From: SAR86 cluster bacterium
Lineage (GTDB): Bacteria > Pseudomonadota > Gammaproteobacteria > Magnimaribacterales > Magnimaribacteraceae
Assembly: GCA_029268615.1 (NCBI GenBank)
Contig: JAQWNM010000010.1
Coordinates: forward strand, 1 to 64,000
Direction of reading: 5' to 3'
Length of the DNA stretch: 64,000 nt
Shown: positions 1 through 64,000 of the stretch, piece by piece
How the letters are laid out: each line of letters begins with the position of its first letter
How positions within the stretch are numbered: position 1 is the stretch's first letter
Position numbers and translations under genes: made by a program
The notes under the pieces: model-generated
Told to the model about the DNA's origin: nothing
Seen by the model: only the letters and a program-made list of their open reading frames with translations
The model's database searches: none

Positions 1-67
1 GCATTGGAATAGTAATGGTCATCAGATTGTGTCTGAAATAGTTTCCAAAAAATACATAAAGAATTGA

Positions 68-158
68 TGGCGGAGAGAGAGGGATTCGAACCCTCGAAGG
101 ATTTAACTCCTTACTCCCTTAGCAGGGGAGCGCTTTCAACCACTCAGCCACCTCTCCT
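68..158 (-). tRNA. tRNA-Ser (anticodon GCT)
   Basis: Read on the minus strand this folds as a class II tRNA of 91 nt including an encoded CCA. The acceptor strand begins GGAGAGG and ends CTCTCC-G-CCA. The anticodon stem CTCCC/GGGAG encloses the loop CTGCTAA, giving anticodon GCT for AGC/AGT serine codons. A long variable arm (AAGGA/TCCTT) is typical of tRNA-Ser, and the T-arm contains GGTTCGAATCC. Confidence 0.96.
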
Positions 159-258
159 AATAGAATGGGAAGGCAATTCTACCATTACAACTCAAATTTC
201 ACCCTAACAAAAGAGTGAATTAAGTATTTAAAAAATGAGATTTTATGTTGGATTTAAT

Positions 259-1512
259 TCAATAAATCCTAGAAACAACTTCGTCCTTGATTGAAATCTC
301 TCTATCAGACCTCTTTAAGTTCATTTCAGTCCATACTGAATCTAAAGCATCTACGAAATTATTAATATCTTCTTTTTGATGCCTAGGAGTAATAGTTACC
401 CTAAATCTTTCATCGCCTTTAGGAACTGTCGGAAAAAAAACAGGCTGGATATAAATACCATGTTTTTCAATTAACAGATTAGCAGCTTCTTTACATAGGA
501 TGGGATCATACAAATGAATTGGAATAATATGGCTATCATTCTCTAAGAAAGGTATCTTCATTGCTCTAAGTCCTTCCCTGATTAAAGTTGAATTAATTTT
601 GATATTATCTCTTAAAGTATCTGCTTTTTTTGCAAGCTTTATGCTTGTTAAAGAAGCTGCTGCAATGGAAGGATTCATCGAAGAAGTAAAAATAAAACCT
701 GGAGCAAAACTTCTAATAAAGTCAATTAAATCAGAACTAGCTGCTATATATCCACCCATCTGACCAAAGGATTTAGATAAAGTACCGTTTATAATATCTA
801 TACCGTCCTCAACATTTAGTTCAGCTGCTATACCTCTTCCCTCTGGACCATAAAGACCTACAGAATGAACTTCATCTAAGTAAGTTAGAGCATTATATTT
901 TTTTGCAAGATCTACTATTCTAGATAAAGGCGATCTAATTCCTTCCATAGAATACAAGGATTCAAATACTATAATTTTAGGTGTATTCGCATTTGACGTC
1001 TCTAGTAACTCTTCTAAATGAGACGTGTCATTATGTCTAAATACATGGCATGTGACATTTGCATTCTTGATTCCTTGAATAAGAGAAGCATGATTAAGCT
1101 CGTCTGAATAAACTTCTACACTGTCCATATTCTTGCACAATGTCCATAAAGTTGATTGGTTGGCAGTATAGGCTGATGGAAAAAGTAAGCTTGATTCTTT
1201 ACTATGCAACTCTGCAATAGCTTGCTCTAAGTCAACATGATAAGTAGAGGTTCCTGAAATATTTCTAGTTCCTCCAGACCCAGTACCTAGTTCATTAATT
1301 ACTTCAATAGAAGTATTAATGACTTCTGGATGCTGACTAAAATTTAAATAATCATTACTGCACCAGACTTCAACTTCTCTGCTTACGCCTTCATAAAGTT
1401 CAGTTGCTTTAGGGAAACTAGATTGATTTCTATTGATAGCTCTAAATTTTCTATATAGACCTTGAGACTTAAGAGAGATGAGCTCATCTGAAAAGAATTT
1501 TTTATAATTCAT
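259..1512 (-). CDS. hemA: 5-aminolevulinate synthase (C4/Shemin pathway)
   Basis: 417 aa, about the usual ALAS length. ALAS is a PLP enzyme that condenses glycine with succinyl-CoA to give 5-aminolevulinate, the first step of the C4 haem route. Visible features are the N-terminal [16 protein letters not shown] segment, CSNDYLNF (51-58), the glycine-rich [13 protein letters not shown] (76-88), [10 protein letters not shown] (213-222) and the PLP lysine K247 in GTLSKSFG. The related enzymes KBL and BioF share the fold, but the N-terminus and the haem-gene context favour ALAS. It is divergent from hemC with 119 bp between. Most Gammaproteobacteria instead make ALA from glutamyl-tRNA, so this gene is unusual if the host is one. 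It would share the symbol hemA with the unrelated glutamyl-tRNA reductase. Confidence 0.93.
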
Positions 1513-1631
1513 GTATTAAAGTTTAGTTTGATATAAGAATGTAAAATGTAATCCTAAAAAAAAAGGAATATATCACATTTGACTGTAGAATTAGGAATTA
1601 GGAACGATTCTTATTAGATAAGTAGAAGTTA

Positions 1632-3143
1632 ATGAAACTAAAGATAATCTCTAGAAAGAGTGCCCTTGCACAAATTCAAGCAAATCAAGTAGCTAAAAAA
1701 ATATTAGACTCAGATCCTTCTATCGAAATAGATTTTATTCTTAAAGAGACTCAAGGTGACATAGATTTATCCACTCCTTTACATCAAATGAAAGAACCAG
1801 GAGTTTTTTCAAAAGATATAAAGGCGGAACTCTTAAATGGAAATGCAGATATAGCCATCCATTCATGGAAAGATCTACCAGTTGATCTAGATGAAGGAAC
1901 AGAAATTATTGGCACTATCAATAGAGCAGATATGAGGGATATGTTGTTCCTAAAAAAAACAAGTAAATATAATAATACTCTTAATTTATTCAGCTCCTCA
2001 CCTAGAAGAGAAAGAAATCTTAAAAGTTTTTTACCGAAAGCGCTGCCAGGAAACAACATAGATGTAGACTTTCATGATATCCGAGGAAATATTCTTACTA
2101 GATTTAAAAAGCTTCAGGATAGTTCACTTGACGGTCTAATAGTTGCTAAAGCTGCCATAGATAGATTGATCAATGATGACAACCCTACTTTCCTTGCAGA
2201 GCAAACGGAATTAAAAAAAATTATAGAAGAAATGGCATGGATGATCCTTCCATTATCTGTCAACCCTTGTGCTGCAGCTCAAGGCGCTATTGCAATAGAA
2301 GCCAAATCTGAAAATACTAAAATAAGATCAATAATAGATAAATTAAGTGATAAAACAATATTTCAAGCCGCACAAGAAGAAAGAGAAATTTTAAAATCTT
2401 ATGGAGGGGGATGTCATCAAAAGATTGGGGTGAGCCTCCAACAGCATAAATTAGGTGAGATCCTTAATGTCATTGGTGAAACAGAGGAAGGGCTAGAAAT
2501 TAATATGCATTCTTTTAGGCCTAAAAAGGTTATAAAAAAATTTTTTAAAGGTGCAAGCAAGGAATCTATCTATCCACAAAAAAATGAAAAGCCTCTATTC
2601 TTTAAAAGAAAACCCATCAAACATTTTAACGAAGAGCTTTCTAAAATAGATAATGCAGGAATTTATATAAGCAGATCTAATGCTTTAGATTCTGAGATAT
2701 TTATCAAAGAATCTAATTATATCTGGGCCAGTGGTATAGAGACATGGTTAAATTTAGCAAAGTCTGGAAAATGGGTTAATGGCTGCTCTGATAGCTTAGG
2801 TGAAGAAGAAAGCCCCGCAAACAACCCCTTCTCAGTAATTAAATGGTATAAGCTTTCACATAACAATAAGATTAATTCAGAAAGAATTATTTCTACATAT
2901 GAATTAATACCTTTGAAACTTGATCCTTCAATTGGAAAAAAAACACACTTTTTCTGGATGAGTGCTTCTTCCTTTGAAAGAGCCATTGAAGAGTTCCCTG
3001 AAATATTAAATGCAAAGCATGCATCAGGACTTGGAAAATCCTTTGATATTATTGAAAGTCATACTCCCGGAAATGTTCAACCGTTTCTTGATTATCAGGA
3101 CTGGATAGATCAATTAGAATCTAATTGCCCATCCTCTTTTTGA
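1632..3143 (+). CDS. hemC: Hydroxymethylbilane synthase with HemD-like C-terminal extension
   Basis: 503 aa, while HemC alone is about 310 aa. Residues 1 to ~320 are porphobilinogen deaminase: HSWKDLP (77-83), SSPRRERNL (122-130), RGNILTR (151-157), and C261 in YGGGCHQKIG as the expected dipyrromethane cofactor attachment site. The extra ~170 residues (about 335-503) contain segments such as IWASGIETW, WVNGCSDSLGE and FFWMSASSFERA, which look like a divergent uroporphyrinogen-III synthase (HemD) domain. Bifunctional HemC/HemD proteins are reported in Leptospira, and no separate hemD is visible here. The HemD assignment rests on motif resemblance. The 3' end overlaps the convergent MFS gene by 34 bp. 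Confidence 0.9.
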   Translation: MKLKIISRKSALAQIQANQVAKKILDSDPSIEIDFILKETQGDIDLSTPLHQMKEPGVFSKDIKAELLNGNADIAIHSWKDLPVDLDEGTEIIGTINRADMRDMLFLKKTSKYNNTLNLFSSSPRRERNLKSFLPKALPGNNIDVDFHDIRGNILTRFKKLQDSSLDGLIVAKAAIDRLINDDNPTFLAEQTELKKIIEEMAWMILPLSVNPCAAAQGAIAIEAKSENTKIRSIIDKLSDKTIFQAAQEEREILKSYGGGCHQKIGVSLQQHKLGEILNVIGETEEGLEINMHSFRPKKVIKKFFKGASKESIYPQKNEKPLFFKRKPIKHFNEELSKIDNAGIYISRSNALDSEIFIKESNYIWASGIETWLNLAKSGKWVNGCSDSLGEEESPANNPFSVIKWYKLSHNNKINSERIISTYELIPLKLDPSIGKKTHFFWMSASSFERAIEEFPEILNAKHASGLGKSFDIIESHTPGNVQPFLDYQDWIDQLESNCPSSF

Positions 3144-4411
3144 TTTAATAATAATGCAGCTCCCAGCAGGAATATAAGAAACACTAAACATATCTTTGCA
3201 GACATTGTATAAGTTCCAAAATAATCATAACCTAAACTAAATGCAGCCGGTCCTATAGCGCTTGCAAAGACTGTTAAAGAAGTACTAAAACCGCTTATTT
3301 CACCCAAATGTCTAGGTCCAAAGAACCTAATAAATGCTAGGTTTGAAATTACACCCCAAAGACCGCCTCCTACTCCAAACCCAAAAGCTAATAACCAAAA
3401 TCCCCAACTAAGTTCTAAATTAATTAACCCCCAAGAGCCAAAGCAAAAAGTTATCAACATAATTATTAAAATTGGCTTTAGAGAAATTTTATCAGCAATC
3501 CAACTAGCGCAAAGATTGGCTATAGTCGAAAAAATTGCTGCTGGTATAAAATAACTAAAAGCCTCTGAGGATGTTTTACCTGCTTCTGAAAATATAGCAA
3601 CTATATGAAAAACAATAGCGGTCCCAAACATAGCATGCATGCTTAAGCTAAGAGAATAAATCCAAAATATGGGATTTAATTTTGCCTGTTCTAGAGTTTG
3701 ACTGGGTGTTTCTAACTGAAACTCTTCATCTGATTTAGAGTCTGAACCATCGGCTCTCAGACCACATGATTCTGGATTGTCTCTTATAAATATCAATGCT
3801 AAAAAAGAAAACCCTACTCCTCCAAGTAAACTCAGAATCCATAAAGACTCTCTCCAACCATAGGTCGCTATTAAACTTGCTAAAAGCAATGGGGCTAGAG
3901 AAAATCCTAAACTCACAAAAACGCTCCTAGCTCCTGAAACTAAACCTCTTCTTTTTACAAACCAAAGAAGTAATACATTTCTTGAGCAGCTTGTTAAAAT
4001 ACCTTGTCCAAAAAATCTGACCCCAAAATAACCAATTAAGATTAATAAAAAACTAATAAAAGAAGGTCCACCTAGAGTTAAACGAATAATATCTATGAAG
4101 CTGATATACAAAATCATTAAAGACAATGCTATGGAAGCTGCACTAATCATGACCCTGCCACCAAGTTGGTCATACCATTTTCCTGCTTTAGCTAAAAATA
4201 ATGCTGACCCTAATGTTCCTGCTAGATAAGCTAAAGAGAGTTGAGTCCTAGTTAATCCTAAAACATCTATAAATGACTCTGTAAAAACAGCCAATCCCAT
4301 GGTTTGACCCGGAATACTAAATAAAATTCCTAAAGTACTAATTATCCAGATTACCCAGCCATAAAAAAATGGTATTTTACTTGGTCTGAATGGCCAAACT
4401 GGTGAGATCAT
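3110..4411 (-). CDS. MFS transporter
   Basis: 433 aa with about 12 hydrophobic segments, typical of the major facilitator superfamily. The loop between helices 2 and 3 carries GKWYDQLGGRVMI, close to the MFS signature G-x-x-x-D-x-x-G-R/K. A hydrophilic stretch around residues 215-240 matches the usual central cytoplasmic loop. It lies inside the haem cluster but on the opposite strand, convergent with hemC and divergent from hemB. Substrate is not recognisable. Position alone is weak evidence for a tetrapyrrole-related role. Confidence 0.85.
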   Translation of the reverse strand: MISPVWPFRPSKIPFFYGWVIWIISTLGILFSIPGQTMGLAVFTESFIDVLGLTRTQLSLAYLAGTLGSALFLAKAGKWYDQLGGRVMISAASIALSLMILYISFIDIIRLTLGGPSFISFLLILIGYFGVRFFGQGILTSCSRNVLLLWFVKRRGLVSGARSVFVSLGFSLAPLLLASLIATYGWRESLWILSLLGGVGFSFLALIFIRDNPESCGLRADGSDSKSDEEFQLETPSQTLEQAKLNPIFWIYSLSLSMHAMFGTAIVFHIVAIFSEAGKTSSEAFSYFIPAAIFSTIANLCASWIADKISLKPILIIMLITFCFGSWGLINLELSWGFWLLAFGFGVGGGLWGVISNLAFIRFFGPRHLGEISGFSTSLTVFASAIGPAAFSLGYDYFGTYTMSAKICLVFLIFLLGAALLLNQKEDGQLDSN

Positions 4412-4504
4412 TGGTATTTCCCTATAAACGATGTTTGCGCAAGGATATAGTAGTTATTATTTTACTTCTAGGTATTAATGAAAGTGACAAGATTTATCAA
4501 GCCC

Positions 4505-4535
4505 TAGACCTGTATATACTTTTACAGGTTATAAT
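4505..4535 (+). promoter_or_regulatory. MerR-type promoter/operator of hemB
   Basis: A -35-like TAGACC (4505-4510) and a consensus -10 TATAAT (4530-4535) are separated by 19 bp, longer than the normal 17. The spacer region holds a perfect 7-bp inverted repeat, ACCTGTA (4508-4514) and TACAGGT (4523-4529), with 8 bp between arms. This geometry (19-20 bp spacer with a dyad starting inside the -35 and ending at the -10) is characteristic of promoters activated by MerR-family proteins such as CueR and SoxR. No merR gene is in the window, so the regulator is unknown. The predicted start site is under 10 nt from the hemB ATG. Confidence 0.6.
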
Positions 4536-4548
4536 TAGAGAAACATAT

Positions 4549-5544
4549 ATGAAAACCATTAGAAAATATCCATTTACTAGATTAAGACGAACTAGGACTT
4601 CTTCTAATTTAAGATCAATATTGAAAGAAACTGACTTAAGACCTTCTGATTTAATCCAACCACTTTTTATAAAAGAAGGCTTGAAAGGATCTGAGCCTAT
4701 CCCGTCCCTTCCGGGTATAGATAGGTTAGGATTAGATGTCCTAAGTCAAGAAATTAAAAATATTGAAGCTGCTGGAATTCAAGCCATAGCTTTATTCCCC
4801 GTTATAGACCCTGCAAAAAAAGATGCACGTGGAGGCGAAGCTCTCAATGAGGACAATCTAATTTCTCAAGCAATAAGACAAATAAAAGATAATTCAGACA
4901 TTATTATAATTGCTGATGTTGCTCTAGACCCTTATACAACTCATGGTCATGATGGACTATTAGACAACAATAACTATGTAGATAATGACTTAACTCTTCC
5001 AGTATTGATAAATCAATCTTTAGTCTTGGCTAAAGCTGGAGCAGATGTAATCGCCCCATCTGACATGATGGATGGAAGAATTAAAGTAATCAGAGAATCT
5101 CTGGAGGAAAATGGCTTCTTTAATACATTACTTCTTTCGTACTCAGCAAAATTTAGTTCTAAATTTTATGGCCCTTTTCGGGATGCTGTTGGATCTTCTA
5201 CAAATCTGGGAGAAGGAAGCAAAGATACTTATCAAATGCCGATTGCAAATATAAACGAAGCTCTACATGAAGTTGCCTTAGATATCCAAGAAGGTGCTGA
5301 CATTGTCATGGTAAAACCAGGAATGCCTTATCTTGATGTTATAAAAGCTATAAAAGAAGAATTTTTATTACCTACCTTTGGATATCAGGTTAGCGGTGAA
5401 TATGCGATGCTTAAAGGTGCTATTGAGAAAGGATGGCTTTCAGAAGAGGTAATCATAGAATCTTTACTTTGTTTTAAACGCGCAGGTACTGACTGTATTA
5501 TTACTTATGCAGCTAAAGAAATTGCATTAAAACTTAATAAATAA
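4549..5544 (+). CDS. hemB: Delta-aminolevulinic acid dehydratase (porphobilinogen synthase)
   Basis: 331 aa from the ATG at 4549. A longer frame from 4390 exists, but homologues begin at MKTIRKYPFTRLRRTR and the promoter lies inside the extra part. The enzyme joins two ALA molecules into porphobilinogen. The Schiff-base lysines are K201 (SYSAKFSS) and K256 (VMVKPG). The active-site metal segment reads DVALDPYTTHGHDG (123-136): the three zinc-binding cysteines of the E. coli type are replaced by Ala/Asp/Asp, as in the zinc-independent, magnesium-type enzymes of Pseudomonas and Bradyrhizobium. It is followed 11 bp later by hemE in the same direction. Confidence 0.95.
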   Translation: MKTIRKYPFTRLRRTRTSSNLRSILKETDLRPSDLIQPLFIKEGLKGSEPIPSLPGIDRLGLDVLSQEIKNIEAAGIQAIALFPVIDPAKKDARGGEALNEDNLISQAIRQIKDNSDIIIIADVALDPYTTHGHDGLLDNNNYVDNDLTLPVLINQSLVLAKAGADVIAPSDMMDGRIKVIRESLEENGFFNTLLLSYSAKFSSKFYGPFRDAVGSSTNLGEGSKDTYQMPIANINEALHEVALDIQEGADIVMVKPGMPYLDVIKAIKEEFLLPTFGYQVSGEYAMLKGAIEKGWLSEEVIIESLLCFKRAGTDCIITYAAKEIALKLNK

Positions 5545-5555
5545 AAGGTCTAAAA

Positions 5556-6578
5556 TTGTCCAATTTAAGATTCAAAAATGCCCTGCAAAGAATACCTCAA
5601 AGAACTCCTCCTATATGGTTTATGAGGCAAGCTGGTAGATACCACAACCACTATCAGAATTTAAAAAAAAATTTCTCATTTGAAGACCTCTGTAAAACAC
5701 CTAAACTTGCAGCTGAAACTGCCATGGGACCAATAGAAGAATTTGATTTTGATGTAGCTATCTTATTCAGTGATATTCTCTTCCCTCTAGAGTCATTAGG
5801 TATGAATTTGACCTATAACCCTGGACCTATTTTTGGTAACCATCTAACAGAAAATAACTTAAGTAGTCTAATAACTGAAACTAATCCAATTAACTCTCTT
5901 GAATTCCAAGGTGAAGCAATAGAAAGAACTCTTGAAAGACTATCTGATGATAAATCACTAATTGGATTTATAGGTGGACCTTGGACATTAATCTCCTACG
6001 CCTGCGGCTTAAATAAGGAAACTAAAAACCAAAAGCTCAACAAGTTTAAACTAACTTTACTTGACGAGACAATCTTGCCTCTTCTAGAGCAAAATATTGA
6101 ACTACAACTCAAAGCGGGTGCAGAAAACTTGATGATCTTCGATTCGTTAGCACATCAATTATCAAAGGAGGATCTGTACCTTTATTTATCAAAAACTTTT
6201 TCTTCCCTAATAAATAAATTTCCTGGAAAAATTGGCTACTATGCTAAAGATGGAATTGACTATTCTTTAATTCTAAAAACAATAAATAATGCGGATATAC
6301 CGATTGCTGGATTAGGAGTTGATTCTCATGAAGATATTACCTCCTACCTTAAATCTACTACTCATGGATTTACTCAAGGTAATTTCAATGAAAATCATTT
6401 AACTCTTCCTAAAGAAGAATTTATAAGTTATTTAGATCCTTACCTTGAAAGAATGGCTAGTCTTAGTGATGAAGATAAAGCTGGCTGGGTTTGTGGCTTA
6501 GGCCATGGTGTATTAAAAACTACAGATCAAGAAAATGTAAAAGAATTTGTTAAAAGAGCAAGATCGGTATTCTGTTAG
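5556..6578 (+). CDS. hemE: Uroporphyrinogen decarboxylase
   Basis: 340 aa. It decarboxylates the four acetate side chains of uroporphyrinogen III to give coproporphyrinogen III. The family signature MRQAGRY is at 23-29, followed by GPIEEFDFDVAILFSDIL with the conserved aspartates and by GGPWTLISY. The only start that leaves a complete N-terminus is TTG at 5556, preceded by AAAAGG about 8 nt upstream; the next in-frame Met is in MRQAG, inside the active-site motif. It sits between hemB and hemF in one transcription unit (gaps 11 and 6 bp). Confidence 0.95.
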   Translation: MSNLRFKNALQRIPQRTPPIWFMRQAGRYHNHYQNLKKNFSFEDLCKTPKLAAETAMGPIEEFDFDVAILFSDILFPLESLGMNLTYNPGPIFGNHLTENNLSSLITETNPINSLEFQGEAIERTLERLSDDKSLIGFIGGPWTLISYACGLNKETKNQKLNKFKLTLLDETILPLLEQNIELQLKAGAENLMIFDSLAHQLSKEDLYLYLSKTFSSLINKFPGKIGYYAKDGIDYSLILKTINNADIPIAGLGVDSHEDITSYLKSTTHGFTQGNFNENHLTLPKEEFISYLDPYLERMASLSDEDKAGWVCGLGHGVLKTTDQENVKEFVKRARSVFC

Positions 6579-6584
6579 AAAGAA

Positions 6585-7397
6585 ATGAATATTGAGGAAA
6601 AAAAGAAACTTACATCTGCCTGGTTTAAACATCTAAGAGATACTTTTTGTAATGAGTTTGAAGAAATAGATGGAACCAGTTTTGATAGAAGTTATTGGGA
6701 TCATAAGTTCTCTGGTGGGGGAGAAATGAGCATAATGAAAGGTAAAATTTTTGAAAAAGTAGGTGTTAATATATCTACCGTGTCTGGAAAATTTGATGAT
6801 AACTTTAAATCACAAGTTAAAGGAACTGAAAAATCTTCAGATTATTGGGCAAGTGGAATAAGTCTTGTTGCTCATATGCATTCACCAAAAATACCTGCTT
6901 TTCACTTCAATACCAGATTTTTAATTACTGGTGACTCATGGTTTGGAGGTGGAGGAGATTTAACACCTACAATAACTTCAAAAAAAGATACTGATTTTTT
7001 TCACGCTTGCATGAAAGAAGCCTGCGATAGCGCAAATGATAGTTATTACAAAACTTTCAAAGAAGCTTGTGATGAATACTTCTATCTACCGCATAGATCA
7101 GAGTCCAGAGGAGAAGGTGGTATTTTTATTGATCACTTAAAAACAGACTCTTGGAGCAATGATTTTGCCTTCATTAAAGAAGTAGGAAAATCATCTCTTA
7201 AAGCAATTTCAACAATAATTCGTAACAATAAAGATGAACCCTGGACAGAAGAAGAAAAGGAACAACAACTCATTAAACGAGGACGATATGTCGAATTTAA
7301 TCTTATATGGGACAGAGGAACTACCTTTGGCTTAAAAACAGGAGGTAATATAGAAGCAATTCTTATGTCAATGCCACCTTCCGCTAAATGGAAATAA
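6585..7397 (+). CDS. hemF: Oxygen-dependent coproporphyrinogen III oxidase
   Basis: 270 aa, slightly shorter than E. coli HemF (299). It oxidatively decarboxylates coproporphyrinogen III to protoporphyrinogen IX using O2. Recognisable blocks are HFNTRFLITGD, WFGGGGDLTP, YFYLPHRSESRGEGGIF and the C-terminal RYVEFNLIWDRGTTFGL-KTGGN segment. It lies 6 bp after hemE and 4 bp before hemJ, so translation is probably coupled. Use of HemF implies aerobic haem synthesis; no hemN is in the window. Confidence 0.96.
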   Translation: MNIEEKKKLTSAWFKHLRDTFCNEFEEIDGTSFDRSYWDHKFSGGGEMSIMKGKIFEKVGVNISTVSGKFDDNFKSQVKGTEKSSDYWASGISLVAHMHSPKIPAFHFNTRFLITGDSWFGGGGDLTPTITSKKDTDFFHACMKEACDSANDSYYKTFKEACDEYFYLPHRSESRGEGGIFIDHLKTDSWSNDFAFIKEVGKSSLKAISTIIRNNKDEPWTEEEKEQQLIKRGRYVEFNLIWDRGTTFGLKTGGNIEAILMSMPPSAKWK

Positions 7398-7401
7398 TGA
7401 T

Positions 7402-7824
7402 ATGAATACTTTCCTAGTTATTAAAGTTATTCATATCATTTCTGTAATTACCTGGATGGCAGCACTTTTTTATCTTCCTAGAATATTTGTTTATCACGCA
7501 ACAAAAAAGGTAGGAACTGACACTTCTGAAACTTTTAAAACTATGGAGGATAAACTTTTATCTTTAATTGCCAATCCCTCTTTGGTCATTGTATGGATTT
7601 CTGGTCTATTTTTATTTGGCTATAAGGAACTGGAAGTTTGGCTTGTTTATAAAATGTTTTTAGTTCTAGCAATGACTTTATTCCACTTTTATCTTAGGAA
7701 CGTACAGAAAAAATTCTCTGAAGATCAGAACATAAAATCTGAAAGATTCTTTAGAATAATTAATGAGATTCCTTCAGTTCTTTTGATAGGTATAATTATT
7801 TTAGTAGTATTTCAGCCTAAATAA
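7402..7824 (+). CDS. hemJ: Protoporphyrinogen IX oxidase, HemJ type
   Basis: 140 aa integral membrane protein with four predicted helices (about 5-25, 53-73, 79-98, 119-137). HemJ oxidises protoporphyrinogen IX to protoporphyrin IX. The N-terminal KVIHIISVITWMA segment with H11 and the following LPRIFVYH with H32 match the family pattern. It is the last gene of the hemB-hemE-hemF-hemJ run and fills the step between HemF and ferrochelatase, supporting the assignment; no hemG or hemY is visible. Confidence 0.92.
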   Translation: MNTFLVIKVIHIISVITWMAALFYLPRIFVYHATKKVGTDTSETFKTMEDKLLSLIANPSLVIVWISGLFLFGYKELEVWLVYKMFLVLAMTLFHFYLRNVQKKFSEDQNIKSERFFRIINEIPSVLLIGIIILVVFQPK

Positions 7825-7920
7825 ACTGAACTTTTCCTCCAAAAAAAACTATTACCTTGTTAAGTAATTTATATTCTTTATGAAATATATATCATTTATA
7901 TTAATAATATAATATAATTC

Positions 7921-7943
7921 TTATTTATATTAAATATAAATAA
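7921..7943. repeat. 23-bp A/T-only palindrome in a 94% AT tract
   Basis: Two perfect 11-bp arms (TTATTTATATT and AATATAAATAA) flank one central A. The palindrome lies in a 40-bp run without G or C (7921-7960). The surrounding 7861-7980 has 7 G/C in 120 bases, far below the neighbouring genes. It ends 31 bp before the small ORF at 7975. It could be a promoter/upstream region, a nucleoid-protein site or a transcript hairpin; nothing in the sequence decides. Confidence 0.6.
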
Positions 7944-7974
7944 TAAATTTAAAAATTAATCTAAAAATATAATT

Positions 7975-8157
7975 ATGATAACAATAGTAAATGAAAAAGC
8001 TTCTGAACAAGAATTCCTTGACTGGAGAAATAAAGATTCTTTCATGAATGTTAAACAACCTCTGATCATGTTTGTAATGATACCCGCAATAGTTCAAATA
8101 ACCTGCTTAGCTATGATGCTAGGAAGTATTCTACTTACTCAAGTTATCTTTAATTGA
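7975..8157 (+). CDS. Small single-helix membrane protein (unrecognised)
   Basis: 60 codons starting at ATG. The N-terminal half is polar (NEKASEQEFLDWRNKD) and residues about 29-59 form one long hydrophobic stretch (PLIMFVMIPAIVQITCLAMM followed by LGSILLTQVIF), so it would be a one-helix membrane peptide. No family recognised. It stands alone between hemJ and a nitroreductase, after an extremely AT-rich tract. The preceding bases show no good Shine-Dalgarno sequence. The amphipathic-then-hydrophobic layout makes it more convincing than a random ORF, but it remains uncertain. Confidence 0.4.
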   Translation: MITIVNEKASEQEFLDWRNKDSFMNVKQPLIMFVMIPAIVQITCLAMMLGSILLTQVIFN

Positions 8158-8322
8158 TCAGAACGGCAGTTAAAGCACTAATAGGTATTGGAAATAAAGA
8201 GACTATATTTCAAGCATCTCCAACAAAATTACTTTTAATGGGATTATTAAAATAACCTTTTTATTTTTAAGCTCCATCACCTTGTTATTATTCCTGATAA
8301 GTCGTGTCATTTAAACTAAACT

Positions 8323-8880
8323 TTATTCCCAATATGAAACAAAGTCTTCAGAAGCTAAATTAGGCAACTTTTTTAATTCATCTTCTTTAGATCCTACATA
8401 TAAATAGCCAATTACTTCTGTATTTTCACCTAATTTCAAAACTGACGTAATAGTTTCATTAAAAGCCATTGAGCCTGTTCTCCAAATTGCTCCATACCCT
8501 AAATCATGAAGCGCTAACAACATATTTTGAGTTGCCGCTCCTACTGATAAAATCTGTTCTATGGAAGGAACCTTTGGATGATTTTTTATCTCAGAAATAA
8601 GAATTATAACCATCGGAGCTCTATAAGAAGCTGACTTATATTTGGCCTCTAAATCTGCTGATATATCTCCCTTTAACCTTTGAGCTGTCTCTAAAAAAAT
8701 ATCACTTAATTTACTGCGACTTTCACCTGTTACTTGAATAAACCTCCAGGGTCTTAGCCATGCATGATCTGGAGCTCTAAAAGCAGCTTGGTAAACTAAC
8801 TCCATTTCTTTCTTTGAAGGAGCAGGCTCTATTAATCTAGAGGCTGAATTTCTAGTATGAAGAGCTTTTAAGGTTTCCAT
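8323..8880 (-). CDS. Nitroreductase family protein, YdjA-like
   Basis: 185 aa, same length class as E. coli YdjA (183). These are FMN-dependent NAD(P)H oxidoreductases with a short nitroreductase fold. Landmarks are the N-terminal R-NSASRL segment, RAPDHAWLRPWRF around 35-47, SYRAPMVIIL, and the C-terminal YGAIWRTGS and VIGYLYVGS. The physiological substrate of this group is unknown. It sits between hemJ and hemH on the opposite strand, so a role in tetrapyrrole redox chemistry is possible but unsupported by motifs. Confidence 0.88.
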   Translation of the reverse strand: METLKALHTRNSASRLIEPAPSKKEMELVYQAAFRAPDHAWLRPWRFIQVTGESRSKLSDIFLETAQRLKGDISADLEAKYKSASYRAPMVIILISEIKNHPKVPSIEQILSVGAATQNMLLALHDLGYGAIWRTGSMAFNETITSVLKLGENTEVIGYLYVGSKEDELKKLPNLASEDFVSYWE

Positions 8881-9082
8881 TCAATTCACTTTATCATAAC
8901 AATGAATTAAGCATTAATAATAGACAAATGAGATCGCATTTAGCATGCATCATCCAAGTTCATATTTACTTTTCTCCTCAAGACCTCCTATGTCTAAAAT
9001 TATATAATAACTCAATTAATTTAATTAAGAGTTAATAAAACCTCTAAGTCTTAATAAAAAATTTTTGTTAAACTTAAAAAAT

Positions 9083-10072
9083 ATGAAAGGAATTCTATTA
9101 ATCAATTTAGGCTCTCCAAAAGATTTAAATCTTGAATCAGTTAAAATTTACCTTAAAGAATTTTTGGAAGATGAACTTGTAATAGACATACCTGCATTTC
9201 TTAGAAAAATATTAGTTACTAACTTTATAGTACCTTTCAGAGCTAAAAAGACTCTGGAAGCTTATAAAGCGATCTGGAAAGAAGACGGTTCTCCCTTAAT
9301 TATAAATACAAGATCTTTAAAAGAAAAATTACAAAAAGAAGCAACATATCCGATTGAATTTGCAATGAGGTACCAAGAACCTTCAATAGAATTATCCATG
9401 AAAAAGTTAATTGATAAAGGATGTACTTCTTTGATCATTTTACCTCTTTACCCTCATTATGCTATGGCAACTTCTCTTACTACCATTAGAAAAGTAGAGG
9501 AGATAAATAATAAACTTCAATCTAAATTAAAATTAAAATTTATAAAATCTTTTCATAATAACTCTCAATACATACATGCACTTAGCACTAAAATTAAACC
9601 ATTTATTAATAATATTGATTACTTATTATTTAGTTATCATGGCATTCCTAAAAGTCATTTAACTAAAATAGATCCTACAGGAAGTCATTGCTTAAAAAGT
9701 AAAAATTGTTGCCAAGTGGAGTCAGAGGCAAAGCAATATTGCTATAAATCACAGGTCTTAGAAACCTCAAGATTGTGCGCCTCATCATTAGAATTAAAAA
9801 ATAAACAATGGGGTGTAGCATTTCAATCTAGGATAGGCCCAGGATGGCTTAAACCTTTTTCTGATATTGAATTTAAGGAACTGCCAAAAAAAGGATTTAA
9901 AAACATAGCAGTTGTATGCCCATCATTTCTTCTTGATAATCTAGAAACTCTAGAAGAAGTTCAGATAAGAGGACGAGAAACTTTTATAAGTGCTGGAGGC
10001 GAAAACTTTTATTATATTCCATGCTTAAATCAAGATGACCTTTGGATAGATTGTTTAACAAATCTAATATGA
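9083..10072 (+). CDS. hemH: Ferrochelatase
   Basis: 329 aa from the ATG at 9083 (MKGILLINLGSP); an upstream in-frame TTG at 9065 adds six poorly conserved residues and is less likely. It inserts Fe2+ into protoporphyrin IX, the last haem step. Catalytic-site segments are LFSYHGIPKSHL (with the metal-site His), a cysteine-containing region around GSHCLKSKNCCQVESEA, FQSRIGPGWLKP, and VVCPSFLLDNLETLEEV with the conserved acidic residues. It follows a 200-bp non-coding gap after the divergent nitroreductase, so it has its own promoter. Confidence 0.96.
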   Translation: MKGILLINLGSPKDLNLESVKIYLKEFLEDELVIDIPAFLRKILVTNFIVPFRAKKTLEAYKAIWKEDGSPLIINTRSLKEKLQKEATYPIEFAMRYQEPSIELSMKKLIDKGCTSLIILPLYPHYAMATSLTTIRKVEEINNKLQSKLKLKFIKSFHNNSQYIHALSTKIKPFINNIDYLLFSYHGIPKSHLTKIDPTGSHCLKSKNCCQVESEAKQYCYKSQVLETSRLCASSLELKNKQWGVAFQSRIGPGWLKPFSDIEFKELPKKGFKNIAVVCPSFLLDNLETLEEVQIRGRETFISAGGENFYYIPCLNQDDLWIDCLTNLI

Positions 10073-10078
10073 AGGCTC

Positions 10079-10112
10079 ACAAAAAATCCAGCAGCCTTAA
10101 CACTGCTGGATT
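10079..10112 (-). terminator. Rho-independent terminator of the TonB receptor gene
   Basis: A perfect 10-bp stem (AATCCAGCAG, 10085-10094, with CTGCTGGATT, 10103-10112) closes an 8-nt loop. On the minus strand the stem is followed by a run of T (the A run at 10081-10086). It lies about 60 bp past the stop of the minus-strand receptor gene. It begins 12 bp after the hemH stop and may also stop plus-strand transcripts, although the T-run on that side is weak. Confidence 0.85.
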
Positions 10113-10170
10113 CCCGAATCTTTCTTATTTGCTTACTGGGGAGGGTATTACATTTAAGGATTCTTATTTT

Positions 10171-12384
10171 CTAGAACCGGTATCTTATTCCAACTGTAGT
10201 TGTAGTTGGCTTCTGAGCTCTAGCTCCATTTTTAGGTGCTCTAGCTACAATATCTTCTTCATCTGTTATATTTTCTATGACTATGTATATATCAGATTTT
10301 TCTGATATCTCCTTCGCCACAGTAACATCTATTACATTATAAGAGTCTATCTCCGTTCCTGCCGTACACGCTGCTACTGAGCAAGTACTTCCATAAGAAT
10401 ATAAAGTTGCATCTCCAGACCAACCATTCTCCATTTCAAATCCAGTTGATAAAGCTAGTTGAGTATCTGGGAGATCTGGCAGATCCATTCCAGCATTTAC
10501 ATTTCCCCAAAATGAGCTCTTGAAAGAAGAGTCAAATTGAGCATCAGTAGAAGTATATGTAAGACTTAAAGGATAAATTGTTCCGTTATCAGATCGCCAA
10601 ACTTTCTTCAAAGCAAGCTCAATACCTTCAATTGTTGCGGCACCTCCATTAAAGGAATCTCCTTGATCGCAGCTACCAACTGCTCCTCCTGAAGCGGTAC
10701 AAGTTCCAAACATATTTGCATAATCAGTATTAAAAACTACAAATTCAGCAAAGATATCTACAGATACATATCTTACTCCTACCTCTAAGTTATCTGCTTC
10801 TTCTGAATCAGCTCCACCACCTGTTGGGGTAAAGCCTTCATGAAAACCAACAAAAAGTGAAGTAGTTTCATTAAGTTCATATGTTGCTCCAAAGCCCATA
10901 AGCCTGTTATCTGAGTCTGTTAGTTTCTTAGGATAACCTTTTGCAGCATTAACTGCTGTTCTAGCCACATCCACATAACGATCTTGAGATATTTCCCAAT
11001 CTTCAGAACGATAACCCACATTCACTGTTAGAGCTCCAAAATTAATCTCTTCATTAATGTAAAAAGCAGTAGCTTCAGAATAAGTTAGTCTATTATTAGA
11101 ACTAAAACCTGGAGCAGAACCTTTAGTTAAAGGCCCAAGTTTGCCTCCACTCCAGTCAACATATTCATAAATTTGAAACCTATCTTCATTATCTTCAGTA
11201 GATCTATATCCAACGGTCAAACTTTGTCTATCAGTATTGTATTGAACCTTGAAATCAGTTCCTTCTGAGACATAAGCCCTATTATTATTTTTAAGTTTTA
11301 TCTCTACTGATTGAGCATTTGTTCCATTAAGGATTGCTGAACCTCCAGCTTTTCCTTCATTAGCAGCACTTATAATATTATTAATGCCATTTCCAAGCCC
11401 ATAAACTTTTTTATTGTCTATTTTGTCAACTTTAAACCAGTTTCTAGCAAATTCATTTTCATAAATAGTTGCGCTTACCTCTAGGTTATCAAAGTCAGCT
11501 AAGTAATTAATAGACCATTGATCATGGTTATTATCCATTTCATCATAAGCTGATAGTCCATATCTTGCATGAGGATCTTTTCTAAAATCAGCATCAGCTA
11601 AACCAACATATGATTGATCCGAAATTTCTTCTGAATCTTGATACTTAAAGTTTAATTCATGATAAATTCCATCAGTATCCTTATCTGAATTCAGTCTAAG
11701 CTTAATAACAACATCATCTTTATCAAAACCAGTATTATTACTAGACCCCTTAATGGAATCAAAACCATCTGTTTCCCAATTATGAGACTCTATAGAAAAG
11801 GCAGCATTTTTTCCTACTGCACCTATTACCAAGTGAGTTCTCATTGTTCCATCTTCTCCAAACTCTTGATTTAATATTCCTCCAGTCTGATCAGGTATAG
11901 GTGTACTAAGTAAGTTAATTGCTCCTCCTACCGTGTATGGACCCTGGGTAATCGCTGAAGGACCCTTAAGAACTTCAACGCCTGCTATTCGTCCTACTGT
12001 CGGAAAATAATATGCAGATGAAGCGGCATAAGGAGCCGGAGCTATAAGAATACCATCCTCTAAAAGAGTTACTTTTCCTGATCTATCAGCATATGTACCT
12101 CGGATACTAATATTTGGCCTTAATCCATAACCCTCTTCAGGCTTGAAATTAACTCCAGGAATGGTTGAGAGTATTTTATGTATATCTGTATACTCATATT
12201 TCTCTAACTCCGCTTCAGTAATTACTGAAGCTGAACCAGCTACCTCAATGGCTTCAGATTGAGAACCTACTATTGTAATCACTTCTATCTCTGTCTTGTC
12301 CTTGGGCGCATCATCTGAATAAGATATTAAAGATAAAGAAGAAACTATTAATAATATTAAGAATTGTTTTAAATTTAATATGAT
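10171..12384 (-). CDS. TonB-dependent outer-membrane receptor, FecA-like
   Basis: At least 703 aa. It has a plug domain (IHKILSTIPGVN, IRGTYADRSGKVTLLEDG, APYAASSAYYFP, VEVLKGPSAITQGPYTVGG) and a 22-strand-type barrel ending VGIRYRF with terminal Phe. The plug wording is closest to FecA-type ferric chelate receptors. The first standard start is GTG at 12282, but that would remove the export signal. The open frame continues upstream to a stop at 12439-12441 and encodes a good signal peptide (ILNLKQFLILLIVSSLSLIS) and a TonB box (EIEVITIVGS). No ATG, GTG or TTG is in frame there; an ATC at 12384, or the ATA at 12381, lies 8-11 nt after GAGG. Fur boxes lie just upstream. Confidence 0.88.
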   Translation of the reverse strand: MILNLKQFLILLIVSSLSLISYSDDAPKDKTEIEVITIVGSQSEAIEVAGSASVITEAELEKYEYTDIHKILSTIPGVNFKPEEGYGLRPNISIRGTYADRSGKVTLLEDGILIAPAPYAASSAYYFPTVGRIAGVEVLKGPSAITQGPYTVGGAINLLSTPIPDQTGGILNQEFGEDGTMRTHLVIGAVGKNAAFSIESHNWETDGFDSIKGSSNNTGFDKDDVVIKLRLNSDKDTDGIYHELNFKYQDSEEISDQSYVGLADADFRKDPHARYGLSAYDEMDNNHDQWSINYLADFDNLEVSATIYENEFARNWFKVDKIDNKKVYGLGNGINNIISAANEGKAGGSAILNGTNAQSVEIKLKNNNRAYVSEGTDFKVQYNTDRQSLTVGYRSTEDNEDRFQIYEYVDWSGGKLGPLTKGSAPGFSSNNRLTYSEATAFYINEEINFGALTVNVGYRSEDWEISQDRYVDVARTAVNAAKGYPKKLTDSDNRLMGFGATYELNETTSLFVGFHEGFTPTGGGADSEEADNLEVGVRYVSVDIFAEFVVFNTDYANMFGTCTASGGAVGSCDQGDSFNGGAATIEGIELALKKVWRSDNGTIYPLSLTYTSTDAQFDSSFKSSFWGNVNAGMDLPDLPDTQLALSTGFEMENGWSGDATLYSYGSTCSVAACTAGTEIDSYNVIDVTVAKEISEKSDIYIVIENITDEEDIVARAPKNGARAQKPTTTTVGIRYRF

Positions 12385-12409
12385 GACTAAGACCTCTATA
12401 TAAATTAAT

Positions 12410-12424
12410 TGATAATTATTATCA
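12410..12424 (-). promoter_or_regulatory. Fur box (perfect 7-1-7) before the TonB receptor
   Basis: TGATAATTATTATCA is a perfect match to the 7-1-7 Fur consensus (TGATAAT-N-ATTATCA). It lies about 26 bp upstream of the probable receptor start at 12384. Fur with Fe2+ would repress transcription, so the receptor is expected to be induced by iron starvation. Confidence 0.85.
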
Positions 12425-12443
12425 TTCGCGTTCGCATTTTAAA

Positions 12444-12458
12444 TGAGAATAAATATCA
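12444..12458 (-). promoter_or_regulatory. Second Fur-like box before the TonB receptor
   Basis: TGAGAATAAATATCA matches the 7-1-7 Fur consensus at all but two arm positions. It lies 19 bp from the perfect box, a tandem arrangement often seen at strongly iron-repressed promoters. Confidence 0.6.
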
Positions 12459-12585
12459 TTTGCAACTAATTTTTTCATCAATTAGTTAATTTATTTTATG
12501 AATAATTTATAAGCCTTCTTCTAGGGCTATCAGGAAGATGAAAAATTAATAAAACCGAATGGCTTTATAATTAATTAAACTAGTT

Positions 12586-13482
12586 TTAGCTTGTAAGGTA
12601 AAACCTTCGCCATAAATTTAAACCTATTAACATAGATAAAAACCATAGGATTAACTCTACCCAATTTGGGTTGCTGTTATAACCAAAAAACCCTTTTAAG
12701 AAAACTCCTATTTGCCCCTTGTCATGAAGTAAATGAGTATACTTTCCATTACCATATGTATAAAAAATATCATTATCTGTTGCTAATAATTCTTCTTTGG
12801 GTTTAAGAACATCCCATACTCTATCAATCTGGCTTTTATCTTCTATGCCTACCCACTCAAGATGTTCTCCCTTTACTAAGAATTCTTCTGCCTCATGAGT
12901 ACCATAAGCAACCATTCCAGAAGCTAAAAATACTAATAGAAGAGTAGTTAAACGAAAAAATTTTCTAAGATCTAGCCTCCTTCCCTGAATTACCACTAAA
13001 TAACCCAAAAGAATTGCCAGAGTCATTCCTAAAATAAAGCCTGTATAAGAAAATGAACCTAAGATTGAAAAGCTTCCTAACAAAAAAATTGCTGTTTCAA
13101 AACCCTCCCGAAGGATAGCAAAAAATACCAAGAAAAATATCCCATAGCTAGAAGTTTTAATAGCTGAATTAGTCTGACCTTCTAATTCTTTTCTATTACT
13201 AACGTGTTTTGCGAGCCAAAAAATTACATACCATAATAATCCGGCAGTGATATACATAAAAATAGCTTCTACTAACTTTTCTATAGACACATTACCTATT
13301 GAATCTTTTACTTCATTCAAAGATAACGCAACTATAATACTTACAATAACTGCAGCTATTACAGCCATCCATAAATGACGTATTTGTTCCGTTAAATCTT
13401 GCTTAGATAAAAGAGTATAGATAATACCAACTATTAGTGCTGCTTCTAAAGTTTCTCTAAAAGTAATGATAAATTCATTCAT
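12586..13482 (-). CDS. FTR1-family iron permease
   Basis: 298 aa with about seven membrane helices. FTR1/EfeU-type permeases move iron across the inner membrane. Both family iron motifs are present: R9-E10-x-x-E13 (RETLE) and R125-E126-x-x-E129 (REGFE). A ~60-residue soluble loop lies between about 205 and 265. It follows the 127-aa membrane protein by 42 bp, and a Fur-like box occupies that gap. It may work with the P19-type periplasmic protein at 28145, a usual FTR1 partner elsewhere, although here the two genes are 15 kb apart. Confidence 0.92.
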   Translation of the reverse strand: MNEFIITFRETLEAALIVGIIYTLLSKQDLTEQIRHLWMAVIAAVIVSIIVALSLNEVKDSIGNVSIEKLVEAIFMYITAGLLWYVIFWLAKHVSNRKELEGQTNSAIKTSSYGIFFLVFFAILREGFETAIFLLGSFSILGSFSYTGFILGMTLAILLGYLVVIQGRRLDLRKFFRLTTLLLVFLASGMVAYGTHEAEEFLVKGEHLEWVGIEDKSQIDRVWDVLKPKEELLATDNDIFYTYGNGKYTHLLHDKGQIGVFLKGFFGYNSNPNWVELILWFLSMLIGLNLWRRFYLTS

Positions 13483-13486
13483 GGGT

Positions 13487-13505
13487 GTGAATGATAATCA
13501 TTTTT
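13487..13505 (-). promoter_or_regulatory. Fur box before the FTR1 permease
   Basis: The 19-bp window matches the classic Fur consensus at 15 of 19 positions and contains the perfect core palindrome AATGATAATCATT (13490-13502). It starts 5 bp upstream of the ftr1 ATG, within the gap to the preceding gene, so ftr1 probably has its own iron-repressed promoter or an operator that blocks read-through. Confidence 0.8.
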
Positions 13506-13524
13506 ATTTAAAAAGCCAGATAAT

Positions 13525-13908
13525 TTAATGCTTATTGGAGTGATTTGAATCCTTGAGATCCTTTTCTATATCCTCATGATCACCTACCATGATATGAGAT
13601 CCGCTTTTTACAATATATTTCTCTAAAAGAGGAATAAAAAGTAACGGAATTATTCCCCCTATGACTATACCAAATGCAGCTGACCTTAATGTGGGATCTA
13701 AATAAGATGCAATCAAATCAGCTAGAACATGAGCTATTACTGCCCCTACTATACCGGCTATATTTCCATTAGAAGCTATCTTCAAAACTCTATTAATACT
13801 CCATCCTGAATAATAACCCACTATAAGAATAGTGACATGAACTAATCCAAATATAAAACCCTTCAATACACCTTGTTCCAGATTTAATGCTTCTAAAAAA
13901 TACTCCAT
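13525..13908 (-). CDS. Uncharacterised membrane protein next to FTR1
   Basis: 127 aa, not recognised. Three hydrophobic segments (about 13-33, 48-68, 77-96) are followed by a soluble C-terminal tail rich in His, Asp and Glu (HIMVGDHEDIEKDLKDSNHS), which could bind metal. H24 and H60 sit in or near the membrane segments (FGLVHVTIL, VIAHVLADL). Its ATG overlaps the lysC stop as TAATG, indicating translational coupling, and ftr1 follows after 42 bp. Position suggests, but does not show, a role in iron handling. Confidence 0.75.
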   Translation of the reverse strand: MEYFLEALNLEQGVLKGFIFGLVHVTILIVGYYSGWSINRVLKIASNGNIAGIVGAVIAHVLADLIASYLDPTLRSAAFGIVIGGIIPLLFIPLLEKYIVKSGSHIMVGDHEDIEKDLKDSNHSNKH

Positions 13909-15128
13909 TAGATATTTTCTAATTCAAAAGTATCATGCAGAGCTATAACTGCTTGTTTCATAAACTTCTTTTTTATTACGACAGAAATCTTTATTTCAGA
14001 AGTTGTAATCATTAGTATATTAATATTTGACTTTGCAAGGCTCTCGAACATCTTTGTTGCTATACCTGCATGACTTCTCATTCCAATACCAACAACACTA
14101 ATCTTTGCTATTTCACTGTCAACGTCTATCTTTCCACTTCCAAGTTCTTTTGAAACATCATATAAAATTCTTTCAGCTTCTTCAGCACTAGACTTATCAA
14201 CAGTAAAAGTAAAATCTGTTATGTTGTCCGCACTTATATTTTGAACAATAACGTCTATATCAATTCCAGCTGCGCTAATAGGACTTAAGATTTTTGCAGC
14301 TATTCCTGGTATATCCTCAACTTCTCTTATAGTTAATTTAGCTTCATTATCAACAGCACTTATTCCTGTTACTAAGGGTCTCTCCATTCCTTTCACCTCT
14401 TCTTTTACAATTGTTCCTGCACTATTATTGAAACTGGACAGGACTTTTATAGGCATTTTATATTTACTTGCATATTCAACAGCTCTCCTTTGCAGAACTT
14501 TAGCCCCCATACTTGATAATTCTAGCATTTCTTCAAATACAATTTCTTTCATACATCTGGCTTTGTTATATATTTTGGGATCCGTGGTAAAAACTCCTTC
14601 AACATCTGTATAAATATGACACTCATCAGCCCCTAAAGCTACTGCCAAGGCAACTCCTGTCGTATCAGAACCTCCTCTTCCTAATGTTGTAATATCTCCC
14701 ACAACATTCATACCCTGAAAACCAGTAACTACAGGAATAATCCCAGATTTAATATCCTCTTCTAAACGTTTTACATCAACATCTAATATCCTAGCTTGCT
14801 TATGCAAATCATTTGTCTTAATTCCCAACTGATAAGCTGAATATGATTTAGAAAGAAAACCCTTCTTTTCTAGAGTTATTGCTAATAAAGCAACAGATAT
14901 TTGTTCGCCGGTAGATACGAGTGCATCATATTCTCTTGGGTTTGCGTTTGGATCTATTTTTTTTGCTAATTTTATAAGTTATTCAGTTTGATTGCCCATA
15001 GCCGACAAGACTGCAACAACCTGATTTCCAGTCTTTATATCTTCAATAATTATATCGGCAACTTCTTCTATGCGTTCTGTTGTCGCTACTGAAGTGCCAC
15101 CGAATTTTTGGACAAATAACTTTCCCAT
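13908..15128 (-). pseudogene. lysC: Aspartate kinase interrupted by an in-frame stop
   Basis: The full frame from ATG at 15128 spans 406 codons, the normal size for monofunctional aspartokinase II. It has the N-terminal QKFGGTSV, STGEQISVALL, TTLGRGGSDTTGVALA, and two ACT domains near the C-terminus (IPGIAAKILSPISAAGIDID and VVGIGMRSHAGIATKMF). Codon 50 is TAA (14979-14981), in SAMGNQTE*LIKLAK where related enzymes have a sense codon. Everything on both sides is intact and in frame. The next usable start, TTG at 14828, would give 306 aa without the KFGGTS substrate motif. Nonsense mutation, sequencing error and readthrough are all possible. It is the usual neighbour of alaS (34 bp). Confidence 0.88.
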
Positions 15129-15162
15129 TTAACAATCTTATAAAAAAAAGAGTATTCTATAT

Positions 15163-17985
15163 CTAAGTTGTTAAATTTCTTAATAAATCTTTAATTGACG
15201 CTAAAGCTATATCTATATGATCAATATTCTCTACACCCCCTTGGGCCAGATCTTGTCTTCCACCGCCGCTTCCTCCTAACTGCAAAACTAAATGCTTTAC
15301 TATATCTCTTGCATCAATATTGATTAATTCTTTAGAGCAGGCTACAACTAATGGGTTTTTATCTCCAGATATAGAGATCAGAACAACTAAGGCATTAGGA
15401 AATTTACTCCTTAATTGATCAGCAGTCTCTCTAAGGCTAACTGTATCCAAATCTTCAAGCTTAGTTGCTATGAGAGTGATACCTGCTACTTCAACCAATC
15501 TATCAGTAATTTCTGATATTAATGAACCTAAGTTTTGATTTTTTAATTTACCCAAATCTTGATTAAGGTTTTTATTCTCATTCTTAAGTTTAAGCACTGC
15601 ATTTAGAATTTTATTATCTTGAGTAAAAATAATAGGCTTAGTGTTAGTTGGTTTACCAACCTTGTCCTTTAAAACCTTATTATCCTTAATAATCTGAAAA
15701 ACTTTATCAACTACTTGATCACTAGAAGTATTCAATTCTTTAGAAATTTCGCTAATCTTAGATTGCAATTCCCTTATAGAATTTAGGGAATCTTTGCCTT
15801 CTAGAGAGCTTACTGATGAGTCTACCTTAAGGTTAAATTCTTTTGAAAGGGTCATTATCTTAAGATGTAAATTTAAAAGTAAGTCTTTTGCGTTTGCACC
15901 AGTAAGTGCCTCTATCCTTCTTACACCCGCTGAAACTCCCGTTTCACTTATAATTTTCATAAAACCAATTTCGCCAGTTTTTTCTACATGAGTTCCGCCA
16001 CATAGCTCTATCGAAAAACCTTCGCCAAAATTCAAAACCCTTACTTCTTGGCCATATTTATCTCCGAAAAAAGCTATAGCTCCCTTTCTTTTAGCATTTT
16101 CCATGGTCATTAATTCTGTTACTGAATGGGTATTTTTAAAAATTTCATCATTAACTAAATCTTCAATCTTTAAAAGATCATCTTTTGAAATGCTTTTACT
16201 ATGAGTAAAATCAAAACGTAACCTATTAGAATCTACAAAAGAGCCTTTCTGTTCCACGTGATCTCCAAGAATTATTCTCAAAGCAGCATGCAAAAGATGA
16301 GTTGCGGAGTGATTAAGTGCTGTTTTATTTCTTAGCTGCCTGTCTATTAAAGCTTTAATTTTTTCATTTTTTTTAACCTTACCTTTGTCAACAACGCCTA
16401 TATGGCCAAAATGATCTCCTATTTTTTGTGTATCTTTAACCAAAAAAATAAAATCATCGCCAATAATTTTTCCTCTATCCCCTACCTGGCCTCCAGATTC
16501 AGCATAAAAAGGTGTCTGCTTCAAGAATATAATTCCTTCATCTTTTTCTAGTAAGACATCATTTTGAATCCCCTCAGGAAAAGTTACTAACTCTAAAATA
16601 TGTGATTCACAGGTTTCATTTTCATATCCTACAAATTCTGTCTTGCCTTCTATTAAAATTGATTCAGGTAACAATGAAGAAAAATTACTTGATGCTCTGG
16701 CTCTTTTTCTTTGCTCTAACATCAAAACTTTATAACTATCTTGATCAACCTCTAGATGTCTTTCTCTTGCGAAATCAGCTGTCATATCCACTGGAAAACC
16801 GAAAGTATCATATAGTTTAAAAGCTAACTCGCCTGAAATAGTTTTCCCTTTTAATTTCTTAACTTCTTCTTCTAGTAATAACATTCCTTGTATTAGAGTT
16901 TTTTCAAATTGCTCTTCTTCCTGCAAAAGATTTGCCTCTATTAGATCAAAATTCTTATGCAACATAGGATGTGCTTTTCCCATTTCTTGAACTAAAGTTG
17001 GCACCATTAAAGAAAGAATAGGACCCTGAGCTCCTAATTTATTAGCATGCCTTAAAGCTCTTCTTATTATTCTCCTTAAAACATAACCTCTACCTTCATT
17101 GCCAGGAATTATTCCTTCTGCAATTAAAAAGGCACTTGCCCGCAGGTGATCAGAAATTACCCTTAAAGAAGGATTTGTTAGATCTTTCGTTTTAGTCAAT
17201 TTACTTGCATGAGTTACTAATACTGAAAACAAATCAGTAGTGTAGTTATTATGTTGGTTTTGAAGAACAGCTGATATCCTTTCTAGACCCATGCCAGTAT
17301 CAACACAAGGGTTCGGAAGGGGACTAAGCTTGCCGTCCCTAGACCTATCATATTGAGTGAAAACCAAATTCCAAATTTCTATAAATCTATCCCCAGGATC
17401 AGAACCCATTGAAGGAGGCTCTCCAATAAGGTGTGCTCCGTGGTCGTAGTAAATCTCTGAACAAGGTCCGCATGGACCTGTATCTCCCATTGTCCAGAAA
17501 TTCTCTTCGTCATCTAAACGAGAAATTCTTTGAGGGTTGAGTCCTATTTTTTCTTTCCATATTGCTTCAGATTCATCATCATCTTTATGGACTGTTATCC
17601 AGAGTCTTTCTGCAGGTATTTTGTACTTATTTGTTAATAAATCCCACGAAAATTCTATAGCTTCCTCTTTGAAGTAATCTCCAAAGCTAAAATTCCCTAG
17701 CATTTCAAAAAATGTATGATGTCTAGCCGTGTATCCCACATTATCTAAATCGTTATGCTTTCCACCAACTCTCAAGCATCTTTGAGAACTAACCGCTCTT
17801 GTGTAACTTCTTCTCTCTATTCCTAACAGCATATCTTTAAATGGAACCATACCTGCATTAGTAAATAATAAAGATGGATCATTAGAAGGCACTAATGAAG
17901 AGCTATTCACTAGTTCATGACCATGCTCTTGAAAATAATCTAAGAAAATCTGCCGGATGTCATTAGTGCTTAAAAAATCAGGCAT
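15163..17985 (-). CDS. alaS: Alanyl-tRNA synthetase
   Basis: 940 aa, slightly longer than E. coli AlaRS (876). It charges tRNA-Ala and clears misacylated Ser. The class II core is at the N-terminus (FTNAGMVPFKDMLLG, RHHTFFEMLGNFSFGDYF). The editing domain carries HSATHLLHAALR and the C-x-x-x-H pair of ELCGGTHV. The C-terminal domain ends with the Gly-rich LGGSGGGRQDLAQGG. It lies 6 bp after the dienelactone hydrolase gene and 34 bp before lysC. Confidence 0.97.
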   Translation of the reverse strand: MPDFLSTNDIRQIFLDYFQEHGHELVNSSSLVPSNDPSLLFTNAGMVPFKDMLLGIERRSYTRAVSSQRCLRVGGKHNDLDNVGYTARHHTFFEMLGNFSFGDYFKEEAIEFSWDLLTNKYKIPAERLWITVHKDDDESEAIWKEKIGLNPQRISRLDDEENFWTMGDTGPCGPCSEIYYDHGAHLIGEPPSMGSDPGDRFIEIWNLVFTQYDRSRDGKLSPLPNPCVDTGMGLERISAVLQNQHNNYTTDLFSVLVTHASKLTKTKDLTNPSLRVISDHLRASAFLIAEGIIPGNEGRGYVLRRIIRRALRHANKLGAQGPILSLMVPTLVQEMGKAHPMLHKNFDLIEANLLQEEEQFEKTLIQGMLLLEEEVKKLKGKTISGELAFKLYDTFGFPVDMTADFARERHLEVDQDSYKVLMLEQRKRARASSNFSSLLPESILIEGKTEFVGYENETCESHILELVTFPEGIQNDVLLEKDEGIIFLKQTPFYAESGGQVGDRGKIIGDDFIFLVKDTQKIGDHFGHIGVVDKGKVKKNEKIKALIDRQLRNKTALNHSATHLLHAALRIILGDHVEQKGSFVDSNRLRFDFTHSKSISKDDLLKIEDLVNDEIFKNTHSVTELMTMENAKRKGAIAFFGDKYGQEVRVLNFGEGFSIELCGGTHVEKTGEIGFMKIISETGVSAGVRRIEALTGANAKDLLLNLHLKIMTLSKEFNLKVDSSVSSLEGKDSLNSIRELQSKISEISKELNTSSDQVVDKVFQIIKDNKVLKDKVGKPTNTKPIIFTQDNKILNAVLKLKNENKNLNQDLGKLKNQNLGSLISEITDRLVEVAGITLIATKLEDLDTVSLRETADQLRSKFPNALVVLISISGDKNPLVVACSKELINIDARDIVKHLVLQLGGSGGGRQDLAQGGVENIDHIDIALASIKDLLRNLTT

Positions 17986-17991
17986 TAGTTT

Positions 17992-18696
17992 TTAATTAAA
18001 TATCTCATTAAAAAAGTTCTGCATTGAAAGCCAAGATCTATTATTGGCATCTCTATTAAATTTTGCACCTAAACTGACATCATTTGCTTCAGGATTAGTG
18101 AATGCATGATATGTATCTCCATAACTATGAATCTGCCAGTCAGCATTTGCAGCGGTCATTTCTTGTTGAAAGTTATCTACCATTTCAAGCGGAACCATTG
18201 GGTCTCGTTCACCATGTAATACGAGTATTTTACTATTAATTCCATTCTTAGATATTGACGAAGGCATCAATAATCCATGAAAACTAACAATTCCATTTAT
18301 ATCAGCTCCTGATCTAGCTAAATCAAGGACAACAAGGCCTCCAAAACAATAACCTATAGCTGCAACTTTGGAAGAATCAACTCCCTCAATTTTTTTTCCT
18401 ACTTCAAGTGCCGCTATAATTGTGTCTTTTAGATTATCCCTATCAGACAATAATGGTGTCATTAAAGATTCATTCTCTGAGGTGTCTGATCCAACCTTTC
18501 CTTCACCATACATATCAACTGCAAAAGCCGTATATCCAATTTTTGCTAAATCATTAGCTCTATCATGGACAAAACTATCTTTACCAGCCCAAGTATGTGC
18601 TATTAAAACCAAAGGTGTATTTTTTTTATCTGGGTAAGCAACATAACCTCTCATGTTTTTATCTTTACATTTATAGTGTAATTCTTCTGTCTTCAT
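17992..18696 (-). CDS. Dienelactone hydrolase family protein
   Basis: 234 aa alpha/beta hydrolase. The nucleophile elbow is AIGYCFGG with Cys as nucleophile, as in dienelactone hydrolase. The other triad members are the Asp in HGERDPMVP and the His in DTYHAFTNP. No signal peptide. Many members outside chloroaromatic pathways have unknown substrates, and no such pathway is visible here. It is packed between the gamma-carbonic anhydrase-like gene (2 bp) and alaS (6 bp), suggesting one operon. Confidence 0.9.
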   Translation of the reverse strand: MKTEELHYKCKDKNMRGYVAYPDKKNTPLVLIAHTWAGKDSFVHDRANDLAKIGYTAFAVDMYGEGKVGSDTSENESLMTPLLSDRDNLKDTIIAALEVGKKIEGVDSSKVAAIGYCFGGLVVLDLARSGADINGIVSFHGLLMPSSISKNGINSKILVLHGERDPMVPLEMVDNFQQEMTAANADWQIHSYGDTYHAFTNPEANDVSLGAKFNRDANNRSWLSMQNFFNEIFN

Positions 18697-18698
18697 AT

Positions 18699-19226
18699 TT
18701 ACTCCTCTAGTTTTACTAGTTCATTCTTAAATCTCTTGTAATTCTCAACATAATGATGAGCTGACATTAAAAGACCTTTTTTTTGATTATGATCCAAAGA
18801 AGACCTGACTTTTCCAGGGGACCCCATGACCACAGACCCATCTGGAACTTCCATTCCTTCTGTAACTAATGAATTTGCTCCTATTAAACAACCTTTTCCG
18901 ATTTTTGCACCATTAAGAACAACTGCATTTATACCTATTAGTGTGCCGTCTCCGATTGAACATCCATGTAACATAACTTGGTGACCAATTGTTACATCTC
19001 TACCTAAAGTAGTGGGATATCCAAGATCAGTATGAATTACTGCACCATCCTGAACATTACTTCCTTCTCCAATAATAATTGGTTCAGTATCACCTCTCAA
19101 AATGGCTCCAAACCAAATACTTGCATCTTTTTTTAAAGTTACATCACCTATAACTGTAGCATTATGAGCTATATAAAAATTTTCATCTTCTGATTTAAAT
19201 TTCTGAGATCCTAAATTGAAAATCAC
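18699..19226 (-). CDS. Gamma-carbonic anhydrase-like hexapeptide-repeat protein
   Basis: 175 aa, YrdA/CaiE group. Repeated hexapeptides of the left-handed beta-helix run from about residue 15 to 145 ([62 protein letters not shown]). Three histidines in the usual zinc positions are visible ([15 protein letters not shown]). Catalytic activity cannot be inferred; many members are poor carbonic anhydrases. Its start overlaps the Nudix gene by 4 bp (ATGA). Confidence 0.92.
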
Positions 19227-19816
19227 TTACCCTCCTTAGATTTTATTTCTTGTGATAAATCTATATTTGCATCTAACGTTACATTTAAAAAATTTACTGT
19301 GATCATAGCTGTCAGCCCCCAAATAATATAGGAATCATATTTGTATGCCGGAATATAATAAACTTTTCCATCTCTCTTTATAGGATCATTTCTTAGTCTA
19401 TTATCTTCTAAAAAGAAAGAAATGGGGACTCTAAAAATACTATCAATTTCATCAGAATTATCATTTAAAAGGATGTCTTCTGAAACAGAACCAACATAAG
19501 GCGTGACACTTATATTAAATCTCGACACAAGTGTATCTAATCTACCAAATATAGTTACTCTATGAGGCTCTAGCCCGATTTCTTCATATGATTCTCTAAT
19601 AGCTGTTTCTTTTAAATCCTTATCAGAGTCTTCTTTCATGCCTCCAGGAAATGCAACTTCTCCACCATGAGAAGAAACTTTTTTGGATCTTAAAGTAAAA
19701 ATTAATTGAGGATCACTTGATTCTGTTAGAGCTAAAAGGACAGAAGCTTGAGGTAAACCTTCATCTGGTAGAGCACTTTTAAAAGATAAAATTTTATTTT
19801 TTATTGTAGTTAACAT
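19223..19816 (-). CDS. Nudix hydrolase, CoA pyrophosphatase type (NudL/YeaB-like)
   Basis: 197 aa. The Nudix box runs from GGMKEDSD through [11 protein letters not shown] (consensus G-x5-E-x7-R-E-x-x-E-E-x-G), preceded by the [20 protein letters not shown]-type segment typical of CoA pyrophosphatases (here [20 protein letters not shown]). Known members split CoA into phosphopantetheine and 3',5'-ADP. First gene of the minus-strand run leading to alaS, divergent from the second Nudix gene with 71 bp between. Confidence 0.9.
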
Positions 19817-19887
19817 GATTTAGTGAATGATAACCTAATAATAGTTTATACTTTTGCGTTTCTTAACCGAACAGGATAATTAATAGT

Positions 19888-20424
19888 ATGAATTTCTGCA
19901 ATGAATGTGGACATAAAGTAGTTAGAAAGGTACCTAAAGGAGATAATAGACCAAGATATAGCTGCGAAAATTGTGACACAATCTTCTATCAAAATCCAAA
20001 AATAATATCTGGTACTGTCACCATTCAAGACAATCAAATACTTCTATGTAAAAGGGCAATTGAACCAAGATATGGTCTTTGGACTATCCCAGCAGGATTT
20101 CTAGAAAATAAAGAAACAATAGAAGAAGGTTGTCTTAGGGAGACATTAGAAGAAACTAATGCCGAAGTAAAAATTCAATCCCTATATGCAATCTTTAATA
20201 TTCCTCAAATCAGTCAAATCTATATGTTGTACTTAGCTCATCTAGGACAGCAACAATATGGATCTACAACAGAAAGTTTAGAAGTAAAACTTTTCAAAGA
20301 GCAAGATATTCCATGGGATCAACTAGCATTTCCTTTTGTACCTAAAATATTGAAATATATCTTCACCGATATTAAAAATAATGAATTTCCATTAAGAATA
20401 GAAACAATCGAGAGAAAAAAATAA
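19888..20424 (+). CDS. Nudix hydrolase with N-terminal zinc ribbon
   Basis: 178 aa. The N-terminal four cysteines (CNECG and CENCD) form a zinc ribbon, followed by a Nudix domain with AGFLENKETIEEGCLRETLE then ETNAEV. The arrangement resembles NudC (NADH pyrophosphatase), but the protein is shorter and lacks NudC's N-terminal domain; it matches the ADP-ribose pyrophosphatase-like zinc-ribbon Nudix group. Substrate uncertain. Convergent with purL, with only 2 bp between stops. Confidence 0.88.
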   Translation: MNFCNECGHKVVRKVPKGDNRPRYSCENCDTIFYQNPKIISGTVTIQDNQILLCKRAIEPRYGLWTIPAGFLENKETIEEGCLRETLEETNAEVKIQSLYAIFNIPQISQIYMLYLAHLGQQQYGSTTESLEVKLFKEQDIPWDQLAFPFVPKILKYIFTDIKNNEFPLRIETIERKK

Positions 20425-20426
20425 AT

Positions 20427-23400
20427 TCACCCAATAAAATCTCTAGCGTTTTGAAAAAACTTAATCCACGGTCCGTAAATACCCCAATCCTTAGGAGCCC
20501 AAGAGTGCTGTATAGAAAGAAAAGCTCTCTCAGGATGCGGCATCATAATAGTTGAATTACCTAATTTATTAGTTAAGGCAGCAATTCCTAGAACTGCTCC
20601 ATTAGGATTATCTGGGTAAGATTCTGTAGCAGAATAATCACTAGAACAATAGGTCATTGGCACTGATTTGGTATTGAGAGCTTCTTCAGCTGAGTTCATA
20701 CTAAAATCTGGCCTCCCTTCTCCATGAGCAACTGGAACTGGGATTACAGATCCATTCATGTCTTGAAAAAATAAAGATTTGGAGTCTTGAATAGCAACTT
20801 GAATTAACCTTGATTCAAATTTTTCCGACTTATTTCTAGTAAATTTAGGCCAATTCTCGGCACCGGGTATTAAAGAAGATAAATTAGCCATCATTTGACA
20901 TCCATTACATACACCTAAAGAAAAGGCATGATCTCTATTAAAAAATTCTTCAAAATCCTCTTTTAAGTCTGGGTTTTTTAAAATGGTCATTGCCCATCCT
21001 CTCCCCGCTCCAAGGACATCACCATAAGAAAAACCACCGCACGCCACAAGACCTTGAAAATCTTGTAACTTATTCCTTCCTTCTATTAAATCTGTCATAT
21101 GGAGGTCTATGCACCGAAATCCAACTTCTGTAAATGCGGCTGCCATTTCTTGATGTCCATTAACTCCTTGTTCTCTTAAAATAGCTATAGCAGGCCTAAC
21201 CTTTCTATTATTCAACTTATCTGGGACCTTAAATGAAATGCTAGGTGATAAACCTATTCGTTTTTGATCAGTATCAAATTTAAATTCTGATTCAGCTGTA
21301 CTTGGATTATCTCTTATGCTTTGCATCCAAAAACTTACTTTGCTCCATTCCTGCAAAAGGGTACTCAATTCCCATTCAGCAATATGCAAAGATTTATAAG
21401 TAATTCTTAAAGTTAGTTTATTAACTACAGCCCCAATATTATGTATATACGATCCCATATTTAATAATGAAAATCTTTTCTTTATATCTTCTTCATCGGA
21501 TTCTAAAACTTGCATTACAAAACCTAATTCTTCATTGAAGAGGACAGAGTGCAGATCATCTTTATTAGAACAAATATTTGATAAATCTAAATCCATGCCA
21601 AGCCTCCCAGCAAAAGACATTTCTGCAAGACAAGTAACTAAACCTCCATCTGACCTGTCATGTAAAGCAAATATCTTCTTTTCTTTTAACAAGGCTCCAA
21701 TCAGTGAGACAATCTCGGGCATCTCTGTTATTACTTCTACATCCGGCACTATACCTAAAACCTTATTCTTTACTTGTCCTGCAATACTTCCTCCCATTCT
21801 TTGCTTACCCTTGCCTAGGTCAATAAACAACAATCTTGTATTTTCCGAGCTATTTTCTAACTGAGGAGTAACACTAAAACTAACATCTTTGATCTTAGAA
21901 AAAGCTGAGATGACTAAAGACAAAGGAGATACTACTGATTTTTCTTTTCCTTCCTCAGTCCACTTAGTATTCATAGATAATGAATCTTTACCTACAGGGA
22001 CTGTTATTCCCCATTTAGGGCAGAGATTCATACCTATAGCTTCTACGGCATCATAAAGATCTTTTTTTCCGTCTTTGGTATCTAATGCTCCCATCCAATT
22101 AGCAGAAAAATTAATGTCTGAAATACTCTGAACCCCGGAAGATAGTATATTTGTAACGGCTTCACCAGCAGACATTCGGGCAGAAGCTGCTGCATCGCTT
22201 AAAGCAAATGGAGATTTTTCTCCAATTGACATTGCCTCTCCACATAAAGAATCATAACCAGATAATGTTAACGCATTGTCTGCGACTGGAACCTGCCAAG
22301 GACCTACCAATTGGTCTCTTGCAACCAATCCAGTAATAGTTCTATCTCCTATAGTGATGAGATAATTTTTTGAAGCAACTGACGGGTGACGCAATACATC
22401 AAATAACAGATCCGATAAGTTTTCATTTTTAAGATCAAAAGGTCGGTTCTTTTTTTCTAAATTTTTATACTCTAGTTTAGTTTTAGGGGTATTTCCGAAT
22501 AAGGTTCTTAGCGAAATATCAATCGGATAATTATCATAAGCTTTATCATAAACTTGTATTCTTTTATCTTGCACAATTTCACCGACAACAGAAACAGGAC
22601 ATCTTTCTCTAGAACATATTTCTAAAAACTCATTTACAGAACTTTTATCAAGAGCTATTACATAACGCTCTTGTGATTCATTACACCATATTTCCATAGG
22701 TGACATTCCAGGTTCTGAATTAGGAATATCTCTAAGATTTATTTTTCCTCCATGCTTACTATCTTTAATGAGTTCAGGAAGAGCGTTAGATAGACCACCG
22801 GCTCCTACATCATGAATAAAAAGAATTGGATTTTTAGATTTTCTTTGCCAACAATTATCTAAGACTTCTTGACATCTTCGCTCCATCTCAGCATTGTCTC
22901 TTTGTACTGAAGCAAAATCTAAATCACCTTCACTCAATCCAGAGCTTAAAGAAGAAGCTGACCCTCCTCCAAGACCTATTAACATAGCAGGACCACCTAA
23001 TACAATTAACTGAGACCCTATGGGTACCTCATTTTTATAAATATCATCCTGTCTTATATTACCTAGGCCTCCTGCGAGCATAATAGGTTTATGGTAACCA
23101 AATTTTATTGATTCAATAAGATCTGTCTCCAAACACCTAAAGTATCCTAAAATATTTGGCCTACCAAACTCATTGTTAAAGTCTGCAGCACCTATAGGCG
23201 CTTCTAGCATTATCTGCAAGGGATTTGCAATTCTATTTGGTGACATCTCGGGACCTTCCCATAGTTCTACATGACCTGGAATTCTCAAATTAGAAACGCT
23301 GAAGCCTGTTAATCCTGCTTTAGGTTTTGCTCCCTTACCCGTTGCCCCTTCATCTCTTATCTCTCCCCCAGAACCCGTGGCAGCTCCTGGGAAAGGAGCT

Positions 23401-24335
23401 ATAGCAGTCGGATGATTATGAGTCTCTACTTTAACAACTATATTTATGTACTCCTCATGATTAGAATATTCTTTGGTAAACGGATCAGGATAAAATCTTT
23501 TTGCCTTATGGCCTTCTAAAACAGCTGCATTATCTTCATAAGCTGAAAGTACGCCCTCCTTTTGAACTTGATAGGTATTTTTGATCATATCAAAAAGAGA
23601 TGCATTTCTTGGGAGCCCATTTTCATACCATTCTGCATTGAATATTTTATGCCTACAATGTTCAGAGTTAGCCTGAGCAAACATCATCAATTCAGCATCT
23701 GTAGGATCCTTACCTTCTTCTTTAAAAGAATTAAATAAATACTCAATTTCTTCTGAATTCAATGCGAGTCCTAAATGTAAATTAGCTTTTTCTAATGAAT
23801 TTATATCCTCCTCGTGGACTGATATCATTGTTGAAGGCTTAGGTGGAAAATTCAAAAAAAGACTTTTAATATCATCTAAATTGAAAAAAACTTCTTCTGT
23901 CATCTTGTCTTTGACAGTTTGAGATAAAATGTCCAAATCTTTTAATTTTAATTCTTCTTTAGTAAACAAAGAATAAACTATCCCTCTCTCTACTCTATTA
24001 ATATCCTTGTAATTAGCATTATGGAGAATGTCTGTTGCTTTTGAAGACCAAGAAGAGATGGTGCCTTTCCTAGGAAAGATATAAAAGTCATTCCCTAAAC
24101 CATTAAAAGGTTTAATTTTTTTAATGCCTAAAACATAAAATAAATCTTGCTCTAAATTATCGGAGTTTATTTCCTTAGTAAATTCTAAAAAAAAGACTTC
24201 CCTACACAATATCTTGAAAATATCAGGATTAATAGCATGAAAGTTATTTAAAATACTCTTCAGTCGAAAATCTGTAAATGGAGATTCTCCGTAAATGGCT
24301 AAAGTTTTAGAATTTAGTTTGATATATGAACTCAT
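20427..24335 (-). CDS. purL: Phosphoribosylformylglycinamidine synthase (large, single-chain)
   Basis: 1302 aa, the long proteobacterial form with fused glutaminase. It makes FGAM from FGAR, ATP and glutamine in purine synthesis. Visible: SEHCRHKIFNA, VKVETHNHPTAIAPFPGAAT and TGSGGEIRDEGATGKGAKP in the FGAR/ATP half, two AIRS-like repeats, and a C-terminal class I glutamine amidotransferase with C1143 (GVCNGCQM), H1267 and E1269 (PHPERAF). Divergent from the lytic transglycosylase gene, the same neighbour as in E. coli (mltF). Confidence 0.97.
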   Translation of the reverse strand: MSSYIKLNSKTLAIYGESPFTDFRLKSILNNFHAINPDIFKILCREVFFLEFTKEINSDNLEQDLFYVLGIKKIKPFNGLGNDFYIFPRKGTISSWSSKATDILHNANYKDINRVERGIVYSLFTKEELKLKDLDILSQTVKDKMTEEVFFNLDDIKSLFLNFPPKPSTMISVHEEDINSLEKANLHLGLALNSEEIEYLFNSFKEEGKDPTDAELMMFAQANSEHCRHKIFNAEWYENGLPRNASLFDMIKNTYQVQKEGVLSAYEDNAAVLEGHKAKRFYPDPFTKEYSNHEEYINIVVKVETHNHPTAIAPFPGAATGSGGEIRDEGATGKGAKPKAGLTGFSVSNLRIPGHVELWEGPEMSPNRIANPLQIMLEAPIGAADFNNEFGRPNILGYFRCLETDLIESIKFGYHKPIMLAGGLGNIRQDDIYKNEVPIGSQLIVLGGPAMLIGLGGGSASSLSSGLSEGDLDFASVQRDNAEMERRCQEVLDNCWQRKSKNPILFIHDVGAGGLSNALPELIKDSKHGGKINLRDIPNSEPGMSPMEIWCNESQERYVIALDKSSVNEFLEICSRERCPVSVVGEIVQDKRIQVYDKAYDNYPIDISLRTLFGNTPKTKLEYKNLEKKNRPFDLKNENLSDLLFDVLRHPSVASKNYLITIGDRTITGLVARDQLVGPWQVPVADNALTLSGYDSLCGEAMSIGEKSPFALSDAAASARMSAGEAVTNILSSGVQSISDINFSANWMGALDTKDGKKDLYDAVEAIGMNLCPKWGITVPVGKDSLSMNTKWTEEGKEKSVVSPLSLVISAFSKIKDVSFSVTPQLENSSENTRLLFIDLGKGKQRMGGSIAGQVKNKVLGIVPDVEVITEMPEIVSLIGALLKEKKIFALHDRSDGGLVTCLAEMSFAGRLGMDLDLSNICSNKDDLHSVLFNEELGFVMQVLESDEEDIKKRFSLLNMGSYIHNIGAVVNKLTLRITYKSLHIAEWELSTLLQEWSKVSFWMQSIRDNPSTAESEFKFDTDQKRIGLSPSISFKVPDKLNNRKVRPAIAILREQGVNGHQEMAAAFTEVGFRCIDLHMTDLIEGRNKLQDFQGLVACGGFSYGDVLGAGRGWAMTILKNPDLKEDFEEFFNRDHAFSLGVCNGCQMMANLSSLIPGAENWPKFTRNKSEKFESRLIQVAIQDSKSLFFQDMNGSVIPVPVAHGEGRPDFSMNSAEEALNTKSVPMTYCSSDYSATESYPDNPNGAVLGIAALTNKLGNSTIMMPHPERAFLSIQHSWAPKDWGIYGPWIKFFQNARDFIG

Positions 24336-24385
24336 GTATAGAGAGTATCCATGTATTTTATACCAAAAAATATTTTAATAAATAG

Positions 24386-24426
24386 CTATATATAGTATTT
24401 CCAAAAAAAAAAATAACTACATGTAG
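24386..24426. promoter_or_regulatory. Two 10-bp palindromes between purL and the transglycosylase gene
   Basis: CTATATATAG (24386-24395) and CTACATGTAG (24417-24426) share the CTA-N4-TAG pattern, and their centres are 31 bp apart, close to three helical turns. They lie in the divergent intergenic region, where two promoters are expected. No match to the E. coli PurR operator was seen. An operator role is speculative. Confidence 0.3.
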
Positions 24427-24477
24427 TGTTTTTGTTAATAATTTGCTATAAATTGACATTATAAAATTATTTGAAAC

Positions 24478-25179
24478 ATGAAAAAAGGCAGATTAGTTTA
24501 TTTTTCAATATTTCTTTCCGTTTCACTGTTAGGTTTTGACAACCTAGCTAGGTCATTTCCTCCAGAAAATATTCATACTCTAGATGAGGAAATAAGCCTA
24601 ATATGGAATTCAAATAACTTAATGGGAAAGGAAATTTTCTTAGAAAGAACAGAAAAAAGACTACCTCAATATAAAGTATTATTTAAAGAGGCTGGACAAA
24701 ACTTAAATATAAACTGGAAATTACTTGCTGCAATAAGTTATCAAGAATCACATTGGAACCCAAATGCTGTTTCAAAATCAGGAGTTAAGGGTTTAATGAT
24801 GCTAACTGAAGAAACTTCTAAAGAAGTTGGCGTCAATCAGAGAACGGATCCAAGGCAAAGTATAGTAGGTGGAGCGATTTACTTAAAGAAAATATATGAG
24901 CGCCTTCCTAACTCAATTACTGGCTCTGACAGAACTTGGCTTTCTTTAGCTGCTTATAACATTGGTTATAGTCATGTATTAGACGCAATTAAAGTCACAG
25001 AGCTTTTAGGTCATGATCATAATTCATGGGAAGACATTAGAAATACTCTTTTATTGCTATCTAGAGAGGAATATTATAATTTCACAAAGTTTGGATATAT
25101 TCCCGGTGAAGAAGTAAGAAATTATGTACAAAATGTGAGAGTTTTTTATGAAACCTTAGTAGTTAAAGAATCCATCTAA
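24478..25179 (+). CDS. mltF: Membrane-bound lytic transglycosylase F, catalytic module only
   Basis: 233 aa. Residues 1-26 look like a signal peptide (MKKGRLVYFSIFLSVSLLGF); no lipobox. The SLT domain follows: catalytic E90 in AAISYQESHWNP, GVKGLMMLT, and SLAAYNIGYSHVLDA. Sequence around 60-90 (RLPQYKVLF, INWKLLAAISYQESHW) resembles the MltF catalytic module. E. coli MltF is about 518 aa and has an N-terminal solute-binding-like domain, which is missing here. The divergent purL neighbour is the same as in E. coli, supporting orthology with domain loss. It would cleave peptidoglycan in the periplasm. Confidence 0.85.
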   Translation: MKKGRLVYFSIFLSVSLLGFDNLARSFPPENIHTLDEEISLIWNSNNLMGKEIFLERTEKRLPQYKVLFKEAGQNLNINWKLLAAISYQESHWNPNAVSKSGVKGLMMLTEETSKEVGVNQRTDPRQSIVGGAIYLKKIYERLPNSITGSDRTWLSLAAYNIGYSHVLDAIKVTELLGHDHNSWEDIRNTLLLLSREEYYNFTKFGYIPGEEVRNYVQNVRVFYETLVVKESI

Positions 25180-25182
25180 ATA

Positions 25183-27204
25183 TTACATTTTAAAAAGTAT
25201 TTCTTTTAATTCAGATACTCTGTCACGCATACCAGCAGCTGATTCAAAATCTAAATCTTTAGCTTTTTTATGCATCTTAAGCTCTAAACTCCTTATCTCT
25301 TTTTTCAGCTTATTAGAATTATTTAATTTCTCTATTGGGGTGAAGTTAAGTTTGTCTATTCTTTCATGCTGCATTTTAGATATTTTTCCTTTTCCTTTAC
25401 TAGATCTTGCACCTTCTAATATATCAGGAACTTCTTTCTTGATTCCTTTCGGAGTTACATTATTCTTTTTATTGAAATTCTGTTGAATAGATCTCCTCCT
25501 ATCAGTCTCATTAATAGCTCTTTCCATAGAGCCAGTAATTTTGTCTGCATAAAGTATGGCCTTACCTTTAATATGTCTTGCAGCTCTTCCTATAGTTTGT
25601 ATTAATGATCCTTCAGATCTCAGAAAACCTTCTTTATCTGCATCTAAAATAGCAACTAACGAAACCTCAGGTATATCTAATCCTTCCCTTAATAGATTTA
25701 TTCCTACAAGGACATCGAATTCTCCTAAACGAAGATCTCTAATTATTTCCACCCTTTCCACAGTGTCTATGTCAGAATGAAGATAACGAACTTTCACATT
25801 ATTTTCTTCTAAATAATCTGTAAGATCTTCGGCCATCCTTTTTGTTAGAACCGTTACCAAAACTCTTTCTTTTAAATTTGTTTTTTTAACTATTTCAGAA
25901 AGTAAATCATCTACTTGATAGGTAGCTGGTCTAATTTCAACCTCTGGATCTAATAATCCTGTTGGTCTAACTAATTGTTCTACTGTTTCTTCTGAATATG
26001 CCTTTTCATATTTACCTGGCGTGGCAGTTACAAAAACTTTTTGACCCGAGATTAACTCCCATTCTTCAAATCTTAATGGTCGGTTATCTAGTGCTACTGG
26101 TAATCTAAATCCATAATCAACCAAAGTTTGTTTTCTAGATCTGTCACCCTTATACATTCCACCCAGTTGCGGCAATGTTACATGCGACTCATCTACAAAT
26201 ACTAAAGCGTTTTGTGGTAAATAGTCATAAAGAGTGGCTGAAGGTTCGCCAGGCTGTCTATCAGTTAGAAAACGAGAATAATTCTCTATTCCAGAACAGA
26301 ATCCTAATTCTTTTAACATTTCTATATCATATAAAGTCCTTTGTTCTAACCTTTGTGCCTCCACTAACTTATTTTCTTTCTTAAAATAGGATAATCTAGT
26401 TTTAAGCTCTTCTTGTATAAATTCAATAGCCTTTAAAATTCTATCTCTGGAAGTTACATAATGCGACTTAGGAAAGATAGTTATCCTCGGAACTGTTTTA
26501 AGTATCTCGCCAGTTAATGGATCAAAAATTTTGATCGACTCTATTATATCTAAATCAAGCTGTATTCTGATTGCATTTTTATCTGAATCTGCAGGATAAA
26601 CATCTATACTATCTCCTCTTGCCCTATAAACTGCTCTTTTAAAATCGACTTCATTTCTTTCATATTGAAGTTCTGCTAGCCTTCTTAATATTGTTCGCTG
26701 ATCTACTTTATCTCCTCTATCGAGATGTAGTACCATCTGTAAATAAGATTGAGGGTCGCCAAGTCCATAAATAGCGGAAACTGATGCCACAACTATTACA
26801 TCTTTTCTTTCTAATACTGATTTAGTTGCAGATAACCTCATTTGTTCGATATGCTCGTTAATTGAAGCATCCTTTTCTATAAAAATATCTGTGGTAGGAA
26901 CATAAGCTTCTGGTTGATAATAATCATAGTAAGAGACAAAGTACTCAACTGCATTATTTGGAAAAAATGACTTAAATTCTCCATATAACTGTGCAGCTAA
27001 AGTTTTATTATGCGCTAAAATAATTGCAGGCCTCTGCAATTCATTAATTATACTTGCCATCGTAAAAGTCTTACCAGATCCTGTAACACCTAGTAATGTC
27101 TGATTTAAAAGTCCATTCTTAATTCCCTTAGTTAATTCTTTAATAGCCTTGGGCTGATCTCCATCTGGCTTAAAATCTGAAACTATTTGAAATTCTTTTG
27201 TCAT
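25183..27204 (-). CDS. uvrB: UvrABC system protein B
   Basis: 673 aa, full length. Damage-verifying helicase-like subunit of nucleotide excision repair. Walker [11 protein letters not shown] near residue 40, the beta-hairpin region [21 protein letters not shown], the helicase motifs [20 protein letters not shown] and QTIGRAARH, and a C-terminal UVR domain ([18 protein letters not shown]) for UvrC contact. No LexA box is seen in its AT-rich upstream region, unlike umuDC in this window. Confidence 0.97.
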
Positions 27205-27269
27205 CTATTTTATAAATAATTATAAATAATTATTAAAAGCTCCCTTTGTTAAGGCTATAATTATGCTAA

Positions 27270-27345
27270 TCCCCGATAGCTCAGTCGGTAGAGCAATTGA
27301 CTGTTAATCAATGGGTCGCTGGTTCGAGCCCAGCTCGGGGAGCCA
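27270..27345 (+). tRNA. tRNA-Asn (anticodon GTT)
   Basis: 76 nt with encoded CCA. The acceptor arms are TCCCCGA and TCGGGGA followed by G-CCA. The D-arm contains AGCTCAGTCGGTAGAGC, the anticodon loop CTGTTAA gives GTT, and the T-arm contains GGTTCGAGCC. It lies between uvrB and the PD-(D/E)XK gene, transcribed rightwards. Confidence 0.97.
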
Positions 27346-27383
27346 TATTCTTATCCATGGTTAATTGTACAATAATATAAAAA

Positions 27384-28112
27384 ATGGCCTCCAAATTATT
27401 TAACCCTCAAAGTGAAGAAGTATTTCAATTAAGTCGTTCAAGAGTAGAAAATTTCCTAGAATGTCCGAAATGTTTTTATCTTACTAATAAACTTGGCATC
27501 TCTAGACCAAAGACCTTTCCTTTCAATCTTAATAATGCAGTAGACGAATTATTAAAAAATGAGTTTGATATCTACAGAGCTAAAGGCGAACCGCACCCAT
27601 TAATCATTGAAAATAAAATAGATGCAATCCCATATAGCCATCCAGATATTGATGAATGGAGGGATGCTCTAAGGAGGGGTGTTAAAAGATTACATGAACC
27701 TACCAATCTATTATTAAGCGGAGGAATTGATGATGTGTGGATAAATACTAAAACTGATCAATTAATCATTGTTGACTACAAGGCTACATCAAAAAAAGGA
27801 GAAGTTAACTTAGATGCTGACTGGCAAATAGGATATAAAAGACAAGCAGAATTTTATCAATGGCTTTTAAGGGGTAATTCCTTTGATGTCTCAAACACTG
27901 CTTATTTTGTATATTGTAATGGCATACAAGACAAAGAAACTTTTGATAATAAACTAGATTTTAAAGTCAAAGTAATTCCTTATGTTGGTAATGATTCATG
28001 GATTGAACCAACTTTGTTCTCTATTAAATCAACTTTAATAGACGAAAGTCCTCCAAAAAAAACAACTGGTTGTGAATTCTGTAGTTATATAAATAAAAAT
28101 ATGACAGTATAA
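27384..28112 (+). CDS. PD-(D/E)XK nuclease-superfamily protein with four cysteines
   Basis: 242 aa. A PD-(D/E)XK core is visible: D116 (GGIDDVW), D131-x-K133 (IVDYKAT) and a following QAEFYQWLL helix. Two cysteine pairs, C27/C30 (ECPKC) and C230/C233 (CEFC), flank the core, as in Fe-S-containing Cas4/AddB-type nucleases. It begins LSRSRVENFLECPKCFYL, the typical opening of this group. No CRISPR or recB/addA partner is nearby, so the role is unknown. It probably acts on DNA, if catalytic. Confidence 0.75.
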   Translation: MASKLFNPQSEEVFQLSRSRVENFLECPKCFYLTNKLGISRPKTFPFNLNNAVDELLKNEFDIYRAKGEPHPLIIENKIDAIPYSHPDIDEWRDALRRGVKRLHEPTNLLLSGGIDDVWINTKTDQLIIVDYKATSKKGEVNLDADWQIGYKRQAEFYQWLLRGNSFDVSNTAYFVYCNGIQDKETFDNKLDFKVKVIPYVGNDSWIEPTLFSIKSTLIDESPPKKTTGCEFCSYINKNMTV

Positions 28113-28144
28113 AAATAAATTGAGTTATGAATAATAAAGCATAT

Positions 28145-28693
28145 TCATCTTCTAGTTGCTTGTGCAATATCTAAAAAATTAAGATCTATAAAAGTAAATT
28201 CTTTAGGTTCAATAATTCTTTCCCCTACCTCTTCTCGCCAATCATAATGAAGGCCAATGCCATTTATATCTGGCGGCTCAATAAAGAATATAATTGTATA
28301 TAGATCTTCTCTATTTCCTGGTAATTTTATATTTCTTGCATAGTGAAAATTATCAGACATATTTAAATGAGGAAGTAAGAAAACTTTACTAGATTCATTT
28401 GTTCTTTGATTTAAGATAATTGCAGTTATATCTAAATAGGCTATAAAACCTCCTTCTATAGAACCTCTTGGAGCTTCATCGTTCCAATTAGCTAAAACTT
28501 CAAGGTGTATATCTGTAGACGACTCCAACAAAAAGATATTTGGAGGGGTAACATCATCTTTAATCGCACCTTCAAAAACAAAAGTAATACCGGGACTGAT
28601 ATCTGCCTTACCTATAAGCATTTCTGGAAGATTTTTTGAAAAAGAGGTGAAATGTAAACCGATCAATAAAAAAGCTAAAGTAATTTTATGCAT
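28145..28693 (-). CDS. P19/Tp34-family periplasmic iron-transport protein
   Basis: 182 aa from ATG at 28693, which gives a clean signal peptide (MHKITLAFLLIGLHFTSFSK); a TTG at 28714 would add a poor leader. The mature part matches the P19 family (Campylobacter P19, Treponema Tp34): DIHLEV around H63, a PHLNMSDNFHYA segment with H109, M112 and H117, and GIGLHYDW with H149, corresponding to the copper/iron-binding His/Met cluster. P19 proteins usually sit beside FTR1 permeases. Here ftr1 is 15 kb away, but both genes carry Fur boxes. The neighbouring gene is oxyR, on the same strand and 73 bp upstream. Confidence 0.85.
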   Translation of the reverse strand: MHKITLAFLLIGLHFTSFSKNLPEMLIGKADISPGITFVFEGAIKDDVTPPNIFLLESSTDIHLEVLANWNDEAPRGSIEGGFIAYLDITAIILNQRTNESSKVFLLPHLNMSDNFHYARNIKLPGNREDLYTIIFFIEPPDINGIGLHYDWREEVGERIIEPKEFTFIDLNFLDIAQATRR

Positions 28694-28716
28694 AATGGGT
28701 TTAATTTCGAACAAAT

Positions 28717-28735
28717 GAGAATGAATATCATTCTA
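28717..28735 (-). promoter_or_regulatory. Fur box before the P19 gene
   Basis: GAGAATGAATATCATTCTA matches the 19-bp Fur consensus at 14 of 19 positions. It lies 23 bp upstream of the chosen ATG, the normal position for a repressor site, and links p19 to ftr1 and the TonB receptor. Confidence 0.75.
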
Positions 28736-28766
28736 TATTTAAAATGCTCTATAAATCAATATAAGT

Positions 28767-29666
28767 TTAATTAAAATGATCTTCTAACTTGAATTTAAGT
28801 AATTCTTTTATCAATAGAATATCGTTAATTACAGGGTAAGTAGATCTAAAAATTAACGCTAATTTTCTATGAGGTCCTGGTTCATCAAGGTGGACCTTTG
28901 CTAATAAGGGATTTGAATTAAATAACTGCTCTAGTGCCATTTGTGGAACTAAAGTTGTACCCATTTTACCAGCTACCAATTGAATCAAAGTAGTCAAACT
29001 AGATGCACTTATATTTAAAAGACTATCAATTGGAAACTTACATGCATCTAAAGCTTGATCTTTTAAACAATGCCCTTCTTCAAGCAACATCAATTTAGAT
29101 TCTTCTAACTCACTTGCTGAAATTTCATTTTTTCCAGCCTGAACATCATCTGAAGATGTTATCCAGTAAAAATCTTCCTGCCAAAATTCTAATGCTAATA
29201 AACCTTCCGTATCAAAAGGTAAAGCTAAAATAGCTGTATCTATTTCGCCTTGTTTTATCTTGTCTATTAGAACTTTAGACTGACCTTCAACAATTGTTAA
29301 TTTTAATTTTGGATATTGAGATTTTAGAGAAGGCAAAACGAGGGGCAATAAATATGGTCCTATTGTAGGTATAATACCTATTGATAAAGAGCCAGTTAGT
29401 GGCCCTTTTTCTAAAATTCCTAACTTTTCTATATCTTCTATTCCTAACTTAATTGCTTGCGCTTTATCTAAAAATTTTTTACCAATTTTTGTTACCAAAA
29501 CTTTCTTATTATCTCTTTCAAAAACTTCTATGCCCAATTTTTTTTCCATTTCTGTAATAGAATTACTAAGAGTTGATGGTGAAACAAAACAATCATTTGC
29601 CGCTTTTTTAAAGTGCATAGTCCTTGATACTGCTAAAGCATAGTGAATTTGTTTGAGCGAAATCAT
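28767..29666 (-). CDS. oxyR: Peroxide-sensing LysR-type regulator OxyR
   Basis: 299 aa. N-terminal winged helix-turn-helix (about 1-60; FKKAANDCFVSPSTLSNSI), then a LysR substrate domain. The redox pair is C200 and C209 in GHCLKDQALDAC, with the same spacing as C199/C208 of E. coli OxyR. On oxidation it would activate peroxide-defence genes. Divergent from ahpC across a 119-bp region, a likely direct target. It is followed by the Fur-linked p19. Confidence 0.94.
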   Translation of the reverse strand: MISLKQIHYALAVSRTMHFKKAANDCFVSPSTLSNSITEMEKKLGIEVFERDNKKVLVTKIGKKFLDKAQAIKLGIEDIEKLGILEKGPLTGSLSIGIIPTIGPYLLPLVLPSLKSQYPKLKLTIVEGQSKVLIDKIKQGEIDTAILALPFDTEGLLALEFWQEDFYWITSSDDVQAGKNEISASELEESKLMLLEEGHCLKDQALDACKFPIDSLLNISASSLTTLIQLVAGKMGTTLVPQMALEQLFNSNPLLAKVHLDEPGPHRKLALIFRSTYPVINDILLIKELLKFKLEDHFN

Positions 29667-29750
29667 AATTTACCTCTTCAACCTTATATATATTTTAATC
29701 GAACATAAAGTCTATTAATAGTGTATTTAACAATATATAAAATAATTATA

Positions 29751-29776
29751 TAGTTATTTTTTTATATAAATAACTA
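29751..29776 (+). repeat. Inverted repeat in the ahpC leader
   Basis: Perfect 9-bp arms TAGTTATTT and AAATAACTA are separated by 8 bp, just upstream of the ahpC ribosome-binding site (AGGAAG) and ATG. It could be a regulator site, or an RNA hairpin in the leader. It does not fit the E. coli OxyR tetra-ATAG/CTAT spacing. Confidence 0.5.
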
Positions 29777-29785
29777 GGAAGAAAT

Positions 29786-30349
29786 ATGGCTCTAATAAAT
29801 ACTAAGATCAAATCTTTTAAGGCAGATGCTTTTAAAGATGGGGAGTTTATAACTATAGATAGTGATGATTTAAATGGTAAATGGTCTGTATTTTTCTTCT
29901 ATCCTGCAGATTTTACTTTCGTATGCCCTACTGAATTAGAAGATGTAGCTGATTATTATGATGAATTTAAATCTCTTGATGTAGAAATCTATGCCATTTC
30001 GACAGATAGTCACTTTTGTCATAAAGCGTGGCATGACTCCTCTGAATCAATTAGTAAAATAAAATATCCCATGATTAGTGACAGCACATTTAAAATTTCC
30101 AAAAATTTTGAAGTGTTAAGAGAGAATGAAGGGAGAGCTAATCGGGGAACCTTTATAGTAGATCCTGATGGCATTATTCAAGCTATGGAAATTACTGCTG
30201 AAGGAATAGGTAGAGATGCTCAAGACCTGATAAGAAAAGTAAAAGCTGCAAAATTTGTTAGAACCCATTCCGATCAGGTTTGTCCGGCTAAATGGAAACA
30301 AGGAGATAAAACACTAACGCCTTCAATTGAGTTAGTTGGCAAAATTTAA
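29786..30349 (+). CDS. ahpC: Alkyl hydroperoxide reductase subunit C (typical 2-Cys peroxiredoxin)
   Basis: 187 aa, same length as E. coli AhpC. It reduces H2O2 and organic peroxides. Peroxidatic C47 is in FYPADFTFVCPTE, resolving C166 in DQVCPAKWKQG. A good Shine-Dalgarno (AGGAAG) precedes the ATG. Divergent from oxyR. No ahpF follows, so reduction must come from a reductase elsewhere. Confidence 0.96.
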   Translation: MALINTKIKSFKADAFKDGEFITIDSDDLNGKWSVFFFYPADFTFVCPTELEDVADYYDEFKSLDVEIYAISTDSHFCHKAWHDSSESISKIKYPMISDSTFKISKNFEVLRENEGRANRGTFIVDPDGIIQAMEITAEGIGRDAQDLIRKVKAAKFVRTHSDQVCPAKWKQGDKTLTPSIELVGKI

Positions 30350-30469
30350 GTTCTTAGCTGATTTTTTTCATTGCCTATTAATCTAATGAAACTATAAGTT
30401 ACCATTTTGCGAACTAAGTAATCTAAATTGAAGATTTCTTGGAGATTATTTATCTTTAAAATAAAAAAG

Positions 30470-31843
30470 CTATTTTTTCTTCCAAGAAGTTCTGTCTTGA
30501 GTGTCATCCAATAATATCCCTTTAGAGTCTAAGTCTAATCTTATTTGATCCGCCTCTTTAAAGTTCTTATTTTCTCTAGCCTCATTTCTTTTATCTATCA
30601 AATCTAGGATCTCTTCTTCAGTAATATTAATATTATTTTTTATGTCTTTATAGAAAATTTCTGGATCTAAAGTTAATAATCCTAATGGTTCAGCTAATTT
30701 AATAAGCTCGCCAGCAAGAGTTTGAGCTAACTTCATATTTGAAGGTTTATAAATATTTATTTGCCGAGCTATATCAAAAAAAATAGCTATCGCTTCTGGT
30801 GTATTAAAATCATCATCCATAGCTAAATGAAATCTACGTGTATATTCACTTCTTTCATTTTCTAAAGGCTCTATATCCCTAATCGAACCATAAAGCCTTT
30901 CAAGAGCACTGTTAGCCTCGTCTAACTTAACAGAAGAATAATTTAATGGACTTCGGTAGTGACTAGAAAGAAGAAAGAATCTTATTACCTCTGGTTTATA
31001 GGATTCAAGAACTGATCTGATAGTAAAGAAATTACCTAGAGACTTAGACATCTTCTTGTCGTCAATTCTTAACGGGCCAGTGTGCATCCAAAAGTTAGCA
31101 AAAGATTTACCGGTAGACGATTCCGACTGCGCTATCTCATTTTCATGATGAGGAAACTTAAGATCTGATCCTCCACCATGAATATCGAAACTATCTCCAA
31201 AGCTCTTCATGCTCATAGCAGAACATTCAATATGCCAACCTGGTCTTCCTTCACCCCAGGGTGAATCCCATTTTAAAGAATCATTCTTATCTTTCTTCCA
31301 TAAAACAAAATCTGAAGGGTTTCTTTTATTTTGATTAATTTCCACCCTAGAACCTACCATCAAATCATCGAGATTTCTTTTAGATAACTTTCCATATTCA
31401 GGAAATGAATCGACTGCAAAATAAACATCTCCTCCCTCAAAATAAGCAAATTTCTTAGAAATTAAGTCTGAAATTAAATTTATAATTTCTTCTATATGGT
31501 GGGTTGCTCTTGGTTCCGAGTCTGGTTTTATCATGCCTAATGAAATAAAATCCTCCTGCATACTTAAAATAAATTTTTCTGTTAAAGCTTCAGGATTAAT
31601 ATTTTCAAGAATTGCTTTATCAAGGATATTATCATCCACATCCGTTATGTTCCTGACATAATTTACCTTAAAACACTTATATCTTAGATATCTGACTATC
31701 ATATCGAAAGCTAAAAAAGTCCTAGCATGGCCTAAATGGCAATCATCATAAACAGTCATCCCACAAATATACATATCTATGGAGCCTTTTTTTATAGGAA
31801 CAAACTCTTCTTTTTGTCCATTTAATGAATTATAAATTTTCAT
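30470..31843 (-). CDS. cysS: Cysteinyl-tRNA synthetase
   Basis: 457 aa, normal length. Class I synthetase: HIGH motif as HLGH in CGMTVYDDCHLGHARTF, zinc-site residues in GWHIECSAMS and GGGSDLKFPHHENE, KMSKS motif in KKMSKSLGNF. Starts 2 bp after the gltX stop, so the two are co-transcribed. Confidence 0.97.
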   Translation of the reverse strand: MKIYNSLNGQKEEFVPIKKGSIDMYICGMTVYDDCHLGHARTFLAFDMIVRYLRYKCFKVNYVRNITDVDDNILDKAILENINPEALTEKFILSMQEDFISLGMIKPDSEPRATHHIEEIINLISDLISKKFAYFEGGDVYFAVDSFPEYGKLSKRNLDDLMVGSRVEINQNKRNPSDFVLWKKDKNDSLKWDSPWGEGRPGWHIECSAMSMKSFGDSFDIHGGGSDLKFPHHENEIAQSESSTGKSFANFWMHTGPLRIDDKKMSKSLGNFFTIRSVLESYKPEVIRFFLLSSHYRSPLNYSSVKLDEANSALERLYGSIRDIEPLENERSEYTRRFHLAMDDDFNTPEAIAIFFDIARQINIYKPSNMKLAQTLAGELIKLAEPLGLLTLDPEIFYKDIKNNINITEEEILDLIDKRNEARENKNFKEADQIRLDLDSKGILLDDTQDRTSWKKK

Positions 31844-31845
31844 TT

Positions 31846-33258
31846 TTATAATATTTTCTTAGCCTCCTTAAGCCTCTTGATTACCTCATCTTGTCCTAAA
31901 AAACTAACTATCTGATCTAGTTCAGGACCAAACGTAAGACCAGAAAGAGCAATCCTAATTGGCATGTAAAGGTTTTTACCCTTTGTATTCGATTCCACAC
32001 CTAACTTCTTCATAGCAACTCCCCACTGCCCCCATGATAGGTTTATACATTTTTCTGCTAAATCAAAGAAATTAGATGGAGTAGAACTTAAATAAACCAA
32101 AGCCTCTTCTGAATATTTCTTCTGTTCAGAAAAGAATGCATGGGACAGATTAATAGCGTCTTCCGGGAAAATAATATTTTCTTTAATTAGTGATATAAAA
32201 CTTCTTATCTCTATCTCTTGAGGAATGAGATCTTCTATTATTGGTTTTAACCAACTCAACACCTCAGAAATATCTAATATTTCAACTGCTTGTTTTTGCC
32301 AAAATTTAAGCTGGTTTTGATCAAATTTACTAGGAGAAGAAGATATAGAGCCTATATCTAAAAAATCTGCAAGCTCATCTATTGATTTAATATTATTATC
32401 ATTATTAAGATGCCCCACTCTTACTAAATAATTTAAAATTGCAGACGGTATGTAACCTTTCTCCCTTAACTCAGAGATGGATAAACTCCCATTCCGTTTT
32501 GAAAGAGGAGATCCGTCATGACCTAAGAAAAGAGGAAGATGAGCAAACTTTGGATTAGGTAATTCTAATGCATCTAAAAGCGCGAGTTGTCTTGGAGTGT
32601 TACTTAGATGATCCTCACCTCTCAATACGCATGTAATACCCATTAAAGAATCATCTACTGCATTAGCAAACATAAAAGAAGGAGTGCCGTCTGTTTTCTT
32701 AACTATAAAGTCATCCAAATCAATTGTGTCAAAACTCTGTTTTCCTTTTATAAGGTCATCAAACTGAATTTGAGTTCCTTTAGGGATCCTAAATCTATAA
32801 ACAGGTAAATTCCCCTTATCTATTTCAGCCCGGACCTCTTCTTGAGAAGCGCCAGACCAGGTTCCAGGATACCTAGGAGGTTCTCCTGCCTGTAATTGAT
32901 TTCTTCTAATAACCTTTAATTCTTCTTCGGAAGTAAAACATGGATAAATTAGATCTCTATCTAATAATATTTTATAAAAATTTTCATAAATATTAACTCT
33001 CTTAGACTGGAAATAAGGAGAATTTTCTCCCTCCACTTTTGGTCCTTCATCCCAAAGAAGCTGCAGCCACTCTAAATCATTAAAAATATTCTCTACAAAT
33101 TCTTGTTCTGATCTAACTAAATCAGTATCTTCAATTCTTAGAAGAAACTTGCCTTTACCTTTCTTAGATAATAAAAAACTAAATAAAGCTGCTCTTAGAT
33201 TACCTAGATGCAAAGCTCCAGTTGGACTTGGACAAAATCTAGTTTTTTGAATATTCAT
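31846..33258 (-). CDS. gltX: Glutamyl-tRNA synthetase
   Basis: 470 aa. Class I: TRFCPSPTGALHLGN (HIGH motif as HLGN, residues 17-20), LRGEDHLSNTPRQ, and the KMSKS-type PLSKRNG. The zinc-binding cysteines of E. coli GltX are not preserved in the YPCFTSEEEL to PRYPGTWSG region. It is divergent from ppiB-lpxH and followed by cysS. In Pseudomonas aeruginosa the gene in this position is glnS, so this enzyme could be a second or non-discriminating GluRS that supplies Gln-tRNA through amidation. Specificity cannot be read from sequence alone. Confidence 0.93.
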   Translation of the reverse strand: MNIQKTRFCPSPTGALHLGNLRAALFSFLLSKKGKGKFLLRIEDTDLVRSEQEFVENIFNDLEWLQLLWDEGPKVEGENSPYFQSKRVNIYENFYKILLDRDLIYPCFTSEEELKVIRRNQLQAGEPPRYPGTWSGASQEEVRAEIDKGNLPVYRFRIPKGTQIQFDDLIKGKQSFDTIDLDDFIVKKTDGTPSFMFANAVDDSLMGITCVLRGEDHLSNTPRQLALLDALELPNPKFAHLPLFLGHDGSPLSKRNGSLSISELREKGYIPSAILNYLVRVGHLNNDNNIKSIDELADFLDIGSISSSPSKFDQNQLKFWQKQAVEILDISEVLSWLKPIIEDLIPQEIEIRSFISLIKENIIFPEDAINLSHAFFSEQKKYSEEALVYLSSTPSNFFDLAEKCINLSWGQWGVAMKKLGVESNTKGKNLYMPIRIALSGLTFGPELDQIVSFLGQDEVIKRLKEAKKIL

Positions 33259-33342
33259 TTAAAATCAATAAGTTAATAAAATAGCAGTTTATCTCTAAAG
33301 TTATTATTATACTTATACATACAACAAAGGAAGTGAATTGAT

Positions 33343-33858
33343 ATGGAAAAAATAATACTAGTCTCTTTAATTACAACCCTCGGCCCAATTGAAATTAAGC
33401 TTTTTACTGAGGAAGCTCCTGAAACTACTAAAAACTTTATTGAATATGTTGAAAGTGGATTCTTTGATGAAACTATTTTTCATCGTGTTATACCTGGTTT
33501 TGTTATTCAAGGTGGTGGGCATACCTCTGGTATGAATAGAAAAGATACATTAGCTCCAATTCAAAATGAAGCTAATAATGGAATAAAAAATCTACAATAT
33601 ACACTCTCGATGGCACGGACTAATGACCCACATTCTGCAACATCTCAATTTTTTATTAATTTACAAGATAATTCGTCATTAGATCATAGCTCTGAAACTC
33701 CTATGGGATGGGGTTATGCAGTCTTTGGTGAAGTGGTAAATGGAAGCGAAACTGTAAAAGCTATAGCCGAAGTTGAAACTAGTAACTTTGAAGGTCACCA
33801 AGATGTTCCCGTTGAAGAGATAAAGATAATTACAGCTGTAGTAATCTCTGATGAATAA
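33343..33858 (+). CDS. ppiB: Peptidyl-prolyl cis-trans isomerase, cyclophilin type
   Basis: 171 aa, no signal peptide, so cytoplasmic PpiB rather than periplasmic PpiA. Cyclophilin blocks: IFHRVIPGFVIQGGG with the catalytic Arg, SMARTNDPHSATSQFFIN and GYAVFGEVVNG. Strong ribosome-binding site AAAGGAAG before ATG. Followed 3 bp later by lpxH. Confidence 0.95.
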   Translation: MEKIILVSLITTLGPIEIKLFTEEAPETTKNFIEYVESGFFDETIFHRVIPGFVIQGGGHTSGMNRKDTLAPIQNEANNGIKNLQYTLSMARTNDPHSATSQFFINLQDNSSLDHSSETPMGWGYAVFGEVVNGSETVKAIAEVETSNFEGHQDVPVEEIKIITAVVISDE

Positions 33859-33861
33859 ATA

Positions 33862-34587
33862 ATGTCTCACTGCTTTATTTCTGATTTACATCTTACAAAG
33901 GAAAGACCGGAAATAACTGCCGCCTTCTTTACTTTTTTAGAAAGTATTGCGTCTGATGCTAATTATTTATATATCCTAGGAGACCTCTTTGAGATGTGGA
34001 TAGGAGATGACTCTGAAGATGAACTCTCTAAATCTGTAAAAGATCAACTAAGAAATCTTGCTAAAAATTCTTGTAATATATATTTAATGCATGGTAATCG
34101 TGATTTCCTTATTGGTGAAAAATTCTCTAAAGAATGTGATATTCAACTCATCGAAGATCCAATAAATATTAATATAAATAATAAGAATATATTGCTAATG
34201 CATGGTGACTCTTTGTGTGTAGAAGACGTTAAATATCAAGAATTTAGAGCTGCTACTCGCATTAATTCTTGGAAAGAAGATTTTCTTAAAAAACCTATTA
34301 AAGAAAGAATATTAATTGCAGAAAGTCTAAGGTCTAAAAGCAAAGCAGAAACAAGAGGAAAAACGGAAGATATTATGGATGTTTCAAAAGAAGAAGTAAT
34401 AAAAGTGATGTCAGAAAATCAAACCTCTTTCTTAATTCATGGCCATACTCATAGACCTAAAATACATAATATTAAATTAGCTACAGGTCCAGCTCATAGA
34501 GTTGTTCTTGGAGATTGGGATATTCATGGATGGTATATTTGGATAGATTCAAACTCATGGGAATTAAAAAAATTCTCTATCCTCTAA
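33862..34587 (+). CDS. lpxH: UDP-2,3-diacylglucosamine hydrolase
   Basis: 241 aa. Cleaves UDP-2,3-diacylglucosamine to lipid X in lipid A synthesis, at the inner face of the membrane. Calcineurin-like metallophosphoesterase motifs in order: SDLHL, LGDLFEMWIGDD, MHGNRDFLIG, MHGDSLCVED, and HGHTHRP. Co-directional with ppiB. Its 3' end overlaps the convergent hypothetical gene by 11 bp. Confidence 0.95.
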   Translation: MSHCFISDLHLTKERPEITAAFFTFLESIASDANYLYILGDLFEMWIGDDSEDELSKSVKDQLRNLAKNSCNIYLMHGNRDFLIGEKFSKECDIQLIEDPINININNKNILLMHGDSLCVEDVKYQEFRAATRINSWKEDFLKKPIKERILIAESLRSKSKAETRGKTEDIMDVSKEEVIKVMSENQTSFLIHGHTHRPKIHNIKLATGPAHRVVLGDWDIHGWYIWIDSNSWELKKFSIL

Positions 34588-35233
34588 ATCTGAGTTGTAG
34601 AACTAACCCTAGAATAATTAAAATCAATGCTAATAACATGCGTGGATCACTTAAATAAAGAAAAGGCTCGACAGGATAAGCGATTGTTTTATCTAGAGCT
34701 GCTACTTTGAAATTATGTTTACCTGACATTTTTGGGTTCGATACTACTTCCATAAAAGCTCTTCTACTTTTATATCTCATTAAAGCCATAGAATCCCAAT
34801 CCTCTGCATTTTCAATACCAACAATATCTACAGCTTGTAATACTGAGTTACCAGCAAATATAGGATGACTAGCTCTCTTCAATAATTCTGGATACATGTG
34901 CTCCATATAACGATCCATAAGTTGATTTGCAGTCTCTCCTGGTTGAGCCCCTTGAACATCTTCGGGATTATCAGACATATCTATATTATTTACCATAAGG
35001 AACTGTTTCCCAGAATCTTCTCTCATAAATTTTTCTATCTTCTTCAGGGCCACCTTAGACATATCTAGTTCTTCTGATGACGGAATTCCTTTAGCCTTAT
35101 TATTTTCTTGCATCTTAACTAAATAGGTTTCTATCTCGTCAGAATTTAACTTACCTCCGAAATCCGTATACCAAACAAAGAATATTCCATAGAGTGTAAT
35201 TAAAACTAACCAGTTTCTGTAATTTTTTGACAT
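34577..35233 (-). CDS. Membrane-anchored protein of unknown function
   Basis: 218 aa from ATG at 35233, which has GAGGAA five bases upstream; an in-frame start nine codons earlier is less likely. One hydrophobic helix near the N-terminus (about 6-22) and one at the C-terminus (DPRMLLALILIILGLVLQLR) enclose a soluble region of about 170 residues. The MALMRYKSRRAFMEVVSNP to FKVAALDKTIAYP stretch resembles DUF1330/dimeric alpha-beta barrel proteins, weakly. Lies between lpxH and umuD, divergent from umuD. Confidence 0.7.
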   Translation of the reverse strand: MSKNYRNWLVLITLYGIFFVWYTDFGGKLNSDEIETYLVKMQENNKAKGIPSSEELDMSKVALKKIEKFMREDSGKQFLMVNNIDMSDNPEDVQGAQPGETANQLMDRYMEHMYPELLKRASHPIFAGNSVLQAVDIVGIENAEDWDSMALMRYKSRRAFMEVVSNPKMSGKHNFKVAALDKTIAYPVEPFLYLSDPRMLLALILIILGLVLQLRFRG

Positions 35234-35320
35234 ATATTCCTCTCTGAAAACAAGTAACAATAATCCTTAGATTATCTTATACACAATTAAGACAAGATTC
35301 TATATTTTAGACTTTACAAT

Positions 35321-35355
35321 TTGTTCTAATAAATATACTGTATATATATACAGTA
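35321..35355 (+). promoter_or_regulatory. umuDC promoter with LexA box
   Basis: TACTGTATATATATACAGTA (35336-35355) is a perfect 20-bp match to the E. coli LexA consensus (CTGT-N8-ACAG with AT core). It covers the probable -10 (TATATA, 35343-35348); a -35-like TTGTTC lies at 35321-35326 with a 16-bp spacer. It ends 15 bp before the umuD ATG. LexA would repress umuDC until DNA damage. Confidence 0.93.
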
Positions 35356-35370
35356 TTATTAAACTATCCT

Positions 35371-35799
35371 ATGAGCATTAAATATCTGGGCAATTCACCG
35401 GAAGATGGCCTGCCTCCTCTGAAAATTCCTTACTTCTTAGATAGAGTTCCCGTTGGATGGCCTAGTCCAGCTGATGACTATATTGAACATTCTATTGATC
35501 TAAATAAACACTTAATTAAGAATTCAGCTTCAACTTATTTTGTTAGGGTAAGTGGAGATTCTATGATCAATGCCTATATAGGCGATGGAGCTACACTGGT
35601 CGTTGATAGAAGTATAGAACCTCAGCATGGAAAAATTATTATAGCTATAGTTGATGGTGCTTTTACATGCAAAAGAATACTCTTTAAACCAACTATTTGC
35701 TTAGCATCTGAAAACCCTAAATACCCCCCTATTTACCTTAATACTGAAGAGGAATTAGAGACCGCCGGCACCGTCATTGCTTCGATCAATATTTATTAA
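35371..35799 (+). CDS. umuD: DNA polymerase V protease subunit UmuD
   Basis: 142 aa (E. coli UmuD 139). LexA-like S24 peptidase that self-cleaves with RecA filament. Catalytic S64 (VSGDSMINA) and K101 (FTCKRI); the expected cleavage bond is V28-G29 in [11 protein letters not shown], aligned to the E. coli QCGFPSPA site. Cleaved UmuD' binds UmuC. First gene after the LexA box; umuC follows 10 bp later. Confidence 0.95.
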
Positions 35800-35809
35800 A
35801 TTAATTAAT

Positions 35810-37072
35810 ATGTATGCACTCGTTGACTGTAATAGCTTCTATGCTTCTTGTGAAAGAGTATTTAGACCAGACCTGAAGAATAAACCTATAGTAGTTCTAT
35901 CTAATAATGATGGATGCGTTGTTGCTTTATCTAAAGAAGCAAAAAAACTTGGAATCAAGATGTGCGCTCCTTGGTTTAAAATCCAAGCATATTTTCTTAA
36001 AAATGAAGGAATTGCATTCTCATCTAACTATGAGCTTTATGCAGATATTTCGTCTAGAATTATGTGCACACTAAGATATCTAGCTCCAAAGATAGAGGTA
36101 TATAGCATAGATGAAGCATTCTTAGATCTAACAGGAGTTTCGTCATGTACAGATCTAGGCTCTTTTGGAAAACAATGCCAAGAAACTATTGATCAGTGGA
36201 TAAATATGCCTGTTCGAGTTGGCATTGGACCAACAAAAACTCTAGCTAAAGCTGCCAGCTATGCCGCGAAGAAATATCCTGCCACAAAGGGAGTGGTTGA
36301 TTTATCAAAGAAAATCCGTCAGAGAAAATTACTAGCTCTAATGCCTGTCAATGAAGTATGGGGAGTCGGGCATAGATTAAATAAGAAACTGAATATAATG
36401 GGAATAAATACTGCCCTTCAATTAGCGGATACTGATCCAAAATTAATTAGGAAAAAATTTAGCATAGTATTAGAGAGAACTTTAATGGAGCTAAGAGGAA
36501 TGCCTTGTATAAGCATAGAAGACCTGCCTGCAACAAAAAAACAAATTGTGGTAAGTAGAACATTTAGTAAAAAAGTTTCAGATGAGCAGACAATGCATGA
36601 AGCAATTAGTGACTATGCATCAAGAGCAGCAGAGAAGCTGCGAAGAGAAAATCAATATTGTATGATGATCTCAGTATTCATAAGAACTAATCCTTTCCAG
36701 AAACAGGACTATCAGTATAGAAATAGTATTAACTACCGACTTAATTGTCCTACAAATGATACTAGAGAAATTATCTATATTGCTAAAAATCTAATTTCAA
36801 AAATTTATAAAAAAAATATTAACTTCATTAAAGCAGGAATTATGTTGGGAGATTTCTTTGATGAAGGGGTGAGTCAAGGCAATTTATTTACTCCTTGGAA
36901 ACAACAATATAAAAGTGAACTTCTAATGAATACCGTTGACAAAATAAATACTAATAACAAGGGTAAGATTATATTTGCTGCACAAGGAATAAAAAAATAC
37001 TGGTCTATGAAAAGAAATCTACACTCACCACGATATACAACTAATTGGAATGATCTACCTATAGTAAATTAA
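35810..37072 (+). CDS. umuC: DNA polymerase V catalytic subunit UmuC
   Basis: 420 aa from ATG 35810 ([18 protein letters not shown]); an earlier in-frame start overlaps umuD and adds unconserved residues. Y-family translesion polymerase with [14 protein letters not shown] and [12 protein letters not shown] carrying the catalytic acidic residues, [13 protein letters not shown], the helix-hairpin-helix region ([14 protein letters not shown]) and the little finger domain. The C-terminal QGNLFTPW segment resembles a beta-clamp binding motif. Confidence 0.95.
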
Positions 37073-37076
37073 TAAT

Positions 37077-37670
37077 TCAAATACCGCTATGGAATCTAAA
37101 TAAAGAATCTGGTTCAGAAATTAACTTAGCTTCAGCTTCAGAAAATGGCTTTATAGGATCAATCCAATTTTTTCCAAAAAGTTCTACGTACAAACCAATA
37201 TAAAGATTACTATGCCTTACTTCTGAAGTATAAAGCTTATGATAAAAGTCTTGTAAGTCAGTAGGTAAATAATTATTCAAAGCAAAAAAACGTTCGCTTG
37301 ATCTTGATTCAATTAAGGCGCAAATCAATAATGAATCTTGAAGCTTTTTTGGCTCAGAAGGTGAAATCAACTGGTATAAACTCTTGGCATAGGGTCCTGC
37401 CTTTAAATTTCTATAAGTAAAACCTCGCTTTGTTAGGATCCGGCATACTTTTTCAAAATGCATTAATTCTTCACGAGCTAAACTTGAAAGCTTTTTTGCA
37501 AAACCTTTTTCAGGATATCTATTTATTAAAGAAATAGCTGTGGTGGCTGCTTTTTTTTCGCAATGAGCATGATCTAATAAAAGAATTTCTAAATTATTAA
37601 TTGCTTTATAGATCCAATCTTGAGATGTTTTTGCCAATAAGATCTTATCGTGTAAAGGCTCTTCTTCCAT
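37077..37670 (-). CDS. miaE: tRNA-(ms2io6A) hydroxylase
   Basis: 197 aa. Diiron monooxygenase that hydroxylates ms2i6A at position 37 of tRNA. Ligand helices: LLLDHAHCEKKAA, LAREELMHFEKV, CALIESRSSERF and LYTSEVRHSNLYIG, giving the E/ExxH pattern of ferritin-like enzymes. Convergent with umuC with 4 bp between, and 8 bp after the DUF1289 gene. Confidence 0.93.
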   Translation of the reverse strand: MEEEPLHDKILLAKTSQDWIYKAINNLEILLLDHAHCEKKAATTAISLINRYPEKGFAKKLSSLAREELMHFEKVCRILTKRGFTYRNLKAGPYAKSLYQLISPSEPKKLQDSLLICALIESRSSERFFALNNYLPTDLQDFYHKLYTSEVRHSNLYIGLYVELFGKNWIDPIKPFSEAEAKLISEPDSLFRFHSGI

Positions 37671-37678
37671 ATTAAGAA

Positions 37679-38116
37679 TTAATTCTTGAAGTACCTTGAA
37701 TAATGAGCTTCGGAAAGAATAAATAACTCTTCCTCGATAACCTTTTTAAGAGAAGAAAGCTCAGCCAAATCATTTTGTATTATCTCAACACCAAACTCCT
37801 TAATATCAGGTATTGACTGACTTGCCTGCTTTAAAAGATCAAAAACCCAACAATATGGATCTACTTGATCATAATAATTAATTCTATGAACCTTTAAATT
37901 TTCTTTAAGCAATTTTAAGTTAAAGATATAAACCTTAGACCTCATAATCTGAACTTTAAGAGATTCAAGTCTTTTCCAAACTGAGTGTTTTTCAGAATCT
38001 GTATATGAATTCCACTTTATAACTTCATGTTGAAAACGTTTACACCCCCTACAGACCTCATCACCAAAGACAGTGGAGCATACACCTATACATGGAGTTT
38101 TAATGGGTTTATTCAT
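37679..38116 (-). CDS. DUF1289 protein with C-terminal extension
   Basis: 145 aa. Residues 7-45 match DUF1289: TPCIGVCSTVFGDEVCRGCK with C9, C13, C22, C25 as a likely metal site, then WNSYTDSEKHSVW. The remaining ~100 residues are not part of the usual short DUF1289 proteins (60-80 aa) and show no recognised domain. Probably co-transcribed with miaE. Function unknown. Confidence 0.8.
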   Translation of the reverse strand: MNKPIKTPCIGVCSTVFGDEVCRGCKRFQHEVIKWNSYTDSEKHSVWKRLESLKVQIMRSKVYIFNLKLLKENLKVHRINYYDQVDPYCWVFDLLKQASQSIPDIKEFGVEIIQNDLAELSSLKKVIEEELFILSEAHYSRYFKN

Positions 38117-38208
38117 TTAATAACATGATATATTTAAAGTAATCTAACGCAACTCAAAAAATACAAATATGTTAGAATGCTGTCGCTCTATTTTAAAGAA
38201 TTAAGTTA

Positions 38209-40782
38209 ATGTTAGAAAAATATAAAACACATTTAGAAGAAAGAAAAAAACTAGGAATTCCTCCTCTACCTTTAGATGAGAACCAAACAGCCTCATTAAT
38301 TGAGTTAATTGAATCTTCAGATCAAGAAAATGAAGAATATTTATTAAATCTATTGGCAAATGAAGTTCCCGCTGGTGTTGATCAAGCTGCATATGTTAAA
38401 GCTGCTTTTCTAACTGATATAGCTCAAGGTAAAACAAAAACTAAATTAGTTAGTAGAATAAAAGCAACTGAACTATTAGGCACAATGCTAGGCGGTTATA
38501 ATGTTGAACCGTTAATTGGATTATTGTCAGATGACGAAGTTGGCGATGCGGCAACTAAAGCTTTATCGAACACGCTCTTAATTTTTGATGCTTTATATGA
38601 CTTACTTGAATTGGCAAAAAAAAATAAAAGAGCACAAATGGTCATAGATTCATTCGCAGAAGCTGAATGGTTCACAAATAAACCAGAAGTACCTGAAATA
38701 ATAACCACGACCATTTTTAAGGTATCTGGAGAAATAAATACAGATGATTTATCACCTGCTCCAGATGCATGGTCAAGACCAGATATCCCTTTACATGCAT
38801 TAGCTATGCTCAAAAATACAGAGCTAAAAAATCCTTTGGGTTTAATAGATGATTTAAAGAAAAAGGGTCATCCAATAGCCTTCGTAGGAGATGTTGTAGG
38901 AACGGGATCATCAAGAAAATCAGCTACTAATTCAGTACTATGGCACATGGGTGATGATATACCTTTTATACCAGGTAAAAGGGAAGGCGGGATCTGTATT
39001 GGAGGGAAAATAGCGCCTATATTTTTCAATACTATGGAAGATGCTGGAGCGCTTGCCTTTGAATGTGACGTCTCCAAACTAAAGACTGGAGATGTTATAA
39101 ACATTCACCCCCATAAAAGAAAAATAACAGATCAAGAGGATAAAGTTATTACAAATTTTGACTATAAATCAAATACTATTTTAGATGCAGTCAGGGCTAA
39201 AGGGAGAATTCCTTTAATTATTGGAAGAACATTAACTGACAAAGTAAGAGATAATTTAGATCTACCTCCGACAGATATATTTGAGAGGCCTATTCAGCCT
39301 AAAGATAGTGGGAAAGGTTTCACTTTAGCTCAAAAAATGGTGGGTAGTGCTTGCGGTGTAAAAGGAATTAGACCTGGCACTTATTGTGAACCAAGGATGA
39401 CCACTGTAGGTAGCCAAGATACAACTGGACCTATGACTCGAGATGAATTAAAAGAATTAGCTTGTCTAGGATTTTCGGCTGATCTAGTAATGCAATCTTT
39501 TTGCCATACTGCAGCATATCCTAAACCGGTAGACCTTGATACTCATCACTCTCTTCCAGATTTTATCCAAACTAGAGGCGGAGTTGCACTGAGGCCTGGA
39601 GATGGAATTATTCATTCCTGGTTAAACAGAATGCTCCTACCTGATACAGTTGGTACTGGGGGTGACTCTCATACTAGATTTCCTATAGGGATAAGTTTTC
39701 CTGCTGGATCAGGTTTAGTAGCCTTTGGGTCTGCTCTAGGAGTTATGCCTTTAGATATGCCCGAATCAGTCTTAGTAAGGTTTTCTGGAGAGATGCAGCC
39801 AGGAATAACGCTTCGTGACTTAGTGCACGCTATTCCATATGCAGCCCTTCAATCTGGTCATTTGACTCTTGAAAAAGAAAATAAAGTTAATGTATTCTCA
39901 GGTAAATGTCTAGAAATAGAAGGTTTGGGTGATCTAAAAGTAGAACAAGCATTTGAATTATCAGATGCTTCGGCTGAAAGATCTGCTTCAGGCTGCACTA
40001 TAAAGCTAAATCCTGAACCTATAATAGAATACCTAAACTCAAATATTACACTTTTGAGATGGATGATCTCTGAAGGTTATGGAGATGAAAGAACATTAGA
40101 GAGAAGAGCTCAAGCCATGGAATCTTGGATAAAAAATCCTACGTTATTAGAGCCAGATAAAGATGCAGAATATTCTGCAATTATTGAGATCAATCTAAAT
40201 ACAATAACTGAACCCCTTCTAGCCTGTCCTAATGACCCAGATGATATTAAAAAACTCTCTGAAGTAGAAAAAATTAAAATTGATGAGATATTTATTGGTT
40301 CTTGTATGACCAATATTGGCCATTTTAGAGCAGCTGGAAAACTACTTGAAAATGAAGACTCACTCCCCACTAAGTTATGGATAGCACCTCCTACAAAGAT
40401 GGATGAGCATCAGCTAACTGAAGAAGGATTTTATAAGATATTTAAAAATAGTGGAGCTCGAACAGAAATGCCCGGTTGCTCTCTTTGTATGGGCAACCAA
40501 GCTAGAGTAGAGCCTGAATCTACTGTGATTTCAACATCAACCAGAAACTTTCCAAATAGATTAGGAGATAATGCAAATGTATATTTAGCTTCTGCAGAAT
40601 TAGCTGCCATTACTTCTACTCTAGGATATATTCCTTCTATGGAAGAATACTCAAATTACATGAATGAAATTAATACAATGACTCAAGATATTTATAGATA
40701 TCTTAACTTTAATGAAGTGGCCTCGTATCAAAAAGCTGCAAAAGAAGCAATTTTGCCTTCTATTACAGTAGAGACACTATAG
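38209..40782 (+). CDS. acnB: Aconitate hydratase B
   Basis: 857 aa, the AcnB form. Converts citrate to isocitrate in the TCA cycle. Starts [20 protein letters not shown] with the HEAT-like domain, then the swivelling domain ([33 protein letters not shown]), then the core with cluster cysteines in [22 protein letters not shown] and [10 protein letters not shown]. In E. coli, apo-AcnB also binds mRNA under iron stress; not testable here. fdxA follows 12 bp later. Confidence 0.97.
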
Positions 40783-40794
40783 CCTGAGAATAAC

Positions 40795-41118
40795 ATGACA
40801 TTTATTGTCGGTGATTCTTGCGTTAAATGTAAACTTACAGACTGTGTAGAAGTTTGTCCCGTAGACTGTTTTTATGAAGGGCCTAATATGTTAGTTATTA
40901 ATCCAGATGAATGCATAGATTGTGCCTTATGTGAGCCAGAATGCCCTATAGACGCAATATTTTCTGAAGATGAAGTACCTGAAGATCAAATTGTATATAT
41001 AGAATTGAATGCAGAATTATCCTTGGAATGGCCTAATATAACTGAACAAAAAGACCCCTTAGAAGATTCAGATAAATGGAGAGAAATAAAAAATAAAATT
41101 GACCTCATAGAACGCTAA
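40795..41118 (+). CDS. fdxA: 7Fe ferredoxin (FdxA-type)
   Basis: 107 aa. Two clusters: C9, C12, C17, C21 ([14 protein letters not shown]) and C40, C43, C46, C50 ([12 protein letters not shown]), plus C25. The C-x2-C-x4-C-x3-CP spacing is that of [3Fe-4S]/[4Fe-4S] Azotobacter FdI-type ferredoxins. The C-terminal region [13 protein letters not shown] is also typical. Co-directional with acnB. Overlaps the popT stop by 4 bp. In Pseudomonas, fdxA lies next to rpoS, which is absent here. Confidence 0.95.
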
Positions 41119-41957
41119 ACTTTTCTTACTTTATGCAAAGAAAAAATTAGAACTACTCCGATTGACAACCCAAGAAATATTTCAAAAAAATTAGAAGAGA
41201 CTATATCAAAAAAGAATTTAATCTCTACTTTCCAGATTAATGGGATACTTAGAAGTACTAAACCAAAGAAAATACCTTCTAAAATAGGTTTTTGGAACTT
41301 GTAAGCCTTTCTTAGAAGTCTAACAAATGTAAAAAGTCCAAATAAACATCCACAAAGGAATATTAAAAGAATTAAATAGTCCAGATTTACCAAAGCATTG
41401 ATCATAAATCCATATAGTCCTAAAATAAGCAATATAAAACTTCCAGAAACACCTGGTAAGATAAATCCGCAAATAGCAATAAATCCTCCAAAGAAAATTA
41501 CTATAAAGCTTATATTTTCTTGATCCAATGTTGGCAGTAAAAAAACAAATATTACTATTAATAAGGAAATTAAAAAACCTGCTCCAAACTTTTTAGTTAT
41601 AATCTTTGGCTTAATGGGGTAAAGAAATAAAGAGCAGAATAATAAAGAAGAAAAAATAGATTTAAGAAAATAAGGATAGTTCGAAAGTAAAAATACTATC
41701 AATGCAGAAAAAGAAAAAATGCCTAAAAGCATCCCTATTAATAAAATAGAAATAAATTTCCCATCAATATAAGTCCATGCATCCTTAAATTCTCTTTTTG
41801 CTAAAAATTTAAAGAAAGAAATATTAAATTTAGAGATCATATTTATAAGATGCTCATATATGCCGAATAATAGAGCAATAGTCCCTCCTGAGACACCTGG
41901 TATGATTTCAGCAACGCCTATAAAAAACCCTTTAATAAGAATTAAAAAAGACTTCAA
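41115..41957 (-). CDS. DUF368 membrane protein, polyprenyl-phosphate transporter (PopT-like)
   Basis: 280 aa, about eight helices. Opens with [22 protein letters not shown] and has a second similar [19 protein letters not shown], the duplicated PGVSGG/S motif of DUF368. Family members recycle undecaprenyl phosphate across the inner membrane, which would serve the peptidoglycan pathway encoded further right. Overlaps pcm by 4 bp (ATGA), so the two are coupled. Confidence 0.9.
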
Positions 41958-42640
41958 TCTAATGTACCTCTAACTAATGGAACAAACGCAACATCATCTA
42001 GTTCTTTTATTTTTACTTGATTTTTATTTACTTTCAATATGAGTCTTAATTTTTGTGAGTTAGCATCCTTGACTGGAAGTACCATGCGACCACCTGTTTT
42101 TAATTGATTAATAAGTTTTTCAGGTATTTCATCTGAAACGGCTGCTGCAAGAATTGCATCATATATTTCTATTTCTTTGATGGTCTCTAATGCATCTCCG
42201 AACCTAGATTCCACATTCCTTATCTTCAGTTCTCTTAGATTATTCCTAGCTTTGATATATAGACCCCTTATTCTTTCTATGCTAACCAATTGATCTGTAA
42301 ATCTTGATAAAATAGCTGATTGATATCCGCACCCAGTCCCAATTTCTAAAACTTTCTTAAAAGGTTTTTGAGTAAATAAGTCATGGCTAATTAAAGCTTC
42401 TGTCATTTTTGCAACAATATAAGGTTGTGAAATTGTTTGCTGAAAGCCAATAGGTAAAGACAAATCTTCATAGGCTCTTGATGCAAGAGCTTCATCAACA
42501 AAGAGATGTCTAGGCACATCTCTAATGGCCTCTAAGACTCTTACATCTTTAATTCCTTTTTCAGTTAATCTCTCAACTAGTCTTTTTCTTGTTCTCAAAG
42601 AAGTCATTCCTATACCTAATTCCTTTTCTATAGGACTCAT
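41954..42640 (-). CDS. pcm: Protein-L-isoaspartate O-methyltransferase
   Basis: 228 aa. Repairs isoaspartyl residues with SAM. Motifs: VPRHLFV, PIGFQQTISQPYIVA, LEIGTGCGYQSAIL (SAM site) and a C-terminal GGRMVLPV. N-terminal extension of about 20 residues relative to E. coli Pcm (208). Follows surE by 8 bp. The expected downstream nlpD-rpoS genes are missing. Confidence 0.95.
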   Translation of the reverse strand: MSPIEKELGIGMTSLRTRKRLVERLTEKGIKDVRVLEAIRDVPRHLFVDEALASRAYEDLSLPIGFQQTISQPYIVAKMTEALISHDLFTQKPFKKVLEIGTGCGYQSAILSRFTDQLVSIERIRGLYIKARNNLRELKIRNVESRFGDALETIKEIEIYDAILAAAVSDEIPEKLINQLKTGGRMVLPVKDANSQKLRLILKVNKNQVKIKELDDVAFVPLVRGTLD

Positions 42641-42648
42641 TTCTAATA

Positions 42649-43410
42649 TTAGATCTGTAACCAGCTTATTAAATTAGAATCTCCAACATCCAAAAAATTT
42701 GGATGAACTGGAGTTACAGAAACATATCCCTTTGATAAAGTTTCTATATCTGTATTTGAATGATTATTAGAATGCTTATCTCTATGAGTTATCCAAAACC
42801 TTTTTTCTCCTGATTTTTTTACTTCAATAGAGGGTGGATTTCTAGGACCCCAAGATCCTAAAACAGTATTCTTAATACCTTTCAAATCTTTAAAAGCAAG
42901 ATTAGGAACATTTACATTTAAAGTTACTGATGGGTTTATAGACAAACTATTAATATTCTTAATAAGCTTCTTAGCAATTAAGGCTGCTGAAAGAAAATTT
43001 GGTAACATTTTCTGGTCTAGTTCCTTTTTATATGCCGAAGAAAATGCAATACACGGGAGTCGAGTATTCCTTCCCTCCATAGCAGCTCCTAAAGTTCCAG
43101 AATAAAGTAAATCTTCACCCATATTAGCGCCAGCATTAATACCAGATACCACAAGATCAGGTTCAAAAGGACATAAGCCATTTAATCCAAGAAAAACACA
43201 ATCCGCAGGAGTACCATTAACAGACAGAAAATTTTCTTTAAAATCTTGAGTCTTTAGAGGTCTTTTTGTAGTAATAGAACTGCCTGCTCCACTCTGGTTT
43301 TTATCAGGAGCGATTACAAAGACATTTGCAATACCCTTTAATGCATCATAAAGGTACTGAAGTCCTTTAGCTTCAACTCCATCATCATTTGAAATAAGTA
43401 TTTTTAGCAA
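42649..43410 (-). CDS. surE: 5'/3'-nucleotidase SurE
   Basis: 253 aa. Metal site D8-D9 in ISNDDGVEAKG, then APDKNQSGAGSSIT, VNGTPADCVFLGL, and VSGINAGANMGEDLLYSGTL cut at the usual conserved Asn. Conserved partner of pcm; starts 10 bp after ispF. Confidence 0.96.
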   Translation of the reverse strand: MLKILISNDDGVEAKGLQYLYDALKGIANVFVIAPDKNQSGAGSSITTKRPLKTQDFKENFLSVNGTPADCVFLGLNGLCPFEPDLVVSGINAGANMGEDLLYSGTLGAAMEGRNTRLPCIAFSSAYKKELDQKMLPNFLSAALIAKKLIKNINSLSINPSVTLNVNVPNLAFKDLKGIKNTVLGSWGPRNPPSIEVKKSGEKRFWITHRDKHSNNHSNTDIETLSKGYVSVTPVHPNFLDVGDSNLISWLQI

Positions 43411-43420
43411 TTTTTATTAA

Positions 43421-43897
43421 TCAAGGAAGTTTGGATAGTAAAACTACAGTATGACATGATATTCCTAAAGACTCACCTTCAGGCCCTAATCCATCGGTTG
43501 TTGTTGCTTTGCAACTTAGTTGCTCAATATCTATATTCAACTTTTCTGATAAATTTTTTCTAATTGATAAAAGGTGTGTACTCATCTTTGGCTCTTCTAG
43601 AATTAAAGTAACGTCTATGTTTTCAATAGAAAAACCTCTGTCTAAAACCATGTTTGCTACTTTATCTAAAATTAGACTACTAGATATGTCGCGAATCTTG
43701 GGGTCATTAGATGGAAAATATTGCCCTATATCTCCCATAGCCAAAGCACCCAATAATGCATCTGCTAATGCATGAATAATAATATCACCATCAGAATATG
43801 CTTCGATAGAATACTTGGAAGGGATAAAAATACCTCCTAATGTCATGCCTTTTCCAGGTACTATTTTATGAACATCAAATCCGTGCCCAATTCTCAT
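43421..43897 (-). CDS. ispF: 2-C-methyl-D-erythritol 2,4-cyclodiphosphate synthase
   Basis: 158 aa. MEP-pathway enzyme making isoprenoid precursors. Zinc/substrate motifs: RIGHGFDVHK (D8, H10), SDGDIIIHALADALLGALAMGDIG-type region with H42, FPSNDP, and the C-terminal TTTDGLGPEGESLG. Adjacent to ispD (6 bp gap), as in E. coli. Confidence 0.96.
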   Translation of the reverse strand: MRIGHGFDVHKIVPGKGMTLGGIFIPSKYSIEAYSDGDIIIHALADALLGALAMGDIGQYFPSNDPKIRDISSSLILDKVANMVLDRGFSIENIDVTLILEEPKMSTHLLSIRKNLSEKLNIDIEQLSCKATTTDGLGPEGESLGISCHTVVLLSKLP

Positions 43898-43903
43898 ATT
43901 AAA

Positions 43904-44623
43904 TTATTGATTCATTAAAGTTATACAAGATTTAGCTAAAATTAAATCTTCCTCAACGGTTATCTTGATATTAGTTGCCGAACCCTCTAAAACTCTAACC
44001 AAACCACCTGATTGTTCCACTAAACTTGATTCATCAGTATATATATCATTAGAGGTATTATAAAACTTTGCAGCTTTAAAAAGAGCTTCTTTAGAAAATA
44101 TCTGCGGGGTTAATGCAGACCATAAAACATCTCTGTCTAAAGTTCTTTTAATGACGCCATCTTCTTCTGTAAGTTTTATAGTGTCTGTACTACGTTTTGC
44201 AAGTATTAAGCCTTCTGCAGAATTTTTATTTTTTAAATCAGCAAAGTGTTTCAATAAATTTTTTAAATCAAAAATTTTTAAACAAGGTCTAACGGCGTCA
44301 TGTATTAGGATATTTGAAAAATGTAATTCACTCTCGAGCCAAAAATTAATTCCATTTATAGAAGAATCTATGCGAGATTTACCTCCTTCAATAAATCTAA
44401 CCTTTTCATTGTTTACAAGATCTAATTCTTTCCATAAATTATCCTTTGTATTTACCATAACTGCTATTCCTAAACAATTTTTAATCTGCAGTAAAGGAGA
44501 GATGCTTCTTTCTAGTATGGTCCTTCCTTCCAACTCTAGATATTGTTTTGGTTTAACAGTGCCTAATCTTTTTCCCTGACCAGCTGCAGGAATTACTGCT
44601 ACAAAAGAATCATCTTGAATCAC
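43904..44623 (-). CDS. ispD: 2-C-methyl-D-erythritol 4-phosphate cytidylyltransferase
   Basis: 239 aa. Transfers CMP from CTP to MEP. Nucleotide-binding PAAGQGKRLGTVKPKQYL at the N-terminus, ILIHDAVRPC, and TDESSLVE near the C-terminus. Sits between ftsB and ispF in the standard gammaproteobacterial order. Confidence 0.95.
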   Translation of the reverse strand: MIQDDSFVAVIPAAGQGKRLGTVKPKQYLELEGRTILERSISPLLQIKNCLGIAVMVNTKDNLWKELDLVNNEKVRFIEGGKSRIDSSINGINFWLESELHFSNILIHDAVRPCLKIFDLKNLLKHFADLKNKNSAEGLILAKRSTDTIKLTEEDGVIKRTLDRDVLWSALTPQIFSKEALFKAAKFYNTSNDIYTDESSLVEQSGGLVRVLEGSATNIKITVEEDLILAKSCITLMNQ

Positions 44624-44638
44624 AAATTAATCAGTTAA

Positions 44639-44947
44639 TTACTCTTCATCTTCAGAAAAGGAATAGAAAACTTCGTCTGGCTTTATTAGACCTAATTCTC
44701 TTCTAGCCAAACCTTCTATCGCTTCTTTTCCTGCGCCTAACCTTAACTTATCTTGAGTTAGCTCTTCATTAACTAAAAATAATTCTTTATTCTCAGATTC
44801 TAAAATTTTAATTTCAGTTTGCATTGCTTGCAATTTAAAGTAGTTAGCATTACCAAACCATATTGAATATTGCAGATATAAAATAAAGATCAATAAAATA
44901 GAAATTACCATTAATAAATATTTATTTTTATAAATATAGTTAAACAT
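44639..44947 (-). CDS. ftsB: Cell division protein FtsB
   Basis: 102 aa. Short cytoplasmic N-terminus, one helix (about 11-29), then a coiled-coil segment (MQTEIKILESENKELFLVNE). Ends with the acidic KPDEVFYSFSEDEE; ELGLIKPDEVFY is typical of FtsB. Forms the FtsQLB complex. Position between eno and ispD confirms the call. Confidence 0.92.
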   Translation of the reverse strand: MFNYIYKNKYLLMVISILLIFILYLQYSIWFGNANYFKLQAMQTEIKILESENKELFLVNEELTQDKLRLGAGKEAIEGLARRELGLIKPDEVFYSFSEDEE

Positions 44948-44953
44948 TATTCC

Positions 44954-46243
44954 TTAATGACAGCCTGCAAAGATGAAATCTTCATCATGCTCTATAGTTA
45001 ATAATCTATTGTATTTAGAAACTCTTTCTGACCTTGATGGAGCACCAGTTTTAATTTGACCCACTCCTGTTCCAACAGATAAGTCGGCTATTAATGAATC
45101 TTCTGTTTCTCCCGATCTATGAGAGATTACAGATTTATAATTATTGTCAGAAGCCAATTTAATAGTTTCTAATGTTTCTGTAATTGACCCTATTTGATTA
45201 ACTTTTATAAGAATTGAGTTAGCTGCTCCCATATCTATACCTTTTCTTAAAATTGCCGAGTTAGTAACAAATAGATCATCTCCAACTAACTGTATTTTAT
45301 CACCAAGACTAGAAGTAATTTCTTTCCACCCATCCCAATCGTTTTCATCTAAACCGTCTTCAATAGAAGAAATAGGATATTTATCAACTAGTGTTTCTAA
45401 ATAATTTATTAGCTCAGAAGAAGAAAAAGTTTCTTCCATGCCTTCCAAAACATAATTCGAATTCTTAAAAAATTCAGAAGAAGCCACATCTAGAGTTATA
45501 GCGATATCTTTTTGTGGTAAATAACCAGCTCCTTCTATAGCGCCTACAATCAGATCTAAAGCATCTTCGGCAGAATTTAAATTCGGAGCAAAACCTCCTT
45601 CATCTCCTACTGAAATACTTAATTTTTTCTTCTTCAAGCTTGATTTTAATTGATGAAATATTTCTATCCCAGCCCTTAAAGATTCTGCAAAGGTTTTAAA
45701 ACCTAATGGCTGAACCATAAATTCTTGAAAATCTATTGGATTATCTGCATGGGCTCCTCCATTCAAAATATTAAGCATCGGAATGGGGAGGTTCATCTGT
45801 GGAGCTTTGTCATTAATAGATTTATAAATATTATTAAAGTGTTTATATAATGGCACATTTAAACTATTTGCTGCTGCCCTTGCGCAAGCCATAGAAACGC
45901 CTAAAATTGAATTAGCACCAAAATTAGATTTATTATCTGTACCGTCCTCTGTGCACATTAAAGAATCTATTTTATATAAATCATATGCATCCATACCTGA
46001 CAATATTGAATTAATATCAGAACTAATTACTTCAAGTGCTCCCAAGACTCCTTTACCTAAATATCTTGACTCATCTCCATCCCTTTTTTCATGCGCTTCA
46101 TGCATCCCTGTAGACGCGCCTGAAGGCACCATAGAAAAACCGGAAGAACCATCAGATAAAAATACTTTTACAGCAACAGTCGGATTTGCTCTTGAATCTA
46201 TTAACTCATAAGCCTGGATTAACTGTATTCTTACTTTGGACAT
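44954..46243 (-). CDS. eno: Enolase
   Basis: 429 aa. Interconverts 2-phosphoglycerate and phosphoenolpyruvate. Motifs: SRANPTV, VPSGASTGMHEA, SVGDEGGFAPN, SIEDGLDENDWDGW, QLVGDDLFVTN, KVNQIGSITET and the SHRSGETED signature. One intergenic gap of 6 bp to ftsB and 7 bp after kdsA. Confidence 0.97.
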   Translation of the reverse strand: MSKVRIQLIQAYELIDSRANPTVAVKVFLSDGSSGFSMVPSGASTGMHEAHEKRDGDESRYLGKGVLGALEVISSDINSILSGMDAYDLYKIDSLMCTEDGTDNKSNFGANSILGVSMACARAAANSLNVPLYKHFNNIYKSINDKAPQMNLPIPMLNILNGGAHADNPIDFQEFMVQPLGFKTFAESLRAGIEIFHQLKSSLKKKKLSISVGDEGGFAPNLNSAEDALDLIVGAIEGAGYLPQKDIAITLDVASSEFFKNSNYVLEGMEETFSSSELINYLETLVDKYPISSIEDGLDENDWDGWKEITSSLGDKIQLVGDDLFVTNSAILRKGIDMGAANSILIKVNQIGSITETLETIKLASDNNYKSVISHRSGETEDSLIADLSVGTGVGQIKTGAPSRSERVSKYNRLLTIEHDEDFIFAGCH

Positions 46244-46250
46244 ATTTTTA

Positions 46251-47087
46251 TTAAATTTTCATAACAGGTAGGCCTTTAACTACTGAATCTATAGCCATAA
46301 TCTGTTTTAAAAAAGGTTTTAATAACTCTAACGGTAAAGCAGAGGGTCCATCACATAAAGCTTGCTCAGGATTTGGATGGAGTTCCAAAAATAAACCAGC
46401 TAACCCAATAGACATTGCTGCTTTAGCTAAATCCAGAGCCGAACTTGCCCTCCCCCCTGATTTACCTCCTAAACTTCCAGGTTGTTGAAGTGAATGAGTG
46501 ACGTCAAAAATTACAGGATATTCAAATTTTTTTAATGTAGAGATACCAATCATGTCTACAATGAGGTTATTGTATCCAAAGGAAGTTCCTCTCTCGCAAA
46601 TTAATAACTTATCATTTTGAAAAGATGTAAACTTATTAATAATATTCTGAAAATCAAGAGGGGATAAGAATTGTCCTTTTTTTATATTAACAGGAAGACC
46701 TGTTTCAGCTGCAGATTTAATCAAATCTGTTTGTCTGCACAGGAAAGCTGGAATCTGTATTATATCAAGTACATCTTTTGCCACTTGAACTTCTCCCACA
46801 GTATGGACGTCAGATATAATTGGTACAGAATATTTATCCTTGATATCACTTAATATTTTTAAACCTTCTTCTAATCCTGGGCCACGAAAAGATTCTAGTG
46901 AAGATCTATTGGCTTTATCATACGAAGCCTTAAATACAAATGGTATACCCAATTCTCTCGTTACTGACACACAGTGATCTACAACCTGATCTGCTATAGA
47001 TTCTGATTCCAAAACATTAAGCCCCGCAATAAGTGTAAAGGGTTTGTCATTACTTACTTTATTTTGTCCTATAATTATATTTTTCAA
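46251..47087 (-). CDS. kdsA: 3-deoxy-8-phosphooctulonate synthase (KDO8P synthase)
   Basis: 278 aa. Condenses PEP with arabinose 5-phosphate for LPS inner-core KDO. Motifs: FKASYDKANRSS, SDVHTVGEV, IQIPAFLCRQTDLI, NIKKGQFLSP, CERGTSFGYNNLIVDM and FDVTHSLQQPG. The cysteine in FLCRQ is universal. Contains no clear evidence on the metal class. Lies 1 bp after pyrG. Confidence 0.96.
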   Translation of the reverse strand: MKNIIIGQNKVSNDKPFTLIAGLNVLESESIADQVVDHCVSVTRELGIPFVFKASYDKANRSSLESFRGPGLEEGLKILSDIKDKYSVPIISDVHTVGEVQVAKDVLDIIQIPAFLCRQTDLIKSAAETGLPVNIKKGQFLSPLDFQNIINKFTSFQNDKLLICERGTSFGYNNLIVDMIGISTLKKFEYPVIFDVTHSLQQPGSLGGKSGGRASSALDLAKAAMSIGLAGLFLELHPNPEQALCDGPSALPLELLKPFLKQIMAIDSVVKGLPVMKI

Positions 47088-47088
47088 T

Positions 47089-48771
<1,683 letters not shown>

Positions 48772-48786
48772 TTAAGATGGGTAATT

Positions 48787-48815
48787 AGAATAACAGGAGT
48801 TGCTTATATGAACAA
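48787..48815 (-). promoter_or_regulatory. Probable promoter of the pyrG operon
   Basis: On the minus strand TTGTTC (48810-48815) and TATTCT (48787-48792) are separated by 17 bp in the 92-bp gap before pyrG. Each hexamer matches the sigma-70 consensus at four positions. The start site would be about 50 nt upstream of the pyrG ATG. Confidence 0.45.
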
Positions 48816-48824
48816 TAAAAAAAA

Positions 48825-49904
48825 TTAAGCAGACTTATCAAGTGGTTTTTCTAATTCGGCCCACTCTATCTCTCCATCATTCTTTTCGTGCTCAAACTCT
48901 AAGACACCTAATTTGTCATAAAGAGGTCTTACGTTGTCAGTTAATAGACCAATTCTAGATAAATTCGGAATAACTCTTGAAAAAAGTAACTGCTGAAAAT
49001 GAGCTCCAAAGCCGTTATTGTTAGAAAAATCTCTTGCTTCATCTTCATCCCATCCATAATATCTGAATACATCAGTAGGAAATAATCTCTCTTTACTTAT
49101 AACGCAAGCTTCGTAAGCAAACATGGCTCTCTCTTCCTTTTCTTTCATTGTTAGCGTCTTTAAAAATTCTTCTAAATAATTTACTCCAAAGGTTACATGA
49201 CGCGCTTCATCTCTTATTACAAAATATAAAATATCTTGTAGCACTGGATCAGGGGTTACTTGTCTAGCAGTATTAAAAGCCGCTAAGGCAAGACCTTCTA
49301 TAATAATCTGCATTCCAATTAGTTTGAGATCCCATCTCTCATCTTTCAGGATCTTATCTAATAAACTTTTAAGGCCAAGGCCAACAGGATACATAATCTT
49401 TGATCTTTGAGTTATATATCTATTAAAAACTTCTACATGTCTTGCTTCATCAAAAGTTTGAGATGCTGCATAAAGTTTAGCTTGATAAGTTGGTGCACAA
49501 GAAACAAGCTGAGATGCTACTAAGAGAGCACCTTGCTCACCATGAAGAAACTGACTAAATTGACTTGCCCCTCTATGTCTTAAGAATTCTAACTTTTCTT
49601 CTTTTCTTAAAGATGCATAAGGTGGATAGTTATCCCAGAAAATCTCTGGAACATCTTTCATTTCCTGGAAAGGTCTGTCCCAATCAATATCTATACTTGT
49701 ATTCCAATTTAATTTCTTACCTAGTTCATAGAGTTTAGAAATCCTATCATCTTGCATTCTATAATCCCAATTATAAGAACCCATCAATGGAGTTTTAAAT
49801 ATTTCTGCAATATCAACTATATCGTCTTCCGTTAAAGACTTTTCTTGTTCATCTTTGAAATCTTTGACCTTTCTAGAACTTTCTTTTACGTAGTTTATTT
49901 TCAT
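48825..49904 (-). CDS. Ferritin-like diiron protein of unknown substrate
   Basis: 359 aa. Ribonucleotide-reductase/ferritin-like four-helix core with a full diiron ligand set: E123 (HGEQGALL), E153-x2-H156 (FDEARHVEVF), E203 (IIEGLALAAF) and E233-x2-H236 (IRDEARHVTFG). No radical-tyrosine context like class I RNR R2 was recognised. The repeated DEARHV motif suggests an oxygenase/oxidase. N-terminal ~110 residues are an extra domain without recognised motifs. It lies 13 bp after dnaB and 92 bp before pyrG. Substrate unknown. Confidence 0.8.
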   Translation of the reverse strand: MKINYVKESSRKVKDFKDEQEKSLTEDDIVDIAEIFKTPLMGSYNWDYRMQDDRISKLYELGKKLNWNTSIDIDWDRPFQEMKDVPEIFWDNYPPYASLRKEEKLEFLRHRGASQFSQFLHGEQGALLVASQLVSCAPTYQAKLYAASQTFDEARHVEVFNRYITQRSKIMYPVGLGLKSLLDKILKDERWDLKLIGMQIIIEGLALAAFNTARQVTPDPVLQDILYFVIRDEARHVTFGVNYLEEFLKTLTMKEKEERAMFAYEACVISKERLFPTDVFRYYGWDEDEARDFSNNNGFGAHFQQLLFSRVIPNLSRIGLLTDNVRPLYDKLGVLEFEHEKNDGEIEWAELEKPLDKSA

Positions 49905-49917
49905 TAATCTAATTTCC

Positions 49918-51300
49918 TTATTCAGAATCTAAATTATTTATAGGAGGAGACTGATCCCTAGAAAGATTCTCAAATCTTGCCGTTTCATTCCTAAATGCTA
50001 AATAAGTAGCTTTTGTTGGTCCATTCCTTTGCTTTGCTATATTTACCTCTGCTTTTCCTTTACTATCAAGATCAGTCTTATCATAATATTCGTGTCTATA
50101 AAGCATTGCTATTACATCAGCATCTTGCTCTATAGCACCTGAATCTCTTAGATCAGCTAAAATTGGTCTTTTATTAGGTCTCTGCTCTACAGCACGGTTA
50201 AGTTGTGATAAAGCTATTACAGGAACATCTAATTCTTTCGCTAAGGCTTTAAGTGATCTAGAAATTTCACTTATTTCGGCTACTCTATTGTCTCTACTAC
50301 CAGCCACTTGCATTAATTGAAGATAATCTACAACAATTAAACATAAATCTTTTGATTCTCTTTTTACTCTTCTAGCTCTAGCTCTTAATTCGGATGGTGT
50401 TAAAGCAGCAGTATCATCTAATAATATTTTCTTTTGACTTAGAATAGATAGAGCTTTATCTATCCCCTGCCAATCTTCATCTTTTAGCTTTCCTCTCATT
50501 AAATTTTGTAAATCAATCTTAGATATACTGGAAATTAACCTCCTAACTACTTGCTCTGAAGACATTTCCATACTGAAGAGTAAAACAGTTTGATCTGTGC
50601 TTCTAGCTACATTTTCAGCTATATTAAAGGCAAAAGCTGTTTTCCCCATTGAAGGTCTCCCAGCTATTACTATTAAATCTTGTTTTTGAAATCCAAGAGT
50701 TAGCTCATCTATTTCTGTAAAGCCACTGCTAATACCTACTAAAGAGCTTCCACTCTCCTGCGCCTTTTGAATAGAAGAATATACAGGACCTAATAAATCT
50801 GAAACTACTTTCGGTCCATCACTTCTATTAACATCATCTCTGAGTCCTAATATCTTCTCTTCAGCTTCATCTATTACAAAATCACTACTAGAAGCATCTG
50901 AAACCTTAGCTACATCAGAAATTTCATCTGCTATCGAAATTAATCGCCTTAAATTTGCTCTTTGTTTGATGATTTGAGCATAGCTTTCTATATTTGCAAC
51001 ACTTGGTGTTTCTTTAGCTAACTGAGTAAGATAATTTTTTCCCCCTACATTTATTAACTGACTTAGATGCCCACTTGCTTCTATCATCTCTTGAACAGTT
51101 ATTACGTCAACTGGTTTTCCTGTATCTTGAAGATCTTTTATAGTTCTGTATATTAATTGATGCTCAGGATTATAAAAATCTCCTTCTATAACTAACCCTG
51201 CTATCACATCCCAAGCTTCATTTTTTAGCATTATACCGCCGAGGACCGCTCTTTCTGCTTCAAGAGAAAAGGGTAACTCAGTATTTCTAGAAGATTGCAT
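49918..51300 (-). CDS. dnaB: Replicative DNA helicase DnaB
   Basis: 460 aa. N-terminal primase-interaction domain (PFSLEAERAVLGGIML), then a RecA-type hexameric helicase core with Walker A AGRPSMGKTAFAFN, Walker B LIVVDYLQLM, the ALSQLNRAVEQRPNKRP loop and DLRDSGAIEQDADV. Follows rplI, the common gammaproteobacterial order, after an 82-bp gap that contains a weak hairpin. Confidence 0.97.
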   Translation of the reverse strand: MQSSRNTELPFSLEAERAVLGGIMLKNEAWDVIAGLVIEGDFYNPEHQLIYRTIKDLQDTGKPVDVITVQEMIEASGHLSQLINVGGKNYLTQLAKETPSVANIESYAQIIKQRANLRRLISIADEISDVAKVSDASSSDFVIDEAEEKILGLRDDVNRSDGPKVVSDLLGPVYSSIQKAQESGSSLVGISSGFTEIDELTLGFQKQDLIVIAGRPSMGKTAFAFNIAENVARSTDQTVLLFSMEMSSEQVVRRLISSISKIDLQNLMRGKLKDEDWQGIDKALSILSQKKILLDDTAALTPSELRARARRVKRESKDLCLIVVDYLQLMQVAGSRDNRVAEISEISRSLKALAKELDVPVIALSQLNRAVEQRPNKRPILADLRDSGAIEQDADVIAMLYRHEYYDKTDLDSKGKAEVNIAKQRNGPTKATYLAFRNETARFENLSRDQSPPINNLDSE

Positions 51301-51382
51301 TATATTTTTTAAAACTTATGAAAATAAATAGGATATTATTCCTCAAAGTATGAGGATATCATAAACTAATTAATGCGGAATA

Positions 51383-51832
51383 TTATTCTTCTGGTTTTAT
51401 TATGATAGTTATTTTTTGAACTACTTTTGGATGCAGTTCTATGTCTACTTCATAAGAACCTAGTTCTTTAAATGTTCCTAAAGGAAGCCTGATAGACTGA
51501 ATATCAACATCAAAATCAGATTTCTTTAACCCTTCTGATATTTCTCTAGTTCCAATAGAGCCATATAGACTTTGCTCTTCAGATACGGGAACGAATAATT
51601 CTAATTCATAATCCTTTAATTTTTCAGCTATATTGTTTGCTTCCTTAATTTTACCTAATTCAGATTTTTCTATTAATTCTCTTTTTGCCTCAAACTCTTC
51701 TTTAGCTTCGTCACTTGCTAAGATTGCCTTACCATTTGGAATTAAAAAGTTTCGTGCATAACCTTTTTTTACTGTTACTAAATCTCCAGGATCTCCTAGA
51801 TTTAGGACTGTTTCTAATAAAATTAGGTCCAT
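51383..51832 (-). CDS. rplI: 50S ribosomal protein L9
   Basis: 149 aa, same size as E. coli L9. N-terminal rRNA-binding domain (GDPGDLVTVKKGYARNFLIP, NGKAILAS), long connecting helix, and C-terminal domain with YGSIGTREIS. Two bp after rpsR in the rpsF operon. Confidence 0.97.
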   Translation of the reverse strand: MDLILLETVLNLGDPGDLVTVKKGYARNFLIPNGKAILASDEAKEEFEAKRELIEKSELGKIKEANNIAEKLKDYELELFVPVSEEQSLYGSIGTREISEGLKKSDFDVDIQSIRLPLGTFKELGSYEVDIELHPKVVQKITIIIKPEE

Positions 51833-51834
51833 TT

Positions 51835-52092
51835 TTATTTAAAGTGAGAGTCTGTATAAGGAAGTAAAGAAAGATGCCTAGCTCTTTTGACTGCTATTGA
51901 TAATTGTCTCTGAAATTTTGCCTTTGTTCCTGTAATTCTTGCAGGCATAATTTTACCTGTTTCAGTTATAAATTCTTGTAAAAGGTGGACATCTTTATAA
52001 TCTATTTCAGTAATTCCCATCCTTGTAAATTTACAAAAGGTATTTCTGACCTCCTGAGGCCTTCTTTTTTTAATTATTTTCTTTTTAGCCAT
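51835..52092 (-). CDS. rpsR: 30S ribosomal protein S18
   Basis: 85 aa. Basic N-terminus ([11 protein letters not shown]), [20 protein letters not shown] and [20 protein letters not shown], the S18 signature. Single Cys at 20. Partner of S6 in the 30S platform; lies 12 bp after rpsF. Confidence 0.97.
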
Positions 52093-52104
52093 TCTATACT
52101 CCTT

Positions 52105-52674
52105 TTAAGAGTTCTTTTCTCCGGAATCTTCTGTTTTTTTATCATCTAATTCTGTTCTAACTTCTTTAATTTCTTCCTTTTCAGAATCCTCTGTTTTCTT
52201 ATCTTCAACATTTTCCTCTGATGACTTAGAATCTCCAATATCTTTATCTATGACCGTCTCTTTCTTTATTAAGGAAGCCTTATCTTTGGGCACATTTGAA
52301 ACTGATTTCTCTCTTTCATATGATTCTTTTTCTTTTTCTTTTTCTGAATCAATCTTTGTTACTTTCAATAAAGCTGATTGTCCTGATTCTGGACTACCTT
52401 TTATAAGGATAAGATCTCTAATTATAGAATCATCAAACTTAAAAGAAGATTTAATTTCATCTATTGTAACTTGGTCACATTCTACATTCATCAGAACATA
52501 GCCACCCTTATATTGATCCTGTATTGGATATGCAAGTTTTCGTAATCCAATATCTTCTACTCTATGTATTAAACCTTTTGTAGCTTTTACTTGATTTGAA
52601 AACTTTTCAATAAAAGAAGAGGCTTGATCTGCTTGATCTGGATGGATGATAAAAATAATTTCGTAATTTCTCAT
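52105..52674 (-). CDS. rpsF: 30S ribosomal protein S6 with long charged C-terminal tail
   Basis: 189 aa; the S6 fold ends near residue 93 (MRNYEIIFIIHPDQ, RKLAYPIQDQYKGGYVLMN, DDSIIRDLILIK). Residues 94-189 form a low-complexity Lys/Glu/Asp/Ser tail, longer than in E. coli S6 (131-135 aa in total). KKTEDS occurs twice, at 159-164 and 179-184. E. coli S6 has an acidic C-terminus that RimK extends with glutamates, so a genetically encoded acidic tail may play a similar part. First gene of the rpsF-rpsR-rplI operon. Confidence 0.95.
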   Translation of the reverse strand: MRNYEIIFIIHPDQADQASSFIEKFSNQVKATKGLIHRVEDIGLRKLAYPIQDQYKGGYVLMNVECDQVTIDEIKSSFKFDDSIIRDLILIKGSPESGQSALLKVTKIDSEKEKEKESYEREKSVSNVPKDKASLIKKETVIDKDIGDSKSSEENVEDKKTEDSEKEEIKEVRTELDDKKTEDSGEKNS

Positions 52675-52693
52675 TTTGTCCTTATGGTTAGTA

Positions 52694-52715
52694 GCCTATA
52701 GACTGTGCAATAGGC
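52694..52715 (-). promoter_or_regulatory. Hairpin in the rpsF leader
   Basis: GCCTAT and ATAGGC arms (6 bp) around a 10-nt loop lie in the predicted 5' leader, 20 nt before the rpsF start. S6:S18 leaders in other bacteria are autoregulatory, but the known S6:S18-binding motif was not recognised here. Confidence 0.4.
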
Positions 52716-52730
52716 AAGGAATAGCGAGGC

Positions 52731-52759
52731 ATTGTATGGGAGTTTTTTAATTAAATCAA
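52731..52759 (-). promoter_or_regulatory. Promoter of the rpsF-rpsR-rplI operon
   Basis: On the minus strand TTGATT (52754-52759) and TACAAT (52731-52736) are 17 bp apart, a good sigma-70 arrangement. It lies directly after the ddl stop, so the ribosomal operon starts independently of the upstream murein cluster, with a leader of about 50 nt. Confidence 0.7.
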
Positions 52760-52764
52760 TAAAT

Positions 52765-53718
52765 TCAACTTTCACTTGATCTAATAATTTCGATAATTAA
52801 ATCATCGAAATTTAAGCCAGAAGACAAAGCTGCTTTGGGAACTAAACTTGTTGGAGTAAGACCAGGGACTGTATTTACCTCTAAAAGTTGAAAATTACCA
52901 TCTAAATCCTGTATAAAGTCTACCCTTCCCCATCCTGAACATCCTAGAGACTGAAAAGCTTTTAAAGATAAATCTTGGATTTCTTTTATCTTTTTAGTTG
53001 ATAATTGAGAAGGCTTATAAATAGTTTTATTACTTATATATTTAGACTGATAATCATAAAACTTATTACTAGGAATAATTGTAAATGGTGTCAGCGCCTT
53101 ATTCCCTAAAATTCCAACTGTCATTTCTATACCTTCAATAAAAGCCTCAACCAAGATATCTTTATCAAATTCAGAAGCTAATTCTAAAGATTCCTCTAAT
53201 GTTCCTTCGTTAGGATGAACAATTGATATTCCAAAACTAGAACCTTCTCTAGCTGGCTTTACAACAAAAGATTTATTCAAAGAAGTTATTTCTTCAGAAC
53301 CTGAAATAAATTGGTTTAATTCCATATTTGGCAACTTAATATCTTTAATCTCTACAAAGTCAGCGGTAGGTAGCTCTAAATCTCTCCAGATCTTCTTTGT
53401 TTCTATCTTATTCAAAGAGATTCTACTTGAAACAGAATCACTGCCAGTATAATTAATTTTAGATTTTTCTAAAATTGATTGAATAAATCCATCTTCTCCA
53501 CCAATTCCATGTAATGCATTGAAAACTAGATTAAAATTATTAAAATTATTTTGGCTATCTTCTACCGACTTAAGATCTATACGACTAGCTTTCAAGCCCA
53601 TCCTAGACAAAGATTCTAAGACTAAATTACCAGAATTTAATGATATTTCTCTTTCAGAAGACCATCCGCCCATAAAGACTGCGATGTTCTTTTGTCTTAG
53701 TGAAGCTAATTTATCCAT
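52765..53718 (-). CDS. ddl: D-alanine--D-alanine ligase
   Basis: 317 aa from ATG 53718 (or 324 aa from an in-frame GTG at 53739). ATP-grasp enzyme making D-Ala-D-Ala. Motifs: FMGGWSSEREISLNSG, NALHGIGGEDGFIQ, VKPAREGSSFGIS, VEAFIEGIEMTV, GWGRVDFIQD and LEVNTVPGLTPTSLVP. The ATG overlaps murC by 8 bp. In E. coli ftsQ-ftsA-ftsZ follow ddlB; here the rpsF operon follows instead. Confidence 0.96.
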   Translation of the reverse strand: MDKLASLRQKNIAVFMGGWSSEREISLNSGNLVLESLSRMGLKASRIDLKSVEDSQNNFNNFNLVFNALHGIGGEDGFIQSILEKSKINYTGSDSVSSRISLNKIETKKIWRDLELPTADFVEIKDIKLPNMELNQFISGSEEITSLNKSFVVKPAREGSSFGISIVHPNEGTLEESLELASEFDKDILVEAFIEGIEMTVGILGNKALTPFTIIPSNKFYDYQSKYISNKTIYKPSQLSTKKIKEIQDLSLKAFQSLGCSGWGRVDFIQDLDGNFQLLEVNTVPGLTPTSLVPKAALSSGLNFDDLIIEIIRSSES

Positions 53719-55105
53719 ATGTTTTTGATAGATTTTCACTTAAAAGACCAATATCTCCAGCGCCTTGAGTAATCAAAACTGAATCCTCTAAATTTATGTT
53801 TAGTAAAAAATCCATTGCACCAAATCCATCAGAAACAAAGTTAGTTTTATTTAAATTTAATTTATTTAGCCTTTTTGCCATAACCATACTATTAATTCCT
53901 TTTACTTCGGATTCTCCAGCCGAATATATATCCATCAAAATTAAATGATCTACCTTTGATAAAACATCTATAAATTCGTCCATCATATCTTTGGTTCTAG
54001 TATAACGATGTGGCTGAAAGATCATCACTACCTTTTTAGAAGGCCATTTAGATTTAACAGTCTTTAGAATCTCATTAATTTCTGTAGGGTGATGACCATA
54101 ATCATCAATAAGATCTAGAGAATATTTTTTAATCTTAAGTTCACCTTTAAGTTCCATTCGTCTTGCTACTCCTTGAAAATTCTCTAGAGCATTTTTTATA
54201 ATCTTATTATCTATACCTTCTTCAAAAGATATAACTGCAGAGGCTACTGCATTAAGAATATTATGCCTTCCAATTATGTTTAAGCCAGAAGAAAAAATGA
54301 TCTTTCCATCTCGAAATAAAGAAAAATAGGAAGGATGTATAGAATCATCAACTTCTTCTATGACATAGTCATTTTCTTCATTGAAGCCATAAGTGACAGT
54401 AGGTCTGCCAAAATCCTTCTTTAACCTTTTCACAGACGGATCATCCCCACAAGCAACTACCAAACCATCAAAAGGTAATTTCTTGATAAACTTAATGAAG
54501 GCTTGTTCTAAGTTTTTAATGTCACCCGCATAGTTTATAAGGTGATCGCCATCTATATTTGTAAGAATTATTGAGCTTGGTTGAAGTTCTAAAAAAGATT
54601 GATCACTTTCATCTGCTTCCACTATTAAATATTTACCTTGGCCCAATTTTGCATTGATATCGTAGATATTTAATTTTCCACCAATAATAAAAGTAGGGTC
54701 TAAATCAGCTTCTGTAAAAATTGCAGAGAGAATACTTGTGGAAGTAGTTTTTCCATGGGTACCTGCTACCGCTATTCCATATTTAAGATTCATCAAACCA
54801 GCCAACATTTCTGCTCTTTTCATTATTGGAATATTTCTTCTTAAACTTTCTTTGAGTTCTATATTTTCTGAACTTATTGCAGTAGAAATAACTACCAAAT
54901 CTACATTGACAATATTTTTACGAGAATGTCCAATAAAGACATCAATGCCCAAAGACTTCAACCTCTTAGTAGCCTCTGATTCAGTTTCATCAGACCCGGT
55001 AACCTTATAGCCTAGGTTGAATAATACTTCTGCGATACCACACATACCACTTCCGCCTATACCAATAAAATGAATAAGGTTTAATCTACTTTTTGAATAA
55101 TGCAT
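53711..55105 (-). CDS. murC: UDP-N-acetylmuramate--L-alanine ligase
   Basis: 464 aa. Adds the first peptide residue (L-Ala) to UDP-MurNAc. N-terminal IHFIGIGGSGMCGIAEVL, ATP loop VAGTHGKTTSTS, EADESDQSFL, IDDYGHHPTEI and FQPHRYTRT. Overlaps murG by 20 bp and ddl by 8 bp. Confidence 0.97.
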   Translation of the reverse strand: MHYSKSRLNLIHFIGIGGSGMCGIAEVLFNLGYKVTGSDETESEATKRLKSLGIDVFIGHSRKNIVNVDLVVISTAISSENIELKESLRRNIPIMKRAEMLAGLMNLKYGIAVAGTHGKTTSTSILSAIFTEADLDPTFIIGGKLNIYDINAKLGQGKYLIVEADESDQSFLELQPSSIILTNIDGDHLINYAGDIKNLEQAFIKFIKKLPFDGLVVACGDDPSVKRLKKDFGRPTVTYGFNEENDYVIEEVDDSIHPSYFSLFRDGKIIFSSGLNIIGRHNILNAVASAVISFEEGIDNKIIKNALENFQGVARRMELKGELKIKKYSLDLIDDYGHHPTEINEILKTVKSKWPSKKVVMIFQPHRYTRTKDMMDEFIDVLSKVDHLILMDIYSAGESEVKGINSMVMAKRLNKLNLNKTNFVSDGFGAMDFLLNINLEDSVLITQGAGDIGLLSENLSKTYG

Positions 55106-56150
55106 TTATTTCGTTGTAAATTTTCTTAGCCGACCCGGGCAAAAAAGCCAGTTTAGCTGACTTTCCTATTTCTTCTAGCAATACTTTATCATTTACCAGT
55201 TCTTCTATATTTACTTGAATTTTCTTCTCCAAATTTCTTTTCCATATCACTATTGCTCCTCCTAAATCTTTCATATATTTAGCATTTTTAAATTGATGGT
55301 CATCAATAGACCAAGGCAAAGGAAGAAGAATGGAAGGCTTTCCTAGATGGGCTATTTCTGTGATTGCCATAGCGCCTGATCTAGAAATAATAAGATCTGC
55401 ATCAACCATAGCTTGACAAATATTCTCAATAAAATCTTCCACATGAAAACTCATCCCTGCAGATCTGTATTGGGCCTCTAAAACTTCTTTACCTTGATTT
55501 CCAGATTGATGGTGAATAAAAAATAATTCTTTATATTTTAAATGGCTTAAAGCATTAAATGCTATTTCATTTAGATTATTAGATCCTTGACTACCTCCTA
55601 ATATTAAGATCCTAAATTTCTTTTCATCAAATATAGTAGGAGTATTATTTTTTGAATTAAAAATATTTCTTACAGGATTGCCAACATATTTTACCTTATC
55701 GGAGCTAGTAAAAGAGCCGTTAAAACCTTCAAAAACAATTTTAGAAAAAGGCTCTAATAACTTATTAGCAGAACCAGGAACAATATTTTGTTCATGAATA
55801 AAGAAAGGAACCCTTAGAACAAAGGCTGCAAAACAAGGACCTAAGCTAGAATAGTTTCCAGTAGAAAAAACAAAATCAGGTCTTATTTTATTTACTAAAT
55901 TTAAAGATTTAAAAAAAGAGATAATGAGATAAAGAATCGAATACAATTTTAAAAAAATATTTTTACCTCTAAAGCCAAATGAAGTATGGTGAAAAAAAGT
56001 AAACTCTTCTTTTAAAGCTAATTTTTCCTCTAAAGAGCCTCTAGATCCAATCCAAAAAATTCTTGCAGAGGTTTTAGAGAATTCTTGAGCGATACTTAAA
56101 GCAGGGTAAACGTGTCCGCCTGTTCCAGATGCCACTATCAAAACTTTCAT
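55086..56150 (-). CDS. murG: Lipid II synthase MurG (GlcNAc transferase)
   Basis: 354 aa. Peripheral membrane glycosyltransferase adding GlcNAc to lipid I. N-terminal ASGTGGHVYPALSIA, FIHEQNIVPGSANKLL, then ILGGSQGSNNLNEIA and SRSGAMAITEIAHLGKPSIL, the GT28 acceptor/donor loops. Start overlaps the ftsW stop by 4 bp (ATGA). Confidence 0.97.
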   Translation of the reverse strand: MKVLIVASGTGGHVYPALSIAQEFSKTSARIFWIGSRGSLEEKLALKEEFTFFHHTSFGFRGKNIFLKLYSILYLIISFFKSLNLVNKIRPDFVFSTGNYSSLGPCFAAFVLRVPFFIHEQNIVPGSANKLLEPFSKIVFEGFNGSFTSSDKVKYVGNPVRNIFNSKNNTPTIFDEKKFRILILGGSQGSNNLNEIAFNALSHLKYKELFFIHHQSGNQGKEVLEAQYRSAGMSFHVEDFIENICQAMVDADLIISRSGAMAITEIAHLGKPSILLPLPWSIDDHQFKNAKYMKDLGGAIVIWKRNLEKKIQVNIEELVNDKVLLEEIGKSAKLAFLPGSAKKIYNEINALFKK

Positions 56151-57313
56151 AGATAAGTTGCTTTCCTAATTATTTTTTGAGATGGCATAGATTCTTTGTT
56201 CTCATAATCTATTCTTAAAATTAAACCTAATAAAGCACACATCACGATAAGATTATTGCCTCCATAACTAATGAATGGAAGAGTTAATCCTTTCGTGGGA
56301 AGTAATCCAGATGCAACTCCAACATTTATAAAGGTATGTAATCCAATTAAAATTCCCACTCCGTAAGATATAAATGAAGAAAAAAATAATCCTTTCTGTT
56401 TAGAATCATTTGCTATTCTAAAACACCGAAAAACCAATATAAACAAAAGTAAAATTAAGAATAAAGCAAAAATTAATCCCATTTCTTCAACTATAATTGA
56501 AAAAATAAAATCAGTGTGAGCTTCTGGTAAATAACCCATTTTTATAACGCTTTCTCCTATTCCCTTACCAAACCAGTCTCCTCTGCCAATAGCCATTAAG
56601 GATTGAGTTAATTGGTAGCCTGTATCAAATTTATCATTCCAAGGATCCATAAAGCTAATTACTCTTTCCCATCTCCATGGCACAAAGATAATAAGAGAAA
56701 ATAAAGCTGTAAAGCCTAATGAAATAATTACCATAAATTGCATCAAAGGAACTCCTGCAACAAATAATATCCCTAGCACTGTCAAAAAAAGAACAGCTGA
56801 CGATCCTAAATCCGGTTGTAGTAGAATTAATAAAGTTACCAAAACTATTAAAAATGCTGGTTTCATAAATCCTAAAATCTTATTCCTTAATTCTGTTAAT
56901 CTTCTAGCGGAATATCCTGAAATATAAATGATAGAGATGAATTTCATAATCTCGGATGGTTGCAAACTAAAAGAACCAAACCTAATCCATCTACTAGCTC
57001 CATTAACCTCTGTGCCTATTGACGGAATAAGAACAAGAACTAAAAGGAAAATACCAGTTGCAAGAAAAACTCGATCTGTTTTTTCCCAAAATGAAATCTT
57101 TATAGATAAAATAATAAATAAGGCAACTAAGCCAATAATTAAATGAACTGATTGTTTTATTAAAAAGTCTAAAGAGCTACTACTAGATAAATCAGAATAA
57201 GTAATAGAAGATGATGCAATTGCTAAAAGGCCACAACTGGTTAGAGTGATAAAAAGAGAAATTATTACAAAATCTATTTTATCTAGATCTATGAAATGAA
57301 TTCTTTTCCGCAT
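56147..57313 (-). CDS. ftsW: Septal peptidoglycan polymerase FtsW
   Basis: 388 aa SEDS-family membrane protein with about ten helices. Motifs: NGASRWIRFGSFSLQPSEIMK with the SEDS WI..G.....QPSE signature, LLQPDLGSSAVLFLT (catalytic Asp of the family), YQLTQSLMAIGRGDWFGKGIG, LPEAHTDFIFSIIVEEMGL and the final LPTKGLTLPFISYGGNNL. Works with FtsI, encoded upstream in the same cluster. Confidence 0.97.
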   Translation of the reverse strand: MRKRIHFIDLDKIDFVIISLFITLTSCGLLAIASSSITYSDLSSSSSLDFLIKQSVHLIIGLVALFIILSIKISFWEKTDRVFLATGIFLLVLVLIPSIGTEVNGASRWIRFGSFSLQPSEIMKFISIIYISGYSARRLTELRNKILGFMKPAFLIVLVTLLILLQPDLGSSAVLFLTVLGILFVAGVPLMQFMVIISLGFTALFSLIIFVPWRWERVISFMDPWNDKFDTGYQLTQSLMAIGRGDWFGKGIGESVIKMGYLPEAHTDFIFSIIVEEMGLIFALFLILLLFILVFRCFRIANDSKQKGLFFSSFISYGVGILIGLHTFINVGVASGLLPTKGLTLPFISYGGNNLIVMCALLGLILRIDYENKESMPSQKIIRKATYL

Positions 57314-57319
57314 AAATTT

Positions 57320-58636
57320 TTACAGTCCTAGAATTCTTTTAAATTCTATCCCTCTCTGAATATAGTTCTCATACATATCTAAACTAGAACAACCGGGTGA
57401 AAGAAGTATTACATCTCCAGGAAAAGAGCAGGATTGAGCACGATTAGTGGCGCCTTCTAAGTCTTCTGAAAGGTCTGTTTCGACTATTTTACTAAAATAG
57501 TCATTTAATTTATCTGCATCTTTACCAAATAAATATACTTTCTTGACTTTATTCTGAGAAATATACTTTAAGTTATTAAAATCTTGAGATTTTGCATCTC
57601 CTCCAAAAATTAGATGTATATTATTTGTGTTATACAAATTCTCAACTGACTTAATAGCAGCAATTGAAGAACTAATATTAGTTGATTTAGAATCATTTAT
57701 GAAAATTACATCTTCAATAGAACCAATCATCTCAAATCTATGTGGAAGTAAAGAAAAATCCCTCAATTCCTTAAGGCCAAAATCAAGAATACTTCTAACC
57801 CTTTTAACATCTTGCAATGCAATAGATTGATCGTTTAGTTTCTCAACAAAAAATAGAACTGTTAAAGTGGCTAATAAATTTGATTTTAAGTGATCAGGCC
57901 ATAGTGAATTTATTCCTTGATCAATAAGAGGAAAGAAATCAAATAAATAGTTATTGAAATCTATGCCTTGAATCTCTTCTAGAATTAATTGGCTTTCTAA
58001 TATAGGGAAACTAGTTTTTTCAAAAACTCTTTTTTTTGCTTTCTGATATGCCTCAATACTCCCATGCCAATCAAGATGATCTTCTTCTAAGTTTAAAAGT
58101 AAACTTATATCTGAGTAAATATGCTCAGTAAGCTCTAATTGAAAGCTAGAGATTTCTAGAATATTAATCTTGGCTTCCTTTTTTAATAAATCTAAAACAG
58201 GAGTGCCTATATTCCCTCCAGCCTGAACATTATCTCTGCCAAATCTAGCCTTTAAGACTTTCTCAAGCATACTAACTACTGTTGTTTTACCATTGGTGCC
58301 TGTTACTAAAATGACTAAAGAGGAATTTTGACGAAAAAAAATGTCAAAATCAGTTATGACTGGCAATTTCAACCTAAAAGCTTCGATCAGTATTGCATGA
58401 CTTGGTTTTATTCCCGGACTTACTATTAATTTAGAAAAGTTAGATAATAATTTTAAATTAAATTTTCTTAATAATATTTTTTCCTTATTGACTATATCCT
58501 TTACTGATAATAATCCGCTAGGTTCAAGATGATCATCATATATATAAAAATCTTTGCCTAAGGAATGGAGATAATCAGCAACTGAAGCCCCTGTCTTACC
58601 TAAACCTAAAACAAGATAAGGTTTATCTTGTTTCAT
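57320..58636 (-). CDS. murD: UDP-N-acetylmuramoylalanine--D-glutamate ligase
   Basis: 438 aa. Adds D-Glu to UDP-MurNAc-L-Ala. LGLGKTGASVADYL at the N-terminus, VTGTNGKTTVVSML for ATP, LNLEEDHLDWHGS, PHRFEMIG, FINDSKSTN, LIFGGDAKSQDF and LLSPGCSSLDMYENYIQRG. Lies between mraY and ftsW, exactly as in E. coli. Confidence 0.96.
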   Translation of the reverse strand: MKQDKPYLVLGLGKTGASVADYLHSLGKDFYIYDDHLEPSGLLSVKDIVNKEKILLRKFNLKLLSNFSKLIVSPGIKPSHAILIEAFRLKLPVITDFDIFFRQNSSLVILVTGTNGKTTVVSMLEKVLKARFGRDNVQAGGNIGTPVLDLLKKEAKINILEISSFQLELTEHIYSDISLLLNLEEDHLDWHGSIEAYQKAKKRVFEKTSFPILESQLILEEIQGIDFNNYLFDFFPLIDQGINSLWPDHLKSNLLATLTVLFFVEKLNDQSIALQDVKRVRSILDFGLKELRDFSLLPHRFEMIGSIEDVIFINDSKSTNISSSIAAIKSVENLYNTNNIHLIFGGDAKSQDFNNLKYISQNKVKKVYLFGKDADKLNDYFSKIVETDLSEDLEGATNRAQSCSFPGDVILLSPGCSSLDMYENYIQRGIEFKRILGL

Positions 58637-58639
58637 ACT

Positions 58640-59722
58640 TTAACGAAGCTTCAGCATGGCTAAACCTAGAAGAACTAGCATAAAAGTTATAATCCAAAAT
58701 CTAACGATAACTCTTGGTTCCGGCCAACCTTTGAGTTCAAAATGATGATGAAGTGGAGCCATTCTAAATATCCTATTGCCAGTTAATCTAAAAGAAATAA
58801 CCTGTACTATTACTGAAAGAGCTTCAATAACAAATAAACCTCCCATGATTATAAGAATATATTCATGTCTTATAATCACGGCAATAGCTCCTAAAGCTGC
58901 TCCAAGTGATAAAGAGCCCACATCTCCCATAAAAACTTGAGCTGGATAAGTATTAAACCATAGGAATCCGAGACCAGATCCCATAATAGCACCACAAATT
59001 ACTAAGACTTCACCCGTCCCATTTAAGAAAGGTATATTAAGATAATCTGAATAAAAGACATTCCCTGCAGCATAACCTATGATACCTAGACCCCCTGCAA
59101 CCATTACACAAGGCAAAATAGCTAAGCCATCTAACCCATCAGTCAGATTTACAGCATTGCTAGTTCCTAAAATTACTAAACTTGATATAACTATAAAAGC
59201 CATACCTAAATATAAAGATATTTCTTTAAAAAAAGGAAAGATGAATGAAGTTTCACTAAGAGATTCTGCAGAAAAAAATAAAAATGAAGCTACACTTAAT
59301 GAAATAATTAACTGCCAAAATATCTTAGATTTTGCTGAGACTCCTTTGCTATTTCTTTTCTTTATTTTTAAAAAATCATCATACCAACCTAAAGCTCCAA
59401 ATAAGACAATCACATATAGAACTACCCATAAATATTTATTAAAAATATCTCCCCACAAAAGGCAACTAAAGACTATTGATGCCAATATCAAAGTTCCTCC
59501 CATTGTAGGAGTGCCTCTTTTATCAAAATGTGAAGAAGGTCCATCATCTCTAACAACTTGTTCTACATTGTTCGATCTCATGCTATTAATAAATCTTGGT
59601 CCAAGAAATAAAGAGAATAAAAGCGCTGTAAGGGTTGAACAAATTGCCCTTAAGGACAAATATTCAAATACACGAAAAGGACCATAAAAGTCCGACAGAT
59701 AATCAAAAACAGGTAACAACAT
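58640..59722 (-). CDS. mraY: Phospho-N-acetylmuramoyl-pentapeptide-transferase
   Basis: 360 aa, ten helices. Transfers phospho-MurNAc-pentapeptide to undecaprenyl phosphate to make lipid I. Motifs: [54 protein letters not shown] and [16 protein letters not shown]. Gap of 3 bp to murD. Confidence 0.98.
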
Positions 59723-59736
59723 ATTTATTCCTTACT

Positions 59737-61080
59737 TTATTGTAAATTATCAGCTATTTGATCTATTGCAGAAGAACGAGAACCTTTCAAAAGAATAATC
59801 CAATCCCTAGAAATATGCTTAAAAGCATAATCAAGCAATTCAGTGCTATTACTGAAAATTTTCAAAGAGCTATTTTTTAAATTAATTTCTTGCTTCCATA
59901 AATCACCAATACACCATATCTCATCAACTATATTATCTGCAAAGTGGAGAATTTCTTGATGATAAATAGCTTCCTTGGGGCCTAATTCTGCCATCTGCCC
60001 ACCTATGAACACTTTATGCTTCCTTGTATCTATTGCCAACTCCTTCAAAGCTGCTTTCATTGATTCTGGATTTGCATTGTATGAGTCATCTATAATCATT
60101 GAACCTTTAAAACCTTTTTTAACAGACAATCTCCTGCTTGGAAAAACTGCGCTCTCCAAACGTCTAGTTGCTATTTTTAAATCTAATCCAGAAGAATGAA
60201 CCGCAGCTAAAGCAGCAGCTGCATTTAATGCATTATGTTCCCCTATTGTATTTATAATACAATTTATACTTTCCTCTAAATAGAATAAAGTAAAACTTGT
60301 TTTTGAATTAGCCAGATCAACTTGAATATCTGATACTCTAAAATTAGATTCAGAGTGAACACCGAAAGTAATTATTTTATTTCCTTTAAATTTTGTTGCC
60401 CAAAGATCATAAAAATCTGAATCTCTGGGCAATATCGCTATGCCTTTATGACCTAGTGAGTAAAGCATATTACTTTTTTCAATTGCTATTTCCTCTAAAG
60501 ACCCTAAACCTTCTGCATGCGACAACCCTATATTAGTAATAATAGCTATATCTGGATAAACTAAAGAAGATAACTCAATAATTTCTCCTGGTGCATTTGT
60601 ACCTATTTCAGCAACAAGAAAATCTTGGTCTTTCAAACCTAAAAAGGTAAGGGAAAGTCCTAAAAGATTATTTTGATTCTCAAAAGTTTTATGAGTACTT
60701 CCTTCAGTTTCTAATATATGGCTTAATATGTCTTTGGTTGAGGTCTTACCATTACTGCCAGTAATACAAAAAACTTGACCTAGAAATAATTTACGTTGGT
60801 AAGCACCGAGATCTTTTAAAAAATTAAGAGTATCTTTTACTGTTATGTGCCTTATTTTTGAATCAAGTTTTTTTTCGGTTATACAAGCTATTGCACCCTT
60901 TGAGAAAGCTTCATCTATAAAGTCATCACCGTCAAAATTAACACCTTTGATAGAAACATATATATCTCCTTTATTGATTTTCCTAGTATCAATAGAGATA
61001 CTTTTAAATTTAGAATTCTCTCCTATAAGCTCTTCTTCAGCAAAATTAGCTAAATCTAGAAGACTATTTCCTAGAATCAT
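59737..61080 (-). CDS. murF: UDP-N-acetylmuramoyl-tripeptide--D-alanyl-D-alanine ligase
   Basis: 447 aa. Adds D-Ala-D-Ala, the product of Ddl in this cluster. N-terminal fold SISIDTRKINKGDIYVSIKG, ATP loop ITGSNGKTSTKDIL, TNIGLSHAEGLGS, GEHNALNAAAALA, DDSYNANPESMKAAL and VFIGGQMAELG. Overlaps murE by 4 bp. Confidence 0.97.
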   Translation of the reverse strand: MILGNSLLDLANFAEEELIGENSKFKSISIDTRKINKGDIYVSIKGVNFDGDDFIDEAFSKGAIACITEKKLDSKIRHITVKDTLNFLKDLGAYQRKLFLGQVFCITGSNGKTSTKDILSHILETEGSTHKTFENQNNLLGLSLTFLGLKDQDFLVAEIGTNAPGEIIELSSLVYPDIAIITNIGLSHAEGLGSLEEIAIEKSNMLYSLGHKGIAILPRDSDFYDLWATKFKGNKIITFGVHSESNFRVSDIQVDLANSKTSFTLFYLEESINCIINTIGEHNALNAAAALAAVHSSGLDLKIATRRLESAVFPSRRLSVKKGFKGSMIIDDSYNANPESMKAALKELAIDTRKHKVFIGGQMAELGPKEAIYHQEILHFADNIVDEIWCIGDLWKQEINLKNSSLKIFSNSTELLDYAFKHISRDWIILLKGSRSSAIDQIADNLQ

Positions 61081-62552
61081 AGATTCTCAAATATTTTTGT
61101 TACCACTTCTTTATCATTAAACTCAAAATGTTCTCCGTCAATTTCTTGGTATCTTTCATGCCCCTTTCCAGCTATCAATAAATTATTCTTTGTTTTACTA
61201 GAATGTATAAGTTTAAGGGCATACTCTATTGCTTTTTTTCTATCTTCTTCTATATGAACTTTTTTAGAAATTATCCCAGTAAGAATATCATCTAATATTT
61301 TTTTTGGAGATTCAAACCTTGGGTTATCATTTGTTAGAATTATCTTATCTGAATACCTTTCAGCAATTTTTCCCATTTCTTTCCTTTTTGTTTTATCTCT
61401 ATCGCCTCCACAACCAAAAATACACCATAAATTACCTTCAAAACTTTTTCTTATCTCTTTTAAACAATTTTCTAAAGCTTCTGGAGTATGCGCAAAATCA
61501 ATAATACAATTATTGAGTAAACCAATTTCCATAAGATCCATACGACCCTCTGGTAATGAAATCTCTTCTACTGATTTTTCTAGTAAATCTATAGGTTCAC
61601 CAGTTATTAGCAATGAACAAACGGCCAAAATAATATTTGAAGCTATCGTTTGAGAGAAAGTATTAACATAAAATCTCATCTGACCAAAATCACTATCTAG
61701 TCGTACTTTGATCTTTCTTGAACCAGTAGCCAAGAAACTAATCTTAAAGTTAGCTTCTTTTTGAAAGGAAATACTATAAACTTTTTTATGCAATTTTTCT
61801 AAATCTTGATATAGAGAAAGACCAAAATCACTATCTATATTTATCAGACAGGATTCAACATCATGTTCAGTAAATAAGCTCCTTTTTGTTTTTGCATATC
61901 TCTCTATTGTCTTATGATAATCCAAATGATCTTGAGAAAAACTGGTCAAAACTGCAACTTTAATTTTTGTGCCTACCATTCTCTTTTGAGAAATACCATG
62001 TGAAGAGGCCTCAAGAGAAACAATAGAGCAATTATTATCCACCATTAATCCTAAAGTTTGCTGAATAGTTATTGGATCTGGTGTAGTTAGATTAGATATC
62101 TCTATTTTTTTTCCATTTATACAACTATTGATAGTACTTATATAACCTGTTTTTAAACTAATTCTTTGAGAGATTTTTGATAATGTCTCCACATAAGTAG
62201 TCTTCCCATTTGTACCAGTGGCACAAAAAATATCTAGTTTTTTGGAAGGTTCATCATAAAAAGAAGAAGCAATTAAACCTAAATTTTGTCGTAGTTTTGG
62301 ATGATAAAATACTTTTGAATTTCTAATATTTTCTTTTTGATCTGTAAAAACTAATTTAGCTCCATTTGTAATTGCTTCATTAATATATTTATTTCCATCT
62401 TGCGAACTGCCTTTTAAAGCAAAAAATATATCTCCTTTCTTTACTCTTCTGCTATCTAAGGAAAGTCCTGTTATTATTTTTTTATTCATACCCTCAGGTA
62501 AAGATACACCTTTCATAAAATCATTTAATTTTTTTGAATTTTTTGATGTCAC
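61077..62552 (-). CDS. murE: UDP-MurNAc-L-Ala-D-Glu--2,6-diaminopimelate ligase
   Basis: 491 aa. Adds meso-diaminopimelate: the specificity motif DNPR occurs in LTNDNPRFESPKKIL, the DAP type rather than the lysine type. Also LSLDSRRVKKGDIFFALKG, CATGTNGKTTYVETL, LEASSHGISQKRM, SFSQDHLDYH and IFGCGGDRDKTKR. Its need for DAP bears on the damaged lysC in this window. Confidence 0.97.
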   Translation of the reverse strand: MTSKNSKKLNDFMKGVSLPEGMNKKIITGLSLDSRRVKKGDIFFALKGSSQDGNKYINEAITNGAKLVFTDQKENIRNSKVFYHPKLRQNLGLIASSFYDEPSKKLDIFCATGTNGKTTYVETLSKISQRISLKTGYISTINSCINGKKIEISNLTTPDPITIQQTLGLMVDNNCSIVSLEASSHGISQKRMVGTKIKVAVLTSFSQDHLDYHKTIERYAKTKRSLFTEHDVESCLINIDSDFGLSLYQDLEKLHKKVYSISFQKEANFKISFLATGSRKIKVRLDSDFGQMRFYVNTFSQTIASNIILAVCSLLITGEPIDLLEKSVEEISLPEGRMDLMEIGLLNNCIIDFAHTPEALENCLKEIRKSFEGNLWCIFGCGGDRDKTKRKEMGKIAERYSDKIILTNDNPRFESPKKILDDILTGIISKKVHIEEDRKKAIEYALKLIHSSKTKNNLLIAGKGHERYQEIDGEHFEFNDKEVVTKIFENL

Positions 62553-62553
62553 G

Positions 62554-64000
62554 CTAAATTCCTGAGTTAATAGTATGTAACGATTGCTCCATTACTCTAG
62601 AAAAAAGAGGTGCGGCAACAGAAGATCCTGAATGGATTTCTCCTTCAAGCCCATGCAAGCTTACAATTGCTACTATTTTAGGTTTTTTAGAAGGGGCAAA
62701 GCCAGCAAAGATCGCTGAATATACTTGTTTATTATTCTCTATATTTTCTACAGTACCAGTTTTTCCGGAAACAGAAATTGCTTTAATTCTAGCTCTTTTT
62801 GCAGTCCCAAAATTACTATTAACAGCTTGATAAAGTGTTTCATTTATAAAATTTACTGTTTCTTCTGATATAACTCTTTTACTCTCAATAAAATAAGGCA
62901 TTTCTTCATTATTTTTAAATAATGTTAGTTCCTTGTAAATGCCATTAGATGCTAATATCGAATAAGCTTGAGCTAAATGTATTGACGTAACAGACATTCC
63001 ATAACCATAACAAGCACTTACTTTGTCTCTTGGGGTCACTGCATCTGTATAAGATAAAAAACCTTCCCTAGTATTAATTAAAATACTAGCGGGATAACTG
63101 CCAATGCCAAATTTACCTAGATATTCATATATAAAACCTTTTTCTACTTTAGAACAGAGCTTAACCATTCCTACATTGCTTGATCTAGCTATAATCTCTG
63201 AAAGAGTAAGCTCCCCATAATCTCTATAATCTTCAGTTCTATACCCTCCAAAATCTATCCAACCTGGAGATGTATCAATAATTTTACTAACATCATAATT
63301 ATTAAAATCTATTACTGCGGCCATGGCTATAGGTTTTATTACTGAACCTGGCTGAAATAAATCAATTGCTGATCTATTTCTTAATAATGAAAAATCAGAT
63401 AACTCTTTTCTATTTGATGGCTCAAAAGAAGGATAATTTGCCATAGCTAATATTTCTGAAGATATTGGGTCTACTAATATAATAGATCCAGATTTTGCTC
63501 CATGATTCAAGACACTAGATCTAAGTTCATTATAAGCAATCGACTGTATCCTGATATCCAAAGTCATATTTATATTCCTGCCTCTTTCAGGTTCTACTCT
63601 AATTCCATAAAGTTTATTACCAACTCTATCTTTAGAACCGTTAAAGCTGCCTGAAGTACTCTTCATATAATTATCAAATAGTTTTTCAGCACCTTGAAGA
63701 CCATTTCTGTCTATATCTGTTATACCAACAGCATGGGCACTAATTTCTCCTTGTGGATAGCTCCTTTTTAAGTCCCTTAATAGTGAAATTCCTTTTATAC
63801 CAAGTCTTTCAATTTCAATCTTTTCTTTTAAAGTAAGATGTCTTTTTACTTGAATAAAACCTTTTTTATTCCTAATTTTATTAGCAAAATTTTTTTCATC
63901 CTCTCTTAAGATGTGTAAAACTGAGCTTATTTTTTTTGGAGTTGGATCAAAATTTTCTAGGTCAACCTGAAGAGTATAGGACTCAACATCTAATGCTAAA
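62554..64000 (-). CDS. ftsI: Peptidoglycan D,D-transpeptidase FtsI (PBP3), 5' end outside window
   Basis: 482 residues are visible; the frame stays open to the window end (leftmost visible residues LALDVESYTLQVD), so the N-terminal membrane anchor is missing. The pedestal/dimerisation part includes RSYPQGEISAHAVGITDIDR and GLQGAEKLFDNYM. The transpeptidase has S-x-x-K as QPGSVIKPIA, S-x-N as SSNVGMVKL, and KTG as SVSGKTGTVEN. It crosslinks septal peptidoglycan with FtsW. First gene of the cluster in this window, 1 bp before murE. Confidence 0.96.
   Translation of the reverse strand, partial: LALDVESYTLQVDLENFDPTPKKISSVLHILREDEKNFANKIRNKKGFIQVKRHLTLKEKIEIERLGIKGISLLRDLKRSYPQGEISAHAVGITDIDRNGLQGAEKLFDNYMKSTSGSFNGSKDRVGNKLYGIRVEPERGRNINMTLDIRIQSIAYNELRSSVLNHGAKSGSIILVDPISSEILAMANYPSFEPSNRKELSDFSLLRNRSAIDLFQPGSVIKPIAMAAVIDFNNYDVSKIIDTSPGWIDFGGYRTEDYRDYGELTLSEIIARSSNVGMVKLCSKVEKGFIYEYLGKFGIGSYPASILINTREGFLSYTDAVTPRDKVSACYGYGMSVTSIHLAQAYSILASNGIYKELTLFKNNEEMPYFIESKRVISEETVNFINETLYQAVNSNFGTAKRARIKAISVSGKTGTVENIENNKQVYSAIFAGFAPSKKPKIVAIVSLHGLEGEIHSGSSVAAPLFSRVMEQSLHTINSGI

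Follow-up and report, generated by a model that had tools for sequence, protein, structure and literature searches.

A shrunken HemD-like domain fused to HemC in the haem gene clusters of SAR86 bacteria and their marine counterparts

Introduction

SAR86 bacteria are very common in the surface ocean, and the haem gene cluster of one of them raises a simple question: which enzyme makes uroporphyrinogen III, when the cluster holds no hemD gene? We analysed a stretch of 64,000 nucleotides at the start of a SAR86 contig (the window), in which the cluster and a transporter gene lying in it are laid out as follows.

259..1512, minus strand: hemA, 5-aminolevulinate synthase (TIGR01821, 545.3 bits, cut-off 338.55)
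1632..3143, plus strand: hemC with a HemD-like tail (a single open reading frame of 503 amino acids, stop codon within the coordinates)
3110-4411, minus strand: major-facilitator transporter gene, between the hemC-hemD gene and hemB
4390..5544, plus strand: hemB, porphobilinogen synthase (PF00490, E 4.7e-127)
5556..6578, plus strand: hemE, uroporphyrinogen decarboxylase (PF01208, E 3.2e-62)
6585..7397, plus strand: hemF, coproporphyrinogen III oxidase (PF01218, E 1.7e-91)
7402..7824, plus strand: hemJ, protoporphyrinogen oxidase (TIGR00701, 138.9 bits, cut-off 138.05)
9065..10072, plus strand: hemH, ferrochelatase (PF00762, E 2.1e-90)

Judging from the sequence, the true start of hemB is probably the ATG at 4549. 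The transporter gene and the 3' end of the hemC-hemD gene share 34 bases. The transporter looks inserted because hemB directly follows hemC, by reading, in L062 and L083, two SAR86 loci of the other tailed family.

The first-pass annotation had sought the answer in hemC itself: its product has a C-terminal extension with segments resembling uroporphyrinogen-III synthase (HemD), which might be a minimal or rearranged form of that enzyme. Here, the predicted fold of the extension, its remote homology, its mutual exclusion with HemD and the phylogeny of HemC were computed, and together they suggest, with a probability of about 0.9, that the product of the gene is a bifunctional HemC-HemD fusion whose tail would be a catalytically active, shrunken HemD.

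Results

The tailed protein

The HemC part of the 503-residue protein ends at about residue 311.

1632..2564, plus strand: HemC (hydroxymethylbilane synthase) part, residues 1-311 (matches to PF01379, TIGR00212 and HemC entries of the PDB)
2412..2414, plus strand: codon of Cys261, the presumed attachment site of the dipyrromethane cofactor (GGGC; the same in 57/57 aligned sequences)

The Pfam porphobilinogen deaminase domain (PF01379) covers residues 3-232 (E 3.7e-47), the NCBIfam hemC equivalog (TIGR00212) covers residues 3-274 with 184.2 bits, above its cut-off of 164, and the full-length AlphaFold2 model matched HemC chains in the PDB (best E 9.3e-24, 301 columns). An alignment of the window protein with 56 relatives has Cys261, K80-D81, R125-R126, R151 and R157 invariant in all 57 sequences, and we take these to be the catalytic residues of HemC. 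The two family models and the invariant cysteine bear out the earlier placement of the HemC motifs and of C261 within the first ~320 residues.

The remainder of the frame contains the following features.

2565..3140, plus strand: HemD-like domain, residues 312-503 (AlphaFold2, Foldseek, Z 12.6 with 4es6)
2655..2861, plus strand: putative second lobe, residues 342-410 (IYISRSNA strand, WASGIET, WVNGCSDSLGE, WYKLSH), assigned from the HemD profile alignment
2772..2804, plus strand: motif WVNGCSDSLGE, residues 381-391, typical of the shrunken variant (counts over 88 tails)
2898..2900, plus strand: codon of Tyr423, which aligns with Y148 of alignment A5, the Tyr that is invariant in canonical HemD
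2913..3125, plus strand: putative C-terminal part of the first lobe, residues 428-498 (FFWMSASSF, HASGLGKS)

Searches of residues 312-503 against Pfam and NCBIfam at E 10 gave no match, under HMMER filters that discard most matches above 0.1. Conservation of the tail is high. Among 20 sequences of one family, the window's included, mean column identity is 71% in the tail versus 76% in the whole protein, and in a set of 88 unique tails one residue occupies the position in at least 85% of sequences at 25 positions. Gly368, Tyr423, Trp442, Ser444, His463, Gly466 and Gly468 are identical in 88/88 tails, and the counterpart of Tyr423 on the HemD side is Tyr in 22/22. Within WVNGCSDSLGE the most constant residues are W381 (87/88), N383 (85/88), G384 (87/88), D387 (86/88) and G390 (87/88). 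There is some latitude elsewhere: the Thr of the first motif (WASGIET) is Thr or Ser in Bdellovibrionota tails, and position 470 is Ser in the window protein and Thr in 86/88 tails. Since the tail is conserved almost like the whole protein and occurs in long open frames, it is not a chance read-through.

The extension is shorter than a full HemD, as had been noted before. In 144 tailed frames (88 unique), a median of 238 residues follows the cofactor Cys; the figure is 289 for 5 fusions with recognisable HemD and 62.5 for stand-alone HemCs, the last value coming from 6 rows only and from a search motif (GGGC/GSGC) that is not general. This puts the HemD part at ~175 residues versus ~227, and we infer that the tail is a HemD some 50 residues smaller in which both lobes and the linking strands are kept. 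By reading of the alignments and of the DSSP string of the model, shortening may have affected the first helix in lobe 1, together with helices and loops in lobe 2.

Fold and homology

AlphaFold2 was given the window protein and relatives from a contig scan that returned 61 loci. Its model of the whole protein has a pLDDT of 91.9 and a pTM of 0.91; for the tail alone the values are 85.5 and 0.73. When the tail model was compared with the PDB by Foldseek, the best 12 chains (9 entries) were all HemD, with E from 8.5e-6 to 1.2e-3, and the next row was an unrelated chain at E 0.024; TM-scores for the HemD matches, normalised by query length, were a moderate 0.41-0.63, with rmsd 4.9-9.1. With a second structure aligner the Z values of HemD ran from 12.6 to 8.7, and the first unrelated chain reached 5.0. 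The best match is 4es6, the HemD of Pseudomonas aeruginosa (rmsd 3.3, 184 aligned of 249), the Z of 8.7 belongs to 1jr2, which we take to be human HemD, and the HemD-like construct 6th8 scored 6.0. The best 50 rows of the fold search with the full-length model contain HemC chains, then unrelated folds, and no HemD, because the HemC part fills the list. Comparison of a predicted tail structure with HemD, the check proposed at the outset, returned a HemD-like fold: in the models the tail has the two lobes of uroporphyrinogen-III synthase.

The sequences point in the same direction when compared as profiles. Aligned by hhalign, 88 tails and 112 HemDs match with a probability of 80% (E 1.3e-5, score 43.3), collinearly over 140 columns, and with one of 74% (E 2.8e-5) in the opposite direction. 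Against the real score of 43.3, the reversed profile reached 12.1, 200 column shuffles at most 20.1, and 200 shuffles of 20-column blocks at most 38.2 (with a probability of 71.7%). A smaller tail set (A3) compared with 54 HemDs gave a probability of only 30%. In an earlier run, with a misplaced HemC piece (L186) in the set, a circularly shifted control scored 28.3 versus 28.19 for the real profile; a circular shift keeps most of the order and is thus no independent control. Alignment A3, drawn from the 61-locus set, leaves out L105 and L120, which end at contig ends, and L101, which has unknown residues; A4 additionally omits L076 and L102, and L193 and L196 are missing from one profile alignment. 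In the profile alignment WASGIET falls on the Gly-x-x-Thr motif of HemD, Tyr423 on its invariant Tyr, and FFWMS on the second of its Thr-Ser strands; such HemD positions presumably line the active cleft.

Searches below the level of profile pairs or folds were silent. PF02602 (HEM4) matched 0/59 tails even at E 10, the tail HMM gave canonical HemD no useful score (best E 0.33), no open frame matched the tail HMM and the HemD HMM both at E 1e-3, and PDB sequence searches with the tail and with its profile returned no HemD. Lying below the gathering cut-off of PF02602, the tail is a divergent relative of HemD that is not filed under Pfam HEM4. The HemD-like segments described earlier are therefore upheld by profiles and folds and lie below every single-sequence search used; of the two forms then considered, minimal stands, and rearranged falls because the match to HemD is collinear.

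Mutual exclusion with HemD

If the tail replaces HemD, genomes that have one should lack the other. At E 10, PF02602 found no HemD in the whole window genome (96% complete): its sole match has 16.8 bits, under a cut-off of 27.5. The match was considered as a hidden stand-alone HemD and rejected, for it sits in the Helicase_C part of UvrB (25183-27204). The weak HEM4 matches of this UvrB gene (16.8 and 15.7 bits) are a trap for automatic hemD searches, and three genomes of genus g2 have comparable ones (19.3-19.9 bits) in long open frames. The absence of a separate hemD, first noticed in the otherwise complete cluster, thus extends to the rest of the genome, and a canonical hemD is equally missing from the 54 tailed genomes of the order. 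By way of yardstick, HEM4 was found in 51/56 genomes drawn from the class.

The order (SAR86) comprises 203 genomes, 168 of which have HemC: the tail occurs without HemD in 54, HemD with a HemC of ~300 residues and no full tail in 113, and neither of the two in one (G134) (genome sets compared by reading the lists, with HEM4 counted over the cut-off). One further genome (G183) has HEM4, and HemC was not found in it. Two genomes (G147 and G153) were rejected as tailed because their matches span 40-47 model positions with stop codons (E 0.005), which leaves 54 tailed genomes instead of 56. The split between tail and HemD follows families (f1 and f2 versus f3 and f4). It therefore amounts to few events in evolution, and a Fisher value of 1e-43 makes the case look stronger than it is.

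The phylum of Halobacteriovorax, which we take to be Bdellovibrionota, repeats the pattern. Among its 290 genomes, 197 have the tail (E 0.001), 34 have HEM4 over the cut-off and a single one has both, versus 23 expected by chance (Fisher 1e-17, again inflated by clades). The HemD of that genome (G886) is part of a fusion with a tetrapyrrole methylase (PF00590) and so probably serves sirohaem. Two other candidates for the overlap (G785 and G860) were dismissed, as their HEM4 matches fall under the cut-off; the matching frames read as PurH-like and as a short-chain dehydrogenase. Of the 25 genomes that hold loci L096-L120, 24 have no PF02602 match. The exception (G203, locus L096) has a PS1-like tailed hemC contig in a bin annotated Gammaproteobacteria, which also holds a canonical HemD; it is probably a mixed bin. 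In haem-making genomes the tail thus takes the place of HemD, the two occurring together in 0/168 and 1/290 genomes.

Phylogeny and gene context

The tail occurs in 54/203 genomes of the order, always inside an open frame of 495-534 amino acids. In the window's own family a full-length tailed HemC is present in 20/35 genomes, the window's included, and the others are 49-54% identical to it. The 15 remaining genomes of the family (G001-G006, G009-G015, G017 and G018), including one that is 93% complete (G004), have no hemC match; perhaps they have lost haem synthesis and use imported haem, although many of them are incomplete. The contig scan used two short peptide patterns, which distant forms escape, and its 61 loci fall by annotation into SAR86/Gammaproteobacteria, small marine alphaproteobacteria (PS1 / OCS116, Rhodobiaceae, Alphaproteobacteria) and relatives of Bdellovibrionota. 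The tail is fused to HemC in 59/59 complete loci, L105 and L120 being truncated at contig ends. The tail is rare across the window's wider phylum, with 2/398 genomes, the window's own and G636, a genome of 1.2 Mb from another class.

In an unrooted tree of 76 HemC domains, chosen out of 256 HemC-matching frames and without tail-less alphaproteobacterial HemC, a single branch (100/96) separates all 37 tailed rows from the rest. Their neighbours, with moderate support (94/81), are five Bdellovibrionota fusions with PF02602 at the same place, and then come seven HemCs of Bdellovibrionota whose HemD is separate (99/95). Another three HemCs of this last kind lie among Gammaproteobacteria, where the tail-less SAR86 HemCs also group, and the marine rows are joined by three tailed Bdellovibrionota rows, two of which belong to one genome. 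The label ALPHA of the L244 row is a guess. The simplest reading would be that separate genes gave a HemC-HemD fusion whose HemD half then shrank and changed, all within the Bdellovibrionota lineage. Two SAR86 families and marine alphaproteobacteria would then probably have acquired the tailed hemC, with other haem genes, by transfer.

Gene order is consistent with such a transfer. By reading, the tailed hemC lies beside haem genes in 8 neighbourhoods and in L244 (Pfam covered 5 genes in L098 and 3 in L106). SAR86, PS1 and G636 have in common an opposite-strand hemA followed by tailed hemC, (hemB), hemE, (hemH), hemF and often hemJ, the genes being named by reading except in the window and L098; this shared order supports transfer as a block. 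The hemA of the cluster encodes a 5-aminolevulinate synthase, an enzyme usual in Alphaproteobacteria and unusual for Gammaproteobacteria, and the cluster with this Shemin-route gene, shared with PS1-type alphaproteobacteria and G636, is probably a transferred block. Neighbours differ in the Bdellovibrionota loci L106, L111 and L116, where the tailed hemC sits between glutamyl-tRNA reductase-like and aminotransferase genes, with hemE further on (families checked by Pfam for L106 only).

Some of these neighbourhoods have peculiarities of their own. The glutamyl-tRNA reductase-like genes upstream of hemC (L106 3211-4086, L111 3047-3967, L116 2980-3909) encode only ~290-310 amino acids, and in that of L106 Pfam found the N-terminal domain alone. 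After hemF, where the window has hemJ, L062 (9437-9958) and L083 (9440-9961) have a frame that reads like a flavodoxin-type HemG. In the OCS116/PS1-type locus L098 (5516-6551), hemE is split into two overlapping frames of 239 and 147 amino acids, perhaps by a sequencing error.

Discussion

Our results suggest that the apparently missing step is carried by the tail of HemC. The HemC half would join four porphobilinogens on the dipyrromethane cofactor at Cys261 to give hydroxymethylbilane, which the HemD half would take over, flipping ring D and closing the ring to uroporphyrinogen III. HemE, HemF, HemJ and HemH of the same cluster would convert this product into haem. Fusion of the two halves may help to pass on the unstable bilane intermediate.

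Other readings of the tail have to be weighed against this one. The fold by itself is no proof of catalysis, because HemD needs few fixed catalytic residues, and the nearly invariant WVNGTSDSLG of the tail has, by reading, no counterpart in the HemD profile. One might thus imagine a domain of HemD descent that now serves HemC in a structural or regulatory role, with uroporphyrinogen III made by an unrelated, unrecognised enzyme. We consider this unlikely: the enzyme would have to be confined to the tailed genomes, given how rarely tail and HemD occur together, and the conserved Gly, Tyr and Ser of the tail align with those of HemD. Doubt could reach further back, to the homology itself, since no single-sequence, Pfam or PDB-sequence search matched the tail to HemD and its TM-scores are moderate; another two-lobed, Rossmann-like family might merely look like HemD. 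That HemD takes the first 12 places among PDB chains, ahead of a gap, that the profile match has an E of 1.3e-5 and that the adjoining lineage of the HemC tree has a recognisable HemD at the same place make a chance likeness very improbable.

Just as improbable, in our opinion, is that the tail is a decayed relic in organisms that live off haem from outside or whose ring closure is non-enzymatic. The 15/35 family genomes without a hemC match might be cited in its favour, although many are incomplete. Against it, the tail is conserved about like the HemC protein (71% versus 76%, with its 25 near-constant positions), and the genes for the later steps (hemE, hemF, hemJ and hemH) have their full length; HemF, moreover, needs the III isomer. 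The bifunctional fusion with a shrunken HemD thus remains the preferred reading. A bolder version of it would make the tail the smallest known HemD, with the WVNGTSDSLG segment aiding bilane binding or cyclisation in a way unlike canonical HemD, a fixed packing of HemC on HemD for direct passage of the bilane, and a history as the usual form in Bdellovibrionota that spread to two ocean groups; we regard this full set of claims as doubtful, if conceivable.

The preferred reading would close the gap that haem synthesis seems to have, for want of hemD, in much of SAR86 and in 197/290 genomes (roughly two thirds) sampled from the phylum of Halobacteriovorax. As the Pfam and NCBIfam models are blind to the tail, such genomes would be scored as lacking the HemD step. 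The tail would also show how far HemD can shrink, and a natural single-chain HemC-HemD may offer a system for studying the transfer of the unstable bilane. Finally, our results indicate a haem gene cluster common to SAR86 and small marine alphaproteobacteria.

Several known systems invite comparison. In Leptospira interrogans HemC and HemD also form one chain, presumably in the order HemC then HemD. Both activities are reported for that fusion in PMC8698207, which cites Guegan 2003 for them, and our likening of it to the tailed protein rests on this description. According to the same paper, the HemC of Plasmodium was claimed to be bifunctional and turned out to make only uroporphyrin I, a precedent by which the activity of a fusion has to be assayed (PMC8698207). 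The tailed protein differs from the Leptospira fusion in that its HemD part is ~50 residues below the usual HemD and unseen by Pfam and NCBIfam.

The Bdellovibrionota fusions (L265-L269) come closer, with the same domain order, a nearly equal total length (501-534 amino acids) and a HemC that adjoins the tailed HemCs on the tree. However, their HemD scores 81-101 bits to PF02602, their median length after the Cys is 289 residues versus 238, and the tail HMM gives no match to them at E 1e-3. Stand-alone HemD (PF02602; 4es6, 3re1, 1jr2) shares with the tail the two-lobed fold (Z 8.7-12.6, 173-190 residues aligned) and the positions of conserved Gly, Tyr and Ser. In contrast, the tail is shorter, is only 8-13% identical, stays below the Pfam cut-off and, in every complete locus of the scan, is joined to HemC. 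Among the matches listed in our literature search, in which subscription journals are thinly covered, none described a shrunken HemC-HemD variant in its title or the start of its abstract. The HemC-HemD fusion is known already; its version with a shrunken HemD, invisible to the current models, appears to be new.
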